From: Myxococcales bacterium
Lineage (GTDB): Bacteria; Myxococcota_A; Bradymonadia; Bradymonadales; Bradymonadaceae
DNA length: 64,000 bases
Direction: 5' to 3'
Assembly (NCBI GenBank): GCA_007120035.1
Contig: SKON01000222.1
Coordinates: forward strand, 1-64,000
The first letter of the stretch is position 1. Every line of letters starts with the position of its first letter. Both the position numbers and the translations under genes were made by a program. Below, in pieces: positions 1 through 64,000 of this stretch. Below the pieces are notes generated by a model, which was given only the letters and a program-made list of their open reading frames with translations, was not told the DNA's origin and ran no database searches.

Positions 1-225
1 AACCGGTACTGCTTCCGTATCCACTACGGCCCCGAGGGCGAGGACAGCGTGGTCTTCCGGTTCTTCTCCAACGATCCCGACGGCACCCCCTTCCAGACCG
101 GTCGATGCCTGCACTACGCCGGCATCGTCGGGGCCTTCCCCGGCCTCTACAACGAGGATGGCGATCCCATCGAGCCCCAGATCGAGGAGCATAACTGGGA
201 CTGGACCTTCGCCTCCGACGACTGA
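1..225 (+). CDS. C-terminal end of an unidentified protein (partial)
   Basis: An open frame runs from the first base of the window to TGA at 223-225 and gives the last 74 residues of a protein. The visible part is rich in aromatic and acidic residues, contains two cysteines, and ends in Ser-Asp-Asp. No family is recognised from this tail. A strong hairpin follows 38 bases after the stop, so this is probably the last gene of its operon. The codon style (GAC, ATC, CTC, GGC) matches the genes downstream, which supports it being real coding sequence. Confidence 0.7.
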   Translation, partial: NRYCFRIHYGPEGEDSVVFRFFSNDPDGTPFQTGRCLHYAGIVGAFPGLYNEDGDPIEPQIEEHNWDWTFASDD

Positions 226-263
226 TTCGTCGTAGCTCCCCCTGGGAGCTTCAGCCACACTTC

Positions 264-289
264 GAAGCCCGCGGTTCGCCGCGGGCTTC
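264..289 (+). terminator. Intrinsic terminator after the first gene
   Basis: A perfect 11-bp stem (264-274 pairing with 279-289) closes a TTCG tetraloop. A T-rich stretch lies at 307-317. The hairpin sits 38 bases downstream of the stop at 225 and about 95 bases before the next start, so it separates the first gene from the following cluster. The T-tract is further from the stem than in a classical terminator, so some read-through is possible. Confidence 0.75.
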
Positions 290-383
290 GTCGCTCTGGT
301 GACACTTTTCTTTTTCCACCAGCCGTTGTACCACTTCGTTGCGTTTGAGACGGTCCTCGCCCCTGCATGATGGAAGGTCCACG

Positions 384-1316
384 ATGTCTGGCTACTTCTC
401 CTCTTTACGTCTCCCAGGTCGATCCGTGCTCAACCGATCCGTGGTCCTCTGTATCGCCATAAGCATAGCCCTCCTCTTCGGCCTGACCGCCTGCGTCGAC
501 GCCGAGACCGAGACCAGCCACCTCGACTTCGCCGAGCCCGGCACCTTCACCCCGGTCTCGGATCCCATCGAGTTCACTGACCAGCCCTACGACTTTACCG
601 GCGATACCTCCATCGGCGATCTCCGGGCCCTCTTCCCCTTCGATATGGTGTGGCACGCCTTCCCCTCGGACGCTCAATACCCGGTGCCCGGTGACTGCGA
701 CCCCCAGCGTACCCAGAACGAGACCACCCCGGCCTTCCTCGACGAACTTCCCGCCGTGATCGAGGGGATCGTCACCATCCATCCCCGATACTTCATGAAG
801 ATCTCGGTCTGCGGAACCGAGGAGCGGTACTACGGATCCTACATCATCCAGGATGGCTCCGGCGGCATCCACGTCCTCAAGGACAGCCGGGTCGCCGAGT
901 TCGACGTCGGTGATCGGGTCCGCCTTCGAGTCCGGGCCCTGACCCGTAACTTCGGCACCCGGGCGGTCTTGGCCTTCGATCAGGAAGAAGTCCTGACCAC
1001 CCCCAGCACTCGGGAGCCCGTCTACTTCCAAGAGATCGATCGCAACTTCACCGAGACCGCCGACCTCTACGAAGTCCGACGCATCACCGGCCGGGTGGTC
1101 CTGCCCGCCACGAATCAAAACTTCAACGAGATGGAGATCCGCCCCGATGACGGCATCGGCATTCGGTGGCGAGCCTCCGTTGACCGCGAGCTCGGCACCC
1201 GCGGGGTCGCCCCCCCCGAGGGCGCTCTGGTAGAGCTCACCGGCCCCATCGTGGAGAGCTTCGGCCTCCGCATGTTGATCACGAACCTGGGTCAAATCCG
1301 AGTCATCGAAGAATAA
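384..1316 (+). CDS. Lipoprotein with two OB-fold-like domains
   Basis: This 310-residue exported protein has a hydrophobic signal segment and a lipobox LTAC at residues 34-37, so it is a predicted lipoprotein. The mature part appears to hold two OB-fold-like beta barrels: one near residues 125-205 (IEGIV start, IIQDGSGGI, VGDRVRLRV) and one near 225-310 (ITGRVV, GIGIRW, LVELTGPI). OB folds of this kind commonly bind nucleic acid or sugars and often accompany LTD and nuclease domains in secreted bacterial proteins. The ATG at 384 was chosen over the upstream ATG at 339 because GAAGG lies just before it and the signal peptide begins there. It opens a co-directional cluster with a barrel protein, LTD and PLD proteins. 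The ligand is unknown. Confidence 0.72.
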   Translation: MSGYFSSLRLPGRSVLNRSVVLCIAISIALLFGLTACVDAETETSHLDFAEPGTFTPVSDPIEFTDQPYDFTGDTSIGDLRALFPFDMVWHAFPSDAQYPVPGDCDPQRTQNETTPAFLDELPAVIEGIVTIHPRYFMKISVCGTEERYYGSYIIQDGSGGIHVLKDSRVAEFDVGDRVRLRVRALTRNFGTRAVLAFDQEEVLTTPSTREPVYFQEIDRNFTETADLYEVRRITGRVVLPATNQNFNEMEIRPDDGIGIRWRASVDRELGTRGVAPPEGALVELTGPIVESFGLRMLITNLGQIRVIEE

Positions 1317-1350
1317 GTTCCTGCTTTGTTCCTTTGAGATCGAGAAGCGC

Positions 1351-2997
1351 ATGAAACGGTTGGTTGTAAGCGTAAGCGCCGTGGCCTCCTGCCTCCTGGT
1401 GCTCCCCTTCGCAGAAGCACAGGAGATCACCCCCGAGGAGGCGGTTAGCCCCGAGGCTGGTCGCACCACCATGGACGTCGATGACTTCGATCCCGACGAG
1501 GAGAGACCTCGGGCCGGCGACGCCAACTGGCGGTTTCGGGTCACCAGCGAGGCCCACTCCTCGGACAACGCCGGGTTCCGCGAACTCGACGAGACCAGCG
1601 GTCTCCAGGAGACCCGCGAGACCGACGATCGCCACACCTTCGGCTACACCAGCGTCTCCGTAGGCGCCGAGTACTACGTCCTCGACGACACCCGGGCCTC
1701 CTTCGGGGTCAGCCACTCCGGCCTCTGGGGTAGCGATCAGCTCGGCGGCACCAACGAGTTCGGCGGCTTCTTCTACGTCTACGACCTCCACGTTGACTGG
1801 ACCGCCATCGAGACCGCCGCCTTCCGGCTCAACGCCAAGATCGGCCGGCAGTTCTTCGACATCGGCGGCACCCACCGGGACTACTTCCTCCGGGACAACA
1901 TCGACGGCCTGACCTTGAACCTCGACTTCGGAGAGGCCGCCGGCCGCCTCCGGATCCTGGCCTTCGACCTCTACGCCTCCCAGGGCCGACCCGACACGGT
2001 GTCCTTCCTCCGATGGCACTCCGGTCGCGATCTGGTCCACAACATGCGGGGCCAGACCAACACCCTCCGGTTCGGCGGCGTCTACGAGAACACCGGCCTG
2101 GTGGACAACCTCGAGCTCCGGGGCTTCGGCTTCTTCGCCACCGTCGGCGGCGCCGGCACCGGCGCTGACCGCTCCCACGAAGGCTCCCTCGGGAACTTTG
2201 CCGACAACGACTTCGTGTGGATGGCCGGTACTCGGGTCGGCTACTTCCTCCCCCTGGAAGGCCTGGGCCGGATCGGCGTGATCGGTGAGTTCGCCCACTC
2301 CGGCGGCATCGACCGCAAGGAGACCAACGTGGGCATCCCCGACGTGGTCATCGAGGGCAACGCCTTCGGCGGCGGCCTCCTCGGGGAGTTCACCTTCGGC
2401 GACTTCGGCATCGACGGCATCGCCCAGTACTTCCGCGCCGACGGCCCCCGATACCGCAGCGACGGTCTCCAGCTCTCCCACGGCTTCGTGTCCTTCCGCG
2501 GCAACTACACCGGCGGCCTGAACATGGGCCGGTACTCCGGCTGGCGCCCCTCGGCCTACCTGGGCCGCAACGGCATCCACATGAACGAGCACGATCTTCG
2601 CCGCCAGAGCGGCACCCAGATCCTCCACGGCGCCCTCGGCATCAACCTGCCGGGCAGCCTCCGGGTCGACCTCGGCGTCTGGCAGTACCAGGACACGGGC
2701 CGGTCCAATCTGGACCTCGACGACATCGACGCCGTCGGCGACCGCCTGCCCTTCGGCGAGAGCCGGGATCGCCTGGAGGCCCAGCGCCGGCTTGGCCTGA
2801 ACCTGGGCACCGAGTTCAGCGGATCTCTGGCCTTCCAGGCCAACACGGCCCTCCAGATCTACGGCATGGGCGGCCTCTTCCTCCCTGGCGAGTTCTACGA
2901 GATCGAGGTCAGCCGCAACGTCGGCAGCGCCCGCGGTAGCGCCGACAATCTGCAGAACTTCTGGGCCGCTTCCATGGGCGCCTCTCTGGCGTTCTGA
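1351..2997 (+). CDS. Outer-membrane beta-barrel (porin-like) protein
   Basis: A 548-residue protein with a Sec signal peptide (residues 1-23, cleavage after AEA). The mature chain alternates polar and aromatic or hydrophobic residues with many Gly, Phe and Tyr, and it ends in Phe (SLAF), the usual last residue of outer-membrane barrels read by the BAM machinery. Strand-like segments such as FRLNAKIGRQFFDIGG and LRVDLGVWQYQDTG recur through the length. It is probably a channel or a substrate-binding barrel, but no named porin family is assigned. It lies 34 bases after the OB-fold lipoprotein gene and 10 bases before the LTD lipoprotein gene, so co-expression with surface proteins is likely. 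A role in passing products of the PLD proteins across the outer membrane is inference. Confidence 0.75.
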   Translation: MKRLVVSVSAVASCLLVLPFAEAQEITPEEAVSPEAGRTTMDVDDFDPDEERPRAGDANWRFRVTSEAHSSDNAGFRELDETSGLQETRETDDRHTFGYTSVSVGAEYYVLDDTRASFGVSHSGLWGSDQLGGTNEFGGFFYVYDLHVDWTAIETAAFRLNAKIGRQFFDIGGTHRDYFLRDNIDGLTLNLDFGEAAGRLRILAFDLYASQGRPDTVSFLRWHSGRDLVHNMRGQTNTLRFGGVYENTGLVDNLELRGFGFFATVGGAGTGADRSHEGSLGNFADNDFVWMAGTRVGYFLPLEGLGRIGVIGEFAHSGGIDRKETNVGIPDVVIEGNAFGGGLLGEFTFGDFGIDGIAQYFRADGPRYRSDGLQLSHGFVSFRGNYTGGLNMGRYSGWRPSAYLGRNGIHMNEHDLRRQSGTQILHGALGINLPGSLRVDLGVWQYQDTGRSNLDLDDIDAVGDRLPFGESRDRLEAQRRLGLNLGTEFSGSLAFQANTALQIYGMGGLFLPGEFYEIEVSRNVGSARGSADNLQNFWAASMGASLAF

Positions 2998-3007
2998 GGA
3001 GACTTTG

Positions 3008-3748
3008 ATGCGACGAACACCACACATCCTCGCCGGACTCCTGGCCCTCCTGGTCGTCTCGGCCACCTCGGCCGCCTGCATCGACGATCCGGGCACCTCC
3101 GACGACCAGCCCCTCTACCGATGGGGCGAAGGCGTCGGCGAAGCCACCAGCGCCGAGCGGGGCGCCATCTACATCAACGAGGTCGGCTGGGCTGGCAGCG
3201 TCGCCGACGACGGCACCCATGACCCCGACGACGTCTTCATCGAGCTGTGGAACAAGCACCCCCGGCCGGTGAACCTCTCCGGATGGCGCCTGAACTTCTC
3301 CGGTGACTACGACTACAAGATCCGGATCCCCGACGTGGAAGATCCGGTCCCTACCAACGGCTACTTCGTGATCGCCGCCAAGGCCGACGGAGCCTTCGGG
3401 GAGTCCGCCGACGTGATCATCGAGAACCTCCGGATCGGCAAGCGGTCCTTCTACATCGAGCTCCGGGATAACGACCGCCGCCTCATCGAGGGCGCGGGCT
3501 CCCGGATCGACCAGCCCTTCGCCGGTGGCTACGACCTCGTCACGAGCCGCTCCATGGAGCGCACCCAGGTCCTCTTCGGCAACCGGGGCAACCTGGATCG
3601 TAGCTGGACCGCCAACATCGACGACGCCTCCGAGTCCGGCCCCCGACAAGGGGTCCGCGAGGGCTTCCGGCAGTACACCCTGGCCAGCCCGGGCGAAGCG
3701 AACAGCGCCGACTACTCCGGCGCCACCACCAGCGGGACCTTCGAATGA
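3008..3748 (+). CDS. LTD (lamin tail) domain lipoprotein
   Basis: A 246-residue lipoprotein with signal residues 1-21, Cys at SAAC, and a lamin-tail domain from about residue 45 to 150. The domain is recognised by IYINEVGW, then FIELWNKHPRPVNLSGW, then a later GYFVIAA strand. LTD is an immunoglobulin-like fold found in many secreted bacterial nucleases and phosphoesterases, where it may bind DNA or membranes. ATG at 3008 is preferred over TTG at 3005 because GAGGA at 2996-3000 sits at good distance. Its last four bases overlap the ATG of the next gene (ATGA at 3745-3748), so the two are translationally coupled. The end of its sequence (ASPGEANS) resembles the end of the PLD-LTD protein two genes down (ASPGEPNPQ), suggesting related LTD modules. 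Confidence 0.8.
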   Translation: MRRTPHILAGLLALLVVSATSAACIDDPGTSDDQPLYRWGEGVGEATSAERGAIYINEVGWAGSVADDGTHDPDDVFIELWNKHPRPVNLSGWRLNFSGDYDYKIRIPDVEDPVPTNGYFVIAAKADGAFGESADVIIENLRIGKRSFYIELRDNDRRLIEGAGSRIDQPFAGGYDLVTSRSMERTQVLFGNRGNLDRSWTANIDDASESGPRQGVREGFRQYTLASPGEANSADYSGATTSGTFE

Positions 3749-5052
3749 ACCGAACATTCCCCACCTTCAAGACCTCTCTCCTGGCCGCCCTGGCGGTCTG
3801 TGCCGTGGCAGCCGGGGTCCTCTTGACCCCCGACTCCCACGAAGTCGACGCCCGTGACACCGACGGGTGGTTCAACTACGTCGACTATTACGTCGGGGCC
3901 GACAACACCATCGCCCGCATTCGCGGCGATCTCGTGGCCGAGCTCGACGGCGCGATGAACCGCATCGACGCCGCCATCGCGGGCCTCGACGACGACGAGA
4001 TCGTCGCCGCCCTGATCGACGCCGCCGACCGCGGCGTCCGAGTCCGGGTCGTCGGCGACGCCTCCCAGGAAAACGACGACGGCTTCGCAGATCTCGTCGA
4101 CCACCCCGACATCGACGTGGTCTTCGGCAACGGCGAGCTCGCCTACCTCCCCGACCCGACCCTCTCACCGCTCCTTGAGGTCTGCGCCACTCACGACTCC
4201 GGCGACTACATCACCTGCACCCGCTCCTCCACGGTCACGGGCCCCGCCAACACCCCGAACATCATGGCCCGGCCCGACAACTACAACGTGATGAGCCACA
4301 CCTTCTTTCTGATCGACGCCACCTACCTGTGGAATATCACCGCCCCCCTCACCGGCGACCAGGGCCTCTGGCTGGCCTTCCGAGCCATGAGCGAAGAGAT
4401 GACCCGCAGCTTCGAGCGGGAGTTCCGCCAGATGCACGGCGGCGTCTTCGCCACCACCTTGAGCGTGTACAACGGCCCCCTGAAGTCCATCACCCACACC
4501 GAGCCCGCTCGGTTCACCAACCGCGGCATGCTCCGGGTCCGATTCAACCCCCAGGAGCGGCTCGTCAAGAACGTGATCGACGAGATCTACCGGGCCCGAT
4601 CCTCGGTCTTCCTGATGACCGAGAACCTCCAGAACCGGGACATGATCAACGCCCTCCGCTACAAGCATGAGGCTGGCTTTGAGGTCCGCGTCCTCGTCGG
4701 TCAGAGCCAGGGCGCCACCGGTCAGGAGCTCCTCGACGAGATCGACGGCCTCAACGTCGTCCAGGCCCCGGCCTCCCTGGGCCGGTTGCCCACCTTCGTG
4801 GTCCTCGACTCCGAGCGCGACCGCAACAACAACCAGCCCCCCCGCACCGTTCAGATCTTGAGCCACGAGCTGTGGCGCTCCGAACCCTTTGAAGTCCTCG
4901 CCAACCTCCCCGATGACCTGGTGCGCATCTACCCGTCGGACACCTTCGCCGACGGCGTCCTCTGGGAGCTCGTGGAGAATTGGACCGTCCCCACCCCGGC
5001 CCTCGCCGAGTTCGTGCAGACCTGGGAAGCCATGTGGAACCAGGCAAATTGA
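3745..5052 (+). CDS. Phospholipase-D-fold protein with degenerate HKD motifs
   Basis: A 435-residue exported protein (signal peptide to about residue 37, no convincing lipobox). It keeps the PLD layout: an N-terminal half with a helix-strand unit (residues 78-105, DDEIVAALIDAADRGVRVRVV) and a second PLD-like half from about residue 255. Neither catalytic motif is intact. In the first half HTFFLID (residues 185-191) aligns with HDKFFIVD of the downstream paralogue but lacks the Lys. In the second half RLPTFVVLD (347-355) has Pro where His is expected and lacks the Lys. The Gly-Ser/Asn segment after each motif is also lost. The fold is probably kept for binding or regulation, not catalysis. It overlaps the LTD gene by four bases and is followed after 11 bases by an intact PLD gene. 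Confidence 0.78.
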   Translation: MNRTFPTFKTSLLAALAVCAVAAGVLLTPDSHEVDARDTDGWFNYVDYYVGADNTIARIRGDLVAELDGAMNRIDAAIAGLDDDEIVAALIDAADRGVRVRVVGDASQENDDGFADLVDHPDIDVVFGNGELAYLPDPTLSPLLEVCATHDSGDYITCTRSSTVTGPANTPNIMARPDNYNVMSHTFFLIDATYLWNITAPLTGDQGLWLAFRAMSEEMTRSFEREFRQMHGGVFATTLSVYNGPLKSITHTEPARFTNRGMLRVRFNPQERLVKNVIDEIYRARSSVFLMTENLQNRDMINALRYKHEAGFEVRVLVGQSQGATGQELLDEIDGLNVVQAPASLGRLPTFVVLDSERDRNNNQPPRTVQILSHELWRSEPFEVLANLPDDLVRIYPSDTFADGVLWELVENWTVPTPALAEFVQTWEAMWNQAN

Positions 5053-5063
5053 GAGAGTCAGCC

Positions 5064-6989
5064 ATGCGACGAAACCTGATCTACTTGTTGACCGCCCTGC
5101 TCCTGGCCGGAGGTGTGTGGACCGTCGGCTGCGGCCCCCCCGAGGACGAGCCCATGGGACCCCAGATCCAGGTCCTCTTTAACTCCCCCGGGTGGCGAGC
5201 AGGCACCGAGGTCAACCGGATGCCCAGCGAGTTCATCTCCGAGCGGATCGACGCCGCCCGGGTCAGCGTCGACGCCGCCGTCTACGGCTTCAACAAGCAG
5301 AACATCATCGACGCCCTGGTCCGCGCCCACTACCGGGGCGTCGAGGTCCGCCTCGTCGCCGACGCCGGCGAGTACGGCCGCGGCTCCCACGGCTACGTGG
5401 TCATGGAGGAGCACAAGATCCCCATCCAGACGGGCAACCAATTCCACATCATGCACGATAAGTTCTTCATCGTGGATGATCGGTTCGTCTTCGTCGGCAC
5501 GGGCAACATCTCCCGGTCCGAGTTCGTGTTCAACAACAACAACTGGGTGTGGATCGACCACCCCGGCGTGGCCGACGCCTTCACCGCCGAGTTCAATCAG
5601 ATGTTCGAGGGCGCCCGCTTCTCCGCCGCCAAAGAACCTCTCGGGGTCCCCAACACCTTCCAGGTCGGCGACACCGAAGTAGAGGTCTGGTTCGCCCCAC
5701 AGGACGACGCCATGGGCCGGATCCTCGAGGAACTCAAAGCGGTCCACACGTCAATCCACTTCTCCATCTTCGCCTTCACCAAGGACCAGGTGGCCACGGA
5801 GTTCATCAACCGCCACCGGGAGTTCGAGGCCTACAACCGGGAAATGGGCTTTGACGACATGCCCCTCACCGAGCGGGCCAACGCGGCCTTCAACGGCCTC
5901 CGCGACGACGACCTCCCCAAGGGGGTCTTCGGCATCCTCGACCGCTCCCAGCTCCACGGAAACGGCCAGTACCACCAGGGGTACCGCCTGGCCGCCAACG
6001 AGGTCCCCATGCGCCTCGACGGCAACTACAACTCCCGCATCCCCGGCGACTACCAGGCCGGCGGCGGACGCCTCCACGCCAAGACCATGATCCTCGACGC
6101 CGGCACCCCCGACGCCCGGGTGATCACGGGCAGCTTCAACTGGTCCTCGGCGGCCACCATCTCCAACGACGAGGTCCTCCTGATCTTGCGCGGCGAGCGA
6201 ATCACCGACGAGTACATCCGCGAGTACAACACCCTCTGGCAGACCGCCAAAGACCTCAGCGCCTCGATGTGCATCCTGATGAAGGACTTCGACCAGCTCA
6301 CCTGCGACGTGGACGTCGCTGGCAACGCCCCGGTGCAACCCGGCGACGTCGTGATCAGCGAGGTCCACTTCGACGGCTGGAATGGCGAGCGCGATCCCAG
6401 CCACCACACCTGCAACCCCGGCGCCGCAAGCGACCTGGGCTTTGACTGCCGCCGCCGGATCACCAACGACCAATTCGTGGAGCTCTACAACACCACGGAT
6501 CGGCCCATCAATATGTCCCTCTGGACCCTCCACAACGGCCACGACATCATCATGGGCTTCACCCCCGGCACGGTGATCATGCCCGGCCAGCACTTCCTGG
6601 TCCTCGACCACAACACGGTGCCCCTCTCCGAGCGCGATCCCCAGCGAGGCAACCACGCCTTCTTGAACCCCGACTTCGTCCTCAACACCGCCAACGACCC
6701 CCGGTTCCGCCGCCTGAACCTCAAGAGCGGCTACATGGACCTCTCTCTGCGCAACTCCAAGGCCCAGACCATCGATCACGTCGGCGACGGCGGCCCCGCC
6801 TTCTACGGCGGCCGCGACGGCGACATGAACTACTCCATGCAGCGGATCATGCCGTCGTCGGGCCCGGTCCCCGACGGCCGGGAGCGGTCCAGCTGGCAGC
6901 GGGCCTCGGGCGCCACGGGAGGCTCCAACGTCCACGAGGACTTCCGGGACTTCATCATCGCCTCCCCTGGCGAACCGAACCCTCAGTAA
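5064..6989 (+). CDS. PLD-family phosphodiesterase lipoprotein with C-terminal LTD domain
   Basis: A 641-residue lipoprotein (Cys at residue 23, TVGC). Two complete HKD motifs are visible: HDKFFIVD at residues 131-138 followed by GTGN at 145-148, and HAKTMILD at 338-345 followed by GSFN at 356-359. One chain therefore carries the two half-sites that form a PLD active centre, which cleaves phosphodiester bonds of phospholipids or nucleic acids through a phospho-histidine intermediate. A lamin-tail domain follows (about 430-560: VVISEVHFDGWNG, FVELYNTTDRPINMSLW). ATG at 5064 is chosen because it starts the lipoprotein signal and lies 11 bases after the previous stop; the longer frame from 4980 only reads over the previous gene. 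A secreted PLD-LTD pair suggests a surface nuclease, but the substrate is not shown by the sequence. Confidence 0.85.
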   Translation: MRRNLIYLLTALLLAGGVWTVGCGPPEDEPMGPQIQVLFNSPGWRAGTEVNRMPSEFISERIDAARVSVDAAVYGFNKQNIIDALVRAHYRGVEVRLVADAGEYGRGSHGYVVMEEHKIPIQTGNQFHIMHDKFFIVDDRFVFVGTGNISRSEFVFNNNNWVWIDHPGVADAFTAEFNQMFEGARFSAAKEPLGVPNTFQVGDTEVEVWFAPQDDAMGRILEELKAVHTSIHFSIFAFTKDQVATEFINRHREFEAYNREMGFDDMPLTERANAAFNGLRDDDLPKGVFGILDRSQLHGNGQYHQGYRLAANEVPMRLDGNYNSRIPGDYQAGGGRLHAKTMILDAGTPDARVITGSFNWSSAATISNDEVLLILRGERITDEYIREYNTLWQTAKDLSASMCILMKDFDQLTCDVDVAGNAPVQPGDVVISEVHFDGWNGERDPSHHTCNPGAASDLGFDCRRRITNDQFVELYNTTDRPINMSLWTLHNGHDIIMGFTPGTVIMPGQHFLVLDHNTVPLSERDPQRGNHAFLNPDFVLNTANDPRFRRLNLKSGYMDLSLRNSKAQTIDHVGDGGPAFYGGRDGDMNYSMQRIMPSSGPVPDGRERSSWQRASGATGGSNVHEDFRDFIIASPGEPNPQ

Positions 6990-7001
6990 CCAGGAACCTC
7001 G

Positions 7002-8762
7002 ATGTCTTACCTGGTACTCGCCAGAAAGTGGCGACCCAAACATTTTGATGAAGTCGTCGGCCAGGGCCACGTGGCCCGGACCCTGCGCAACTCCATCGAG
7101 CAGAATCGCGTCCACCACGCCTACCTCTTCTGCGGCACCCGCGGTGTGGGCAAGACCACCATGGCCCGCATCGTCGCCCGGGCCCTGAACTGCCACCAGG
7201 GCCCCACGACCACCCCCTGCTACGAGTGTCCCTCCTGCGAGGAGATCTCCTCCGGCCAGTCCGTGGACGTCTTCGAGATCGACGGCGCCTCCAACCGCGG
7301 CATCAACGAGATCCGGGATCTCCGCGACGGCGTCCGGTACGCTCCCAGCCGGGACCGCAACAAGATCTACATCATCGACGAAGTCCACATGCTCACCACC
7401 GAGGCATTCAACGCCCTGTTGAAGACCCTCGAGGAGCCCCCACCCCACGCCCGGTTCATCTTCGCCACCACGGAGCCCCAGAAGATCCCCGTGACGATTT
7501 TGAGCCGGTGCCAGCGGTTCGACTTCAAGCGTATCAGCCAGCAGGACATCGTCGAGCACCTCGAGCGCCTCTGCGACGCCGAGGGTATCGAAGCCGAGCG
7601 GGCCGCCCTCCAGCTCGTCGCTCGCCAGGCCCAGGGCGGCATGCGCGACGCCCTGAGCCTCCTGGACCAGATCATCAGCTTCGCCCAGGGCAAGATCACC
7701 GAGCACGAGGTCGCCGAGATCCTCGGCGTCGCCAACCGCAAGCACCTCTTCGAGCTCAGCGAGGCCGTGATCGCTCGCAACTCCGAGCAGGCCCTCACTG
7801 TCCTCGACGAGGTCCACCGCTACGGCTACGACCTCCAGCAGTTCGCCTCCGAGCTGGTCCAGCACTTCCGCGACCTCATGGTCGTCTCCGTGGTCTCCGC
7901 CCCCGAGCGGGTCACCCAGCTCACCGAGAGCGAGCTCAAGACCGCCGCCGAGCAGGTCGACGGCCGCCCCACGGAGCTCCTCCACCGGTACTTCTCCGCC
8001 ATGGTCAAAGGCGCCCAGGAGATGCACCGCTCCCCATACCCCAAGCTCCTCTTCGAGATGACCCTGGTCCGCCTCTGCGAGCTCGAACCCCTGATGGAGA
8101 TCGACCTCCTCGTGGATCGCCTCTCCTTTCTGGAGTCCGCCCTCCAGGGCGACGAGCTCCCCGGACTGGAGCTCCCACCGCCGGGAAAGGCCCCAGCCGG
8201 GACACCTGAGGAGCCCGGCCCTCCCGAACCCGCCCCGCCGGAGCCCGCCCCACCGGAGCCCGCCCCGCCGGAGCCCGCCCAACCAGAACCACCGATCCGC
8301 GAACCCCTCCGCCCCGTCGACACCGACGAGGTCGACCGCCCCGACCTCCGGGCCCTGACCTCCCCGGAGGACCGCTGGCGAGCCCTGGTGGACTACCTCC
8401 GCCTCAAGAGCGCCCCCGTGGCCGCCACCTGCGAACACGCCCAGGTGGACCGCTTCGAAGACGGCGAGATCTTCCTCTCCTTCGAGGAGGGCTTCCTACA
8501 GCTCGCCGACGACGCCAACCGCCTCGACCTCCTCGAAGAGGTGCTTGCCGAGCTCTTCGGCGAACACTGGACCGTCACCGTCACCCTCCGCACCGACGAC
8601 GCCACGGGCACCACCCTCGCCCAGGAGCGCCAGGAGGATCTCCGCCGCCGCCGCGAGGCACTCGCCGCCCAGCTCCGCGACAACCCGGCGGTCCGCTCCG
8701 CCCAGGAGATCTTCGGCGCCGACGAACCCCGGATCTCGGTCACCCTCTTCGACGAGCAGTAG
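7002..8762 (+). CDS. dnaX: DNA polymerase III subunit gamma/tau
   Basis: A 586-residue clamp-loader ATPase. It opens with the family signature YLVLARKWRPKHFDEVVGQ, has Walker A GTRGVGKT at residues 45-52, a zinc module C64, C73, C76, C79, the DEVH Walker B box, and a sensor region ending in SRCQRFDF. After the three clamp-loader domains a proline-rich linker (about residues 390-440, repeated PEPAP) leads to a C-terminal tau-like domain. It loads the sliding clamp and tethers polymerase III. The start is 12 bases after the PLD-LTD stop, an unusual neighbour for dnaX. The usual ybaB and recR partners do not follow; another PLD protein with its own promoter comes next. Confidence 0.95.
   Translation: MSYLVLARKWRPKHFDEVVGQGHVARTLRNSIEQNRVHHAYLFCGTRGVGKTTMARIVARALNCHQGPTTTPCYECPSCEEISSGQSVDVFEIDGASNRGINEIRDLRDGVRYAPSRDRNKIYIIDEVHMLTTEAFNALLKTLEEPPPHARFIFATTEPQKIPVTILSRCQRFDFKRISQQDIVEHLERLCDAEGIEAERAALQLVARQAQGGMRDALSLLDQIISFAQGKITEHEVAEILGVANRKHLFELSEAVIARNSEQALTVLDEVHRYGYDLQQFASELVQHFRDLMVVSVVSAPERVTQLTESELKTAAEQVDGRPTELLHRYFSAMVKGAQEMHRSPYPKLLFEMTLVRLCELEPLMEIDLLVDRLSFLESALQGDELPGLELPPPGKAPAGTPEEPGPPEPAPPEPAPPEPAPPEPAQPEPPIREPLRPVDTDEVDRPDLRALTSPEDRWRALVDYLRLKSAPVAATCEHAQVDRFEDGEIFLSFEEGFLQLADDANRLDLLEEVLAELFGEHWTVTVTLRTDDATGTTLAQERQEDLRRRREALAAQLRDNPAVRSAQEIFGADEPRISVTLFDEQ
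8215..8285 (+). repeat. Short in-frame tandem repeat coding a Pro-Glu-Pro-Ala linker in dnaX
   Basis: Near-identical 15-base units coding Pro-Pro-Glu-Pro-Ala are repeated in the linker between the ATPase and tau-like regions. The unit length is a multiple of three, so copy-number change would alter linker length without breaking the frame. Confidence 0.8.
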
Positions 8763-8798
8763 GGCGCCCTCGCAAACCATCCGTTCTCACGCCCAAAC

Positions 8799-8827
8799 TC
8801 GACACCAACCCCCAAACCCGCTACACT
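8799..8827 (+). promoter_or_regulatory. Predicted sigma-70-type promoter for the PLD-PHP gene
   Basis: TCGACA (8799-8804, one change from TTGACA) and TACACT (8822-8827) are separated by exactly 17 bases. The site lies in the 110-base gap between dnaX and the next gene, 46 bases upstream of its start. It suggests the PLD-PHP gene is transcribed separately from dnaX. This is a sequence match only. Confidence 0.5.
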
Positions 8828-8872
8828 CCCGGCCCTGTTCAACTCCTCCCCCGCCCCGCCGGATCCCACCCC

Positions 8873-11419
8873 ATGAACACCGCCCTCCTCCAGCGTCTCG
8901 CCGCGCTCCTCCTCCTCCTCTCTGCGCTCACCCTCGCCACGGCCTGCGACACCCCCGTCGAAGAGCCCCTGGAGTTCGACGACCCCTCCGGCGATCTCAC
9001 CTGGGAGGCCGGCGGAAAAGCCGACGATCTCTTCGCCCGCTCCTACGAGGTGCTCCTCACCGATCCCTACTGCGACGAGTGCACCTTCGACGACCGGGCG
9101 GTCCTCACCGAGATCTCGCCGATCATCGAGGGCGTCGTCGACCTCATCGACTCAGCAGAGCGCACCGTCGACGCCGCCCAGTTCACCTTCAGCGTCTCCG
9201 CCATCGAGCAGGCCCTCTACCGGGCTCGCGACCGGGGCGTCGCCGTCCGGGTCGCCATGGACGCCGGCCAGGACCGCGACGGCTCCCTCTCGAGACGTCT
9301 CCTGGACAACGGCATCGACCTCCGGTTCACCCGCGGCATGGAGGTCCCCAGCCAGGACCGCTACGGCCTGATGCACTCCAAGTTCATGGTCGTCGACCAC
9401 CACACGGTCCTCTCGGGTAGCAACAACTGGTCCTCCACAGGGGTGACCATCAACGAAGAGAACACCATCATCGTCCGGGCCACCGAACAGGATCCCCTCG
9501 TCCAGGCTTTCACCTGCCACTTCGAGGCCGCCTGGGAGAACGCCCCCCAGACCAGCAGCGCCTGCTCCACGGCGGACGCCCGATTCTCCCCCGGCGTGGG
9601 CGGCCGAAACCTGATCCGCGACGGCATCCGCAGCGCCCGCACCTCCGTGGACGTCCTGATGCACCACTTCCTCTTCGGCGACCTCGTCCGCGAGCTGCAT
9701 AACGCCGCCGACCGGGGCGTCGAGATCCGCCTCATCGTCAACGCCACGGACCGAGAGTCCTACACCGGCGGCCAGTGGGACGATCTCGTCGACGCCGGCG
9801 CCCGCATCCGCTTCAAGCAGGTCAACCCCGACGCCTTCCAGTACATGCACCACAAGCTGGCCATCATCGACGGCCACACCCTCCTTCACGGCTCCGGCAA
9901 CTGGTCGGGCAGCGGCTTCTTCAACAACTACGAGTTCTACGTCCGCTACGACCACCCCCACGTCCTGGGCCCCTTCAACGACCTTTACACCCGGCTCTGG
10001 GCCTGGAGCCTGAGCCCGGAGTCCCTGGACGCCGGCCTCAACGCCGCCCGCCAGCATCACGGCGAACACCAGGTCTTCTTCGGCAACCTCCACGCCCACT
10101 ACCAGGAGGCCGACGCCGACGGCCTCCTCTGGGACGACGGCGAGCTCTTACGGGCCCTGGAGCCCGGCGGCGACCTCCACGACGTCTCCGACGAGCTCGG
10201 CGGCCGCCCCGTCGCCCGATACGCCTTCGAGTACGCCCGAGACCGAGGCGGCATGGACTTCATGGCCCTCACCCCCCACGTCTCGGACTTCCGGGTCACC
10301 GACCCCCCGGACATGCCCAACCTCGGCGAAGAGGGCTACGCCCAGATCCTCTCCATCGCCCGCGACGTCACCTCCGAGTCCGACGGCGGCTTCGTCGCTA
10401 TGGGCGGCATGGAGTGGAACACCCTCTCCAACGGCAACCACGTCAACATCTTCGGCACCCGCACCCTCTCCAAGGTGGACCGGGGCCGATTCGACGTCCT
10501 CTACGACGAGTTCCTCCCGGCCCGGGTCGAGAGCTTCGAGCGCCCCATCGTCCAGCTCAACCACCCCCGGTCCTTCCGACAGTCGGACACCCTCTCGGGC
10601 AACTGGGACCAGATCTTCGACGTCTACCTCACGGAGATCACCAGCGACGCCCAACGAGGCCGCAAGTTCACCGACTTCGGCATCAACTACTACTCGCCGC
10701 TCTCCGAGGTTCGCCAGAGCTGGCTCGACGGCGACGCCATGCCCTCCCGCTTCCAGGTCGGCCAGACCATGCAGAACATGGCCGCCGCCACCGCCGACTA
10801 CATCCGCCTCATGGAGGTCACCATCGGCCGCGGCACCGACATCGCCCACGAACACGGCGAGAACCCGAGCTGGGTCACCCGCGACGGCGAGCCCTACCAC
10901 TACACCCGGGTCGAGAGCGACTGGCACTACTACCTGCTCAACGGGTTTCGGCTGGCCCCCACGGCCAACCACGACAACCACTACGCCAACTGGGGCGCCG
11001 GCCACAGCACCCGCACGGCCATCATCGCTCCCGCCCTCACCGAGCGAGACCTCATGGACTCCATGCATCGCCGAATGGTCTACGCCTCGGAAGACCAGAA
11101 CCTCGCCATCGGCTTCTACGCCGACGGCCGAATCCCCATGGGCTCCGAGATGGCCACCACCCGACAACAGGTCAACTTCCAGCTCTACTTCGAGGACCCC
11201 GACTACGACGGCCTCTTCGAAGCCCGGGTGATGCTCGGACGCGTCGGCGACGACGCCGTACAAACCCGCACCCACATGCAACGTATCGACCCCGCCCGAT
11301 GGCACGGCCTCACCGTCCCCCTCCCCGAGCCCGGCGAGTACTTCGTCTACGTCGAGATCCACAAACCCGACACCCAGCGCACGGCTTGGACGGCACCGAT
11401 CTTCATCACCCGCCACTGA
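8873..11419 (+). CDS. Lipoprotein fusing a two-motif PLD module to a PHP-type phosphoesterase-like domain
   Basis: An 848-residue predicted lipoprotein (ATAC, Cys 25). Residues 100-390 form a PLD module with two intact motifs: HSKFMVVD at 168-175 with GSNN at 182-185, and HHKLAIID at 326-333 with GSGN at 340-343. From about residue 400 a second module begins with VFFGNLHAH (His 407, His 409), the hallmark opening of CehA/PHP-like metal-dependent phosphoesterases, followed by MALTPHVSDF, GGMEWN and PTANHDNHYANWG, which supply further His and Asp residues. A Gly-Gly-Lys-Ala-Asp-Asp segment lies at residues 47-52 after the lipid anchor. The protein may carry two different phosphodiester-cleaving chemistries on the cell surface. 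It has its own predicted promoter. Its 3-prime end overlaps the convergent histidine kinase gene by 14 bases. Confidence 0.85.
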   Translation: MNTALLQRLAALLLLLSALTLATACDTPVEEPLEFDDPSGDLTWEAGGKADDLFARSYEVLLTDPYCDECTFDDRAVLTEISPIIEGVVDLIDSAERTVDAAQFTFSVSAIEQALYRARDRGVAVRVAMDAGQDRDGSLSRRLLDNGIDLRFTRGMEVPSQDRYGLMHSKFMVVDHHTVLSGSNNWSSTGVTINEENTIIVRATEQDPLVQAFTCHFEAAWENAPQTSSACSTADARFSPGVGGRNLIRDGIRSARTSVDVLMHHFLFGDLVRELHNAADRGVEIRLIVNATDRESYTGGQWDDLVDAGARIRFKQVNPDAFQYMHHKLAIIDGHTLLHGSGNWSGSGFFNNYEFYVRYDHPHVLGPFNDLYTRLWAWSLSPESLDAGLNAARQHHGEHQVFFGNLHAHYQEADADGLLWDDGELLRALEPGGDLHDVSDELGGRPVARYAFEYARDRGGMDFMALTPHVSDFRVTDPPDMPNLGEEGYAQILSIARDVTSESDGGFVAMGGMEWNTLSNGNHVNIFGTRTLSKVDRGRFDVLYDEFLPARVESFERPIVQLNHPRSFRQSDTLSGNWDQIFDVYLTEITSDAQRGRKFTDFGINYYSPLSEVRQSWLDGDAMPSRFQVGQTMQNMAAATADYIRLMEVTIGRGTDIAHEHGENPSWVTRDGEPYHYTRVESDWHYYLLNGFRLAPTANHDNHYANWGAGHSTRTAIIAPALTERDLMDSMHRRMVYASEDQNLAIGFYADGRIPMGSEMATTRQQVNFQLYFEDPDYDGLFEARVMLGRVGDDAVQTRTHMQRIDPARWHGLTVPLPEPGEYFVYVEIHKPDTQRTAWTAPIFITRH

Positions 11420-13103
11420 CCCGGGGCACCCGCATCCGCGCCACAGTCCCCACCCCCACCTCGCTCTCGAACTCCAGCTCGCCGCCGAGGCGAGCGATAA
11501 TGTCTCGGGACACGAAGAGCCCCAGCCCCGTGCCTTGTCCCCTGGGCTTCGTCGTGTAGAAGGGATCGAAGAGCCGCAGGAGGCCCTCTTCGGTGATCCC
11601 TGACCCCGTGTCCAGCACTTCGATCACCGCCCAGTCCCCGTCGTTCCTGGCGCTGATCACCACGGAGTGTTCGCCACGACGGCCCGGTGGAATCGCCTGG
11701 GTAGCGTTCAAGAGCAGGTTCACCACCACCTGCTCCAGGCGGCCAGGATCGGTCATCCCCATCACGGGGTCGTCGAGCTCCTTCTCCAACCGAGCCCGAT
11801 CCACCAGGGCCGGCTTCACCCACCGCAGCGCCTGGCCGGCCACCTCGCGGAGATCCACGGCCCGAAGCCGCTCGTCCTGGGGCTTCCCCACGTCCTTGAG
11901 CTCTCTGGTGATCGACGCCACCCGATCGGCGGCCGCCATCGCGTCTTTCAGGGCCGCGGCTTGATCTTCGTCCAGACTCTCCACTGCTTCCTCGAGGTAA
12001 GCCAGGTTCGCCTGCACGACGGTGATCGGGTTGTTGATCTCGTGGGCGACCCCGGCGGCCAGTGTCCCCATCGTGATCAGCCGGTCCATGTCCACGGCCC
12101 GAGCCAACCACTCATTGCGGACCGACACGTCCCGCAGCGTCGTGACCATCACGTCCCGGCCCATGAAACGGGCCCCCACGGTGGACGTCTCCACCTGCAT
12201 CGGCTTGCCGTCAGCCCCTTGCAGGGTCAGCCCGTGGGGCTCCATCTCAGAGGCGTTCGCCAACCGCTCGGGTTGCTCGAAGAGCTCCGAGAGCTCTGCA
12301 TCCACCACCTCGGACTCGGACCTCCCCAACAACGCCAGGAGCGCCTCGTTTGCGTACACCACCACCTCGCCGGCGTCGTAGATCAAGATCCCGTCGGGAG
12401 AGCTCTCCACCAACACCCGAAAGCTCTCCTCCGACGCCCGCAGCTCGTTGTAGCCCCGCCGCACCACCTCGTTCTGCTCGAGGAGCTCCTCGGTAAACCC
12501 GCGACCTCCCCGAACCACATCGATGATCCGGCGGCCTCGCGACAGGAGGCTCAACGACGGCGGCAGGTCCACCACGAACTCCCCACGATGACCGTCATCA
12601 AAGACCTCCACCTGCACCCGAGTCTTCGGCAGCCCCATTCTGGCCGTACCCCGGGCCATCATCGCCGCGCTGACCCGAAAGAACTCCTCGGAGCCTTTCA
12701 ACTCCGGCGAGATCCGCCCCGTAAACTCCATCCTCCGGGGGCTGGAGTGATGCTCTTCGATGGTCAATGCGGGAAAGACCAGGGGCGCCACCACGTGGTT
12801 GGCCATCCAGAAGTACATCTGTCCACTGATCAACACACCCCCGACCCGAAAGAAGGTCTCGAACGGATTCTTTCTATTGAACTCTTCTCCCACGAGTTCC
12901 GGGAGTCGCCCCCCCACCGCCACGTTGAGCCGCTCCACATAGGTCACGAACTCATTCCAGGGGATCCGGTCGTAGAGCCCGGCCTCCCGAAAGCTCTTGT
13001 GATCAAAGCTCAGCCCCCGCACCAGCTCCGCCTCATCGACCCCCTCTGCCGCGGCCACATCCACCAGATTGGCGATGGACCGGATCAACACGACATCCTT
13101 CAT
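11406..13103 (-). CDS. PAS-domain sensor histidine kinase
   Basis: A 565-residue soluble kinase. Residues 1 to about 190 form an N-terminal sensory region resembling the ligand-binding part of some AraC-type regulators (early helices with AAAEGVDEAELVRGLSFD). A PAS domain follows at about 225-340 (FRVLVESSPDGILIYDAG, VVYANEALLALLGR). The H-box GVAHEINNP places the phospho-acceptor at His 354, and the ATPase part shows NLLLNATQAI, DTGSGI, FDPFYTTK and GTGLGL. No membrane segment is seen, so it senses a cytoplasmic signal. No response regulator gene is adjacent, so the partner is elsewhere. It faces the PLD-PHP gene tail to tail with a 14-base overlap. Confidence 0.9.
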   Translation of the reverse strand: MKDVVLIRSIANLVDVAAAEGVDEAELVRGLSFDHKSFREAGLYDRIPWNEFVTYVERLNVAVGGRLPELVGEEFNRKNPFETFFRVGGVLISGQMYFWMANHVVAPLVFPALTIEEHHSSPRRMEFTGRISPELKGSEEFFRVSAAMMARGTARMGLPKTRVQVEVFDDGHRGEFVVDLPPSLSLLSRGRRIIDVVRGGRGFTEELLEQNEVVRRGYNELRASEESFRVLVESSPDGILIYDAGEVVVYANEALLALLGRSESEVVDAELSELFEQPERLANASEMEPHGLTLQGADGKPMQVETSTVGARFMGRDVMVTTLRDVSVRNEWLARAVDMDRLITMGTLAAGVAHEINNPITVVQANLAYLEEAVESLDEDQAAALKDAMAAADRVASITRELKDVGKPQDERLRAVDLREVAGQALRWVKPALVDRARLEKELDDPVMGMTDPGRLEQVVVNLLLNATQAIPPGRRGEHSVVISARNDGDWAVIEVLDTGSGITEEGLLRLFDPFYTTKPRGQGTGLGLFVSRDIIARLGGELEFESEVGVGTVARMRVPRVSGG

Positions 13104-13566
13104 TCACCGCGCTCCACCATCGGTCATACCCCGTTCTACTCCCATCTGCCCCCGTCTGAAAAGCGGGCATCGCCGCCCCTTCGGCGTCATCGATCGAGAC
13201 GCACGGGTTGGCGGCGGCATCGTCCCAGACCGAGTACAGGGCCCAAACGATCTACCCCCGGACAAGCCCGGGGGCTATAGATAGTGGGGCTTCACAGGGG
13301 CCAAGGCCCCGTTCCGCCGGGGGCACCCCAACGACTCGACAGTCCGTTTACGGGTCGCCGATTCGATGGATAACCCCGTGACTTTGAGCCCGCCACGAAT
13401 GGCCTGTCGCGACTCGCCAAGGATCTTCGAAACATCGCGGCGAAGCGGCCCCTTGGGGGCCAGTCGGGGGGGGACCGTGGGGGTCCTGAACTCGGTGAGG
13501 AATGGAGTCGTCCGCGCCGCCCCTTCCGTTGGAACACGCCTCCGACATTGACGCCGCACAGAACCT
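13104..13566. other. Intergenic gap holding a degenerate inverted-repeat element
   Basis: There is no convincing gene here. Small open frames exist on both strands but have no ribosome-binding site and overlap repeat sequence. The gap contains a diverged copy of the inverted-repeat family described at 15515-16140, followed by about 65 bases that must hold the signals for the transporter gene at 13567. Confidence 0.6.
13231..13500. repeat. Degenerate member (A) of a large inverted-repeat family
   Basis: Left-arm sequence at 13231-13320 (GAGTACAGGGCCC, CTACCCCCGGACAAGC, GGGGGCTATAG, CAAGGCCCCG) matches the left arm of the element at 15515-16140. An opposite-facing right-arm remnant (GGACCGTGGGGGTCCTGAAC) lies at about 13471-13490. 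The central part does not align clearly with the core of the other two copies, so this may be an older or rearranged copy. Confidence 0.65.
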
Positions 13567-14532
13567 GTGCAAACTCCAACCGTCGTCGACTCCCCACCCC
13601 GACTCGCCGTGACACCCAAGCACCTCCCCGTCTCTATCGGTCGCGCCTACGCGCTCCTCTTTCTGACGATGGCCATCTGGGCCTCATCGTTTGCGGGGAT
13701 CCGGTTCGTCCTCCGCGAGCTCGACCCCTTTTCGATGACCACGATCCGGCTCCTCTTCGCCGCCCTCTGCATGGCCCTGGTCATCCCCCTCTTGAAGCTC
13801 CGCCTCCCGGCGCGCCGCGACTGGCCGAGGTTCGTCGGCGCGAGCCTCCTGGGGATGTCCATCTACCACTTCCTCCTGAACGTCGGCACCGAGACCATCA
13901 CGGCCGGTCAGGCGAGCTTCATCATCGCCACCATCCCGATCTGGACGGCCCTTCTGGCGGCCCGGTTCCTCTCCGAGGACCTGACCAAGACCCACTGGGC
14001 AGGCCTGGGTCTCGGGGTCCTGGGCGTGGGCATCATGAGCCTCGACGCCGACGTCGGCGGCCTGGGCGCTCCAGGCCCGGGGAGCTGGTACGTCCTGGGC
14101 TCGGCCATCGCCGCCGGCATCAACATCGTCCTCTGCAAAGACCTCCTGCTCCGGTACCGGGCCATCGAGATCGCCATCTACACCACCGTCATCGGCGCCC
14201 TCCCCTTCGTGTTCCATCTCCCCTGGACCATCCCGGCCTCCCAGGACATCTCCATGACAGCCTGGGTGGTCCTCTTCTACCTCGGCGCTGTCCCCATCGG
14301 ACTGGGCTACTGGATGAGCTCCATCGCCCTGGCCGCCCTGCCCGCCAGCCGCACCTCCCAGATGATGCTCCTCGTCCCCCCCATGGCCGCCCTGATCGCC
14401 TGGTTCGCCATCGGCGAGGAGCCCTCGAAGATGCTCTTTATCGGGGGTCCCATGATCGTCGCCGGCGTCCTCCTGGGCCGCCGCAAAGCCCCCGAAGCCC
14501 CCGAAGCCCCCGACCAGAACGGACAAAACTAG
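13567..14532 (+). CDS. EamA/DMT-family transporter
   Basis: A membrane protein of about 321 residues with ten predicted hydrophobic segments in two halves, typical of the drug/metabolite transporter superfamily. The first half has AIWASSFAGIRFVL and LLFAALCMALVIPLL; the second has VVLFYLGAVPIGLGYWMSS and MMLLVPPMAALIAWFAIGE, the conserved end of EamA repeats. Substrates in this family range from amino acids to metabolites and cannot be inferred here. The start is uncertain: GTG at 13567 or GTG at 13609 are both possible, and the first 20 residues are not typical of the family. The last four bases overlap the stop of the convergent gene. Confidence 0.85.
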   Translation: MQTPTVVDSPPRLAVTPKHLPVSIGRAYALLFLTMAIWASSFAGIRFVLRELDPFSMTTIRLLFAALCMALVIPLLKLRLPARRDWPRFVGASLLGMSIYHFLLNVGTETITAGQASFIIATIPIWTALLAARFLSEDLTKTHWAGLGLGVLGVGIMSLDADVGGLGAPGPGSWYVLGSAIAAGINIVLCKDLLLRYRAIEIAIYTTVIGALPFVFHLPWTIPASQDISMTAWVVLFYLGAVPIGLGYWMSSIALAALPASRTSQMMLLVPPMAALIAWFAIGEEPSKMLFIGGPMIVAGVLLGRRKAPEAPEAPDQNGQN

Positions 14533-15461
14533 AACACCGGGACCCCAACCACGTCCCGAGTCCCGGGATGTTCCGCCGGGGTCCACATCAGCCCGTGGCT
14601 TCGCTCCCAGTACAGATCCTCGGCCCCTCGCACCCAGTTGATCGACTCGTTGTCGACCCCGGGCCGGCCCTTGTACAGCCGCCCGTGGCCTCCGTCCTGG
14701 CTCGACGCCGACACATAGAAGCTCCCGTCGATCCACAGCGCCCCTTGCGCCCGGTTCTGACCGATCACCACCGCCTCCTGGGCCCGGGTCGTCCCCTCTC
14801 GGGTCTCCAGCTCGTGGGTCTCCGGGTCCAGCGGCCAGGTCACCAGCCGTCCGTCGATCTCGGGGGTGATATACTCCCCGGTGATCAACACCGGAGGGTC
14901 CGACTCCGGGTTCATCCCCACGAACGAAAACCGCACCCGGCAGGACTCCGAGGTCAGGCGAAACCGCCCTATACGAGGCACTGCGTAGAGGTACCCGTGG
15001 GCGTCAGCCCGGTCACCGGAGACCCCGATTCGACTCGTGTCGTCGAAGTTGCTCGGCCGAAAGATCCGCTCCATATCGTAGACCCGTAGCCCCTGCACGG
15101 TGTCCGCCACATAGAGATAAGGTCCGTACCACGCGATCCCTCCCACGTGGAGCGCCGCCACTCCGCTGTCGTACTCCGCCGGACCGAAGTCGGGGCCGTC
15201 GTCGCCCTCGAAGGGCTCCACCAATAAGAGGTGGCGATAGGAGACGTCGCCCAGGTCCGTGATGTCCGCGATGGTGATCCGGGCTCCCCTCGAGGGCTGC
15301 TCGTCGGTCTTGTTGTACCAGCTCACGATCAGGAGCCGCTTGTCGTCGAAGGTCAGCGCCTCAGAGTGGTCGCTGGTCCCCGTGATCCCCTGAGGATACC
15401 AGTAGTCGACGTTCTCATCGCCCGTGTTCCACCGGAACCCCACCGCGTTCAGCCCGCTCAT
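14529..15461 (-). CDS. Conserved-looking protein of unknown function, start disturbed by a repeat element
   Basis: At least 310 residues from ATG at 15461. The region includes WYPQGITGTSDHSEAL, RLLIVSWYN, GGIAWYGPYLYVADT and FYVSASSQDGGHGRLY, a pattern of strands with Gly/Tyr/Trp that looks like a beta-propeller or secreted sugar-binding fold, but no family is named. The frame stays open upstream to 15647, yet those 62 extra codons are read from the arm of an inverted-repeat element, and no good ribosome-binding site is seen at any candidate start. No signal peptide is present. The original 5-prime end may have been removed or replaced by the element, so this could be a truncated gene. Confidence 0.55.
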   Translation of the reverse strand: MSGLNAVGFRWNTGDENVDYWYPQGITGTSDHSEALTFDDKRLLIVSWYNKTDEQPSRGARITIADITDLGDVSYRHLLLVEPFEGDDGPDFGPAEYDSGVAALHVGGIAWYGPYLYVADTVQGLRVYDMERIFRPSNFDDTSRIGVSGDRADAHGYLYAVPRIGRFRLTSESCRVRFSFVGMNPESDPPVLITGEYITPEIDGRLVTWPLDPETHELETREGTTRAQEAVVIGQNRAQGALWIDGSFYVSASSQDGGHGRLYKGRPGVDNESINWVRGAEDLYWERSHGLMWTPAEHPGTRDVVGVPVF

Positions 15462-15514
15462 CCGGGTCGACGCGTCGCTGCTCACCCCGGCTAGACCTAC
15501 CCTACCGGGCGGGG

Positions 15515-16140
15515 TTCCGACACTCGAACCGGATCGTGGGGGTCCGTGGGTAGACCGCGGTTCCGAAACGTCGGGGTTGGCGGCGAAGGAGGTCGGGACG
15601 TCGGGGTTGGCGGCGGCTCGTTTCCGAGCATAGTTCAGGGCTCCCACGGTCCACCCCGGGACAAGCCCCCGGGGCTATAAATAGCGGGGTTCCGCAGGGA
15701 CCAAGGCCCCGCTCCACCTTCGATGTTTCGGAGAACGGAGTCGTTCCGAACCAGGCCCCGATTCATCCCGGCACCGTCGAACTCCGCACCGGGTTGGTTC
15801 TCAATTGGCCCAAACGCGGAGATCATCTAAGGCGGAGCGGGGCCTTGGCCCCTGCGAAGCCCCGCTAACTATAGCCCCGGGGCTTGTCCCGGGGTGGACC
15901 GTGGGGGCCCTGAACTATGCTCGGAAAATACCCGCCGCAAACCTCGACGGTCCGGTTTCCTTCGCCGCAAACCTCGACGGTCCGGTTTCCTTCGCCGCAA
16001 ACCTCGACGGTCCGGTTTCCTTCGCCGCAAACCCCGGGTCCGGTTTCTTCGCCGCAAACCTCGACGTTCCAGTGTCCTTCGCCCTGCACCCCGACGTTTC
16101 AGAACCGCGCCCGGTAGACCCTGAGAGCCCTGTACTATGC
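15515..16140. repeat. Large inverted-repeat element (B) between two divergent genes
   Basis: Arms at 15624-15718 and 15831-15924 are near-perfect inverted copies over about 95 bases and share CATAGTTCAGGGC, CCCACGGTCCACCCCGGG and CCAAGGCCCCGCTCC. Outside these arms, tandem units of about 30 bases continue on both sides (15540-15620 left, 15931-16080 right), also in inverted relation, and GGTAGACC-type ends lie further out. The central segment (15719-15830) includes a 31-base stretch at 15728-15758 identical to the complement of 60291-60321. The whole could fold into a very long hairpin. No transposase is encoded. Confidence 0.85.
15931..16080 (+). repeat. Tandem 30-bp repeats in the right arm of element B
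   Basis: Two perfect 30-base copies at 15961-15990 and 15991-16020 follow a copy at 15931-15960 that differs only at its first bases. Two degenerate copies run to about 16080. Each unit has the form CGCCGCAAACCTCGACGG followed by TCCGGTTTCC. The unit length is a multiple of three, so the array is open in one frame and would encode Phe-Ala-Ala-Asn-Leu-Asp-Gly-Pro-Val-Ser repeats. There are no spacers, so it is not a CRISPR array. Confidence 0.9.
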
Positions 16141-16146
16141 TCGGAA

Positions 16147-19100
16147 ATGAGCTACCCTCATCTTATGACCTCCCTGGGCCCCTTCGAAATCCAAGGCCTC
16201 CTCGGTCACGGCGCCATGGGCGTCGTCGCCAGGGGCACCGACCGGCGAAGCGACACCCCGGTGGCCATCAAGATGGTCATCGCCTCCACGAAGATGACCG
16301 CCGAGCTCGTGGAGACCCTCCATCGAGAAGCCCGGGCCATCGCCACCGTGGCCCACCCCAACATCGTGCAGATCGTCGACTACGGGGTGGTCTCCGCCGC
16401 CGAGGCCCGAACGCTGAAGCGTTCCCTCAAGACTCTGATCCCCGCCGGCAGTCCCTACATCGCGATGGAGCTGGCCAACCGCACCTTCGACGCAGATCTC
16501 GACACACCGGATTGGCGGTCCCTGCGAAACCTCCTCCACCAGATCCTCGACGGCCTCGCCCACGCCCACGCCCGAGGGTTGATCCATCGCGATCTCAAGC
16601 CCGACAACCTCCTGATGGCGGCCACGCCGGCGGGCCTCACTCCCCGGCTGACGGACTTCGGAATCGCCGTGCTCTCCGAGGAGTTCGAGACCGGCCTGCG
16701 AGCCTCCATAGCGTTCGCCGGCACCATGGCCTACATGGCTCCCGAGCAAGTCTCCAACTGGCGCCATCTAGGCCCCTGGACGGACCTCTACGCCCTGGGC
16801 TCCATGACCTACAAGATCCTCGCCGGTCGCCCCCCGTTTCTCGGGGCCACCATGCAGGTCCTGATGGCCAAGATGCGAGAAAATCCCGACCCCATCACGG
16901 CCTTCCGTTTCCCCGTCCCCGACGGCATCCGGGGGTGGCTCGACCGGCTGCTCGATCGAAACCCGGAGGCCCGGTTCGCCTCCGCCGTGGCCGCTCGCAC
17001 CGCCCTCGACGGTCTCGGCCCCCCCGCTCCCGACACCCCCTTGTTGGAGGCGATCCCCCCCAAGGCGACCGCCGGTGACACCACCATCTCCCTCCCGGAG
17101 CTCCGAGAGACCCTGATCCTGGCTCGCCAGGAAGCGCCGCCCCATACCACCGCCGCCGTTCGGGACGACGTGACCATGCCTGCCACGTGGCGACGCCCCG
17201 CCGGGGTCCCTCGCGCCACGAGCCCCGCCCTCTTCGACCTGCGACCGCCACCGTTCGTGGGCCGCGTCGACGAACGGAACCACCTCTGGACGTCCCTCCA
17301 GGACGTCGTCACCTCCTCCTCGCCACGAGCCATCGTGATCACCGGCGCCTCCGGCCACGGCAAGACTCGCCTCTGCGACTGGCTAGCCACCTCCGCCCAC
17401 GAGCTCGCCGGCCTCCCGACCTTCCGTGCGGCCTGGTCGACACTCCCCTCTCGCAGCACAGGCCTCACCGGCCTGGGCCGCTCCCTCATCGGCGCCCGGG
17501 GCCTGACCTTCGATGAACTCACCGCCGAGCTCGAAGCCGCCGCCGAGCCCCTGACCATCGACGCCCCGGCGTTAGCCGTAGACCTCGCTGACCCCGATCA
17601 ACCCACCGATGACTCTCTGGGGTTCGCCGATCCAAACCAGCGGCTTCGCTCCTACCTCGCCCTCCTCCAGGCCGTCTCCCGAGGGCTCCCATTCATCCTT
17701 CACTGTGACGACGTCCATCGTAACTTTGAAGCCCGAGCGCTCATCGACGCCCTCCTCTCCGCCGAGCTCCCGGCCCTGATCCTCGCCACCGTCCGAGACG
17801 ACGAAGCCGATCCCGACGAGCTCCGTTCGTGGATCGACGCGCACCGCGACCGCCTCGAGGGGCTCCCGTTGCCGATCCTCGACCCGCCTTCCCACCGCGA
17901 ACTGGTCGCGAGCCTCCTGCCCATGACGGAGCCGACCCGAGATCGCCTCTGGGAGGCCACCCGCGGGAACCCCTTCTTCGCCGTGAACGTCGTCGGTGAC
18001 TGGCTCCACCGCGGCCTCCTCTACTACGAGGGAGACCGGTGGGGCATGACCTCCGCCGCCGAGGCCAGCCTCCACCGATCCGTCTCCGACCTCGTTCTGT
18101 CCCGGATCGACGGCCTCCTTCAGCGCCATGAGGGGGCGTCCGAGGCCCACGTCGAGCTCCTCGCGACCCTGGGCGACACCGCCGATCTCGACGAGTGGTC
18201 CCAGACCTGTGAGGCATTCGGACTGCCCCCCCGTCCGGACCTCATCGACGGCCTCGTCCGATGCGGCACGGGGCGCGCCGAACCAGGGCTCTTCGCCTTC
18301 TCCCACGCCATGGCTCGCGACGCCATCCTTCGCCGCGCCGACAACGCCGGCCGCCTCCCGGCCCTCCACCGCGCCTGCGCCGACGTCCTCCGCGACGCCT
18401 ATCAGACCCAACCCCGAGGCATCGCCCGCCGGTTCGCCGCCCACCTCGAGGGCGCCGGTGAGCCCGACGAAGCCGCCCAGGTCTGCCTGGAAGCCATGGC
18501 CGCCTCGAGTCATCACTGCGACACCCACGCGACGATCGCCTTCGCAGACCTGCGACGGCCCCTCCGCCAGGACAGCCCCTTTGACCCCTCCGACGTTCAA
18601 GCCGCCCTCTCAGAGGCCGGCGCCCTCGGCGCCCTGGGACGCGCCGATGAGGCACAAGCCCTCTTGGAAGCGACGGAGACCCTGATTCGACGAGAAGACC
18701 TCGACTCGTTTCTCCCCGAAGTGCTGCGCTACCGAGCCATGTTTGCCCGCAACGCCGGCAAACACGCCCTGGCCTGCTCTCTCTTCGACGCCGTCGCCGA
18801 CGAATTCGTACGCCGCGGCGACCTCCACGGCGCCGGCGTCGCCTCCCTCGGAACCGTCACATCCTATCGGTTTCTCGGGCGCAACGACCTCGCACAGGCA
18901 CGCTGCGAAGCGGCCATCGATCACTTCGAAGCGATCCATGATCCCTTCTGGATCGTCACGGCCCGACGGGAGCGAGCCCGCCTCTTCCTCGCGATCGGGC
19001 ACCTCGACGACGTCGAGGATCTGGAGGCCCTCGAACGCTATGCTGACGAGGCCGGCGCCCTTCAGGTTCGCTCCCTCCTGGTCAACGACCAGGCCCGGCT

Positions 19101-19575
19101 TGCCTGGCTCCGCGGAGACAACGAACGCGCCGCCACCCTCTTCACCCAGTCCCGAGACCTGATGCGCGAACACGGCGATCTCAACGCTCCGTCCACCCTC
19201 GCACATCTGGCCGCCATCGCCATCCAGTCCGGCGACGATTCCACCGCTCGCCACTACCTCGACGCCTTCGACGCCGAGGCCGAGTACTCCGTACGGAGCC
19301 TCACTCCTCAGACCTGTCTCTATCGCGTGATCGTCGACCTTCGGACAGGCGCACCCTCCAAGGCTCACCTCACAGCCCTCATCGATGACTTCGATGAGCA
19401 GCTCCGCCGCTCTCGCATCTCCAACTCAATCATCGCCCGAGCCGCTGACGCCGCCGCCACCCTTCTCACAGAAGACCACCCGGAACTCGCCAGCCGATGC
19501 GCCCGCATCTTTTCGGCACACCGCAAGCATCTCGACGACAATCCTCACCCCGACCGCCCCCTGCTGGGCTCGTGA
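16147..19575 (+). CDS. Ser/Thr protein kinase with AAA-type ATPase and helical-repeat regions
   Basis: A 1142-residue multidomain regulator. Residues 10-280 are a Hanks-type kinase: glycine loop LLGHGAMGVV, VAIKMV lysine, catalytic HRDLKPDN at 147-154, DFGIAV, and MAPEQ. Residues about 370-700 form a STAND-like ATPase with Walker A GASGHGKT (400-407) and Walker B LHCDD. The rest is helical and Ala/Leu-rich, like TPR arrays of PknK-like kinases, and probably binds partners. It likely senses a signal and phosphorylates regulators. ATG at 16147 was chosen (16165 is also possible) because the open frame upstream to 15805 runs through repeat element B. No transmembrane segment is seen. It overlaps the next gene by four bases (GTGA). 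Confidence 0.88.
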   Translation: MSYPHLMTSLGPFEIQGLLGHGAMGVVARGTDRRSDTPVAIKMVIASTKMTAELVETLHREARAIATVAHPNIVQIVDYGVVSAAEARTLKRSLKTLIPAGSPYIAMELANRTFDADLDTPDWRSLRNLLHQILDGLAHAHARGLIHRDLKPDNLLMAATPAGLTPRLTDFGIAVLSEEFETGLRASIAFAGTMAYMAPEQVSNWRHLGPWTDLYALGSMTYKILAGRPPFLGATMQVLMAKMRENPDPITAFRFPVPDGIRGWLDRLLDRNPEARFASAVAARTALDGLGPPAPDTPLLEAIPPKATAGDTTISLPELRETLILARQEAPPHTTAAVRDDVTMPATWRRPAGVPRATSPALFDLRPPPFVGRVDERNHLWTSLQDVVTSSSPRAIVITGASGHGKTRLCDWLATSAHELAGLPTFRAAWSTLPSRSTGLTGLGRSLIGARGLTFDELTAELEAAAEPLTIDAPALAVDLADPDQPTDDSLGFADPNQRLRSYLALLQAVSRGLPFILHCDDVHRNFEARALIDALLSAELPALILATVRDDEADPDELRSWIDAHRDRLEGLPLPILDPPSHRELVASLLPMTEPTRDRLWEATRGNPFFAVNVVGDWLHRGLLYYEGDRWGMTSAAEASLHRSVSDLVLSRIDGLLQRHEGASEAHVELLATLGDTADLDEWSQTCEAFGLPPRPDLIDGLVRCGTGRAEPGLFAFSHAMARDAILRRADNAGRLPALHRACADVLRDAYQTQPRGIARRFAAHLEGAGEPDEAAQVCLEAMAASSHHCDTHATIAFADLRRPLRQDSPFDPSDVQAALSEAGALGALGRADEAQALLEATETLIRREDLDSFLPEVLRYRAMFARNAGKHALACSLFDAVADEFVRRGDLHGAGVASLGTVTSYRFLGRNDLAQARCEAAIDHFEAIHDPFWIVTARRERARLFLAIGHLDDVEDLEALERYADEAGALQVRSLLVNDQARLAWLRGDNERAATLFTQSRDLMREHGDLNAPSTLAHLAAIAIQSGDDSTARHYLDAFDAEAEYSVRSLTPQTCLYRVIVDLRTGAPSKAHLTALIDDFDEQLRRSRISNSIIARAADAAATLLTEDHPELASRCARIFSAHRKHLDDNPHPDRPLLGS

Positions 19576-20330
19576 TCGCTGTGATCCTGCGGGTCTTCGC
19601 TCTCCTGACGGTCCCTATCCTGACGATCGCCACTCTGACGATCAGCCTGTGGACCGCTCCCGCCCTGGCAGAAGCTCCTGAGCCGACGGACCACCTCCAC
19701 CCTCGCTGGCACAACTCCGCCCCCCCCACAACCCTGGAGGTCTACCTCTCCCCCGAGGGCCACCGAGGGTTCCTCAGCTACCTCCGCCCCGACCATACCC
19801 GGTGGACCAGCCAGATCTTCCCCATGTGGAAGGCCCGCGTCGCCGATCTCAACGGCGACGGCCAGGACCTCCTGGTCCTCGGTATCTGGTCCACAGTCCG
19901 CCGCCACGACGAGCCCTCGCCACACCGAGCCGTCTGGGTGATGGCCTACCGCGACGGCCGCCTCGTCCCCGTCTGGCAGGGCAGCGGGCTCACCCACCCC
20001 CTTCGAGACTTCGACGTCGCCGACCTCACCGGCGACGGCCGCCACGAGCTCCTCACCATCGAGTCCGTCGACGACCAGTGCTCCTGGTCGATCTACTCCT
20101 TTCACGGCTTCGGCTTCTACGGCCTCGCCCGCGGTCCCCTCTCCTGCGACGCTACCTTTAGCCCGGAACCGGGCTGCTTTACTCTCGAAGAGGAGCTCTT
20201 CTGCCCGACGCCGTCTACCGACGACTCCGACGCCGCTCTTCCCTCTGACGCTCATCCTCCTCGTGCCACTCCTGATAGGCCGCCGACTCCAGACTCGCCC
20301 CCCGAGTCCCGTGTCCCTCCCGATCAGTGA
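19572..20330 (+). CDS. Secreted FG-GAP/VCBS-like protein
   Basis: A 252-residue protein starting at GTG 19572, overlapping the kinase stop, with a long hydrophobic signal peptide ending near APALAEA. The mature part has two FG-GAP-like calcium-loop motifs, VADLNGDGQDLLVLG and VADLTGDGRHELLTI, usual in beta-propeller blades, and three or four cysteines. The C-terminal 38 residues are Pro- and Ser-rich and overlap the convergent kinase gene by 116 bases. That tail may be non-conserved, or one of the two genes may really stop earlier. Function unknown; perhaps a surface-binding protein co-expressed with the large kinase. Confidence 0.72.
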   Translation: MIAVILRVFALLTVPILTIATLTISLWTAPALAEAPEPTDHLHPRWHNSAPPTTLEVYLSPEGHRGFLSYLRPDHTRWTSQIFPMWKARVADLNGDGQDLLVLGIWSTVRRHDEPSPHRAVWVMAYRDGRLVPVWQGSGLTHPLRDFDVADLTGDGRHELLTIESVDDQCSWSIYSFHGFGFYGLARGPLSCDATFSPEPGCFTLEEELFCPTPSTDDSDAALPSDAHPPRATPDRPPTPDSPPESRVPPDQ

Positions 20331-21900
20331 GCATCTCGCGGTCGGTCCGCGACATCCTCACCAGGAGCTCCGCCTCCGGATGGGTCCACCACCACGCGTC
20401 GCTCCCGGCGTCGTGGTTCCGAAAGTACCGGGTATGGCTGCCGTACCGCTCCCGGAACCAGCTCACGAGCTCCTCCTCGACCTGATCGTACTCTTCTTTC
20501 GAGAAGGTCACGTACTGCCGACAACTCAACGACGAGAGCCCCTCGCCGTCGGTGAAGTGAACCGAGCATTGCGCGCTATCACCCGCCAACGAGATCTCCA
20601 CGTCATAGGTCTCTCCCGGCGGCATCGGACGGCCTCGTCCTCCGCGCCGAATCTGATCAGCGGGCACCGTCTCTTGTAGCTCCTCCAAGGTCATCCCCAA
20701 CCGCAGCACCCCTACCTGGTCGGGAAGGACCTCGGCGTACTCCGGAAGCTCCTCCTCTTCGTCCTCTTCCTCCTCTCGGTCCTCCTCGCGGCGAGCCTCC
20801 TCGACGTGCTCGACCGCGACCTCCTCGACCACCCGCGCGGCGGCCTCCACGGACTCCTCCTCGGGCTCCAACGAGCGAGCCACCAGAAAGACCAGCCCAC
20901 CAACGATCAACATCCCACCGAACGGGGCCACCAACACCGCCGCTATCAAGAGCCAGTGCCGATGAGCACCACCGCTCCGTGCCACAGGTGCCACAGGTGC
21001 CGCAGGTGCCGCAGGTGCCGCAGGTGCCACATGCCGCACCGGCCCCGCTCCACCCCGCCGCACTTCCCCAATACGGCGGATCACCTCCCCACTCGTCGGG
21101 CGCCGTCCCGGAATAGGATCGAGCATCTCCTCGAGGAGCTTTCGAAGCCCCGGCGACACGGGCGCCCTCCCCTCCCAATCCAACCGCCCGTCGGGGCCTA
21201 CCATCGACGCCGGCGGCAACCGACACATCAAGCTCACCGCCGTCACCCCCATCCCGTAGACATCCGTCGCCGGCTCGGCGCCCCCCTGAAACTGCTCGGG
21301 CGCCATGAACCCGAAGGTCCCCGCGATCGTCGCGTCTCCCGAGGCCGCCCCCATCGCATCCCGCACGGACCCGAAGTCGATCAACACCAGCCGGCCATCG
21401 TTGGCCCGCCGCATGATATTCGACGGCTTGATATCCCGATGCACCACGGGCGGCATCAACCCATGGAGGTACTCCGTAATCGCCGCCAGCTCCTCCAGGA
21501 TCGCCAGGACCTCTCCCTCGGAGTACCGCCGCTCCTCCATCTCCTCCTGCAAGGTCCGCCCATCAATGAACTCCTGCACGAGATAGAGCGACGCGCTCCG
21601 CCCGGACTCCACGGTAAAGCTGTCCACGTAATCCGGGATCGCCCGGTGGTCCAACTGCCGCAGGATCCTCCCCTCTCTCTCAAAGAGCTCCTGGGTCTTC
21701 AACGAATCCAACCGATGAAAGAGGAGCTCCTTCACGGCCACCACAGCCCCATCTGCGGCGACACCCCGAAAGGTCGTCCCCGCCGCCCCCTGACCGATCA
21801 CCTCCTCCAGTCGGATCTCCCCACGCAGCAGCGGCTCCCCGCCACAGGCGAGGCACACCTGGGACTCTTCGACTTCCGCGGTACACTCGGCACAGATCAT
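20215..21900 (-). CDS. Membrane-anchored Ser/Thr protein kinase with N-terminal zinc ribbon
   Basis: 561 residues. An N-terminal CxxC pair of sites (CAEC and CLAC) suggests a small zinc ribbon. The kinase domain follows at about 28-280 with IGQGAAGTTFRG, VAVKEL, VVHRDIKPSN, LIDFGSVRD and APEQF, all key residues present. An Ala/Pro linker leads to a membrane segment (WLLIAAVLVAPFGGMLIV), then a very acidic stretch and a C-terminal extracytoplasmic domain of about 150 residues (LRLGMTLEELQETVPADQI). ATG at 21900 is preferred over TTG at 21906. It starts 11 bases after the TPM gene and is surely co-transcribed with it. Its last 116 bases overlap the convergent FG-GAP gene. Confidence 0.87.
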   Translation of the reverse strand: MICAECTAEVEESQVCLACGGEPLLRGEIRLEEVIGQGAAGTTFRGVAADGAVVAVKELLFHRLDSLKTQELFEREGRILRQLDHRAIPDYVDSFTVESGRSASLYLVQEFIDGRTLQEEMEERRYSEGEVLAILEELAAITEYLHGLMPPVVHRDIKPSNIMRRANDGRLVLIDFGSVRDAMGAASGDATIAGTFGFMAPEQFQGGAEPATDVYGMGVTAVSLMCRLPPASMVGPDGRLDWEGRAPVSPGLRKLLEEMLDPIPGRRPTSGEVIRRIGEVRRGGAGPVRHVAPAAPAAPAAPVAPVARSGGAHRHWLLIAAVLVAPFGGMLIVGGLVFLVARSLEPEEESVEAAARVVEEVAVEHVEEARREEDREEEEDEEEELPEYAEVLPDQVGVLRLGMTLEELQETVPADQIRRGGRGRPMPPGETYDVEISLAGDSAQCSVHFTDGEGLSSLSCRQYVTFSKEEYDQVEEELVSWFRERYGSHTRYFRNHDAGSDAWWWTHPEAELLVRMSRTDREMLTDREGHGTRGASLESAAYQEWHEEDERQREERRRSRR

Positions 21901-21911
21901 GGTCAAATCAG

Positions 21912-23084
21912 CTAGAAGCTCGATCCCGAGCCGCCGCGGCCCGCTCGACCACCGCCGAAGTCATCGCCCCCGCGCCCGCCACCGCGGCGATTGTTCTGGC
22001 TCCTGTCCTGCTGCCGATCGTTGAACCCGCAATAGACACACCGGCGGTCCAGCATCCGCCCACCAGGCCCGCCCTGGGGCCCACCGCGCTGATTTCTACC
22101 GTGCCGGTTTCTACCGCGCTGGTTTCCGCCGAACTGGTTGCGCCCGCCATGCTGATGATGGCCATGGCCCATCCCCTCGGGAGCGACGTCCAGAGTCTCA
22201 AACTTACACTGCGGGCAGGTCGTGATCCGCCCCGACGGCCGATCGGAGCTCCGCTTGCGAATATGAACAGACTCACACCCCGCCTCGCATCCGTACACGA
22301 TGAACTCCGCCGCGTTCAGCGTCCCCGCCCCCGGCGCCGTGGCCTGCCGCAACGCCTGGGTCACCTTCTCCCCATGCACCTCTACCCGCTTGCCCTTACA
22401 CTCCGGGCACTTGCTCCGCTTGCCCTTGGCGAAGACTGCGACCCCGGCGAAGAGCGCCAAAAATGCGATGATCAGCCCCACGATCAAGCCCCCGCCGCCA
22501 CCACCACCACCGGTGTCGCCCGTACCCGTCGCTGGCCTGCTCGTATCAGCCGCCGGCGCTCCCCGCCCGATCGCGTCTCGGTTGTCCCGAATATACTCAT
22601 CCATGGCCTCCACACCCCGCCGCAGCCCCATCCCGAAACGGTCGTTGCGAAAATGAGGCACCATGTCTCGATCCTGCATCCGGTCCAGGTAGCTCCGGGT
22701 CAACACCCCCTCCATGCCCCGCCCCACGACGATCTCCAGCCGCCGATCGTAGTCGTTGAGCACCACCAGGACCCCATTGTCCTCCCCAGCCTTCCCGATC
22801 CCCCAATGAGCGAAGAGATCGTCGGCGAACTGCCTCGTCGACCGGGCCGCCACATGCGGCACGGTCACCACGGCGAACTCCACGCCCGTGTCCCGCTCCA
22901 GCCGATCCAGGGTCCGGTTCAACTCTCGGAGGTCCGCTGTCGCCAGCAAGCCTCCCATGTCGCTGACCCACTCCCCCGTATCCCGAGGGTGATAGACCTC
23001 ATCGACGGTCAGCGCCCACAGAGTCGACCCCGACAAGAGGAGGCCCACAAACACCAAGAGGGATACAAACTGAGGCAGTCTCAT
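21912..23084 (-). CDS. TPM-domain membrane protein with zinc ribbons and Gly-rich tail (paralogue 1)
   Basis: 390 residues: signal peptide (1-24), a TPM domain at about 30-170 (GEWVSDMGGLLA, TGVEFAVVTVPH, HWGIGKAGEDNGVLVVL, RRLEIVVGRGMEGVL), a poly-Gly linker, one membrane helix (GLIVGLIIAFLALFAGVAVF), then cytoplasmic CxxC ribbons (CPEC, CPQC, CVYC), Asn/Arg/Gly-rich low complexity and the end SGSSF. TPM proteins act at the cell envelope; some assist photosystem repair or envelope stability in other organisms. AAGGAG sits just before the ATG. It heads a two-gene operon with a Ser/Thr kinase. Two further paralogues lie at 32297-33499 and 34073-35131. Confidence 0.88.
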   Translation of the reverse strand: MRLPQFVSLLVFVGLLLSGSTLWALTVDEVYHPRDTGEWVSDMGGLLATADLRELNRTLDRLERDTGVEFAVVTVPHVAARSTRQFADDLFAHWGIGKAGEDNGVLVVLNDYDRRLEIVVGRGMEGVLTRSYLDRMQDRDMVPHFRNDRFGMGLRRGVEAMDEYIRDNRDAIGRGAPAADTSRPATGTGDTGGGGGGGGLIVGLIIAFLALFAGVAVFAKGKRSKCPECKGKRVEVHGEKVTQALRQATAPGAGTLNAAEFIVYGCEAGCESVHIRKRSSDRPSGRITTCPQCKFETLDVAPEGMGHGHHQHGGRNQFGGNQRGRNRHGRNQRGGPQGGPGGRMLDRRCVYCGFNDRQQDRSQNNRRGGGRGGDDFGGGRAGRGGSGSSF

Positions 23085-23166
23085 AGCGCTCTCCTTAGGT
23101 TTCGAAATCCGCTGTAGTCTACCACATCACTGGCCAATCCTCCCAGCCCGCTCTACCCTCATCCCC

Positions 23167-23625
23167 ATGAATTCCCCTGACGACATCCCCAGCCTGATGG
23201 CCGTCGACCTGGGCCTGCGCTCCGGCATCGCCCACTTCGGACGAGACGGCCACCTCCTGGCCTATCGATCCACCAACTTCGGCAGCCGAGGACGCCTGAA
23301 GAAGGCCGTCTACGCCTTGATCCGAGACGCCGGACCTCCCCGCTACCTGATCCTCGAGGGCTCCCGAGACCTGGCCTCGATCTGGCGAAGAGCCGCCGAA
23401 AAGCAGGGCGCCACCGTCCTCGATGTCTCCCCCGAGACCTGGCGACGGGATCTCCTCCTCGCCAGAGACCGCCGCACCGGCGTCCAGGCCAAGGAAGCCG
23501 CCGATGAGCTCGCCCGAGAGATCATCGAGGCGTCGGGAGCCACCGCCCCGACCTCCCTTCGCCACGACGCCGCCGAGGCCATCGCCATCGGCTGGTGGGG
23601 ACTGCGCGAAGTCGGGTGGCGATGA
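23167..23625 (+). CDS. Small RuvC-like (RNase H fold) protein
   Basis: 152 residues. The chain begins with a strand carrying an acidic residue (MAVDLGLRSG, Asp 14), has a second strand ending in Glu 64 (YLILEG) and a helix near the end with Asp 134 (RHDAAEAIAIGWWG). This D...E...D order and the final helix with aromatic residues match Holliday-junction-resolvase-type RNase H folds. It could be a nuclease or a resolvase-like enzyme, but it is not RuvC itself, and no ruvA or ruvB is near. It is divergent from the TPM gene across an 82-base gap and is followed by a lipoprotein gene after 65 bases. Confidence 0.72.
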   Translation: MNSPDDIPSLMAVDLGLRSGIAHFGRDGHLLAYRSTNFGSRGRLKKAVYALIRDAGPPRYLILEGSRDLASIWRRAAEKQGATVLDVSPETWRRDLLLARDRRTGVQAKEAADELAREIIEASGATAPTSLRHDAAEAIAIGWWGLREVGWR

Positions 23626-23690
23626 CCCCCCGTTGCTGGTAGCCTCCGCCGGATCTTTCCACCCTTCCCAACCCTCGCCGGATACCGCCG

Positions 23691-26600
23691 ATGAACCTCC
23701 GCGCCTGCCCCCTCTCACTCCTCGCCGCCGCCCTCCTCTTCGCCTGCTCGACCCCCGGGGATCCCGCAGAAGCGCCCTCGGACACCTCGGACACCTCATC
23801 GACCAAGGTGGCCGGAGAGTCCCACCACCTCTTCGATGGCCTGGGCGCCCGCATCAGCCCCGACGGTCACCACGCCGCCTTCCACCGCACCGCCGGTGAA
23901 CACCTCCAGATCTTCCTGGCCGACCTCACCTCCGGGGATATCCGACAGCTCACGGACCTCCCCGGCGACGCCCGGGACCCGAGCTGGCTTCCCGACTCCC
24001 GATACCTGGTCTTCGCCGCCAACCACGAGGGCTCCTTCGACCTCTACGAGACCGACCTCGACGCCCGCGCTCCCATCCGCCTCACCGACCTCCCGGGAGA
24101 CGCCACAGAGCCCACGGTCAGCCCCCTCCACTACAGCTTCTTCGCCGTCTACGACGACGGCTGCAGCCCCGAACCCACGGGCCGCCGAGTCGACGCCTAC
24201 GGAAAGGTCGTCTTCACCTACCGCCACGCCGACTCCGAGGAGATTCACTTCGCCTCCCTCCAACCTCGCCACTTCGAGCCTACCGAAAGCGATGGCAATC
24301 TCGAGCCCAGCGACCACGGCGAGCACACCGGCCGGATCTCGCCGCAGGGTCAGCGGTGTCGACAGCCGGCCTACTCCGGTGACGGGCTCCACCTCACCTT
24401 CGTCTGCGACGGGGAGACCTCCACCGTCCACGACGGACCGGCCCGGTGGGACACAGAGTTCGCCGACGCCGTCGAGGCCATCGGCCACGGAACTATCCCG
24501 GAGTGCACCGATAGCTACCACGGCCCCCAGCACTTCGACTGGCAGGCGTGCCTCCAAAAGCTCCCCCGACGCTACACCCGTCACGACGGCGAGCCCCTGC
24601 CCGCCGACTTCGGCCTCCACCGCCCGGCTTACTCCGCCAACCACACCATGATCGTCGCCGACGACGGCGACCACCTCCTCGCCATCGACCGCTTCACCGA
24701 CACTCCCCGATGGTCCTCCCTGGCCCGGAACGCCACGAACGCCACCTGGTACCCCTCCGGGGCGGGCTTCACCTACGAAGACGGCTCCGCCACCCACCTG
24801 CAACCCACGGACATGTACCTGCAGTCCGTCACCAACCTCCACCTCTTCCCCGAGCTCGTCACCGATCCCTCTGAGCTCCTCCCCGCGAACCGCTTCGTCG
24901 TCCGCGAGGGCGCCACCCGAGAGTTCTACGCCCTCTACGAGACCCTCCGCTACGAGCGCCGCCCTCAATTCGTCACCGCCGACGCCACCCTCCAGGCCTT
25001 CCGCGACGAGTTCCTCCGCCTCCTCGAGAAAGCCGAGGAGCGGGCCGCCCATGACCTCCTCCTCCTCACCGAAGCCCTCGCCGCCCACTACCTCGAGCGC
25101 GCCCGGGCCGCCGCCTCCCCCCAGGACGAGTATCTGGCGCTCTACTTCACCCTCCCCTCGCTCTACCTCCGGGCCGCCGCGAACCTCACCGAGGACCGGG
25201 AGCCCCCCTTCTGGGGCGAGCCTCCTCACCCGCCGGTGCTCGAAGACCTCCCCGACGCCGCCCGGGAGCTCCTCCCCGACGTCGCTGACTCCCTCCGCCC
25301 CACCGTCGAAGAGCTCCTGGAGGCCACCTTCGACGCCTCGGGCTTCGGCGAACTCCCCGTCCCCGGGCTCGCAGACCCCGCCCCGATCGACTTCACCCAA
25401 TTCATCGTCCGCGGCAACTACGCCGAAAACGACCTCGCTGGCTACTTCATGGCCATGATCTGGTTCGCCCAGGCCCCTCTACCCTTCGACGAGTCCCTGG
25501 CCGGCCTGACCACCACGATGGCCAACCTCTCCGTCGGCGACCGCACCGCCCTGGAGCGCTGGGAGTCCATCGACGCCCTGGTCGGCTCCTTCATGGGCCG
25601 CCCCGTGGACGCCACGATCCTCCACGTCCGCCAGACCTTCGCCGACCACCAGGGGATCTTCAAACCCTTCGACACCGCCGCCGTCCGCGACGCCCTCGAG
25701 GAGCTCCGAGGCCCCGTCGCAATCCGCGACCTCGCCACCCTGGTCTCCGAAGATGGCGAGCGGATCCTGAAGGTGACCTTCTTTCCCCAACGCCAGGGCC
25801 TGGACACCACCTACTTCCGGGGCCTCACTTACCCCGACGCCGGCCCCCGGCCCTTCCCCTCCTCCCTCGACGTGATGGCCGTCCTCGGCGCCCCCCGGGC
25901 CAAAGAGCACGCCCTGGCCGCCGCCGCCAACACCGCCTGGGAACAGGCCTACAGGGACGCGCTGAACGAGCTCATCGACCGCGAGAGCCACCAAGAGCCG
26001 GCCTACTTCAGCACCGATCTCTACCACAGCTGGCTCGCCGTCCTCGCCACGCTCGCAAGGTCCCACGACATCGATGACGCCTCCCTCTTCGAGTTCACCC
26101 GCACCGACGCCTGGCAGGACCGGCTCCTCTCCTTGGCCTTGAGCGGCTACACCCAGCTCAAGCACACGGCGGTCCTCTACAACGCCCAGGACTACAGCGC
26201 CGAATGCGGCGGTGAGGTCACCTATCGAGGCCTCGTCGAGCAGCCGATCCTTCCCCGCCCCCGGGGCTTCGTCGACCCCATGCCCACCTTCTTCACCGAC
26301 CTGGCGACCCTCTCCCGAAGCACCTACGACGCCCTGAACCAGGGCTATGAGCCCCTGGTCCGGTGGCACTGGGAACACGACCAAACCACGGTCGCTAACC
26401 TGGCCGACCGACTCGCCAGGATCGCTCGAGATCAGCTCGACGCCACCCCCCTCTCCGACGACGATCTGGCCTTCATCGAGTTCATCGGCGCCCACTTCGA
26501 AGCCCTGACCATCGGCCTCCTCCCGGACCCCTCGTCGATTCAGATTCACGGCGAGGGCCGCGCTCAACGAGGCGTCGCGCTGGCTACGGATATCCACACC

Positions 26601-26834
26601 AACGCCGAACGCCAGGAGGTGCTACAGATCGCCATCGGCCCGGTTCACGACCTCTACGCGATCATCCCTGACGGCGTCGGCGACCGCCTCACCCAGGGCG
26701 GCGTCTTCTCCTTCTTCGAGTTCACCCAGCCGGCCTCCCAACGCCTCACCGACGACGAGTGGAACGACCTCCTCGACACCGACGACCGGCCCCGCCGCCC
26801 GAGCTGGACCGACAGCTTCATCGAGGCCCCCTGA
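23691..26834 (+). CDS. DUF3160-type lipoprotein with N-terminal PD40-like propeller repeats
   Basis: 1047 residues with lipobox LFAC (Cys 19). Residues about 45-390 contain WD40/PD40-like blades, e.g. ARISPDGHHAAFHR, DIRQLTDLPGDARDPSWLPDSRY cut into strands, and LVFAANHEGSFDLYETDL. From about residue 400 the helical DUF3160 region follows (FYALYETLRYERRPQFVTAD, LEKAEERAAHDLLLLTEAL, and the tail TGEV-like CGGEVTYRG). DUF3160 proteins are large exported bacterial proteins of unknown activity. The TGATG junction at its end overlaps the start of the CapA-like gene by one base, so both are co-translated and may act on the same surface substrate. Confidence 0.8.
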   Translation: MNLRACPLSLLAAALLFACSTPGDPAEAPSDTSDTSSTKVAGESHHLFDGLGARISPDGHHAAFHRTAGEHLQIFLADLTSGDIRQLTDLPGDARDPSWLPDSRYLVFAANHEGSFDLYETDLDARAPIRLTDLPGDATEPTVSPLHYSFFAVYDDGCSPEPTGRRVDAYGKVVFTYRHADSEEIHFASLQPRHFEPTESDGNLEPSDHGEHTGRISPQGQRCRQPAYSGDGLHLTFVCDGETSTVHDGPARWDTEFADAVEAIGHGTIPECTDSYHGPQHFDWQACLQKLPRRYTRHDGEPLPADFGLHRPAYSANHTMIVADDGDHLLAIDRFTDTPRWSSLARNATNATWYPSGAGFTYEDGSATHLQPTDMYLQSVTNLHLFPELVTDPSELLPANRFVVREGATREFYALYETLRYERRPQFVTADATLQAFRDEFLRLLEKAEERAAHDLLLLTEALAAHYLERARAAASPQDEYLALYFTLPSLYLRAAANLTEDREPPFWGEPPHPPVLEDLPDAARELLPDVADSLRPTVEELLEATFDASGFGELPVPGLADPAPIDFTQFIVRGNYAENDLAGYFMAMIWFAQAPLPFDESLAGLTTTMANLSVGDRTALERWESIDALVGSFMGRPVDATILHVRQTFADHQGIFKPFDTAAVRDALEELRGPVAIRDLATLVSEDGERILKVTFFPQRQGLDTTYFRGLTYPDAGPRPFPSSLDVMAVLGAPRAKEHALAAAANTAWEQAYRDALNELIDRESHQEPAYFSTDLYHSWLAVLATLARSHDIDDASLFEFTRTDAWQDRLLSLALSGYTQLKHTAVLYNAQDYSAECGGEVTYRGLVEQPILPRPRGFVDPMPTFFTDLATLSRSTYDALNQGYEPLVRWHWEHDQTTVANLADRLARIARDQLDATPLSDDDLAFIEFIGAHFEALTIGLLPDPSSIQIHGEGRAQRGVALATDIHTNAERQEVLQIAIGPVHDLYAIIPDGVGDRLTQGGVFSFFEFTQPASQRLTDDEWNDLLDTDDRPRRPSWTDSFIEAP

Positions 26835-27748
26835 TGGCCCGGCATGTCCCCTGGATCTCCGTGGCTCTCTTCGCTGTCGCCCTGATGGCCACCAGCCCGG
26901 ACGCCAGAACCCCCACGGCCACCCTGGCCCTCGGCGGCGACGTCCACTTCGGCCGCTGGAGCGGCGACACCTACCGCCCCACGCCTCCGCCGGCCACCGA
27001 CGAAGAGCTCCGCCGCCGCTTCACCGCCGCCGATCTGGCGCTCATCAACCTCGAGACGGCCATCTGCCACCACGACGAGGCCCGCGCCTCGGACCCGCTC
27101 TTCGCTGACCAGGTCAACCGCTTCACCGCCGAGCCCCCCGCCCTGGACTGGCTCGTCGACCTCGGCGTCGACGCCGCCATCGTCGCCAACAACCACGCCC
27201 TGGATTGCGGCCCCGACAGCCTCACCCACACCGTCACCCACCTCGACGAGCGCCGCATCGTCGCCGCCGGCCTCGGGCCACCCGCAGAGCTCACCATCGG
27301 CGACCACCCGGTCCTCGTCCTGGCCATCACCGCCCACCCTCCACGGATCAACCCCGGAGACCACCCGTCGCCGAAAATCCTCTGGAATCGAACAGCCAGC
27401 CGCCGGGCCCTCCTCTCTCGGGTCGAAGATCTCCGCGCCGACCACCCCGACGCCCTGATCATCGTCTCCCTACACTGGGGCGAAGAGCTCGCCGCCGAGC
27501 CCTCCCCGGACCAACGTCGCCTGGCCCACGGCCTCCTCGACGCCGGCGCTGACCTCCTCTACGGCCACGGCCCCCACGTCGTCCAGGAGGTCGAACACAG
27601 CGGCCCCGGCGCCATCGTCTACAGCGCCGGCAACCTCCGCTTCGACATGAGACACCCCGACACCCTCACCCCGGGCCTCATCGAGATCGATCTCTTTCGC
27701 GTCGACCCATCCCCGTCGGGATCGCCCTGGAAAGTCCGCGCTCGCTGA
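26834..27748 (+). CDS. CapA-family metallophosphoesterase-like exported protein
   Basis: 304 residues with an N-terminal hydrophobic segment. The PGA_cap family pattern is clear: LGGDVHFGR at the start, NLETAIC, NNHALDCG, LHWGEE and GHGPHVVQ near the end, which supply the metal-binding Asp, Asn and His residues of calcineurin-like folds. Relatives take part in poly-gamma-glutamate capsule export, but most are uncharacterised, and no capB or capC lies here. ATG at 26834 was taken because it overlaps the upstream stop and begins the signal segment. It ends four bases before the stop of the convergent lipoprotein gene. Confidence 0.88.
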   Translation: MARHVPWISVALFAVALMATSPDARTPTATLALGGDVHFGRWSGDTYRPTPPPATDEELRRRFTAADLALINLETAICHHDEARASDPLFADQVNRFTAEPPALDWLVDLGVDAAIVANNHALDCGPDSLTHTVTHLDERRIVAAGLGPPAELTIGDHPVLVLAITAHPPRINPGDHPSPKILWNRTASRRALLSRVEDLRADHPDALIIVSLHWGEELAAEPSPDQRRLAHGLLDAGADLLYGHGPHVVQEVEHSGPGAIVYSAGNLRFDMRHPDTLTPGLIEIDLFRVDPSPSGSPWKVRAR

Positions 27749-27752
27749 GGAT

Positions 27753-28451
27753 TCAGGCCTCTTCGCACACCAGGGGGTTATCCCACTGAAACCGAATATC
27801 GAACCAGGGCTCCCACGTATCGGTCCGAGGATCGTAGTCCTCCTGGTAGATCGTCAGCCGCTCCACCTCGGACCCGCGGGCCTCAATGGTCATCGTGTAC
27901 CGGGTCAAGAACCCCACCTCACTGCCCGGCCCGGGGGGCATCGACTTCGGGAACGTCTCCTGGTAGTGCACCCGATCCAGGCCATCAGCGCCGACCTCGA
28001 TCGTGAGCTCCTCCTCCCGGTTCATCGCCAGGTACACCCCCGTGTAGGGGTCGCCCCGGTTCGTCCAGAAGTCCAGGGTCTGGTGCATCTCCGCCGGAGT
28101 CTGCTCCGCCGTGCACTCCTCGGTATCATAGTTGTACCAACACAACTCGAAGGTCCCGCACCCGGGCAACTCCGCCCCGTTGAACCGCTCGAAGAACTCC
28201 GCAAAGCTGTAGGGCTGCTCCTCGGTCTCACAGTCCGGATCCGGGCGCAGACAAAACTCATCGCAGATCCCGTCGCCATACCAGTCATAGATCTCACAGT
28301 AGTCGATCAGGCTGTCGGCCTTGGCCAGGTCCTCGGCCTCGTCCTTCGACATCGACGGCGGCTCCTGATCCTGGGGCTCTTCCTCCACCTGCCCACACCC
28401 CATCGCCAAGAAAAGCATCCCGATCAGCACACAGAGAATTCGATTTGTCAT
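27753..28451 (-). CDS. Lipoprotein with Cys-rich LNR-like motif
   Basis: 232 residues, signal sequence and Cys 19 (AMGC). After an acidic linker comes LAKADS (42-47) and then a compact motif with Cys 52, Cys 63, Cys 67 and Cys 74 arranged as YGDGICDEFC and RPDPDC, reminiscent of Notch/LNR calcium-binding loops. The rest (75-232) is a single beta-rich domain with a few more cysteines. No named family. The Lys-Ala-Asp segment resembles the Gly-Lys-Ala-Asp segment at the same relative place in the PLD-PHP lipoprotein. GGACGGAAG precedes the ATG. Confidence 0.75.
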   Translation of the reverse strand: MTNRILCVLIGMLFLAMGCGQVEEEPQDQEPPSMSKDEAEDLAKADSLIDYCEIYDWYGDGICDEFCLRPDPDCETEEQPYSFAEFFERFNGAELPGCGTFELCWYNYDTEECTAEQTPAEMHQTLDFWTNRGDPYTGVYLAMNREEELTIEVGADGLDRVHYQETFPKSMPPGPGSEVGFLTRYTMTIEARGSEVERLTIYQEDYDPRTDTWEPWFDIRFQWDNPLVCEEA

Positions 28452-28647
28452 CTTCCGTCCTTTCCTGCAGGAGATTCACTTCACTATTTATCCCCGCCAT
28501 CCTAGAACCACCGATGCCCCCGCACAACACTCATTTCGGCAACTCTCAGCTTTCCTCAGTGACACCTACCCCAGAGGTGGACAACCCCCGCTCCGATGTC
28601 GCCCACCTTCGCCCACATCAGCTCCTATTACTCAAGAAACAAGCGCG

Positions 28648-28663
28648 TGGCACGCACATTGCT
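28648..28663 (+). promoter_or_regulatory. Sigma-54 (RpoN) -24/-12 promoter
   Basis: TGGCACGCACATTGCT matches the sigma-54 consensus at every conserved base: GG at 28649-28650, ten bases, then GC at 28661-28662. It lies 58 bases upstream of the next ATG, leaving a leader of about 45-50 bases. Such promoters need an enhancer-binding activator; a small inverted pair CACCT/AGGTG at 28563-28579 upstream could be part of its site, but this is weak. Confidence 0.75.
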
Positions 28664-28721
28664 TACCATTCCCCACACTGGCTAGTATCTCTCACCCACC
28701 GGATCCCTACAGGAGCCCCAC

Positions 28722-29366
28722 ATGTCTCGACGAACCACAACCCTGACCTTCCTCATCGCCCTCACCCTGACAGCCTCCGTCGCCGTCGCCGGGCTCGCCC
28801 CCCCACCCTTCGCGCCCCTGCCCATCTCCGAGGAAGAGCCCACCGAAGAGGCAGCCTTCCCCGATCCCGTCGTCCTCGAGCTCCGCAGCCTCAGCCGCGC
28901 CGACCGCCGCCAGAACCACAGTAAGTCCGACCTCGGCTCCCTCGCCATCACCGTGCACGGCTACGAAGAGGAGTACGCCGGCATCCCAGAGGACCACGAT
29001 TCCTACGCCGCCTGGGCTCCCGACCTCACCGACGCTCAGTACGGCCTCCGCTTCGACATCGAAGGTTCAGCGCCCTCAGGCCTGGAAGCCCAGTTCCCCG
29101 AAGAGGCCCAGGTCCTGCTCTCCCCCTTCGATCGATTCTCCGTGGTCTGGGGCGATCGAGATACCCGAACAGACTCCATCGATCTCACGGTCACCGCCAC
29201 CTGGGTTGACCGCTACGGCCGCACGGGGCCGACCTCCGACCCCCTGCACATCCACGACGGCGGCGCCTCGGGCTGCTCCACCACGGGCGACACCGCTCCC
29301 CCTGCCGCACTCCTGCTCCTACTCACCGCTCTCGGCGCCCTCGTCCTGCGTCGAAAGGCTGGCTGA
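28722..29366 (+). CDS. Secreted protein with MYXO-CTERM-like C-terminal anchor
   Basis: 214 residues. Signal peptide (1-23, SVAVAG), a beta-rich middle with alternating acidic and aromatic residues (AITVHGYEEEY, YGLRFDIEG, FSVVWGDRD, SIDLTVTATWVDRYGRTG), which looks like one Ig or fibronectin-like domain, and a tail with GGASGC, a short linker, the hydrophobic helix AALLLLLTALGALVL and RRK. This tripartite tail is the MYXO-CTERM sorting signal, thought to be cleaved and lipid-modified at the Cys, exposing the protein at the surface. The gene is alone, lies behind a sigma-54 site and ends just before a strong hairpin. Confidence 0.82.
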   Translation: MSRRTTTLTFLIALTLTASVAVAGLAPPPFAPLPISEEEPTEEAAFPDPVVLELRSLSRADRRQNHSKSDLGSLAITVHGYEEEYAGIPEDHDSYAAWAPDLTDAQYGLRFDIEGSAPSGLEAQFPEEAQVLLSPFDRFSVVWGDRDTRTDSIDLTVTATWVDRYGRTGPTSDPLHIHDGGASGCSTTGDTAPPAALLLLLTALGALVLRRKAG

Positions 29367-29372
29367 TCAAAA

Positions 29373-29400
29373 ACACCGGGCGCCCCAGGGCGCCCGGTGT
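29373..29400 (-). terminator. Intrinsic terminator, best placed for the minus-strand lipoprotein gene
   Basis: A perfect 12-bp stem, 29373-29384 with 29389-29400, closes a four-base loop. Read on the minus strand it is followed at once by TTTTT, the standard pattern, and it sits 45 bases after the stop of the minus gene at 29445. It may also slow plus-strand transcription from the gene ending at 29366, whose stop is only seven bases away. Confidence 0.88.
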
Positions 29401-29444
29401 CTTCGTCAGCGTCAAATCACTGCAGCTGGATCACTGCCAGCCAA

Positions 29445-29972
29445 TCACTGCAACGTCCGGCAGAGCTCCACCGCACCATCCCGCAGAGACTCATACCCGA
29501 CCGAGGTCTGGCACATGAAGGTCTCCTCTCCGATGGTCCGAGCTCCATCGAGCGCGTAGCTGGTCCCCAGCTCACCCTCCACGGTGTAGGTGATCAGCCA
29601 CCCGTCCTCCAGCTCCTCCACCTCCAGGCCCTGGGGATCGCGGTTCTCCTCCACCCAGGCCTGGGCTTCTTCCAGCTCCGTAGAGATCCCGAACTCCGAC
29701 GGTCGAGTCACGTTCATCGACACGTCCATCCCGATGATCGTGACCCCACCGGGAGTCTCGGCCATCTGCGCTCCCTCAGGCACCATCGCCTGAATCCCCA
29801 GCTCATCCAACTCCTGAAGCTCCGCCTCGGGCTCCGGCTCCGGCTCCGGCTCCGGCGCCTCGGCGGGCTCCTCGGCCGGCTCCGTCTCCACGGGCGCTAC
29901 TTCTTCAACCTCATCACAACCCACGGCCATCGCCAAGAGGGCTACCGTCGCAACCATCACTTTCCAGTTCAT
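29445..29972 (-). CDS. Small lipoprotein with Pro-Glu linker
   Basis: 175 residues. Signal MNWKVMVATVALLAMAVGC gives a lipobox at AVGC (Cys 19). An acidic linker with repeated Pro-Glu (PEPEPEPEPEAE) follows, then a domain of about 120 residues with two Cys near the end (MCQTS, ELCRTLQ) that resembles small stress or adhesion lipoproteins but has no named family. ATG at 29972 is chosen because GGAAGAG precedes it; the frame upstream to 30077 has no signal for translation. The gene ends before a strong minus-strand terminator. Confidence 0.75.
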   Translation of the reverse strand: MNWKVMVATVALLAMAVGCDEVEEVAPVETEPAEEPAEAPEPEPEPEPEAELQELDELGIQAMVPEGAQMAETPGGVTIIGMDVSMNVTRPSEFGISTELEEAQAWVEENRDPQGLEVEELEDGWLITYTVEGELGTSYALDGARTIGEETFMCQTSVGYESLRDGAVELCRTLQ

Positions 29973-30073
29973 GCTCTTCCTCCGAAAGATTTGTCTTGTG
30001 GTGAACGCCCACCACCTTAATGCCCCACACCGTGGACGTCCAGCCCCGGCCGTCCAGCCTTTCCGCCCCTCAT

Positions 30074-32269
30074 TCACCCCGGCTGAGGCACCCCGAACCC
30101 GATCGCCACCGGCCGGGACTCCCCGGCCTCCTCGGCCGCGGCCGCCTCCAGCAGCGCCATCGTCACCGGGCTCTCTCCACGAGCTGCCCGAAAGGCCGCC
30201 TTAAACACAGCGTTCTTGATCAACGCCCCGGTCAAGTCGAACCGCTTGCCCAGAGACTCCACGTCGATCTCGCCATCAGTAGGCACCGTCTCCGGCAACA
30301 GGAGCGACCAGATCCGGGCCCTCAGCTCCGCCGTCGGTCTCGGGAACTCCAGGCGGTATCCGATCCGCCGCGCCAGGGCCTGGTCCAACGCCTGGGGCCG
30401 ATTCGTCGCCAACAACACCACCCCCTCGTGGCGCTCCAGGCTCGTCAACAACACGTTCACCGACGCGTCGTCATGACGGCTCGCCAGGCCCTCTCCCCGG
30501 GTCATCAACAACCCGTCAGCCTCGTCCAAAAAGAGCACCGCGTTATGAGCCCGGGCCTCCTGAAAGAGCTTCTCCAGGTTCCGCTCCGTCTCTCCCACCC
30601 ACTTCGACTTCAGCGCCGGCACGCTGGCTACCAGCAACGTCCGATTCAACTCCGTGGCCACCGCCTCGGCGCACAGGGTCTTCCCCGTCCCGGGCTCTCC
30701 ATAGAAGAGAGCCGCCACCCCCTTGCCGTGGCTTAAGTGCTCCCCGATCCCCCACCGCTCCAGGATCGTCCGCTGATGGCGCGCGGCGTCCACGATCTCC
30801 ACCACCTTCTCCTTCAGATCCTCGGGCAACACCACGTCGGTCAGCCGCACCTTGGGCTCCATAAGCGGCGACTCATCGTCCACCACCGGCGTGAGCTGCG
30901 CCCGGGCCCCCCGCTCCAGGGCCCCCATGGTGATCTTCGGATCCTCCTCGTCGGTGTGCACCGCCTCGGCCACCGCCGTCAGAATCGCGTTCTTGATATA
31001 CCCTCCGGTCATCTCGAACCGCTCCGCCAGGGAGTCCAGGTCCACGTCGTCATCCACGGGCGCCTGCTCCGGCAGATGCTTCTCCCAGATCTCCCGCCGA
31101 GACTGCCGATCGGGCACGGGAAACCTCACCTTCACCAGGATCCGCCGGTCCAGCGCCTCGTCCAAAACCCCGGGCATATTCGTCGCCAGGATCGCCACCC
31201 CCTCAAACCGCTCGATCTCGGTCAACAAGAGGGTCATCAAGATGTTGCCATGACGCCGATCGGCAAAGAGCACCTCGCACTCATCGAAGAAGAGGAGCGC
31301 GTTCTGCATCCGGGCCTCCCGAAAGAGAGACGGCAAGAACCGCTCGGCCATCGCGTGGTTCGCGAAGGTCGGGATGTCCACGTTCAGCACCCGCTTGCCC
31401 ATCTTCTCCGCCACCGCATGAGCCATCATGGTCTTCCCCGTCCCCGGCTTCCCATGAAAGAGCATCAGCGCCCCTCGACCGTAGGAGATCACCTCGTCGA
31501 ACCCCCACTCCTTTCGGTACTTCAGGTACTCCTCATGACGCTCCACCACCGACAAGATCCGCCGCTTGTCCTCGGCGCTGAGCACCACCTGATCAAATCG
31601 CGAGTGGGGCTCCTCCACGCTGGAGAACTCCATGAACTCGTCCATCAGGTCGTTGTGCCCGACCAGGTACCCGAAGGTCCGGTTCGACAATTGGATCACG
31701 GCCCGCAAGAGATCCTCGGGGGCGTTAAACCGGCTCATCAGATCCATGCTCACCAGATCATGGCGCAAGAGCGGGGAGCTCTTCGAGAAATACCGGCGCC
31801 GCCGAATCCGCTCCGCGAACGGGAGCTCGAAGAAGTTGTACACCGTCTCCACCGTCAGCGCGTCGAACCCATCCTGAAGCTGGCCATAGAACTGCTGAAA
31901 CCGGGCCGAGAACGCCACCGCGGAAGCCATGAGTAGGATCGTCCGCTCGAACTCGTCCAACCCATAGAGCTCGCAGAGCTCATCGATGGCGATCCGCTTA
32001 CCCTCTTCCCGGGTCTTCTTCGACCGGGCCTCCAGGATCTCCTCGCTCTCCACGAGCTGCTCTTCGTAGGTCACCAGCTTATGCCGCAGCACCTGAGGCG
32101 ACTGGTCGGTCTGGGGGATCCACTGCCCCGGCACCTCGTCGGTGGTGTTCTGCCGGTCGATCCACTTCTGGGTGATCAAGAACTTGCACCGATTCTCCAG
32201 CCAGACGAGCACATCTTCCATGTACTCCAGCTCCGACTCGTAGCTCTTCACCTTGACCTTCTTCGCCAT
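30074..32269 (-). CDS. Tandem AAA ATPase
   Basis: 731 residues: an N-terminal helical region (1 to about 240) and two AAA modules. Module 1 has GKPGTGKT (Lys 279), LLFFDECEVLF and ATNMPGVLDEALDRR. Module 2 has GEPGTGKT (Lys 530), VLFLDEADGLL and ATNRPQALDQALARR. Both carry Walker A, Walker B and the sensor/Arg residues, so both may hydrolyse ATP. The layout resembles the tandem ATPases of CDC48/VAT type without their N domain, which unfold proteins or remodel complexes. ATG at 32269 is used, with GGAG upstream; GTG at 32284 is also open. It is the last gene of an operon with two TPM proteins and a LemA-like protein, so a role in remodelling envelope complexes is plausible. Confidence 0.9.
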   Translation of the reverse strand: MAKKVKVKSYESELEYMEDVLVWLENRCKFLITQKWIDRQNTTDEVPGQWIPQTDQSPQVLRHKLVTYEEQLVESEEILEARSKKTREEGKRIAIDELCELYGLDEFERTILLMASAVAFSARFQQFYGQLQDGFDALTVETVYNFFELPFAERIRRRRYFSKSSPLLRHDLVSMDLMSRFNAPEDLLRAVIQLSNRTFGYLVGHNDLMDEFMEFSSVEEPHSRFDQVVLSAEDKRRILSVVERHEEYLKYRKEWGFDEVISYGRGALMLFHGKPGTGKTMMAHAVAEKMGKRVLNVDIPTFANHAMAERFLPSLFREARMQNALLFFDECEVLFADRRHGNILMTLLLTEIERFEGVAILATNMPGVLDEALDRRILVKVRFPVPDRQSRREIWEKHLPEQAPVDDDVDLDSLAERFEMTGGYIKNAILTAVAEAVHTDEEDPKITMGALERGARAQLTPVVDDESPLMEPKVRLTDVVLPEDLKEKVVEIVDAARHQRTILERWGIGEHLSHGKGVAALFYGEPGTGKTLCAEAVATELNRTLLVASVPALKSKWVGETERNLEKLFQEARAHNAVLFLDEADGLLMTRGEGLASRHDDASVNVLLTSLERHEGVVLLATNRPQALDQALARRIGYRLEFPRPTAELRARIWSLLLPETVPTDGEIDVESLGKRFDLTGALIKNAVFKAAFRAARGESPVTMALLEAAAAEEAGESRPVAIGFGVPQPG

Positions 32270-32296
32270 GCCTTTGCTCTCCACTCGGTTCCCGTC

Positions 32297-33499
32297 TTAG
32301 AAGCTGCTGCCCGACCCGCCCCCACCGGAGCGACCGCCGCCAAATCCTCCCCCACCGCCGGAGCGCCCACCACCGCCGCCGCCTCCACCACCTCGACCCC
32401 TCGGGGGGCCTCCTCGCCCCCCACGCCGGGGCCGATTCGGCCCGTGCTGGCGCGTCGGCGCTCGACCACCGAGGTCCCGAAACCCGCTGTCCGCGCCCTC
32501 GATAGGCCGACGAGACGGAATCACCTCGGTCTTACTCACCTCGAAGTCACAATGTTGACAGTCCTCGATCCGCAGCCTCTCCCCGGGCTCATCGTAGGTC
32601 GCCGCCTGAGACACCTCACTGCGGTACTCCACGGCCGAGAAGCCACAGCTCGGACAGGGCAGCCCCTGGTAGCTGCGCACCGGCCGATCCACGGCGTCAG
32701 AATACCCACAGGAGCACAGATACACCCGAAACGTCTTTGACCCCACTTCCCGCTCCGCCAACTGACCCGGCGACAGGTGGTCCGAAGCCCGGAGACCCTC
32801 GACCAGCTTCATCGATCCCGCACACTCCGGGCACTGGTAGTGCCGCCGCCGGGCCTCCACCACCCCTGCAGCTCCCACCACCAGGAGCAACACCCCCCAC
32901 AGCCACCACCGGCTCCGCGCCTCATCCGACACCGGTCGGGACCGGACCGTCGTCACAGCCTGCCTGGCCCCGGCGCCCTCCGGATCCATGTGGCGCCGGA
33001 CCCGATCGTCGATCGCCTCCATCCCGGCGATCAGCGCCGGCCCATAATGATCCCTGCGCAGATGCGGCACCATCTCGTCTCGCTGCATCATGGCCAACCA
33101 CCCATCGGTGAGGATCTCCTCCAGCCCATAGCCGGTCTCCATCTCCAACCGACGGTTGTCGTCGTCAACGACGATCAAGAGCCCGTTGTCCTCTCCAGCC
33201 TTGCCGATCCCCCAGTGATTGAAGAGCGCTGTGGCGAAGTCTTTCGTCGTCGGCGCTCCCACGGACGGCACGGTCACCACCGCGACCTCCACCCCCGTGT
33301 CGGCCTCCAGGGCATCGATGATCCTGTTGAGCTGAGCCTGCTCCTCGGGGGTCAGGAGCCTCGCCACGTCACTGACCCATTCCCCTCGATCCTGGGGATT
33401 GACGATCTGCCTGGGCTGCAGGCTCATCGCCGTCGACGAGACCACCAGAAGCCACGCCAGGACCCCGAAAAAGATCGTCCACCGCCGCGCTCCGGTCAC
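32297..33499 (-). CDS. TPM-domain membrane protein with zinc ribbons and Gly-rich tail (paralogue 2)
   Basis: 400 residues from GTG 33499, which overlaps the LemA-like stop (GTGA). Signal segment, TPM domain with GEWVSDVARLL, TGVEVAVVTVPS, FNHWGIGKAGEDNGLL and RRLEMETGYGLEEIL, one membrane helix (WWLWGVLLLVVGAAGVV), then CPEC, CSC, CPSC and CQHC zinc-ribbon pairs, and a long Gly/Ser/Arg tail ending GSGSSF. The TPM pattern closely matches paralogue 3, with which it shares the operon, suggesting the two form a pair on either side of the LemA-like gene. The longer frame to 33787 reads over the LemA-like gene and is rejected. Confidence 0.88.
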   Translation of the reverse strand: MTGARRWTIFFGVLAWLLVVSSTAMSLQPRQIVNPQDRGEWVSDVARLLTPEEQAQLNRIIDALEADTGVEVAVVTVPSVGAPTTKDFATALFNHWGIGKAGEDNGLLIVVDDDNRRLEMETGYGLEEILTDGWLAMMQRDEMVPHLRRDHYGPALIAGMEAIDDRVRRHMDPEGAGARQAVTTVRSRPVSDEARSRWWLWGVLLLVVGAAGVVEARRRHYQCPECAGSMKLVEGLRASDHLSPGQLAEREVGSKTFRVYLCSCGYSDAVDRPVRSYQGLPCPSCGFSAVEYRSEVSQAATYDEPGERLRIEDCQHCDFEVSKTEVIPSRRPIEGADSGFRDLGGRAPTRQHGPNRPRRGGRGGPPRGRGGGGGGGGGRSGGGGGFGGGRSGGGGSGSSF

Positions 33500-34062
33500 T
33501 TCGCCTCCACTCGATCGGGCAACCCCGCAGCCCCCGTCCACAGACTCGCCGGAAACCGCGCCGCCCGCTGGTTGTACACCGCCACCGCCTCGTTGTACCG
33601 CTGCCGAGCCACCCGAATTCGATTCTCCGAACCCACGATCTCCGCGTCGCGCTCCACCGAATCGGGCCTGTCTGCATAGAGCTCCAGGATCGCCTCCCGC
33701 CGGTCCTCCACGTTCTGCACCTCCGCGGCCTGAGCCTCCACCTGGGCGTACACACCCTGCAGCGACGACACGGCGACCATGCTCCACAACCCGAAGACCA
33801 GGGCCGTCAGCAAGAACCCCCCTCCGCCGACCATCATCACCAGGTTCCGACGGGCCCGGGCGGCCTTCTCCGCCCGCTCCTCCTCGGCCCGGCGCCGGGA
33901 GAGTTCCTCCCGAGCCTGGTCCACATACTCCGCCGGGATCCCCAACTCGGCGCCGATCTCGGCCATCTCCTCGGCCGTCAGCCGTCCCTGGGACTCCTGA
34001 CGCATCCGACTCGCCAGCCCGATTACCTCATCGACATCGTCGTAATTGATCTCGTCGCTCAT
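33496..34062 (-). CDS. LemA-like membrane protein lacking the middle of the LemA core
   Basis: 188 residues. An acidic N-terminal part (EEMAEIGAELGIPAEYVDQAREEL, broken here into helices) may be cytoplasmic and regulatory. A membrane helix at about 85-108 (MVGGGGFLLTALVFGLWS) is followed by a short coiled coil (VEAQAAEVQNVEDRREAI) and then the LemA signature ENRIRVARQRYNEAVAVYN with RFP. The usual long helical pair between these parts in LemA is missing, so this is a shortened form fused to a different N-terminus. LemA and TPM genes are often neighbours in bacteria, as here: the gene sits 10 bases from paralogue 3 and overlaps paralogue 2. GGGAGAGAG precedes the ATG. Confidence 0.78.
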   Translation of the reverse strand: MSDEINYDDVDEVIGLASRMRQESQGRLTAEEMAEIGAELGIPAEYVDQAREELSRRRAEEERAEKAARARRNLVMMVGGGGFLLTALVFGLWSMVAVSSLQGVYAQVEAQAAEVQNVEDRREAILELYADRPDSVERDAEIVGSENRIRVARQRYNEAVAVYNQRAARFPASLWTGAAGLPDRVEAK

Positions 34063-34072
34063 CACTCTCTCC

Positions 34073-35131
34073 CTACCAGCTCGAGCCGGCGCCACCGCCA
34101 CCGGAGCGCCCACCACCAAATCCACCACCTCGAGAACCTCCTCCCGAACTCGACGACTGGGTCCGCCGCGGAATCACAGCATCCCTCACGTTATGATGGG
34201 AGCAATGGGTGCAGGTCTCCGTGATCCGCCTCAGCCCCGTAGAGTACGTCGTCGCCGCCCGAATCGTCTGGCTGTTCACCCTCATCGTCCGATGGGAACA
34301 AGCCGAACACCGGGAGTACCCCGAGAAGAATCGATTCGACGACGCGATCCTCTCGAAAGCGCATTGGGGACACTCGTAGGCCCGATAGGACACGGACCCC
34401 AGGGACTTCTCCTTCTGCTGCCCCGTGCTCAACTTGTCTCGAGTGCTCACCGGGCACAGCAGGTTCATTCGAACCTTGCACTCCGGGCAGGTCCGCTCCC
34501 GGTGCCGCCCCACACCGGCCGCCCCCCCGAGGGTGGCCAGACCGCCCCCCAGAATCACCAACCACCAGGGGATCTCCCGCTCCGGCTGCGGCAGGTTCGC
34601 CGGATCCGGGTTGTGGCCAATCCCATCCGGATAGTCCCGCAACCGCTGATCCACCGCCCCCAGCCCCGCCACCAGCCCGGCCCCGAAGTCGCCCCGGCGA
34701 AACTCCGGCACCATCAGCTCCTCCTGCATATTCTTCAGCCACCCGTCGGGGAGAATCGCCTCCATTCCGTACCCGGTCTCCATCTCCAGCCGACGCTCAC
34801 TCATCACCAGCAGCACCAGAAGCCCGTTGTCGATCCCCGCCTTGCCAATGCCCCAATGATTGAAGAGCGCCGTGGCGAATTCCTTCGGCGTCGGTGCCCG
34901 CACAGAATCCACGATCACGATGGCCACCTCCACCCCGAGGTCCGCTTCCAGCGCGGTCATCTGCTGATTGATGAACTGCCGATCCTGCGCCGTCATCACA
35001 TTCGGCAGATCCACCACCCAGGTACCACCGCCGGGGTTCGGCGTCGGCACCTGCTCCACGGTCATCGCCCCCGCGGACACCGCGAAGACCGTCGTCGCCA
35101 TCACCACCACTATGCTGAACCACCGCGCCAT
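34073..35131 (-). CDS. TPM-domain membrane protein with zinc ribbons and Gly-rich tail (paralogue 3)
   Basis: 352 residues. Signal peptide (1-22), TPM domain at about 28-165 (GTWVVDLPNVMTAQDR, LGVEVAIVIVDSV, FNHWGIGKAGIDNGLL, RRLEMETGYGMEAIL), one membrane helix (WWLVILGGGLATLGGAAG), four CxxC pairs (CPEC, CPQC, CSAC, CTHC), and a Gly/Ser tail ending AGSSW. It begins the operon TPM / LemA-like / TPM / AAA. The terminal aromatic after a Gly-Ser tail is typical of the family and is shared by all three paralogues. Confidence 0.9.
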   Translation of the reverse strand: MARWFSIVVVMATTVFAVSAGAMTVEQVPTPNPGGGTWVVDLPNVMTAQDRQFINQQMTALEADLGVEVAIVIVDSVRAPTPKEFATALFNHWGIGKAGIDNGLLVLLVMSERRLEMETGYGMEAILPDGWLKNMQEELMVPEFRRGDFGAGLVAGLGAVDQRLRDYPDGIGHNPDPANLPQPEREIPWWLVILGGGLATLGGAAGVGRHRERTCPECKVRMNLLCPVSTRDKLSTGQQKEKSLGSVSYRAYECPQCAFERIASSNRFFSGYSRCSACSHRTMRVNSQTIRAATTYSTGLRRITETCTHCSHHNVRDAVIPRRTQSSSSGGGSRGGGFGGGRSGGGGAGSSW

Positions 35132-35213
35132 CTTCTCTCCCGTGAGGTCTCCGTCTTACCCCCCACGGTAACACCGCTCCGCGACCCCACGCAATCACTC
35201 CCAAGATAGCTAA

Positions 35214-35237
35214 AGGGCGCCCGCGAACGGGCGCCCT
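35214..35237 (-). terminator. Intrinsic terminator after the repeat-rich lipoprotein gene
   Basis: A perfect 10-bp stem (35214-35223 with 35228-35237) closes a four-base loop; on the minus strand it reads as a TTCG tetraloop followed by TTTAG. It lies 45 bases downstream of the stop of the minus gene at 35283 and about 80 bases upstream of the TPM operon start. Confidence 0.8.
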
Positions 35238-35282
35238 CGAGAGTTGCACGGTCCCCTGCCGGACCTTCAGGTCAACAGCGGA

Positions 35283-36560
35283 TCAGAACAGGACCGTCGT
35301 CAGCGCATTCAGGATCAGCTGACGCCCGTCGCTCACCTCCACAGCGTCGCTCACGAAGCCCAGCATCAGGGTCCGCCCCTGGTTGCCATGAACCGCGCAG
35401 GAGGTCTGGTCCTCGAAGATGCAGAGTGACACACCTTCGCCCACAGGATCCATCCCTCGCGAGAACGACTCCAGCCACCCCTGGTTGGTCAACTCCAGCG
35501 GGGAAGGCAACCCGAAGGACAAGAGCGGCGAAGTGAAGGTCGCCTCGGCCTGGTTGTTGGAGACCGCCGACGCCTCCATGAGATCAAAGATCTCTGAGTC
35601 TTCATTCCACGACGACGCGATGGCAGGATGTCCATCTTCCACCCACGACTCAAGCTCGCTTAAGAAGTCGGAGGTGGGGGAAGTACCCTGGTTCAAAATC
35701 ACCGCGATATCGGGGCTGCCGTCGTTCAGGACGTCCCGTGCCTCGGTCCAAGAGGAAGCCACTGTGAGCTCGATCAGCCCTTCGCTCTCCAGGGTTGTCA
35801 GGCCCGCTTCCACAGCGCTGTCTCCATAATTAAAGTCCACGTAGAGGAGCACCTCCATATCCTGGACCACCGCTTCTCGAGTGGTAGTACATACTTCGGT
35901 CTCCGAAGTGATCTCATCGATCGCCCCGTCACCGTTCGTGTCGTAGCCGAAGGTGAAGACGATTCCTAAGCACTCCCCAACCGTGGTCGAGGACTCGACC
36001 AGCAGAGATTCTCCATCCTCACCATCACAGACCGTCTCTTCGGCGGTCACGTCGTCGATCGAGCCGTCGCCCGTCGTGTCGTAGCCAAAGAGGAACCGGG
36101 TACCGCCGTTTTCACAGCTCGTCGCGTCTTCCGTCTCCACCAGAACCGACTGCCCGTCGCTGCCATCCACACCGTCGCAGATCGTCTCTTCGGCCACCAT
36201 GTCGTCAATCGAGCCGTCGCCCGTGGTGTCATACCCGATCCAGAGGGTGATCCCACCGGCAGGACAGGAGTCACCCGCTGCGACCGTCTCCACCAGGAGG
36301 TCACGTCCGTCGTCGCCTTGCTCGCCATCACAGACATGATGACTCGACACCTCATCATCGATTTCACCGTCGCCTGTTGTGTCGTAGCCGAAGCTAAACG
36401 TGGTCCCACCGGCGGGACAATTTTCTCCGGCCGCCGAACTCTCGACCATCAGGGGCGGCGGGCTCCTATCCTCGCCGTCCATCCCATCCTCACCGGAGCA
36501 GGCACCGATCCCAACCACCAGCAAACCGAGTAACAACCACTTCGCGCTGTGCTCTCTCAT
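35283..36560 (-). CDS. Repeat-rich lipoprotein, four Cys/Gly/Asp repeats plus C-terminal domain (copy 1)
   Basis: 425 residues, lipobox GIGAC (Cys 21). Four repeats of roughly 40 residues run from about 35 to 210, each with a Cys-Pro-Ala-Gly-Gly or similar start, an [13 protein letters not shown]-like Asp-rich loop that looks calcium-binding, and a final Cys-Asp-Gly. A short collagen-like stretch (GEQGDDGRD) lies between repeats. The C-terminal 200 residues form an alpha/beta domain (VLLYVDFNYGDSAVEAGL, GRTLMLGFVSDAVEVSDGR) that may bind a ligand. GGAGGTAGAAG precedes the ATG. It is a paralogue of the next gene upstream, clearly a tandem duplication. Confidence 0.8.
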   Translation of the reverse strand: MREHSAKWLLLGLLVVGIGACSGEDGMDGEDRSPPPLMVESSAAGENCPAGGTTFSFGYDTTGDGEIDDEVSSHHVCDGEQGDDGRDLLVETVAAGDSCPAGGITLWIGYDTTGDGSIDDMVAEETICDGVDGSDGQSVLVETEDATSCENGGTRFLFGYDTTGDGSIDDVTAEETVCDGEDGESLLVESSTTVGECLGIVFTFGYDTNGDGAIDEITSETEVCTTTREAVVQDMEVLLYVDFNYGDSAVEAGLTTLESEGLIELTVASSWTEARDVLNDGSPDIAVILNQGTSPTSDFLSELESWVEDGHPAIASSWNEDSEIFDLMEASAVSNNQAEATFTSPLLSFGLPSPLELTNQGWLESFSRGMDPVGEGVSLCIFEDQTSCAVHGNQGRTLMLGFVSDAVEVSDGRQLILNALTTVLF

Positions 36561-36668
36561 CTTCTACCTCCAAGCATATTGATCGTTGGACGAACAAATT
36601 ATTACTTAACGCCCCACTCTTAGAGATACAAGGAACCTCCTCGCACGCAATCGCCGCCACGGACGCAA

Positions 36669-36696
36669 AGAGGGCGCCCGCGAACGGACGCCCTCT
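36669..36696 (-). terminator. Terminator between the two repeat-rich lipoprotein genes
   Basis: A 12-bp stem with one mismatch (36669-36680 with 36685-36696) and a four-base loop. It is almost the same sequence as the terminator at 35214-35237, so it was probably duplicated with the gene. It lies 32 bases after the stop of the gene at 36728. Confidence 0.72.
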
Positions 36697-36727
36697 GCTC
36701 CTCATTGACCCGATCCGGGCGTGTTGA

Positions 36728-38263
36728 TCACTTCAGGACTTTCGCCAACGCGTTCAGCATGAGCTGGCGCCCTTCGCTCACCTCAAAGGTGTCCGACAGG
36801 AACCCAAACATCAGAGTCCGACCGGCGTTGCCATGTACGGCGCACGATGAATCATCCTCGTAGGTACAGACCGAGACACCACCATCCAGAGGGACAAGAT
36901 ACGGGGCGAACGAACCCCACTGGGGAGAAGTCAGTTGCAACGGAGAAGCCACCCCGAAGGACATCAGGGGCGTCGTAAACGTCGCCTCGCTCCTGTTCTC
37001 CTGCACCACCTCTACACCCATGGTTGCAGCCAGCGGTGAGTTAAACCACGTCCCCCCTAACGCCCTACCGCCATTCTCGACCCACTCATCGAGGGCGTTG
37101 TACAACGCCCCGGAGGCACCCCCACTGTGGATGAAGACCACCACCACGTCATAGTCACCGGACGCCAACTCCGTCTCGGCATCGCTCAACGAACCCGTCA
37201 CATCGGTCAATTCGATGAGGCCCTCTGAGTCCAACGCCGTCAGGCCCGCTCGCACACCGCTCGCATTTGAGGTGTCGAGATAGAGCAACACTCTCTTCCC
37301 TTGCACCACAGACTCTCGAGTGGACCCACAGAGGTTGTACTCCGAGACGACCTGATCGATCGCTCCATCTCCAGTGGTATCATAACCGAACACGAAGCTT
37401 ACTCCCGGGCTGACACAGGTCTCTGAGTAGCTGCTAGATTCCACCAGCAGCTCCGGCCCCGGCTCTCCATCCACGCCGTTGCACACCGTCTCATCACCGG
37501 TCACGTCGTCGATCTCGCCGTCGCCCGTGGTGTCGTATCCGAACCGGAACCGGGTCCCACCGTTTTCGCAGTCTGCGGCATCTTCGGTCTCCAGGAGGAC
37601 CGTCAGTCCGTCGTCTCCATCGACACCGTTGCAGATCACATCCGTCGAGAAGACAACGTCGATCTCTCCGTCGTCAGTAGTATCGTGCCCAAATGTGAAG
37701 TGCGTGCCTCCCGCCGGACATGCCTCAGAATCCGCCGGCTCGGTCTCCATCAACATGGGCACTCCGTCGGCCCCATTGACGCCATCGCAGACCGTCTCTT
37801 CGACCACGACGTCGTCGATCTCTCCATCGTCAGTGGTGTCGTACCCGATCCACAATGTGAATCCGCCTTCGGGACAGGCATCGCCCGCCGGGGCCGTCTC
37901 GACGAGCAGGTCTCGGCCCGGCTCTCCTTGCTCTCCTTGCTCTCCTTGCTCGCCTTGCTCTCCTTGCTCTCCTTGCTCTCCTTGCTCTCCTTGCTCGCCT
38001 TGCTCTCCTTGCTCGCCATCACAAATCGTATGGGTCGAGACCTCATCGTCGATCTCTCCATTCTCGGTGGTATCGTACCCGAAGCTGAACGTCGTACCCC
38101 CGGCGGGGCAATCCTCTCCCGCTGGAGAACTCGAGACCATCAGGGGAGGAGCATCCGCGCCATCCGCACCATCAGTTCCGTGGAGGCCGTCCTCCCCGGA
38201 GCAAGCGGTCAGACCCAACGCCAACATCCCTGCCCACAACCACTTCGCGTAATTCATCTTCAT
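36728..38263 (-). CDS. Repeat-rich lipoprotein with collagen-like Gly-Glu-Gln tract (copy 2)
   Basis: 511 residues from ATG 38263 (GAGGT upstream; a second ATG at 38257 is possible), lipobox LTAC. It has five Cys/Gly/Asp repeats of the kind in copy 1, but between the first and second is a tract of about ten Gly-Glu-Gln triplets ending in Gly-Glu-Pro-Gly, a collagen-like pattern. The C-terminal domain ([36 protein letters not shown]) matches copy 1. The Gly-X-Y run could trimerise and form a stalk that projects the domain from the cell. The frame upstream to 38335 is not preceded by translation signals. Confidence 0.82.
37919..38020 (-). repeat. 9-bp tandem repeat coding the Gly-Glu-Gln collagen-like tract
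   Basis: The plus strand reads as repeated CTCTCCTTG or CTCGCCTTG units, about eleven copies. Each unit is nine bases, so length change by slippage would keep the frame. The paralogous gene has only one or two such units at the same position. Confidence 0.9.
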
Positions 38264-38483
38264 GCGATACCTCGGCTTGGAGACGCCCATAAAACAACTA
38301 CGATTCCTCACTACTTTCGTCGTAATGGGGTACAACTCGCTAAAGTAGCATCATTGGGAATGCAAGTCCGCCTGTTTCCGCGAGTGTGATCGGTTTCCTT
38401 CCGTCGGTTCCGTCGGTGGGGTGTCTCCATTCCGCAGCGGGCTAACGGATCAACCAACGTGGATCGCACTCTCTCGGCTCCGC

Positions 38484-38512
38484 TTGTCCCTGCGCCCCCG
38501 CAGGTGTTATCC
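38484..38512 (+). promoter_or_regulatory. Predicted sigma-70-type promoter for the SDR gene
   Basis: TTGTCC (38484-38489) and TTATCC (38507-38512) are spaced by 17 bases and lie 63 bases before the ATG at 38575, in the divergent gap 38264-38574. This gap otherwise holds only the opposite-strand leader of the repeat lipoprotein. A sequence match only. Confidence 0.4.
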
Positions 38513-38574
38513 CCTCCTGGCGATGTCGTCCCTCGCGTTCGTAGTCCCCCAGCACTGCCCATCTGACCACGCCC

Positions 38575-40083
38575 ATGACCGACACCCCCGAATCCCTGAT
38601 TCGCCGCATCGAAGAAGCCGCCGACCTCCTCGAAGAGCTCGTCGAAGACCGGTCCCTCCTCGTCGACGTCCACGAAGACCTTCGGACCCGCTTTCTCAAA
38701 GCCGCCGGACGGGTCTCCCGACCGGGCAAACGGGAGCGCCGAGCACTCGCCAGGGCTCGCCACCGCCGCGAGAAGCAGGAGCGCCGCAAAGACGACGAGG
38801 CCCTCCTGGACCAGACCGGGATCCGAGAGGCCCGGGAGAACCCCATCTTCGAGACCCCCCGCCGCCTCGAGGCTTTCCACGACGTCCCCGACTCCCGGGA
38901 CGGCGGCCAGGAGCGCACCACCTCGGATCCCATCGGTGACTTGAACTTCGAGCGGGCCTGCTATGTCTGCGGCCGCACCTTCACCGAGGTCCACTCCTTC
39001 TACGATCAGATGTGCCTGGAGTGCGGCGACTTTAACTACGAGAAGCGCTTCCCCGAAGCCGACCTCTCCGGCCGGGTGGCCCTCGTCACCGGCGCCCGGG
39101 TCAAGATCGGCTTTCAGGCCGCCCTGATGCTGCTGCGCAACGGCGCCGAGGTGATCTGCCTGACCCGGTTTCCCCACGACGCCGCCACCCGATACGCCGC
39201 CGAGGAGGACTTCTCCGACTGGAAAGACCGCCTGAAGATCTACGGCCTCGACCTTCGCCACACCCCGAGCGTCGAGAACTTCTGCCGCCACCTCCTCACC
39301 CGCCGGTCCCGCCTGGACTTCATAATCAACAACGCCTGCCAGACCGTCCGCCGCCCCGCCGGCTTCTACGACCACCTCATGGACGCCGAGCTCGACCCCA
39401 CGGCCCTCCCCGAGGAGGCCCGCCGCCTCGTCGCCCACGCTGGCCCCTCGGCCGACACCGACTCCGAGCTCACCACCGCCACCCCCTCGGCGGTCCTCTC
39501 CCAGATCGAGCTCCTCGCCGAAGACACCGAGCGGGGCCACCACCTCTTTCCCCGGGGCCAACTCGACGCCGACCTCCAGCAGGTCGACCTCCGAAAGGTC
39601 AACAGCTGGCGCCTCAAACTCGACGAGGTCTCCGCCATCGAGCTCCTCGAGGTCCACCTGGTCAACTCCGTGGCCCCCTTCATCCTCAACGCCCGCCTCA
39701 AACCCCTGATGGTCGCCGTCCCCACCCGGGACAAACACATCGTCAACGTCTCCGCCATGGAGGGCCAGTTCTACCGAACCTTCAAGACCGACCGCCATCC
39801 CCACACCAACATGGCCAAGGCGGCCCTGAACATGATGACCCGCACCTCGGCCATGGACTACATCGAGGACGGCATCCACATGAACAGCGTCGACACCGGC
39901 TGGGTCACCGACGAAGACCCCGCCCACCACGCCCGCCGCAAACGGGAGCTCCACCGCTTCCACCCCCCCTTGGACATCGTCGACGGCGCCGCCCGCATCG
40001 TCGACCCCATCTTCCATGGCCTCAACACCGGCGAACACATCTGGGGCCAGTTCCTCAAGGACTACAAAATCACCGATTGGTAA
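38575..40083 (+). CDS. Zinc-ribbon SDR-family oxidoreductase with atypical active site
   Basis: 502 residues. Residues 1-115 are helical and charged (EEAADLLEELVEDRSLL, RRALARARHRREKQERRKDD). A zinc-ribbon-like pair CYVC (129-132) and CLEC (147-150) follows. The Rossmann part starts with VALVTGARVKIG (TGxxxxIG at 172-179) and has IINNACQT and VNSVAPFIL, as in short-chain dehydrogenases. Ser 393 is present, but the residue four before the expected Lys 415 is Thr 411 (HPHTNMAKAAL), not Tyr; a Tyr-x-x-x-Lys at 400-404 is too near the Ser for the classic layout. A long insertion (about 275-340) separates the halves. Likely NAD(P)-binding; substrate unknown. It is divergent from the collagen-like lipoprotein. 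Confidence 0.82.
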   Translation: MTDTPESLIRRIEEAADLLEELVEDRSLLVDVHEDLRTRFLKAAGRVSRPGKRERRALARARHRREKQERRKDDEALLDQTGIREARENPIFETPRRLEAFHDVPDSRDGGQERTTSDPIGDLNFERACYVCGRTFTEVHSFYDQMCLECGDFNYEKRFPEADLSGRVALVTGARVKIGFQAALMLLRNGAEVICLTRFPHDAATRYAAEEDFSDWKDRLKIYGLDLRHTPSVENFCRHLLTRRSRLDFIINNACQTVRRPAGFYDHLMDAELDPTALPEEARRLVAHAGPSADTDSELTTATPSAVLSQIELLAEDTERGHHLFPRGQLDADLQQVDLRKVNSWRLKLDEVSAIELLEVHLVNSVAPFILNARLKPLMVAVPTRDKHIVNVSAMEGQFYRTFKTDRHPHTNMAKAALNMMTRTSAMDYIEDGIHMNSVDTGWVTDEDPAHHARRKRELHRFHPPLDIVDGAARIVDPIFHGLNTGEHIWGQFLKDYKITDW

Positions 40084-40440
40084 TACAGAGGTCATCGGAC
40101 GGAGGTCAGAGGACGGAGGCCAGAGGACGGAGGTCAGAGGACGGAAAGCAGCGTTCGCGCCACCCACGGGGGTCGGCCCATCGCGAACCCTATGAGAGAC
40201 AACGAAGCCCCGAGCCTTCTCCCCACCCTGTGGGGAGGTGCCCGAAGGGCGGAGGGGTCGTCCCGCGCCGCCCGAACGTCCGCCCCACCGCGAAGCCCGA
40301 CCCGCACCCACCGGGCGGCCATGACGACGTCCCTACCGACGGAAACCGATCGCACCCGAGAGTCCTCCCGCCGTTGCAAGGACAGGTCCTTTGTAATAGT
40401 CTCACCAATTCTTTCCCTCCCCCCACTTGGACGATCTGAG
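40084..40440. other. Intergenic gap with a 14-bp tandem repeat and no convincing gene
   Basis: A 56-base repeat array opens the gap (40089-40144). The rest is GC-rich with small open frames on both strands but no ribosome-binding site. A dyad AGGAC-AG-GTCCT at 40379-40390 and an AT-richer stretch near 40390-40410 (TTGCAA, then TAGTCT 17 bases on) may be the promoter region of the lipoprotein gene at 40441. Confidence 0.55.
40089..40144 (+). repeat. Four copies of a 14-bp tandem repeat
   Basis: Units AGGTCATCGGACGG, AGGTCAGAGGACGG, AGGCCAGAGGACGG and AGGTCAGAGGACGG stand head to tail, starting six bases after the stop of the SDR gene. The unit length is not a multiple of three and the array is non-coding. 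Confidence 0.9.
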
Positions 40441-41103
40441 ATGTTTCGACTGTTCCCCCTGCCCTATCTGTTCACCTCCGGACTACTGGCCCTCGCTGCC
40501 TGCGCCGCGCCTCAGTCCGCGCCCGAAGAGTCCGCAGAGGACGCTGCCGCGGAGTCCGCGCCGGATGAAACTGTGGTAGCTGAAGAGTCTTTGGAGATCC
40601 CTGCGGATACCCAGCTGGACGCGCTGACCTTCGAGCAGGCTAACGCCTACTGTGAATACCTACAGCAAGAGATGAAGGCGAAGTTGGGCGACGACACCAT
40701 GAAGAAGGCGGGGTGTCTCTTCAGTGGTGCGATGGCTTTCTTCTTCTCCGAAGACGAGAGTGCCTGTCACGCCGCCCAAGAGGAGTGCCTGGCCAGCGAT
40801 CTGGAAGAAGAGAGCTTCGACGACCTCTGCTTCTCTCAGGAAGATCTCTCGGCCTGCTCGGCCACCCTGGCGGAGCTCACCGACTGTCTGAATGCCGCGG
40901 CAGATTACACCTTTGGCGGTTTTCGTGCGTTCGCTGAACTAACCTGCAATGACGTCACCAGTGATGAAGGCATGGGCAAGATGGAAGAGGCCATGGAAGG
41001 CATATCTTGGACGTCTAGGGCGAGGAGGCAGGACACGGACGAAGCCTTTCCCGACATCGACGCCTGCGCTGCCCTACGTGAGGAGTGCCCCGACCTGCGC
41101 TGA
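40441..41103 (+). CDS. Cys-rich lipoprotein, first of a pair with a duplicated 5-prime end
   Basis: 220 residues, signal MFRLFPLPYLFTSGLLALAAC (lipobox LAAC, Cys 21). An Ala/Glu-rich linker is followed by a domain with eight or so cysteines (YCEYLQQE, GCLFSG, CHAAQEEC, DLCFSQED, ACSATLAELTDC, TCNDV, ACAALREEC). No named family; the even cysteine count suggests disulfide-bonded secretion. ATG at 40441 is supported by the signal and by the matching start of the next gene. The first 43 codons and the leader are nearly the same as in the next gene, while the mature domains differ. Confidence 0.78.
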   Translation: MFRLFPLPYLFTSGLLALAACAAPQSAPEESAEDAAAESAPDETVVAEESLEIPADTQLDALTFEQANAYCEYLQQEMKAKLGDDTMKKAGCLFSGAMAFFFSEDESACHAAQEECLASDLEEESFDDLCFSQEDLSACSATLAELTDCLNAAADYTFGGFRAFAELTCNDVTSDEGMGKMEEAMEGISWTSRARRQDTDEAFPDIDACAALREECPDLR

Positions 41104-41147
41104 CAACCCCCGACTCTTTCCCGTCTTCCCCACTTGGACGAGCTGAC

Positions 41148-41621
41148 ATGTTTCGACTGTTCTCCCTGCCCTATCTGTTCACCTCCGGACTACTGGCCCT
41201 CGCTGCCTGCTCCGCGCCTCAGTCCGCGCCCGATGGAGTGTCCGCAGAGCACGCTGCCGCGGAGCCCGCGCCGGATGAGGAACCCGCAGAGTACGCTTCC
41301 GCGGAGACGACCGACGCCGTCGAGGCCACCGATGGGCTGCCGGACGACCTGTGCGAGAGGATCTGTCGCCAGCAGACCGTCTGTGTCCCCGATCATCCCG
41401 AGGAGTTCGACGACTGCCTGCGAGGGTGCGCCGAGGAGCATGCGCTCCTCGTCCAGCTCTCTCCACCGTGTCTCGCGCTCGCCGAGGACGCCGCTCAGTG
41501 TATCTTGGAGCTCGACTGCGACGGTTTCGCTGCGTATTCCTCTGGGATTGGAGATCCATGTCACGAGAGGCTGCGCACGATGGTGGTGGAATGCCAGGCG
41601 GAGTTCGAGCAGCTCCAGTGA
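41148..41621 (+). CDS. Cys-rich lipoprotein, second of a pair with a duplicated 5-prime end
   Basis: 157 residues, signal MFRLFSLPYLFTSGLLALAAC (Cys 21), an Ala/Glu/Pro linker, and a different Cys-rich domain (LCERICRQQTVC, FDDCLRGCAEEH, PPCLALAEDAAQC, LDCDGF, DPCHERL, VVEC) with the spacing often seen in small lipoproteins of Myxococcota-type genomes. The role is unknown. It starts 44 bases after the preceding gene and is probably in the same transcript. Confidence 0.78.
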   Translation: MFRLFSLPYLFTSGLLALAACSAPQSAPDGVSAEHAAAEPAPDEEPAEYASAETTDAVEATDGLPDDLCERICRQQTVCVPDHPEEFDDCLRGCAEEHALLVQLSPPCLALAEDAAQCILELDCDGFAAYSSGIGDPCHERLRTMVVECQAEFEQLQ

Positions 41622-41727
41622 GGTCACCTCAATGCGGCACCTGAGCCAGACATGAAGGTGTAACTCCGTGGCCTTCTGTACCTCCGGCTTCGCTCACTTG
41701 TGCAGCTGGCCTGTCGTTCCGATGGAC

Positions 41728-41976
41728 CTACGGATTCTGCGGCTGCCCCACAGGCTGCGCCGGCGCCGTCACCGTCGTATCCTGCTGGGCCTGATTCGTC
41801 GACGAGCTCGAATCGTCGTCGGAAAAGAAGTGCAGGAAGAGAAAGATCCCCACGATCACGATCACCGACACCCAGCTCCCCTGACGTCGGTACCCACGTC
41901 GATGGCGCCGCCCTGTGGCCCGGTTGACCTGATTGGCCACCCGAAGCCCTCGTCCCAGATTTCTCCGCATCGACAT
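41728..41976 (-). CDS. Small single-pass membrane protein
   Basis: 82 residues from ATG 41976. An ideal AGGAGG lies five bases before this ATG, which fixes the start and marks the gene as real. The N-terminus is basic (RRNLGRGLRVANQVNRATG, RRHRRGYRR), then comes one membrane helix (WVSVIVIVGIFLFLHFF), then an acidic/Ser stretch and a Pro/Gln/Thr-rich tail, so the basic end is predicted inside. No family is known. Confidence 0.72.
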   Translation of the reverse strand: MSMRRNLGRGLRVANQVNRATGRRHRRGYRRQGSWVSVIVIVGIFLFLHFFSDDDSSSSTNQAQQDTTVTAPAQPVGQPQNP

Positions 41977-42201
41977 CGCTGCCTCCTCGCTCAATTCGTT
42001 AGCCCCACCACCGTACCAACCGCCGCCCCCAACTTCCAGTCACGTCGCCACCGGCGACACGCCACCACCCCGCAGCGGGCCTTGGCCCGCGAGGATTTTC
42101 GGGCCGCTGTTCCAGGCCCGACTCGCCGAGCCTCGTGGCCTTGGCCCGAGGGGAGGTGCCATACCACCCACGGTGGTCGCCTCCCCAACGCACCTCCGGG
42201 C

Positions 42202-43242
42202 TCACCGCCGATACACCACCAACAAATCGGGCCGATCCGTAATGATCCCATCCACCCCCAACCGGATCAGCCGCTCCATCTCCGCCGGGTCGTTCACCGT
42301 CCAGGGGATCACCTGCAACCCCGCGTCCTGGGCCGCCGCCACGGTCTCCTCCGTGACCAGCCGGGCCCGGGGCGACCACACCGACACGCCCCGGTCCCGG
42401 AACTCCTCAAAGGGCGTCTCGATCTCCCGGTCCAGGGCCACCAGCGTCAGCCAGGGGGCGATCGACCGGGCCGCCCACAGCGACCGATGATCGAAGCTCT
42501 GGAGCATCACCCGCTCCTCCATCCCGTGGGCCTCCACGGCCTCCACGAACTGCCTCTCGAAGACCCCTGGCTCCTCCCCGTCGAACCCGTCGTCGATGAA
42601 GTCCGGCCGGTCCTCGACCCGCTTCGTCTCCAGGTTGAACATCACCCGGGCGGCGTTCTCACGCTGTTCCGCGGTCTTCTCCGGGCTCTCGGCATACTCG
42701 GCGACGAACTCGAAGATCTCCTCCAGCGTCACGATCCGGAACTCGTCACCCGCCAGCTCCGTGGGCAACGCCGCCTGGTCGGGAAACCGCTCCACGTCGG
42801 GGTTTCGATCGCAGATGTACCGAGACAACTGCTCCGCCGTCAGGCTCCGCACCCGAAGATCCTCGTGCATCGGCGGCAGCTCGTCGGGGTCCGGCAGCCC
42901 TTCTTCCCCCTCGGGCACCCGACACAGCGACGCGTCCAGGTAGGGGTCATGCCAGGCCACCACCCAATCATCGGCGCTTAAGTGAAAGTCGATCTCCAGA
43001 GTGTCCACCAGGAGATCCAACGCCACCTCCAACGACGGCAACGTGTTCTCCGGCGACAACCCTCGAGCCCCCCGATGGCCCTGCACGTCAAACCCCTCGG
43101 GCAAAACGATCTCCTCGTCCACCTCCCCCTCCTCTCTCTTCTCGGGCGCCTCGAGCTCCTCAGCGGGCGCCTCCTCGGTCTCCGGTGCCGTCCGGCACCC
43201 CACCATCAACCCCACCAACACCAACCACCCCAATACCTTCAT
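42202..43242 (-). CDS. Glycerophosphodiester phosphodiesterase lipoprotein
   Basis: 346 residues with lipobox LMVGC (Cys 16) and an acidic linker. The GDPD domain shows QGHRGARGLSPENT, then LEIDFHLSADDWVVAWHDP, giving the catalytic His-Glu-Asp-His set, and ends with GLQVIPWTVNDPAEM and GVDGIITDRPDLL. It hydrolyses glycerophosphodiesters to glycerol-3-phosphate and an alcohol, here at the envelope. It overlaps the AbgT-type transporter gene by four bases (ATGA) and is the last gene of a three-gene operon. 225 bases separate its end from the small membrane protein gene, with no gene seen there. Confidence 0.92.
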   Translation of the reverse strand: MKVLGWLVLVGLMVGCRTAPETEEAPAEELEAPEKREEGEVDEEIVLPEGFDVQGHRGARGLSPENTLPSLEVALDLLVDTLEIDFHLSADDWVVAWHDPYLDASLCRVPEGEEGLPDPDELPPMHEDLRVRSLTAEQLSRYICDRNPDVERFPDQAALPTELAGDEFRIVTLEEIFEFVAEYAESPEKTAEQRENAARVMFNLETKRVEDRPDFIDDGFDGEEPGVFERQFVEAVEAHGMEERVMLQSFDHRSLWAARSIAPWLTLVALDREIETPFEEFRDRGVSVWSPRARLVTEETVAAAQDAGLQVIPWTVNDPAEMERLIRLGVDGIITDRPDLLVVYRR

Positions 43243-44822
43243 TCCAACACTCCCGGATCATAGAACGCGTCCACCCCGGGCCCCAAGGGCAGCCCCAGCA
43301 AGATGAACACGATGAAGAGCAGCGACCAGGCGATCCCCAACGCCACCGAGTAGGGCAGCATCACCGTCAAGATCGTCCCGATCTGGATATCCTTCACGTA
43401 CCTCTGGGCGAACACGATGATGATCGGCAGGTAGGGCATCAGCGGCGTGATGATATTCGTCACCGAGTCGCCCACCCGATAGGCCGCCTGCGTGGCCTCC
43501 GGGCTCAACCCCATCATCATCAACATGGGCACAAAGATCGGCGCCATAAACGCCCACTTCGCGCTGGCGCTCCCCACGAAGAGGTTCAGGACGCCGGCGA
43601 CCACCATGAACGCGAGCAAGAGGGTGATCCCCTCTAACCCGATCTGCTCCAACATCTCGGCCCCACGCACCGCCGTGACCACCCCGATATTCGACCAGTT
43701 GAAGTACTCCACGAACTGCCCCGCCACGAAGGCCAGCACGATATAGGCACCCATGGTCCCCATCGTCGCCGACGCCATCTTCGCCACGTCCTTATCGCTC
43801 TTGATCGTCTTGTTCAGGATCCCGTACACGATCCCGGGGATCATGAAGAGCAGGGCCACCAACACCTCGACGCTGTCGAAGTAGGACCGGAGCTGGTTCA
43901 CCGCCGGCTCCCCGGGCTCGATGGGATCCCGCAGGGGCGATCCCGACCAGATCCCCAGAAACGCGATCCCCGCCGCCACCACCAACCCCACCGCAAACGC
44001 GGCGAAGAAGTGCTTCCGCTCCTGGCCCGTCGGCTTCGTCGGCTCCTCGAGCTTCTCCCCGGCCTGCGAGGGATCCCAATCCCCCAGCATGGGCTCCACG
44101 ATCTTTGTCGTCACCACGGTCCCCACGACGGTCACCAGGATCGTCGACACCACCAGGAAGAAGTAATTCGCCGTGGCGTCCACGTGATAGGTGGGATCCA
44201 ACATCTGGGCGGCCTGCCCCGTGAGCCGCGCCAGCATCGGGTCCAACCCGGTGATCAACAGGTTCGCGCTGAACCCACCGCTGACCCCGGCGTAGGCCGC
44301 CGCCAACCCCGCGATGGGGTGGCGCCCCAGGCCGGCGAAGATCAACGCCCCCAGCGGCGTCAACACGATATACCCCGCGTCGGCCACCATGGAGCTCATC
44401 ACGCAGGCGAACACCAGGGTCGCCGTGATCAGGCTCGGCGGTACCGACGACACCACGATCCGCAACCCCATAGTCACGAACCCGGTCCGCTCGGCGATCC
44501 CGATCCCGATCATCACCGTCAGCACCGGCCCCAGGGGCGCAAACCCGATGAAGTTGTCGATGGCGCTCAGGAACATCCACCGGATGCCCTCCCAACTCAG
44601 CAGGCTCTGCACCGTGTGATGCTGCTCGTGGGGCGTCCCCTCCAACACGGACACCTCGGTGCCCACCAGGATCGCCGACACCACCACCACCAGCGCCGCC
44701 ATCAGCGCGAAGAGCGTCAGCGGGTCCGGCAGCCGGTTGCCGATCTCGGCGATCTTCTGCAGCAACCGGACGATGAACCCCTCCTTCTTCTCCCCTTTCG
44801 CCTCCTCCCTGGTCTCACTCAT
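43239..44822 (-). CDS. AbgT-family transporter
   Basis: 527 residues with many hydrophobic segments. The family is recognised by IGNRLPDPLTLFALMA, FAPLGPVLTVMIGIGIAERTG (in parts), ACVMSSMVADAGYIVLTPL, GVSGGFSANLL, GSASAKWAFMAPIFVPM and GDSVTNIITPLMPYLP. AbgT proteins import p-aminobenzoyl-glutamate or export antifolates. ATG at 44822 (MSETREE) overlaps the M23 gene stop by eight bases, so the two are coupled; the frame upstream to 44873 is inside that gene. Its partner genes, a murein peptidase and a GDPD, do not belong to folate metabolism, so the transported compound is open. Confidence 0.93.
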   Translation of the reverse strand: MSETREEAKGEKKEGFIVRLLQKIAEIGNRLPDPLTLFALMAALVVVVSAILVGTEVSVLEGTPHEQHHTVQSLLSWEGIRWMFLSAIDNFIGFAPLGPVLTVMIGIGIAERTGFVTMGLRIVVSSVPPSLITATLVFACVMSSMVADAGYIVLTPLGALIFAGLGRHPIAGLAAAYAGVSGGFSANLLITGLDPMLARLTGQAAQMLDPTYHVDATANYFFLVVSTILVTVVGTVVTTKIVEPMLGDWDPSQAGEKLEEPTKPTGQERKHFFAAFAVGLVVAAGIAFLGIWSGSPLRDPIEPGEPAVNQLRSYFDSVEVLVALLFMIPGIVYGILNKTIKSDKDVAKMASATMGTMGAYIVLAFVAGQFVEYFNWSNIGVVTAVRGAEMLEQIGLEGITLLLAFMVVAGVLNLFVGSASAKWAFMAPIFVPMLMMMGLSPEATQAAYRVGDSVTNIITPLMPYLPIIIVFAQRYVKDIQIGTILTVMLPYSVALGIAWSLLFIVFILLGLPLGPGVDAFYDPGVLE

Positions 44823-46257
44823 CGGAATCGCTCTCCTCAGTCCTGGCCTGGGCCTGCAAGGCCGCCGGGGCATGCTCCGCCAGCGCCCCCTCCAACTTCT
44901 CCGTCACCGACACCACCCCTTCCTTGAACCGCTCCAGCTCGGCGCCCCGCAACGGATCCCCGCTGGTGCTATCCACCCGCAGGGGATCGATATGGCGCCC
45001 GTTGTGCAACATCTCGTAGTGAAGATGAGGCCCCGTGGTGTTCCCCGTGTTCCCCGACAACGCCACGATCTGCCCCTGCCGGACCCTTGCGCCGGCCCGC
45101 ACCCCCTGCCCAAACCGCGACAAGTGAGCGTATCGGGTCTCATAGCCACCGCTATGACGCAGGATCAACAGCTTCCCGTACCCTCCTCGCCAGCCGGCGA
45201 ACGCCACGGTCCCGTCGGCCACGGCCTGCACCCGGGTCCCCACGGGCGCCCCGTAGTCCACCCCGTTATGCATCCGGGTGTTCCCCGAGATCGGGTGCAC
45301 CCGCCGGCCAAACCGACTCGTCACCCGGGTGACCTCCAGGGGAGACCGCAAGAACTGCCGCTGCAGGCTGTCTCCGTCGGCCGCGAAGTACCCGCTCTCG
45401 TCGTCGCTTTCCCAATAGAAGGCCCGCTGGTTGGCCTGCTCCCCCGTGTACTGCGCCGCTAACACTCGCCCGTACCGCAAGAACTCCCCGTCCAGGTAGA
45501 TCCGCTCGAAGACCATCGCGAAATGATCCCCCGACCGGGTCTCCACGTTGAAGTCGATCACGTACTGAAACACCGTCATGAACCGGTGCGCCAGCACCCC
45601 GCTCTCCCCGGTGGCCTCCAGGGCCAGCCAGAAGCTCGACTCGATGGTCCCGGCGATCGCCGCCTCCCGAACCTCGATCTCGATGTCCAACTTCTCCGTC
45701 TCATACTCCCCCTGACTCACCCGGGTCGTCACCCAGATGTTCTCCGGGGACGTCTCGTATCGCAGCTCCAGGATCCGCCCCTCCTCGTCGATCTCGGCCC
45801 GCCACTGATCGCCGGGACGGCTCCGCCGGAAGTTGAACTCCTCCCCCATAGCGTTCACCGAGAAGTGGATCGACGAGCTCGGCACCCCCCGGCCCTGCAA
45901 CGCCAAAAAGAGCGACTGGTCGGGCTCGAGCTCCCCGGCGAGCACCGCCGGAGCGCCTTCCTCCCAGACAGCCGTCAGGGCTTCCTGCTCCACCTCGGCG
46001 ACGAGCTCCGCCTCGGCCTCCCCGCTCTCCACGAACTCCTGGGCCAGGGCCAGCGACGCGTCCACCCGACTCCAGGCCTCCACGAACGCCAGGTCCCCGG
46101 GGTCCACCTCGTCGGGCTCTTCGCGGCCCCGACTGACGGCGAACGCCGCCACCAGCGCCAACGCCGTCACCCCCAGAACGATCAATGCTGTCTTCTTCGG
46201 CGAGCCTCCCCTGCGAGGCTGGCGCAATCCCTTTGCGGTCTGAAACCGACGCGTCAT
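44815..46257 (-). CDS. M23-family peptidoglycan endopeptidase
   Basis: 480 residues. One N-terminal membrane segment (TALIVLGVTALALVAAFAV) anchors it in the inner membrane. An extended beta-rich region (about 60-330) is followed by the LytM/M23 domain with RFGRRVHPISG, HNGVDYGAPVGT (first His and Asp of the zinc site), YAHLSRF, and HLHYE (last His pair); all zinc and catalytic residues are present, so it should cleave cross-linked peptide bonds in murein. ATG at 46257 has GAGGGA upstream. It starts the operon with the transporter and GDPD genes and is divergent from the M16 peptidase gene. Confidence 0.92.
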   Translation of the reverse strand: MTRRFQTAKGLRQPRRGGSPKKTALIVLGVTALALVAAFAVSRGREEPDEVDPGDLAFVEAWSRVDASLALAQEFVESGEAEAELVAEVEQEALTAVWEEGAPAVLAGELEPDQSLFLALQGRGVPSSSIHFSVNAMGEEFNFRRSRPGDQWRAEIDEEGRILELRYETSPENIWVTTRVSQGEYETEKLDIEIEVREAAIAGTIESSFWLALEATGESGVLAHRFMTVFQYVIDFNVETRSGDHFAMVFERIYLDGEFLRYGRVLAAQYTGEQANQRAFYWESDDESGYFAADGDSLQRQFLRSPLEVTRVTSRFGRRVHPISGNTRMHNGVDYGAPVGTRVQAVADGTVAFAGWRGGYGKLLILRHSGGYETRYAHLSRFGQGVRAGARVRQGQIVALSGNTGNTTGPHLHYEMLHNGRHIDPLRVDSTSGDPLRGAELERFKEGVVSVTEKLEGALAEHAPAALQAQARTEESDSDE

Positions 46258-46429
46258 AGATCCCTCGACTGCCAAGCTCGCGTCTTCATTGCCTGGGCCC
46301 ACCTTGCTTCCCCCGAGGCCGGGGCGTCAAGGCCCGGCGACAACCCCCGCCTTGCTTTCCTCCACGTCGGTGTCTAGATTCCCCCCTTTCCGGCGCCCTT
46401 CCTTCGCCACTGCCTCAAACGGAGACCAC

Positions 46430-49054
46430 GTGGAACCCATCCAATACCGCCTCGACAACGGAATGAAGGTCCTCCTCCTGCCCACCTCCACGGCCCCCGT
46501 GGTCGCCTGCAACGTCTGGGTCGGCGTCGGCAGCGCCGACGAGGAACCCCACGAGGCCGGCCTCGCCCACGTCCACGAGCACATGCTCTTCAAGGGCACC
46601 GAAGATCGGGGCGTCGGCGTCATCGCCCGGGACGTCGAGAGCGCCGGCGGCCACATCAACGCCTTCACCTCCTTCGATCAGACCTGCTACTACATCGTCT
46701 TGAGCAGCCGGTACTTCGACAGCGCTCTCGACATCCTCTCCGACGCCATCCGGCGCTCCTCCTTCGACGAAGACGAGCTCTCCCGGGAGCTCGAGGTGAT
46801 CCAGGAGGAGATCAAGCGCGGCGAGGACAACCCCGGCCGGGTCGTCTCCAAGATGATCTTCGAGACCGCCTTTCAGGAGCACCCCTATCGCCTCCCCATC
46901 ATCGGCACCAAAGAGTCCGTGGACTCCTTCACCCGGGACCACGTGGTCTCTTTCTTCCACAAGCACTATGTGCCGGAGAACATGACCGTGGTCCTCGTCG
47001 GCGACTTCGACGAGGCCGACGCCCGGGCCAAGGTGAACCACTACTTCGGCGATTTCCAGGGCGCACACGCCGAGCTGCCCCCTCGACCCGTCGAGCCCGC
47101 TCAGACCGCCACCCGGGCCGCGGTCCAGCAGAAAGAGATCCGCCAGAACCACCTCCGGGTCGCCTTCCACATCCCGGCGGTCCGCCACGAAGACATCCCG
47201 GCCCTCGACCTCCTCAGCATCATCCTCGGCTACGGCGACGCCTCCCACCTGGACCGCACCATCCAGCGGGAAGCCCAGCTCGTCACCTCCATCTTCGCTA
47301 CGGCCTACACCCCCAAAGAGCCGGGCCTCTTCCTCCTGGGCGCCGACTTCCAGGTCGACCCCGACCGCCCCGAGACCGCCCCGGCCGCCGTCCTCCAGCG
47401 GATCCTCGAGGAGACCTTCCGGTTCCGCCACGTCAAGCCCGGCGCCGTCGACCTGGAGCGAGGCCGAACTCTCCTGGAGAGCCAGGCCATCTACAGCAAG
47501 CAGACCATCGAGGGCCTGGCCATGAAGCTCGGCCACTACCAGATGGTCGCCGGGGACCCCGCCTTCGAAGCCCTCTACTACGAGGCCCTCCGACAGCTCA
47601 CCCCCGCCGACATTCGCCGCGTGGCCCGAACCTATCTGACCGCCGAGAACGCCACCGCTGTCCTCCTCCACCCCGTCGACGAAGACGCTGTGGACCAGGC
47701 CGATCTGGTGGCCGCCGTGCAGACCGCCAGCGACACCGCCGACTCCGAAGCGGTCACCAAGATCCCCGCTGTCAACGGCGACGGGTTCGTCCGCATCCCC
47801 ATCCCCGACGGGCCGATCCTGATCGTCCAGGAAGACCCCAGCGTCGAGACCTTCTCCATGCGGGCCATGTCTCTCGGCGGTCTCCGTTACGAGAGCTCCG
47901 AGACCGCCGGCGTCCACAAACTCCTCTCCCAGCTCATCACCTCCGGCACCCCCCGCCGCAGCGCCCTGGAGATCGCCGGCGAGGTGGAGTCCATGGCCGC
48001 CTCCATCGGCGGCATCGCCGGCCGGAACTCCTTTGGCCTCGCCATGACCGGCCTGACTCGGACCTTCGAACAATGCTTTGACGTCTTCGCTGACTGCGCC
48101 CTGGCGTCAAACCTCCCCGAGGACGAGATCCGTCGGGAACTACGGGTTCAATCCGAGCAGATCCGGTCCCGACAAGACCAGCTCGGCTCCGTAAGCTATG
48201 AGCAGTTCGCCGCGGCCTTCTTCAAGGGCCACCCCTACGAGCTTCCCCTCCTTGGCGACGAGCGCACCCTCCGGAACTTGGACCGAGATCGCCTCCTCAC
48301 CTACCTCTCCCCCCTGCAGGACCCCACCCGAATGGTCCTCGCCGTCGTCGGAAAGGTCGACGTCGAGGAAGTCGTCAATCACGTGGAGCGCCTCTTCGTC
48401 CGCCCTCACGCCACCTCCGAGGGGCCCCGCTCCGTGGCCGCCCCTCCCTTCCCCACCGAGCCGTCCCTGGTCGTCGGAGACCTCGAGAAGGAACAGGCCC
48501 ACGTGATCGTCGGCTTCCCCGGACCCACCCTCAAAGAAGACAAAAACTACGCCATGGATCTGGTGTACGCCGTCCTCTCCGGCCAGGGCGGCCGCCTCTT
48601 CTACGAACTCCGGGACCGCCAGAGCCTCGCCTACAGCGTCTTCGCCAGCATGGTCTCCGGCCTCGAGACCAGCTCCTTCACCATCCGCATCGGCACCAGC
48701 CCCGAAAAGATCGCCCAGGCGATCGAGGGGATCCGCGTCGAGGTCCAGAAGCTCCGCGACGGCTCCCTCACCGAAGAAGAGATCGAACGGGCCCGCCGAT
48801 ATCTCATCGGCAACCACGACATCGGCCTCCAACGCAGCTCCTCCCGGGCCATGTCCTTCGCCCTCGACGAGCTCTACGGCCTCGGGTTCAAGCGCTCCCT
48901 GGCCTACGGCGACACCATCGCCGAAATCACCCTCGACGATGTCCAGGCCGCCATCGACACCTACCTCAACCCTGACCACATGCTCGTCTCCGTGATCAAG
49001 CCACCCTCCATCACCGTCGACGCCGACGCCCTGGGGCTCACTATCCTCGCCTGA
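46430..49054 (+). CDS. M16-family zinc metalloprotease (two-half, pitrilysin type)
   Basis: 874 residues from GTG 46430, with GGAG six bases before it. The first half has the inverted zinc motif HVHEH (His 47, Glu 50, His 51) within GLAHVHEHMLFKGT and the third ligand region SRELEVIQEEIKRGEDNP. The second half starts near residue 440 (LIVQEDPSVETFSMRAM) and lacks HxxEH, as usual for the non-catalytic half that closes the chamber. No signal peptide is seen, so it is cytoplasmic or exported otherwise. The frame to 46289 is open but not preceded by a ribosome-binding site. It degrades small peptides, or perhaps processes exported peptides. Confidence 0.92.
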   Translation: MEPIQYRLDNGMKVLLLPTSTAPVVACNVWVGVGSADEEPHEAGLAHVHEHMLFKGTEDRGVGVIARDVESAGGHINAFTSFDQTCYYIVLSSRYFDSALDILSDAIRRSSFDEDELSRELEVIQEEIKRGEDNPGRVVSKMIFETAFQEHPYRLPIIGTKESVDSFTRDHVVSFFHKHYVPENMTVVLVGDFDEADARAKVNHYFGDFQGAHAELPPRPVEPAQTATRAAVQQKEIRQNHLRVAFHIPAVRHEDIPALDLLSIILGYGDASHLDRTIQREAQLVTSIFATAYTPKEPGLFLLGADFQVDPDRPETAPAAVLQRILEETFRFRHVKPGAVDLERGRTLLESQAIYSKQTIEGLAMKLGHYQMVAGDPAFEALYYEALRQLTPADIRRVARTYLTAENATAVLLHPVDEDAVDQADLVAAVQTASDTADSEAVTKIPAVNGDGFVRIPIPDGPILIVQEDPSVETFSMRAMSLGGLRYESSETAGVHKLLSQLITSGTPRRSALEIAGEVESMAASIGGIAGRNSFGLAMTGLTRTFEQCFDVFADCALASNLPEDEIRRELRVQSEQIRSRQDQLGSVSYEQFAAAFFKGHPYELPLLGDERTLRNLDRDRLLTYLSPLQDPTRMVLAVVGKVDVEEVVNHVERLFVRPHATSEGPRSVAAPPFPTEPSLVVGDLEKEQAHVIVGFPGPTLKEDKNYAMDLVYAVLSGQGGRLFYELRDRQSLAYSVFASMVSGLETSSFTIRIGTSPEKIAQAIEGIRVEVQKLRDGSLTEEEIERARRYLIGNHDIGLQRSSSRAMSFALDELYGLGFKRSLAYGDTIAEITLDDVQAAIDTYLNPDHMLVSVIKPPSITVDADALGLTILA

Positions 49055-49167
49055 TCCTTGACTTGCGATCCCACTTCGTGTCAACTCTCGGCAATCTCGC
49101 GGGTTGATTCCGCGTCTGTTTTCTGTTCTGGCTGGTTGTTGTGGAATGCCGGCACTTTGAGGGTTGC

Positions 49168-50349
49168 ATGTCGAAGGCCAACTTCGAGCTCCGTCTGGTT
49201 GAGACGCCCGGGGAGACACAAGGTAAAGAGGAGAGCCCTTCCTTAAGGGCCCTCCCCACGGGTGGTCCCATCGAGGTCGCCCCCACGGTTCGAGAACTCA
49301 CCCCCTATCAGGCCGTCAGCAGTCAGGCCGCCATCGAGTCCAGCCCCGACCACCAGACCAGCTTCAAGCTCGACTGGAACGAGGCCACCGTCGCCCCCAG
49401 CCCCCGGGTCAACGAGGCCATCGCCGCCTACCTCTCCGGGGACCGCAGCCTGAACTGGTATCCCCAGCTCGGCAGCACCGAGCTCATCGACGCCCTGACC
49501 GGCTACACCGGCGTCGACGCCGACCACCTCCTGGTCACCAACGGCAGCGACGACGGCCTCCATCTGATCTGCTCCACCTTCCTGGACGTCGGCGACGAGG
49601 TCGTGATCCCCGTCCCCACCTACAACCACTTCATGGTCTTCACCCGGAGCCGCGGCGCCCGCGTCAAGACCGTCTGTGGCGACGACCCCTTCACCCAGAA
49701 CCTCGACGAGATCCACCGGGCCGTCACCCCCGATACTCGACTCCTGTACCTGGTCAGCCCCAACAACCCCACGGGCGTCGTCTTCGGCCCCGACGTGGTC
49801 ACAGACTTCTGCGAGCGCTATCCCCGAACCCTGATCGTCGTCGATGAGGCTTACTTCGAGTTCGCTCAGGTCTCCAGCATCGGCCTCGTCCGGCGGTTCC
49901 CCAACTTGATCGTCACCCGGACCTTCTCCAAGGCTTTCGGGCTGGCCGGCCTCCGCGTCGGATACCTGGCCACGGACCCCACGCTCATCACCGGCCTTCG
50001 CCGGATCTACAACCCCAAGAGCGTCAACACCCTCGGACAGGTCGGCGCCACCGCCGCCCTCGGCGATCTCGACAGCCTCCACGAGTACCTTCAGGAGGTT
50101 CGGGACTCCAAAGAGATCCTCCGAGACTTCTTCGAGGATCGCCGCGTGGAGGCCCATATCACCTCCGCCAACTTCGTCGTCCTCCGCATGCCCGATCTCC
50201 CCACCACCCTTCAGTCCCTGGAAGATCGCGGCGTCTATGTCCGGGATCGCTCCAGCTATCCCGGACTCGATGGGTGCCTCCGGATGACCGTCGGCACTCG
50301 CGAGCAAACCCGACGCCTCCTGGCTCGAGTCGGCGACCTCTTCACCTGA
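49168..50349 (+). CDS. HisC-like aminotransferase (class I/II, PLP)
   Basis: 393 residues from ATG 49168 (GAGGG just before). After an extended N-terminus of about 50 residues come KLDWNEATVAPSPRV, YPQLGSTEL, VTNGSDDGLHLI, VVIPVPTYNHF, LVSPNNPTG, VVDEAYFEF and FSKAFGLAGLRVGY with the PLP lysine at Lys 255. This set is that of histidinol-phosphate aminotransferase. No other histidine genes are nearby, so it may act on histidinol phosphate, an aromatic amino acid or another substrate. The first 45 residues are unlike the family and may be poorly conserved. Confidence 0.85.
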   Translation: MSKANFELRLVETPGETQGKEESPSLRALPTGGPIEVAPTVRELTPYQAVSSQAAIESSPDHQTSFKLDWNEATVAPSPRVNEAIAAYLSGDRSLNWYPQLGSTELIDALTGYTGVDADHLLVTNGSDDGLHLICSTFLDVGDEVVIPVPTYNHFMVFTRSRGARVKTVCGDDPFTQNLDEIHRAVTPDTRLLYLVSPNNPTGVVFGPDVVTDFCERYPRTLIVVDEAYFEFAQVSSIGLVRRFPNLIVTRTFSKAFGLAGLRVGYLATDPTLITGLRRIYNPKSVNTLGQVGATAALGDLDSLHEYLQEVRDSKEILRDFFEDRRVEAHITSANFVVLRMPDLPTTLQSLEDRGVYVRDRSSYPGLDGCLRMTVGTREQTRRLLARVGDLFT

Positions 50350-50479
50350 CCCACAGTTTTTCTTGGCCCCGCCTCGATTCTGCCTTACCCTGAGGCGAGA
50401 CTGGTCTGCGGCGTCGATTGCGCTGCTCTGCGACCGTCTGTTAGAGTCGTGCGTCCCTCGGATCGCCCCCGAGACGCTG

Positions 50480-50508
50480 TTGACGGTCTGTGAGGCACGG
50501 CGTAACGT
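50480..50508 (+). promoter_or_regulatory. Predicted promoter for the FHA-PATAN/dnaB pair
   Basis: TTGACG (50480-50485) and TAACGT (50503-50508) are spaced by 17 bases in the 245-base gap after the aminotransferase gene. This leaves a leader of about 80 bases. The sequence TAACGTAGGGA recurs at 57792-57802, upstream of the Ig-like lipoprotein gene. Confidence 0.5.
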
Positions 50509-50594
50509 AGGGATAAGGTCGTCTGGAAAAATGTCCGGCTCCGCGAGTAGATGCTCGGTTCAGCTCACTTCGCGGCCGTTGAGGAGAGGTAAAA

Positions 50595-51626
50595 TTGAAT
50601 CGTTCCCAGACTGGCGGTTACGTCCTCAAATTCATCTCAGGAAAGTATCAGGGGGGTGAGTTCCCCCTGGAACTCGACTCCGAGATCGAGATCGGCCGCG
50701 GGGGTGAGCTGGATATGGTCCTCGTCGAGGACATGGTCTCCCGCCGTCATGCCCGGATCACCTCCTACAACGGCGAACTCTTCATCGAGGACTTCAAGAG
50801 CACCAACGGCACCTTCGTCAACGGCGAAAAGATCGAGAGCAAGGCTCGGATCAAAGAAGGCGATCGGATCCTGATCGGCACCAATATCATCAAGCTCGTC
50901 CACCGCGACCGCAACGTCGAGGACACGGGCCCCGAGCTTCACACCCCCGGCGCCGACTTCGGCGCCCCCGACGCTGCCCACGCCAGCCCCACAGACCCCC
51001 CGGGGTTCCGCGGACAGAACGGCGGCGGCCCCAACCGAACCATGGCCGCCCCTGCCGTCAACCGCACCATGGGCGGCACCCTCACGGGCTCCATCTCCGG
51101 CCTCATCGAAGAGGTTCCCCTGCCGGACCTCCTCCAGCTCTTCTCCACGAGCCGCAAGTCCGGCGTCCTGGTGATCATGAACGACGACGTCGGCAAGGTC
51201 TACTTGCGCCAGGGCCGCGTCTACTTCGCCACCATCAACGACGACCACGAGCTCGACCCCTACAAAGCCTTCTACCGCCTCATCGCCTGGCGAGAAGGCA
51301 CCTTCTCGCTCGAGCAGCCCACCGATGAGACCTTCGACAACGAGATCGACGAGTCCATCGAGTCCCTGATGATGGAGGGCATGCGGATCCTCGACGAGAT
51401 GATGAACCTCGGTCCCGACACCCCGGACCTCAAGGCATCCATCCGCGTCCCCCGGCCTCTGACCTCTCCTCTTCGAGACCTCGAGCCCGAACAGCTCGAC
51501 ACCTTCCAGGCGGCCCTCAACTACGACACCGTCTCCGATCTCTTGAACAAATCCGACGGCAATGACGTGGACACCATGAAGAACCTCACCCACCTCATCC
51601 GTAACGAGTACCTCCTGGCCGAGTGA
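50595..51626 (+). CDS. FHA-domain protein with PATAN (DUF4388) domain
   Basis: 343 residues from a TTG start: GAGGAGAGG lies six bases before it, stronger evidence than any nearby ATG. FHA domain at about 8-100 with IEIGRGGELDMVLVEDMVSR, RRHARI and STNGTFVNG, which bind phospho-threonine. A Pro/Gly linker with two NRTM motifs (possible phospho-threonine sites) leads to the PATAN region at about 160-255 (ISGLIEEVPLPDLLQLFSTS, GVLVIMNDDVGKVYLRQG, VYFATIND), common in Myxococcota signalling proteins. It probably links Ser/Thr kinase signals to another process. It starts upstream of dnaB, which follows four bases after it. Confidence 0.88.
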   Translation: MNRSQTGGYVLKFISGKYQGGEFPLELDSEIEIGRGGELDMVLVEDMVSRRHARITSYNGELFIEDFKSTNGTFVNGEKIESKARIKEGDRILIGTNIIKLVHRDRNVEDTGPELHTPGADFGAPDAAHASPTDPPGFRGQNGGGPNRTMAAPAVNRTMGGTLTGSISGLIEEVPLPDLLQLFSTSRKSGVLVIMNDDVGKVYLRQGRVYFATINDDHELDPYKAFYRLIAWREGTFSLEQPTDETFDNEIDESIESLMMEGMRILDEMMNLGPDTPDLKASIRVPRPLTSPLRDLEPEQLDTFQAALNYDTVSDLLNKSDGNDVDTMKNLTHLIRNEYLLAE

Positions 51627-51630
51627 CCCC

Positions 51631-52986
51631 ATGAGTCAGCCCGCCCTCCGGGTTCCTCCCCACAACGAGGACGCCGAGCGGAGCGTGCTGGGAGCGATCC
51701 TCCTCGACAACGCCGTCATCGACGAACTCTCCGGCATGCTCACCCCCGAGCACTTCTACCGGGAGTCCCACCGACACATCTTCCGGGCCACCCTCGAGCT
51801 CGCCGAGCGCGGCGAGCCCGTCGATCCTCTTACTCTGGCCGACCACCTCTCGGCGGAGAACGTCCTCGAAGCCGTCGGCGGTCCCACCTACCTCACCCGC
51901 CTCTCCGGCGCCGTTCCCTCCGCTGCCAACGTGCGCCACTACGCCGAGATCGTCAGCCGCAAGGCCGCCCTCCGCCAGTTCATCTCCACCGCCGACGAGC
52001 TGATCACCACCTGCTACGACGACGTCGCTGACGTCGAGGCCTTCATGGACGAGGCCGAGCAGCTCCTCTTCTCCGTCACTCAGGCCGGGCAGAAGCGGGG
52101 CTACACCGCCATGCGAGAGGTGATCAAAAAAGCCTACTCCCAGATCGAGGCCCTCTACGAAAAGAGCGAGCAGATCACCGGCGTCCCCAGCGGCTTCATC
52201 GACCTCGACGATATCACCGCCGGCTGGCAGCGCTCCGACCTCATCATCATCGCCGCCCGCCCCGCCATGGGGAAGACCAGCTTCACCCTGAACATGGCCG
52301 CCCACGCCGCCCTCCTGCGACAGATCCCGGTGGCCTTCTTCAGTCTTGAGATGTCCAACGAGCAGCTCGCCATCCGTATGATCTGCAGTGAAGCCCGCAT
52401 CAACCAGTCCAAGGTCCGCACCGGGCAGATGACCGAGCAGGAGTGGGCCCGCCTCGTCAACGCCGCCGGTACCCTCTCCAAGGCCCCCATCTACCTCGAC
52501 GACACCCCGGGCCTGCCCATCATGGAGTTCCGCTCCAAGTGCCGACGCCTGAAAGCCGAGCACAACATCGGCGCCGTCTTCGTCGACTACCTCCAGCTCA
52601 TGCAGGGCACCCAGCGCTCTCGCTCTGCCGGCTCCCGTGAGCAAGAGATCAGCGAGATCTCCCGGGGCCTCAAAGGGGTCGCCAAAGAGCTCGACATCCC
52701 CGTCATCGCCCTGGCCCAGCTCAACCGGGGGGTCGAACAGCGCGCCGACAAGCGCCCCCTGATGAGCGACCTCCGTGAGTCCGGCGCCATCGAACAGGAC
52801 GCCGATCTGATCAGCTTTATCTACCGCGACGAGGTCTACAACGAGGACAGCGACGCCAAGGGCTTAGCGGAGATCATCATCGGCAAGCACCGTAACGGCG
52901 CCACCGGCAAGGTCACGCTTCGGTTCTTCGGACCTCACACCCGCTTTGAGAACCTCGCTCGCGACGACGCCTACCACACCGCCTGA
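51631..52986 (+). CDS. dnaB: Replicative DNA helicase
   Basis: 451 residues. N-terminal domain with RVPPHNEDAERSVLGAILLD; helicase domain with PSGFIDLDD, Walker A RPAMGKT (210-216), FFSLEMSNEQLA, VFVDYLQLMQG (Walker B) and SREQEISEISRGLK. These are the standard motifs of the hexameric helicase that unwinds DNA ahead of the fork. The start follows the FHA gene stop by four bases, so it is co-transcribed with a signalling protein. Its last 74 bases overlap the convergent amidase gene. Confidence 0.96.
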   Translation: MSQPALRVPPHNEDAERSVLGAILLDNAVIDELSGMLTPEHFYRESHRHIFRATLELAERGEPVDPLTLADHLSAENVLEAVGGPTYLTRLSGAVPSAANVRHYAEIVSRKAALRQFISTADELITTCYDDVADVEAFMDEAEQLLFSVTQAGQKRGYTAMREVIKKAYSQIEALYEKSEQITGVPSGFIDLDDITAGWQRSDLIIIAARPAMGKTSFTLNMAAHAALLRQIPVAFFSLEMSNEQLAIRMICSEARINQSKVRTGQMTEQEWARLVNAAGTLSKAPIYLDDTPGLPIMEFRSKCRRLKAEHNIGAVFVDYLQLMQGTQRSRSAGSREQEISEISRGLKGVAKELDIPVIALAQLNRGVEQRADKRPLMSDLRESGAIEQDADLISFIYRDEVYNEDSDAKGLAEIIIGKHRNGATGKVTLRFFGPHTRFENLARDDAYHTA

Positions 52987-55207
52987 TCAGCACCCCCACC
53001 AGAAGCACCAGCAGCCACCCGCTCCTGCCACCGGACAGGCTCTCCCCGCCCACAACGCCCACAGCGGCGCACCCGGCGTTGCCCTTCACCGTTACGCCGT
53101 CCCCCACGGGGGTCATCCGCGTGATCCCCGTCGGCGGGACCGGGCCTCCCGGAAAGGACACCTCCACGGGAGACTCGCCAGAGGCCCCGGACTCCTGAAA
53201 GTAGAGGTAGTCGATCTCATAGACCCCGCCTCCCGACGAGTCCGGATCGAAGACCAACCGCAGATCCCGTACCTCCCCGCCCCAACCGGCGTGCTTGCCA
53301 ATGGGCACCACCACCCGATGCCACTCTCCATCGGCGGGTAGCCCGAACCGCGCCGACCGACCCGATGAATAGTTCTGGCCTGGATAGGTCCAGAACACCC
53401 CCATCCCGGCGGCGCCCTCGACCACTCTGGCTCGCATCACGAGCTCTCCCTTTCGGTCGGCCTCCACCCACGTCCAACTCGGCGCCTCCAGATACCCCAT
53501 GGCGGTGGTCTCCACCCCGATCACTCCTTGCTCCGGAGACGCCTGGGCCTCTTCCACGGCGCCCCCCGTCGTCCACCCCTCCAACTCGGCCGCCGTCCGG
53601 GCCGGGAACTGCCACTTCCAGGGGCTGACCACGTCCACCACCTCGGAGGCCTCCAGGGGGTATCCCACCCGGTTCGGATCGGCCTCCTCCCCCGGCCCCA
53701 CCTGGGCGTACACCTCATCGATATTCACCATCCAGGCCCGTACCCCGCCGAACTCCCGGTCCGCCCCCAGGTACTCCTGGGCTCTCAGGGAGAGCACCAC
53801 CCGCTTCGTCTCTCCTGCCGCGAACGCGTAGAGCGTCAGCTCCGTGCCGCTCACCACCTCGTCGCGGGCGGGGTTCTCCGGCGCCTCATCGGCGTCGTTC
53901 AGCGTCCAGGAGCTCAGATCAAAATCAGGCGCGTCGGTCTCGATCCGGTAGTCCGTGACCACCACCTCGTCATCGCCGAAGTCCAATCCCAGCCATACGC
54001 CTCGCAGAGGCTCCGGCGACCGGTTCGAGATCCTCACCACCGCTTCGAACTCCTCCCCCACCACAGCGTCGGCGACACCTTCGCTGGACCCCTGGGTGTA
54101 GAAGTCCCCCAGGTCGCTCTCCACCACGAGCTCCACGGAGTACTCCACTGGCTCCGGCGTGGGCCCTCCGGCCTGGGCCACCATCTCATCGAGGCGGATC
54201 AAGATATTCGTCCCCGGGCAGGCCGTCGCCGCGCTCTCCCACTCCCCATGCCCACGCACCACGTCCCGATTCATCGGCACCCCGTGGGTATCCCGGACCC
54301 ACTGAAGCATCCGCACCACGCTGTCCAGCATCACCTGCGGCGGCTGGGCGTCCACGTAATTGCCCATGGTACTGATCCCCACGTTCCCCTCGTTCTCGCC
54401 ACCCACATGAGCTCCGGGATGGTCCGATCGGGATCGCCCCTGAAAGATCTCACCCGTGGGCGCCACCACGAAGTGATACCCGATATCGCACCACCCCCGA
54501 CCGTTCAGATGAAAGTCCTGGATCGCCACCATCCGAGCGTAGGGGTCGGTCTCGTTGTTCTGCCCCGCCGTGTGATGCACCGTCGCCCGATACGGCGCGA
54601 AGAAGGAGTTGCAGATCCGATCCGGATCGTAAGCACCCCACTCGTGGCGGCTGATCACCATGTCCGATGGCGCCACGGCCTGCCGAACCTCGGCCACGTC
54701 GTCCTCACCGTCCACGCCATCTCGGAGGGCCAGCTCCGACGGCGCCGTCCGTATCGCCGAGAACTCGCTGTAGAGATCCGTAAGACCCCGGGCTCCCCGC
54801 AGCTCCAGCGCTACCGCCGGCTCCTCAGGGAAGATCAACCCGTTGTGGATCCGCCGCACCGACAGATGCACCTCCACGGGCTCCCAGGCGCTCCACCGAC
54901 CTTCAGAGTCCAGAACGCGATACGCCAGGTCCTCCACGGCGTCGGCGGTCACCATCACCGCGGCCTGTCGAAAAGCCCTCCCCGGCGACAGACGAACCGC
55001 CTCCCCGGGCCCGACCTCCATCAGCGCCCGCTCATCCAGGTGCACCACCTCCCAGGGCCCCTCATGATCGGCGAAAGGCCCGTCCTCGCTATCGAGGAAC
55101 AGGCCCTTTGTGATCCCTTCCGCCGGCGGCAGCTCCTCTGCGCACCCCCATACCAGGGAAACCAAAAGGAGCACCAACACCATCGTCCATCGAAGCTTCA
55201 TTGCCAT
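52913..55207 (-). CDS. Zinc N-acetylmuramoyl-L-alanine amidase lipoprotein with MYXO-CTERM-like tail (copy 1)
   Basis: 764 residues, lipobox VWGC near residue 22. After a beta-rich segment comes the PGRP/amidase-2 domain (about 190-350) with VHHTAGQNN, GWCDIGYHFVVAPTGEIFQG, HVGGENEGNVGIS and GHGEWESAATACPG, giving the His, His and Cys zinc ligands and the Tyr of active enzymes. It cleaves the bond between muramic acid and the stem peptide. Then follow a beta domain, a carbohydrate-binding-like domain (600-700) and the tail GCAAVGVVGG, hydrophobic WLLVLLVGVLI and RRCGRRRR. Having both a lipobox and a MYXO-CTERM tail is odd. The final 20 residues beyond the Arg cluster overlap dnaB. Confidence 0.9.
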   Translation of the reverse strand: MAMKLRWTMVLVLLLVSLVWGCAEELPPAEGITKGLFLDSEDGPFADHEGPWEVVHLDERALMEVGPGEAVRLSPGRAFRQAAVMVTADAVEDLAYRVLDSEGRWSAWEPVEVHLSVRRIHNGLIFPEEPAVALELRGARGLTDLYSEFSAIRTAPSELALRDGVDGEDDVAEVRQAVAPSDMVISRHEWGAYDPDRICNSFFAPYRATVHHTAGQNNETDPYARMVAIQDFHLNGRGWCDIGYHFVVAPTGEIFQGRSRSDHPGAHVGGENEGNVGISTMGNYVDAQPPQVMLDSVVRMLQWVRDTHGVPMNRDVVRGHGEWESAATACPGTNILIRLDEMVAQAGGPTPEPVEYSVELVVESDLGDFYTQGSSEGVADAVVGEEFEAVVRISNRSPEPLRGVWLGLDFGDDEVVVTDYRIETDAPDFDLSSWTLNDADEAPENPARDEVVSGTELTLYAFAAGETKRVVLSLRAQEYLGADREFGGVRAWMVNIDEVYAQVGPGEEADPNRVGYPLEASEVVDVVSPWKWQFPARTAAELEGWTTGGAVEEAQASPEQGVIGVETTAMGYLEAPSWTWVEADRKGELVMRARVVEGAAGMGVFWTYPGQNYSSGRSARFGLPADGEWHRVVVPIGKHAGWGGEVRDLRLVFDPDSSGGGVYEIDYLYFQESGASGESPVEVSFPGGPVPPTGITRMTPVGDGVTVKGNAGCAAVGVVGGESLSGGRSGWLLVLLVGVLIRRCGRRRRERGSQSGCEVRRTEA

Positions 55208-55252
55208 GCTCGTTCCGTCAGAAACCCAACAGTTCCCGAGCAGTATGGCAGG

Positions 55253-57625
55253 TTACTCCCTCCTTCGCCACACCAGCCAACCCAGCACCAGCGCCGCCAA
55301 CCACGGGCTCGCAGGACTCTCACCGCCGGCCGCAGAGCACCCCTGGTTCACGTTCACCCGGCTCGCCTCCGACACGCTCGAGTCCTGATCGACGGCCTCG
55401 CCAATCATCCCTCGGTTCGGATCGCGACCAAAGCCTTCAAACTCCCCGACTCCCGGGAAGTCTACCCAGGCGTGCTCCTGATCCACGATGTCCAGCGTGT
55501 GGGAGCTCGTCTGACCAGTCTTGCGGTTCTGGAAGTAGAGCACATCCACGTCGTACCACCCGCTCTCTTCCTCACCGGTCTCCACGTCCTGGTTCATCCC
55601 CAGCCGCAGAGCCGTCACCTCTCCCCGCCACAGCGGATGTCCACCCACGGGCAGCACCAGGGTGTGATACTCGCTGTCCCCTTCTCCCTTAAAGACCACC
55701 GCCCGGCGGTCCGAGAACTCCTCTCCATCCCGGGCCCACTGGATCATCCCAGTGTGGGGCCCGTCGTGGGAGCGGAACCGGATCACCAGCTCGTTGTACT
55801 CGTCGGCGTCGATCCGGGTCCACGGCGGAGAGATCGCTGCGCCGTCGAGATCCTCCACCTTCTTGGCCAGGAGATCGTAGTTGGTATTGAGCGCCAGCGT
55901 GTCCACCGGGCCCTCAGCGGTCCACCCTTCCAGGTCGTCGCGCTGTCCGCTGCGGAACTGCCACTCCTGGTGACTCACGATGTCCACTCGACCCACGTCT
56001 CGAAGCCGATAGCCCACGTTATTCACCGAAGGGTCGGAACCCCAGTTATTCTGCGCGTACACATCATCGATGTGGTGGACCCAGGCCCGCACCCCCCGGA
56101 ACCCGTAGATCCCCAGGTTGTACCGGTCCGCTCGCAGATCCACGAACACCCGCTTGGTCTCATTCGGCGAGAAGGCGTGCATCGTCAACGTCCCGGACTG
56201 CCCCATGGCGCTGTGATCCGGGTTGTCCGGCGCCTCGTTGGCGTCGTTGATCTGCCAGCTCGACTGGTCGTAGGCCGGGTGATCCGTCTCGATCCGATAG
56301 TTCGTCGCCGTCAGCCCCTCACCGAAGGCAAACCGAAGCTTCACGTTTCGAATGGGGTCCGAGGACTCGTTCTTCACCCGGATCTCCGCTGTGAACGTAT
56401 CTCCCTCAAGGGCGTCCGGGACACCAGCGCTGGTCCCCTGGGTATAGAAGTCATCGAGGCCATTGATCACCACGTCGATGTCCACGTCGTACTCCGGCGG
56501 CGGCGGCGGCGGCGGCGGAGCACCGCCGTTGGCCGCTCGATCGATGATCTCGTTGATATGCGCCAGCCCATTGTTCCCCGGGCAGCTCGTGGACTGACCG
56601 GCGTGCTCCCGGTGGCCCAGAATCGCCGTCCGATTCAACGGCACCCCGTGGGTGTCGTGAACCCACCGCACGATCTTGCCCATCCCCTCCAACTGCGCCT
56701 GCGTTGGCGCCGCCGAGGTGTAGTTCCCGATCATCGAGATCCCCACGTTCCCGTGGTTCTGGCCGCCCACATGGGCTGCCGGTCGATTCGACCGAGACCG
56801 CGCTTGATAGATCGCCCCCGACTGGGCCACCACGAAGTGGTACCCGATGTCGCACCACCCCAGGGTGTTCATATGGTAGTTCTGCATCCCTCGCATCCGC
56901 GCCGCCGCGTCCCCACCATCACTGGACGGGCTCGCCGTATGATGGATCGCCATACGATAGGGCGCTACCACGCTCCCACAGACCTTATCCGGGCTGATCG
57001 CGTTCCACTGATGCCGGGTGATCACCAGGCTCGTCGGCGCCACAGCCTGCTGAACCCTCGCGATATCATCGCCCCCGACAGGCTCCACCGGGGTGTCCAA
57101 GAGGCTCGGCGAATCCTGGCGGATCAACTCCTCCCGCGCCACGATGGTCTCGAAAAACTCGACCTGCGCGAACTCGATCTCTCCCGCTCCCCGCAGCTCC
57201 AGCACCGTCGCCGGCTCCTCCAACAAGATCAGCCCGTTGTGCATATGAGCTTCCCGCCACGGGATGTCCACGGGCTGAACCTCGGTCCACTCTCCCGCCG
57301 TGTTCTGGGCGCGAAACGAGAGCTCCGATGCGTCGGCGGCGTCAAACTGCAGTCCGACCTGTAAAAAGGGATCGGGGTACTCCAAAACCAGCCGCCCCTC
57401 ATCGTCCAGCAGGTCTCCAACCGCGTCTTCGTAGAGCACGATCTGATGCATCGATCGGTGGTCCGCGTGCGGCCCATCCACCAGATCCGCATATCCCTCC
57501 AGGATCGCGCCCGGCTCCAGCTCGCCGCTCACCGGCTCTCCCGAGGGAGCCGCCTCTTCTAACTCCGCACAGGCCGACACCAGCAACACCATCGCCGCCA
57601 TCGTTATCCAGTTTCTTCTTCGCAT
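55253..57625 (-). CDS. Zinc N-acetylmuramoyl-L-alanine amidase lipoprotein with MYXO-CTERM-like tail (copy 2)
   Basis: 790 residues from ATG 57625 with lipobox LVSAC. The layout is the same as copy 1: N-terminal beta region, amidase domain with IHHTASPSSDGG, GWCDIGYHFVVAQSGAIYQ, HVGGQNHGNVGIS and GHREHAGQSTSCPG, a poly-proline linker (PPPPPPPP), a beta domain, a carbohydrate-binding-like domain, and a tail QGCSAAGGESPASP, hydrophobic WLAALVLGWLVW and RRRE. Zinc ligands are present. The two genes lie head to tail 45 bases apart and are probably an old duplication. The upstream frame to 57733 has no signal. Confidence 0.9.
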   Translation of the reverse strand: MRRRNWITMAAMVLLVSACAELEEAAPSGEPVSGELEPGAILEGYADLVDGPHADHRSMHQIVLYEDAVGDLLDDEGRLVLEYPDPFLQVGLQFDAADASELSFRAQNTAGEWTEVQPVDIPWREAHMHNGLILLEEPATVLELRGAGEIEFAQVEFFETIVAREELIRQDSPSLLDTPVEPVGGDDIARVQQAVAPTSLVITRHQWNAISPDKVCGSVVAPYRMAIHHTASPSSDGGDAAARMRGMQNYHMNTLGWCDIGYHFVVAQSGAIYQARSRSNRPAAHVGGQNHGNVGISMIGNYTSAAPTQAQLEGMGKIVRWVHDTHGVPLNRTAILGHREHAGQSTSCPGNNGLAHINEIIDRAANGGAPPPPPPPPEYDVDIDVVINGLDDFYTQGTSAGVPDALEGDTFTAEIRVKNESSDPIRNVKLRFAFGEGLTATNYRIETDHPAYDQSSWQINDANEAPDNPDHSAMGQSGTLTMHAFSPNETKRVFVDLRADRYNLGIYGFRGVRAWVHHIDDVYAQNNWGSDPSVNNVGYRLRDVGRVDIVSHQEWQFRSGQRDDLEGWTAEGPVDTLALNTNYDLLAKKVEDLDGAAISPPWTRIDADEYNELVIRFRSHDGPHTGMIQWARDGEEFSDRRAVVFKGEGDSEYHTLVLPVGGHPLWRGEVTALRLGMNQDVETGEEESGWYDVDVLYFQNRKTGQTSSHTLDIVDQEHAWVDFPGVGEFEGFGRDPNRGMIGEAVDQDSSVSEASRVNVNQGCSAAGGESPASPWLAALVLGWLVWRRRE

Positions 57626-57944
57626 CTCAACACGCCAGGGACAGGGGTACAGGTTGTAGTTCTTTCCGCGGCCCCCTCTTACAAGAGTCGTGCCACGACA
57701 CCCCAAACTCCGCCACGTTGACCTGATCCTCACAGTATCTCAGGCGATCCCCCGTGACTCCCCGATCACTCCGAACTGCCCATGTGTAGGATAACGTAGG
57801 GACTTCGGGTAGCTAAGACCACAGATTGCGACATATCGTCACACCCGCATACCGCCCATCCGAACTCTACCCGCCATTGAAACGAGCCAGAATTCTCGCT
57901 ATCTCTCTGACAGCAGATTCAGACCACCACCGAATGAGCCCCCC

Positions 57945-59939
57945 ATGCGACCATCTCTGTCCTCCCTCGCCGCCCTCTTTCTCCTCGTCGCCGCCTGTGG
58001 CCCCTCGGATCCCCCGAGCACCTCCAACCAGAACCAGAATCAGAACCAGCCCAATCAGACCAACGGCGTCTCCCTGGCGATCACCTCCCCCGCGGCGGAC
58101 TCCTTCCAGAATCGTACCCGAATCCGCGTCCAGGGCACCGCCACCGGCACCTCGGAGGTGCTCGTCAACGGCCAGACCACCCCGGTCTCCGGCGGGGTCT
58201 TCGAGCGCCTCGTCGACTTCGACGATGGACCCGCCACCGCCACCGTTACCGCCGGTGATGTCGAAACCTCGGTCGACTTCTTCGTCGATACTCGCAAGCC
58301 TTCGCTGGAGCTCTTCAACCCCGACCGAGGTACCGCCCTCGACACCTCCCACGGCCCGATCCTTACTATCGAAGGAGAGGCCTCCGACGACGGCTCCGGC
58401 CTCCTCGCCATCTTCCTCGACGGCGACGTGATCGACGACGACGACGGCGCCTTCGCTGTGGAGTATCCCCTCCAGGAAGGCCTGAACGTCTTCCAGGTCA
58501 CCGCTCGCGACCGGGCCAACAACGAACGTACCGAGTATCGAGCGCTGATTTACGGGCCCCTGGAGGACCCCAACACACCCGTGGATGAAGCCCTCACCAT
58601 GGACGTCACCCCCGGCGGCGTCGACGACCTCGCCGACGTCATCGAAGCCTACGCCACCCCGGAGCAGGTGCTGGCCCTCGTCGGCGATGGCTTCGAAGAT
58701 CTCACCGTCGAGGAGCTCCACTGGGACGACCTGGACATCTCCATCACCCCCCGCAACGGCTACCTCGAGCTCTCGATGACCATCGAGGGGTTTTTGACTC
58801 ACGCTACCTACATCATCGCCGACACACCCGTGGAAGGGTACATCCTGATCGAGACCATGAGCGTCTCTATGGACGTCGAGCTCGGCGTCGCCGACGACGG
58901 AACCCTGGACGTCACGGTCCTCGACAGCGAGGTCTCCATCGACCCCGACGACATCGAGACCGACTTCATGGACGACATGGGCCTGGTTCAGACCTTGATC
59001 GCCGGCTTGATCATCTACGCCTTCGACGCCTTCGTCGTGACCCTCCTGGAGGACAATCTCTTCGACCCTGACGTCCTCACCCGGGAGTTCGAGTTTCTCG
59101 ACCGCTCCATCGCCATCACCTTCCTCTTGGACGAGATCATCATCACCACCGACGGCATCCGAGTGGTCCTGAACCTCGAGTTCCCCGGTGACCTCCACCC
59201 CTCCGTCACGGATCTGGCCGGCGCTCTGAACCGCCCCATCGGCCCCGAGACCGGGGCCTCCATGAGCCGCCCCTTCCAGCTCCACACCAACCAGACCGCC
59301 CTCGGCCGGATCCTCCACTCCGTCTGGCGAGCCGGGCTCTTTCACCAGACCATCGGTGGCGACGACCTCGACGGCATCGCCCTGCCCTTTGATCTCTCCG
59401 CCGATGGCCTGGCCAGCCTCTTAGATCAACGCATCCGCGACATCCACTCTCCCGACACCCCCGTGGAGCTCCGCCTGCGCCCCCTCCTCCCCCCGGTGGT
59501 TGAGTTCGGCGGCACCCCCGGCGACGACGAGCTCCGGTTGGAGCTCGGCGACTTCCTCATCGACTTCTTCCTCCGCCCCGACACCGGCGAATCCACCCAC
59601 ATCCTGAGCATCGCCCTCTACCTGGACATCGACGTCGAGCCCCAGTTCGAGGACTTCGAGATCAGCTTCGACATCGACGTCACCGCCGACGCCGACATCG
59701 CCGAAGAACCCCTCTTCACCTTCGATCGAGACCGCACCGTCGACCTCATCGTCGGCCTCGTCAACCTCGTTCCCCTCCTCGTCGGCAACGAGCTGGTCAT
59801 CGACGGCGACGCCAACTTCGAATGGGCCTCCCTCAGCGACTTCCTCGTCGAGGTCAACGGCTCCGACCGCGACCGCCTCACCGCCGGCTTCTTCCTCGAA
59901 CCCGCCCAGGACTTCATCGACGACGACGAGGTGGAGTGA
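57945..59939 (+). CDS. Lipoprotein with Ig-like repeats and a large beta-rich C-terminal domain
   Basis: 664 residues, lipobox LVAAC (Cys 18) and an Asn-Gln linker (NQNQNQNQPNQ). Two Ig-like units follow (about 42-115: LAITSPAADSFQNRTRIRVQ; about 120-200: RKPSLELFNPDRG, VFQVTARDRANNERTEY). From about residue 215 the protein is long, beta-rich and amphipathic with alternating hydrophobic residues (YLELSMTIEGF, SVSMDVELGVADDG, IVGLVNLVPLLVG), which might form a tubular lipid-binding fold, but this is inference only. It is divergent from the amidase genes and ends 12 bases before a repeat element. There is no clear ribosome-binding site; the start is set by the signal peptide. Confidence 0.72.
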   Translation: MRPSLSSLAALFLLVAACGPSDPPSTSNQNQNQNQPNQTNGVSLAITSPAADSFQNRTRIRVQGTATGTSEVLVNGQTTPVSGGVFERLVDFDDGPATATVTAGDVETSVDFFVDTRKPSLELFNPDRGTALDTSHGPILTIEGEASDDGSGLLAIFLDGDVIDDDDGAFAVEYPLQEGLNVFQVTARDRANNERTEYRALIYGPLEDPNTPVDEALTMDVTPGGVDDLADVIEAYATPEQVLALVGDGFEDLTVEELHWDDLDISITPRNGYLELSMTIEGFLTHATYIIADTPVEGYILIETMSVSMDVELGVADDGTLDVTVLDSEVSIDPDDIETDFMDDMGLVQTLIAGLIIYAFDAFVVTLLEDNLFDPDVLTREFEFLDRSIAITFLLDEIIITTDGIRVVLNLEFPGDLHPSVTDLAGALNRPIGPETGASMSRPFQLHTNQTALGRILHSVWRAGLFHQTIGGDDLDGIALPFDLSADGLASLLDQRIRDIHSPDTPVELRLRPLLPPVVEFGGTPGDDELRLELGDFLIDFFLRPDTGESTHILSIALYLDIDVEPQFEDFEISFDIDVTADADIAEEPLFTFDRDRTVDLIVGLVNLVPLLVGNELVIDGDANFEWASLSDFLVEVNGSDRDRLTAGFFLEPAQDFIDDDEVE

Positions 59940-59950
59940 CCCTCACCCCC

Positions 59951-60534
59951 GCGAACCCCGGGGTTCGCTCGCACCGGTTCGTGGGGGTACGCAGTGATGG
60001 CGTCGAGCTTCGGCGCTGCGGCCAAGGACATCGGAACGTCGGGGGTTCGCGGCCAAGGACATCGGAACGTCGGGGGTTCGCGGCCAAGGACATCGGAGCG
60101 TCGGGGTTCGCGGCGGATCATTTCCAGCCATAGTTCAGGGCTCCCACGGTCTACCCCCGGTTAAAACCGGGGGCTGCGGCGGGCAGGGCTCCGCTGGGGT
60201 CATGACCCCGCTCCGCCTGAGATATTCTCCACATAGTCGCCCACTTGAGCACCAACCCGGTGCGGAATTCGACGGAGCGGGAGAGAGATCGGGCCTGGTT
60301 CGGAACGACTCCGTTCTCCGAGACATCTCAGGCGGAGCGGGGTCATGACCCCAGCGGAGCCCTGCCCACTCCAGCCCCTGGCTTCAGCCGGGGGTGGACC
60401 GTGGGAATCCTGAACTATGGCTGGAAATGACCCGCCGCAAACCCCGACGACACCATCCATTCCGCCGCGAACCCCCACGATCCGGTTCGTGGTTTTAACG
60501 GCGCTGGCGCGAACCCCGGGGGTCGCTCGCACCG
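59951..60534. repeat. Large inverted-repeat element (C), flanked by 26-bp direct repeats
   Basis: The two inner arms (60124-60222 and 60327-60426) are inverted copies; the inner 43 bases, including GGGGTCATGACCCCGCTCCG, are identical. Left of the arms are three tandem 30-31-base units (60018-60109), homologous to the units in element B. The core (60223-60326) holds the 31-base block 60291-60321, identical to the complement of 15728-15758, so C is inverted relative to B. At both outer ends stands GCGAACCCCGGGGTTCGC (or with one change) followed by TCGCACCG, in the same direction (59951-59976 and 60509-60534), which may mark insertion or element ends. Confidence 0.85.
60018..60109 (+). repeat. 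Three tandem 30-31-bp units in the left arm of element C
   Basis: Units at 60018-60048, 60049-60079 and 60080-60109, each GCGGCCAAGGACATCGG then AACGTCGGGGGTTC (the third has one G fewer and one base change). They align with the complement of the repeats at 15931-16020, so the tandem arrays are an inherited part of the element family. Confidence 0.9.
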
Positions 60535-60590
60535 CCCGTTCGCGGGGACACCCACGGAAACAATCGGACCACCCAGATCACACGGGAATG

Positions 60591-60619
60591 TTGGCAAACC
60601 ATCACCAGTTCGTTATACC
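60591..60619 (+). promoter_or_regulatory. Predicted sigma-70-type promoter for nifU-like/metH
   Basis: TTGGCA (60591-60596) and TATACC (60614-60619) are spaced by 17 bases, 31 bases before the NifU-like ATG. It is one of the best -35/-10 matches in the window, and lies just beyond the right end of element C. Confidence 0.6.
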
Positions 60620-60649
60620 CGTTGTCCGAACCACTACCGGGAGTCCACC

Positions 60650-60925
60650 ATGCGCCGTCAGATCCAAAAGCTCATCGATTCCGAGATCAACCCCTTCGTC
60701 GCCAACCACGGCGGCCATATCGAGCTTGTCGATTATCTCGACAAGAACGTCTATATCGAGATGCAGGGCGGTTGCCAGGGCTGCGCCGCCTCCTCGGCGA
60801 CCCTGAAGCAGGGCGTGGAGCGCCTCCTCCGAGAAGCCTTCGGCGCCGACATCAACGAGATCATCGACGTCACCGATCACAGCCAGGGCGAGAACGCGTA
60901 TTACACGGAGAGCCCCTTTAACTGA
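60650..60925 (+). CDS. NifU-like C-terminal-domain Fe-S scaffold/carrier protein
   Basis: 91 residues forming a single NifU_C domain: a helix ([20 protein letters not shown]), strands [14 protein letters not shown] and the CxxC motif [10 protein letters not shown], followed by the second helix ([14 protein letters not shown]) and DVTDH. Proteins of this kind hold or pass on Fe-S clusters through the two Cys. GGGAG stands six bases before the ATG. It ends seven bases before the metH start, so both are one transcript. Its role next to methionine synthase is unclear. Confidence 0.92.
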
Positions 60926-60932
60926 GCGCTCC

Positions 60933-64000
<3,068 letters not shown>

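Follow-up and report, generated by a model that had tools for sequence, protein, structure and literature searches.

The question raised by this locus is what kind of element a long, noncoding inverted repeat with tandem flanks represents and, if it is mobile, what moves it. The window, meaning the whole 64,000-nucleotide stretch that was analyzed, belongs to the 5.52-Mb draft genome (353 contigs) of an uncultured bacterium. The evidence below favors, with a probability of roughly 80%, a large REPIN-like nonautonomous mobile element that is mobilized in trans by a TnpA transposase of subclass 1.2.

Anatomy of the element

The initial annotation described inverted arms around a core, with 30-bp tandem units on both sides, and this outline is real. 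The symmetric unit, consisting of two inverted arms, the core, and outward tandem units, extends from about 15553 to 16112 and contains an inverted repeat (15563-15673 and 15875-15985) of 111 nt that is 86% complementary. The arms had been put at about 95 nt and the central block at 110 bases; the arm model gives arms of about 106 nt with 98 nt between them. Of the outer bounds first proposed (15515-16140), the start lies in an outer remnant rather than in the element. The features of this first copy are as follows.

15553-15572, minus strand: left outer terminus, type I (complement of GACGTTTCGGAACCGCGGTC), from a scan for recurrent termini
15569-15615, minus strand: two tandem units of about 30 bp outside the left arm, facing outward
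15619-15725, minus strand: left arm, arm type A, two hairpins, from the arm model
15726-15823, no strand assigned: core, 98 nt, noncoding, not a tnpA remnant
15824-15929, plus strand: right arm, arm type A, two hairpins, from the arm model
15933-16083, plus strand: tandem array outside the right arm, period 30, 5.1 copies, with related sequence carrying on to 16096
16093-16112, plus strand: right outer terminus, type I (GACGTTTCAGAACCGCGCCC), from the same scan
16113-16152, plus strand: remnant, the distal part of another arm, directly outside the first copy

The 31-base identity that had been noticed between the core (15728-15758) and the complement of 60291-60321 was confirmed by reading both stretches. 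The second copy to which it belongs aligns with the first over 472 nt at 77% identity (E value of 2e-94) and is built from type B arms.

60018-60114, minus strand: tandem units outside the left arm, period 31, 3.2 copies
60119-60224, minus strand: left arm, arm type B, from the arm model
60225-60323, no strand assigned: core
60324-60429, plus strand: right arm, arm type B, from the arm model

The initial annotation overlooked a third copy, at about 13194-13510. This copy represents a separate subfamily (subfamily C), in which the same arms surround an unrelated core, and it resembles three other loci (L217, L218, and L219) at 82% over arm plus core.

13220-13325, minus strand: left arm
13326-13437, no strand assigned: core, unlike that of the first copy
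13438-13509, plus strand: right arm, truncated, without the outer hairpin

All three copies are intergenic. Their neighbors encode a Ser/Thr kinase with an AAA domain, a sensor histidine kinase, a protein with a glucodextranase B domain, and a NifU-like protein (nfu).

Copy number and arrangement in the genome

When the host genome was searched with a covariance model of the arm, and 150 of 7463 candidates were scored so that all counts are lower bounds, at least 146 arms were found, most of them at E values below 1e-20, which is much more than chance would produce. Such dispersal throughout a 5.5-Mb draft excludes a single recent duplication confined to the copies first noticed. Neighboring arms were arranged head-to-head in 46 of 48 pairs, with a gap of 99 to 100 nt in most. 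Some unpaired arms sit at contig ends, and some doublets were therefore probably cut by the assembly. An exact 20-base stretch of the core was not found in other genomes.

The 25 complete copies include 14 with two type B arms and 6 scored as having two type A arms, and arm-type hybrids occur among the copies. Within copies that have two type B arms, the left arm resembled its own right partner no more closely than arms of different copies resembled one another (P = 0.14). In one copy (L049) the inner arm ends have traded places with respect to the core, the arrangement that recombination of one arm with the other would leave if it inverted the core.

Hairpins in the arms and the nature of the core

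Each arm contains two hairpins (columns 16-29 and 52-71 of arm alignment A2). The covariation score of the arm hairpins was 0.229 versus 0.120 for shuffled alignments, a value that none of 500 shuffles reached; the score also took in columns 42-50 paired with 72-83, an outward continuation of hairpin 2 whose pairing is poor in type A arms and which is not claimed as structure. Sliding the hairpin partners largely removed the covariation. Both sides change with pairing retained at pairs 20-25, 56-67, 59-64, and 60-63, and pair 59-64 shows four pair types, although part of the covariation reflects the division into arm types A and B, possibly a single event. Covariation of this kind fits hairpins formed in single-stranded DNA and read by a transposase.

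The core behaves differently. It had been suggested that the element might belong to a structured-RNA family with a conserved core, and the core is indeed 86 to 92% identical between copies sharing an arm type. However, the core showed no support from covariation or from known families: the covariation term of RNAalifold was unfavorable, a compensatory change was seen in one pair only and in a single sequence, an Rfam scan of the window gave no family matches, and subfamily C has unrelated cores of varying length. A structured-RNA core was therefore rejected, and an RNA family as the explanation of the element is highly improbable. The MITE-like alternative offered alongside it, with mobility in trans, is the part of that suggestion that is well supported. 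The core is not required, given that subfamily C combines the same arms with unrelated sequence between them.

A transposase gene between the same arms

The initial annotation noted that no transposase is present, and this is correct for the window but not for the genome, which has four genes for Y1 transposases. One of them (L075, on contig C280) is located between arms of this family, where the core would be, and the arm pair that encloses it has a gap of 508 nt rather than the usual 99 to 100 nt. The arms of this tnpA copy are 86 to 89% identical to those of the second copy in the window, and 5.6 tandem 31-bp units lie outside its left arm. It is the sole tnpA copy with these arms in the draft assembly. 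Dispersed copies together with a full-length HUH transposase gene inside the same arms elsewhere support mobility in trans well. Since cores are unrelated between subfamilies, only the arms are common to these elements and the tnpA copy. The right arm also provides the last 20 or so codons of the tnpA reading frame (L075:1913-1983).

TnpA-Y1 subclass 1.2 is characterized by the motifs DH[IV]H, WQ, and Y---Q--HH in a protein of about 148 aa (Quentin et al. 2018, PMC6006769). The L075 protein has the motifs DHVH, WQ, and YIFDQKRRH, one terminal H short of the signature, in a 142-aa core. It passes the NCBIfam model NF033573 for IS200/IS605 transposases (66.1 bits; cutoff, 55) and scores 18.7 bits, below the cutoff of 80, with the REP transposase model NF047646. 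Its predicted fold (mean pLDDT, 89.9) matches the TnpA proteins of IS608 and ISDra2, with the REP transposase 4er8 ranking lower. These features fit an IS200-like HUH (Y1) transposase with the subclass 1.2 signature, an assignment based on motifs rather than on a tree.

A second subclass 1.2 tnpA in the same genome (L076/L094, contig C317) carries arms of its own with a different sequence, for which the host genome holds 49 matches. Its motifs are DHLH, WQ, and YVFNQKLHH, with L in place of V or I in the HuH motif. The motifs of L080 (DHVH, WQ, and YVDKQKEHH) fit subclass 1.2. One noncoding inverted doublet of the L076/L094 arm family was seen on contig C263. L077 and L078 are longer Y1 transposases, with open frames of 322 and 307 aa, and are without the arms described here.

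Spread driven by TnpA is the best explanation because it accounts for the arms in common with the tnpA copy, the constant head-to-head arrangement, and the covariation of the hairpins. In the mechanism that we propose, two inverted arms, each with two DNA hairpins, would surround a passive core, with tandem units and terminal motifs outside. The TnpA encoded on contig C280 would recognize the hairpins of the arms in single-stranded DNA, for example on the lagging strand, and would nick and rejoin the arm DNA via its tyrosine, spreading the arm-core-arm unit. Hairpin recognition, nicking, transposition, and the passive role of the core are inferred.

An alternative is that the elements are structural or regulatory DNA maintained by the host, such as transcription terminators or sites for gyrase or a nucleoid protein, that spread by recombination only. 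The intergenic position of the three copies in the window, beside two kinase genes and nfu, would suit such a role, and the hairpins could end transcription. However, the unrelated cores, the hybrids between arm types, and the tnpA gene enclosed by these arms are what a mobile family would show, and the region upstream of nfu is without the element in 15 of 15 relatives, which indicates absence rather than an empty site because the gene upstream is not conserved. We regard host maintenance as very unlikely.

Relatives of the transposase and their flanking repeats

Among 58 genomes, arm matches beyond the host genome occurred in three (G002, G006, and G011). In two of these, which are from the same family (G006 and G011), they coincide with tnpA homologues that are among the closest found, at 52 and 50% identity. 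Long arms flank the gene in G011 and give 79 matches in that genome. G002 had one weak arm match and no tnpA match. Long inverted repeats flank the tnpA homologues in G011, G014, and G019, and the close homologues L096, L097, and L105 have no or short flanking inverted repeats.

The closest matches to the L075 tnpA in public genomes were in Myxococcales metagenome-assembled genomes and in Lujinxingiaceae, some of them evidently identical to genomes in the set of 58, and they point to a host in Myxococcota, probably in Bradymonadia. Nearly all of the relatives in public genomes, from several phyla, have the subclass 1.2 signature. Relatives with flanking inverted arms occur in Myxococcota, Abditibacteriota, Acidobacteriota, and Bacteroidota. 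Inverted repeats span tnpA at 22 of the 51 loci that had complete flanks, compared with none of 100 control windows. Hairpins with a CTTYAG apex were found within 450 bp of tnpA upstream at 18 and downstream at 25 of the 51 loci, versus a control mean of 0.75 from controls that were not matched for intergenic sequence. The apex alone is not diagnostic, as the GTAG REPs of Haemophilus influenzae have it too. The GT[AG]G foot occurred in 1 of 81 CTTYAG-apex hairpins beside subclass 1.2 genes, and the arm from the host genome studied here carries GT[AG]G on its 3' side. In an Abditibacteriaceae genome the tnpA arms are dispersed, with 69 matches that include inverted doublets. The tnpA arms of Salinimicrobium (L154) were mostly local with few dispersed, so that Bacteroidota offer no demonstrated case of dispersal.

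When subclass 1.2 was introduced in 2018, it was presented as a new group near the IS200/IS605 transposases, scored "no" for REP and without IS properties (PMC6006769). The inverted repeats at 22 of 51 loci depart from that description, which is a reported property rather than the sequence definition of the subclass. It seems probable, with less confidence than for the element itself, that subclass 1.2 is a further lineage that forms REPs or REPINs in Myxococcota, Abditibacteriota, Bacteroidota, and others, that its hairpins are a class of their own in which a CTTYAG-type apex is common and the GTAG foot is lacking, and that it built unusually large elements here. A link between subclass 1.2 and such repeats is unreported in the open-access literature that we found, in a search outside of which most subscription journals lay.

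Outer tandem units and termini

The pattern of the approximately 30-bp unit had 344 matches in the genome, versus 3 for a control pattern. Among 100 listed matches, 90 were near an arm, and every one of these 90 faced outward. The arrays may have grown by slippage or unequal exchange, and they belong to no REPIN described in the literature found.

Among the 101 ends scanned, two types of outer terminus were recurrent, one (type I) at 19 ends and the other (type II) at 11. This raises the possibility of a TIRtron or MITE family in which these motifs are the true ends, used by a different transposase, with the arms being internal. The inverted orientation of the termini at 30 of 101 ends speaks for such a family. 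Yet at about 70% of ends the termini have decayed or are missing, whereas the arms and their head-to-head order persist, and several separate tnpA homologues possess inverted arms of their own. We consider outer ends of this kind unlikely, though the strongest of the alternatives to mobilization through the arms. No target duplication or exact ends were resolved at the scanned ends.

Comparison with known systems

The elements and their putative transposase share several characteristics with REPIN/RAYT (TnpA-REP) systems of Pseudomonas and Escherichia coli (PMC3116915, PMC6006769): inverted doublets of palindromic repeats are dispersed in the genome, a low-copy HUH/Y1 transposase gene is flanked by the same repeats, and separate transposases accompany separate repeat families in one genome. 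However, class 2 TnpA proteins have a Y---NP motif, in contrast to the Y---Q--HH of subclass 1.2 (YIFDQKRRH in L075), and REP hairpins have a 5' GT[AG]G foot that is absent here. Instead of one REP of 20 to 40 nt, there are arms of about 106 nt with two hairpins each, together with a core of about 100 nt and outer arrays of 30-bp units.

TIRYT/TIRtron elements (PMC3733652) likewise place a Y1 transposase gene inside long inverted repeats, and some of these repeats form dispersed families, but the described TIRYTs are in subclasses 2.1, 2.2, and 2.5 (PMC6006769), whereas the gene here is of subclass 1.2 and has hairpin arms. The L075 protein passes the same model as IS200/IS605 (subclass 1.1) transposases and has the fold of IS608 TnpA. 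However, gene-carrying copies of IS200/IS605 are without inverted-repeat ends, and the family here has long inverted arms, which enclose tnpA in a single copy, and many arm-core-arm copies with no gene. A MITE is a deletion derivative of an autonomous element and has a target duplication. These elements have their arms in common with the tnpA copy, their cores were rejected as tnpA remnants because they show no match to tnpA, and no target duplication was resolved.

The host genome thus pairs two subclass 1.2 genes with two dispersed repeat families, which provide candidate substrates defined in sequence. Such a pairing would show that REPIN-like systems exist beyond class 2 RAYTs.

Other repeats in the window include a 164-bp direct repeat (40410-40568 and 41115-41278; 91% identical) that is unrelated to the element and a 9-bp tandem repeat at 37921-38014 with 10.4 copies.
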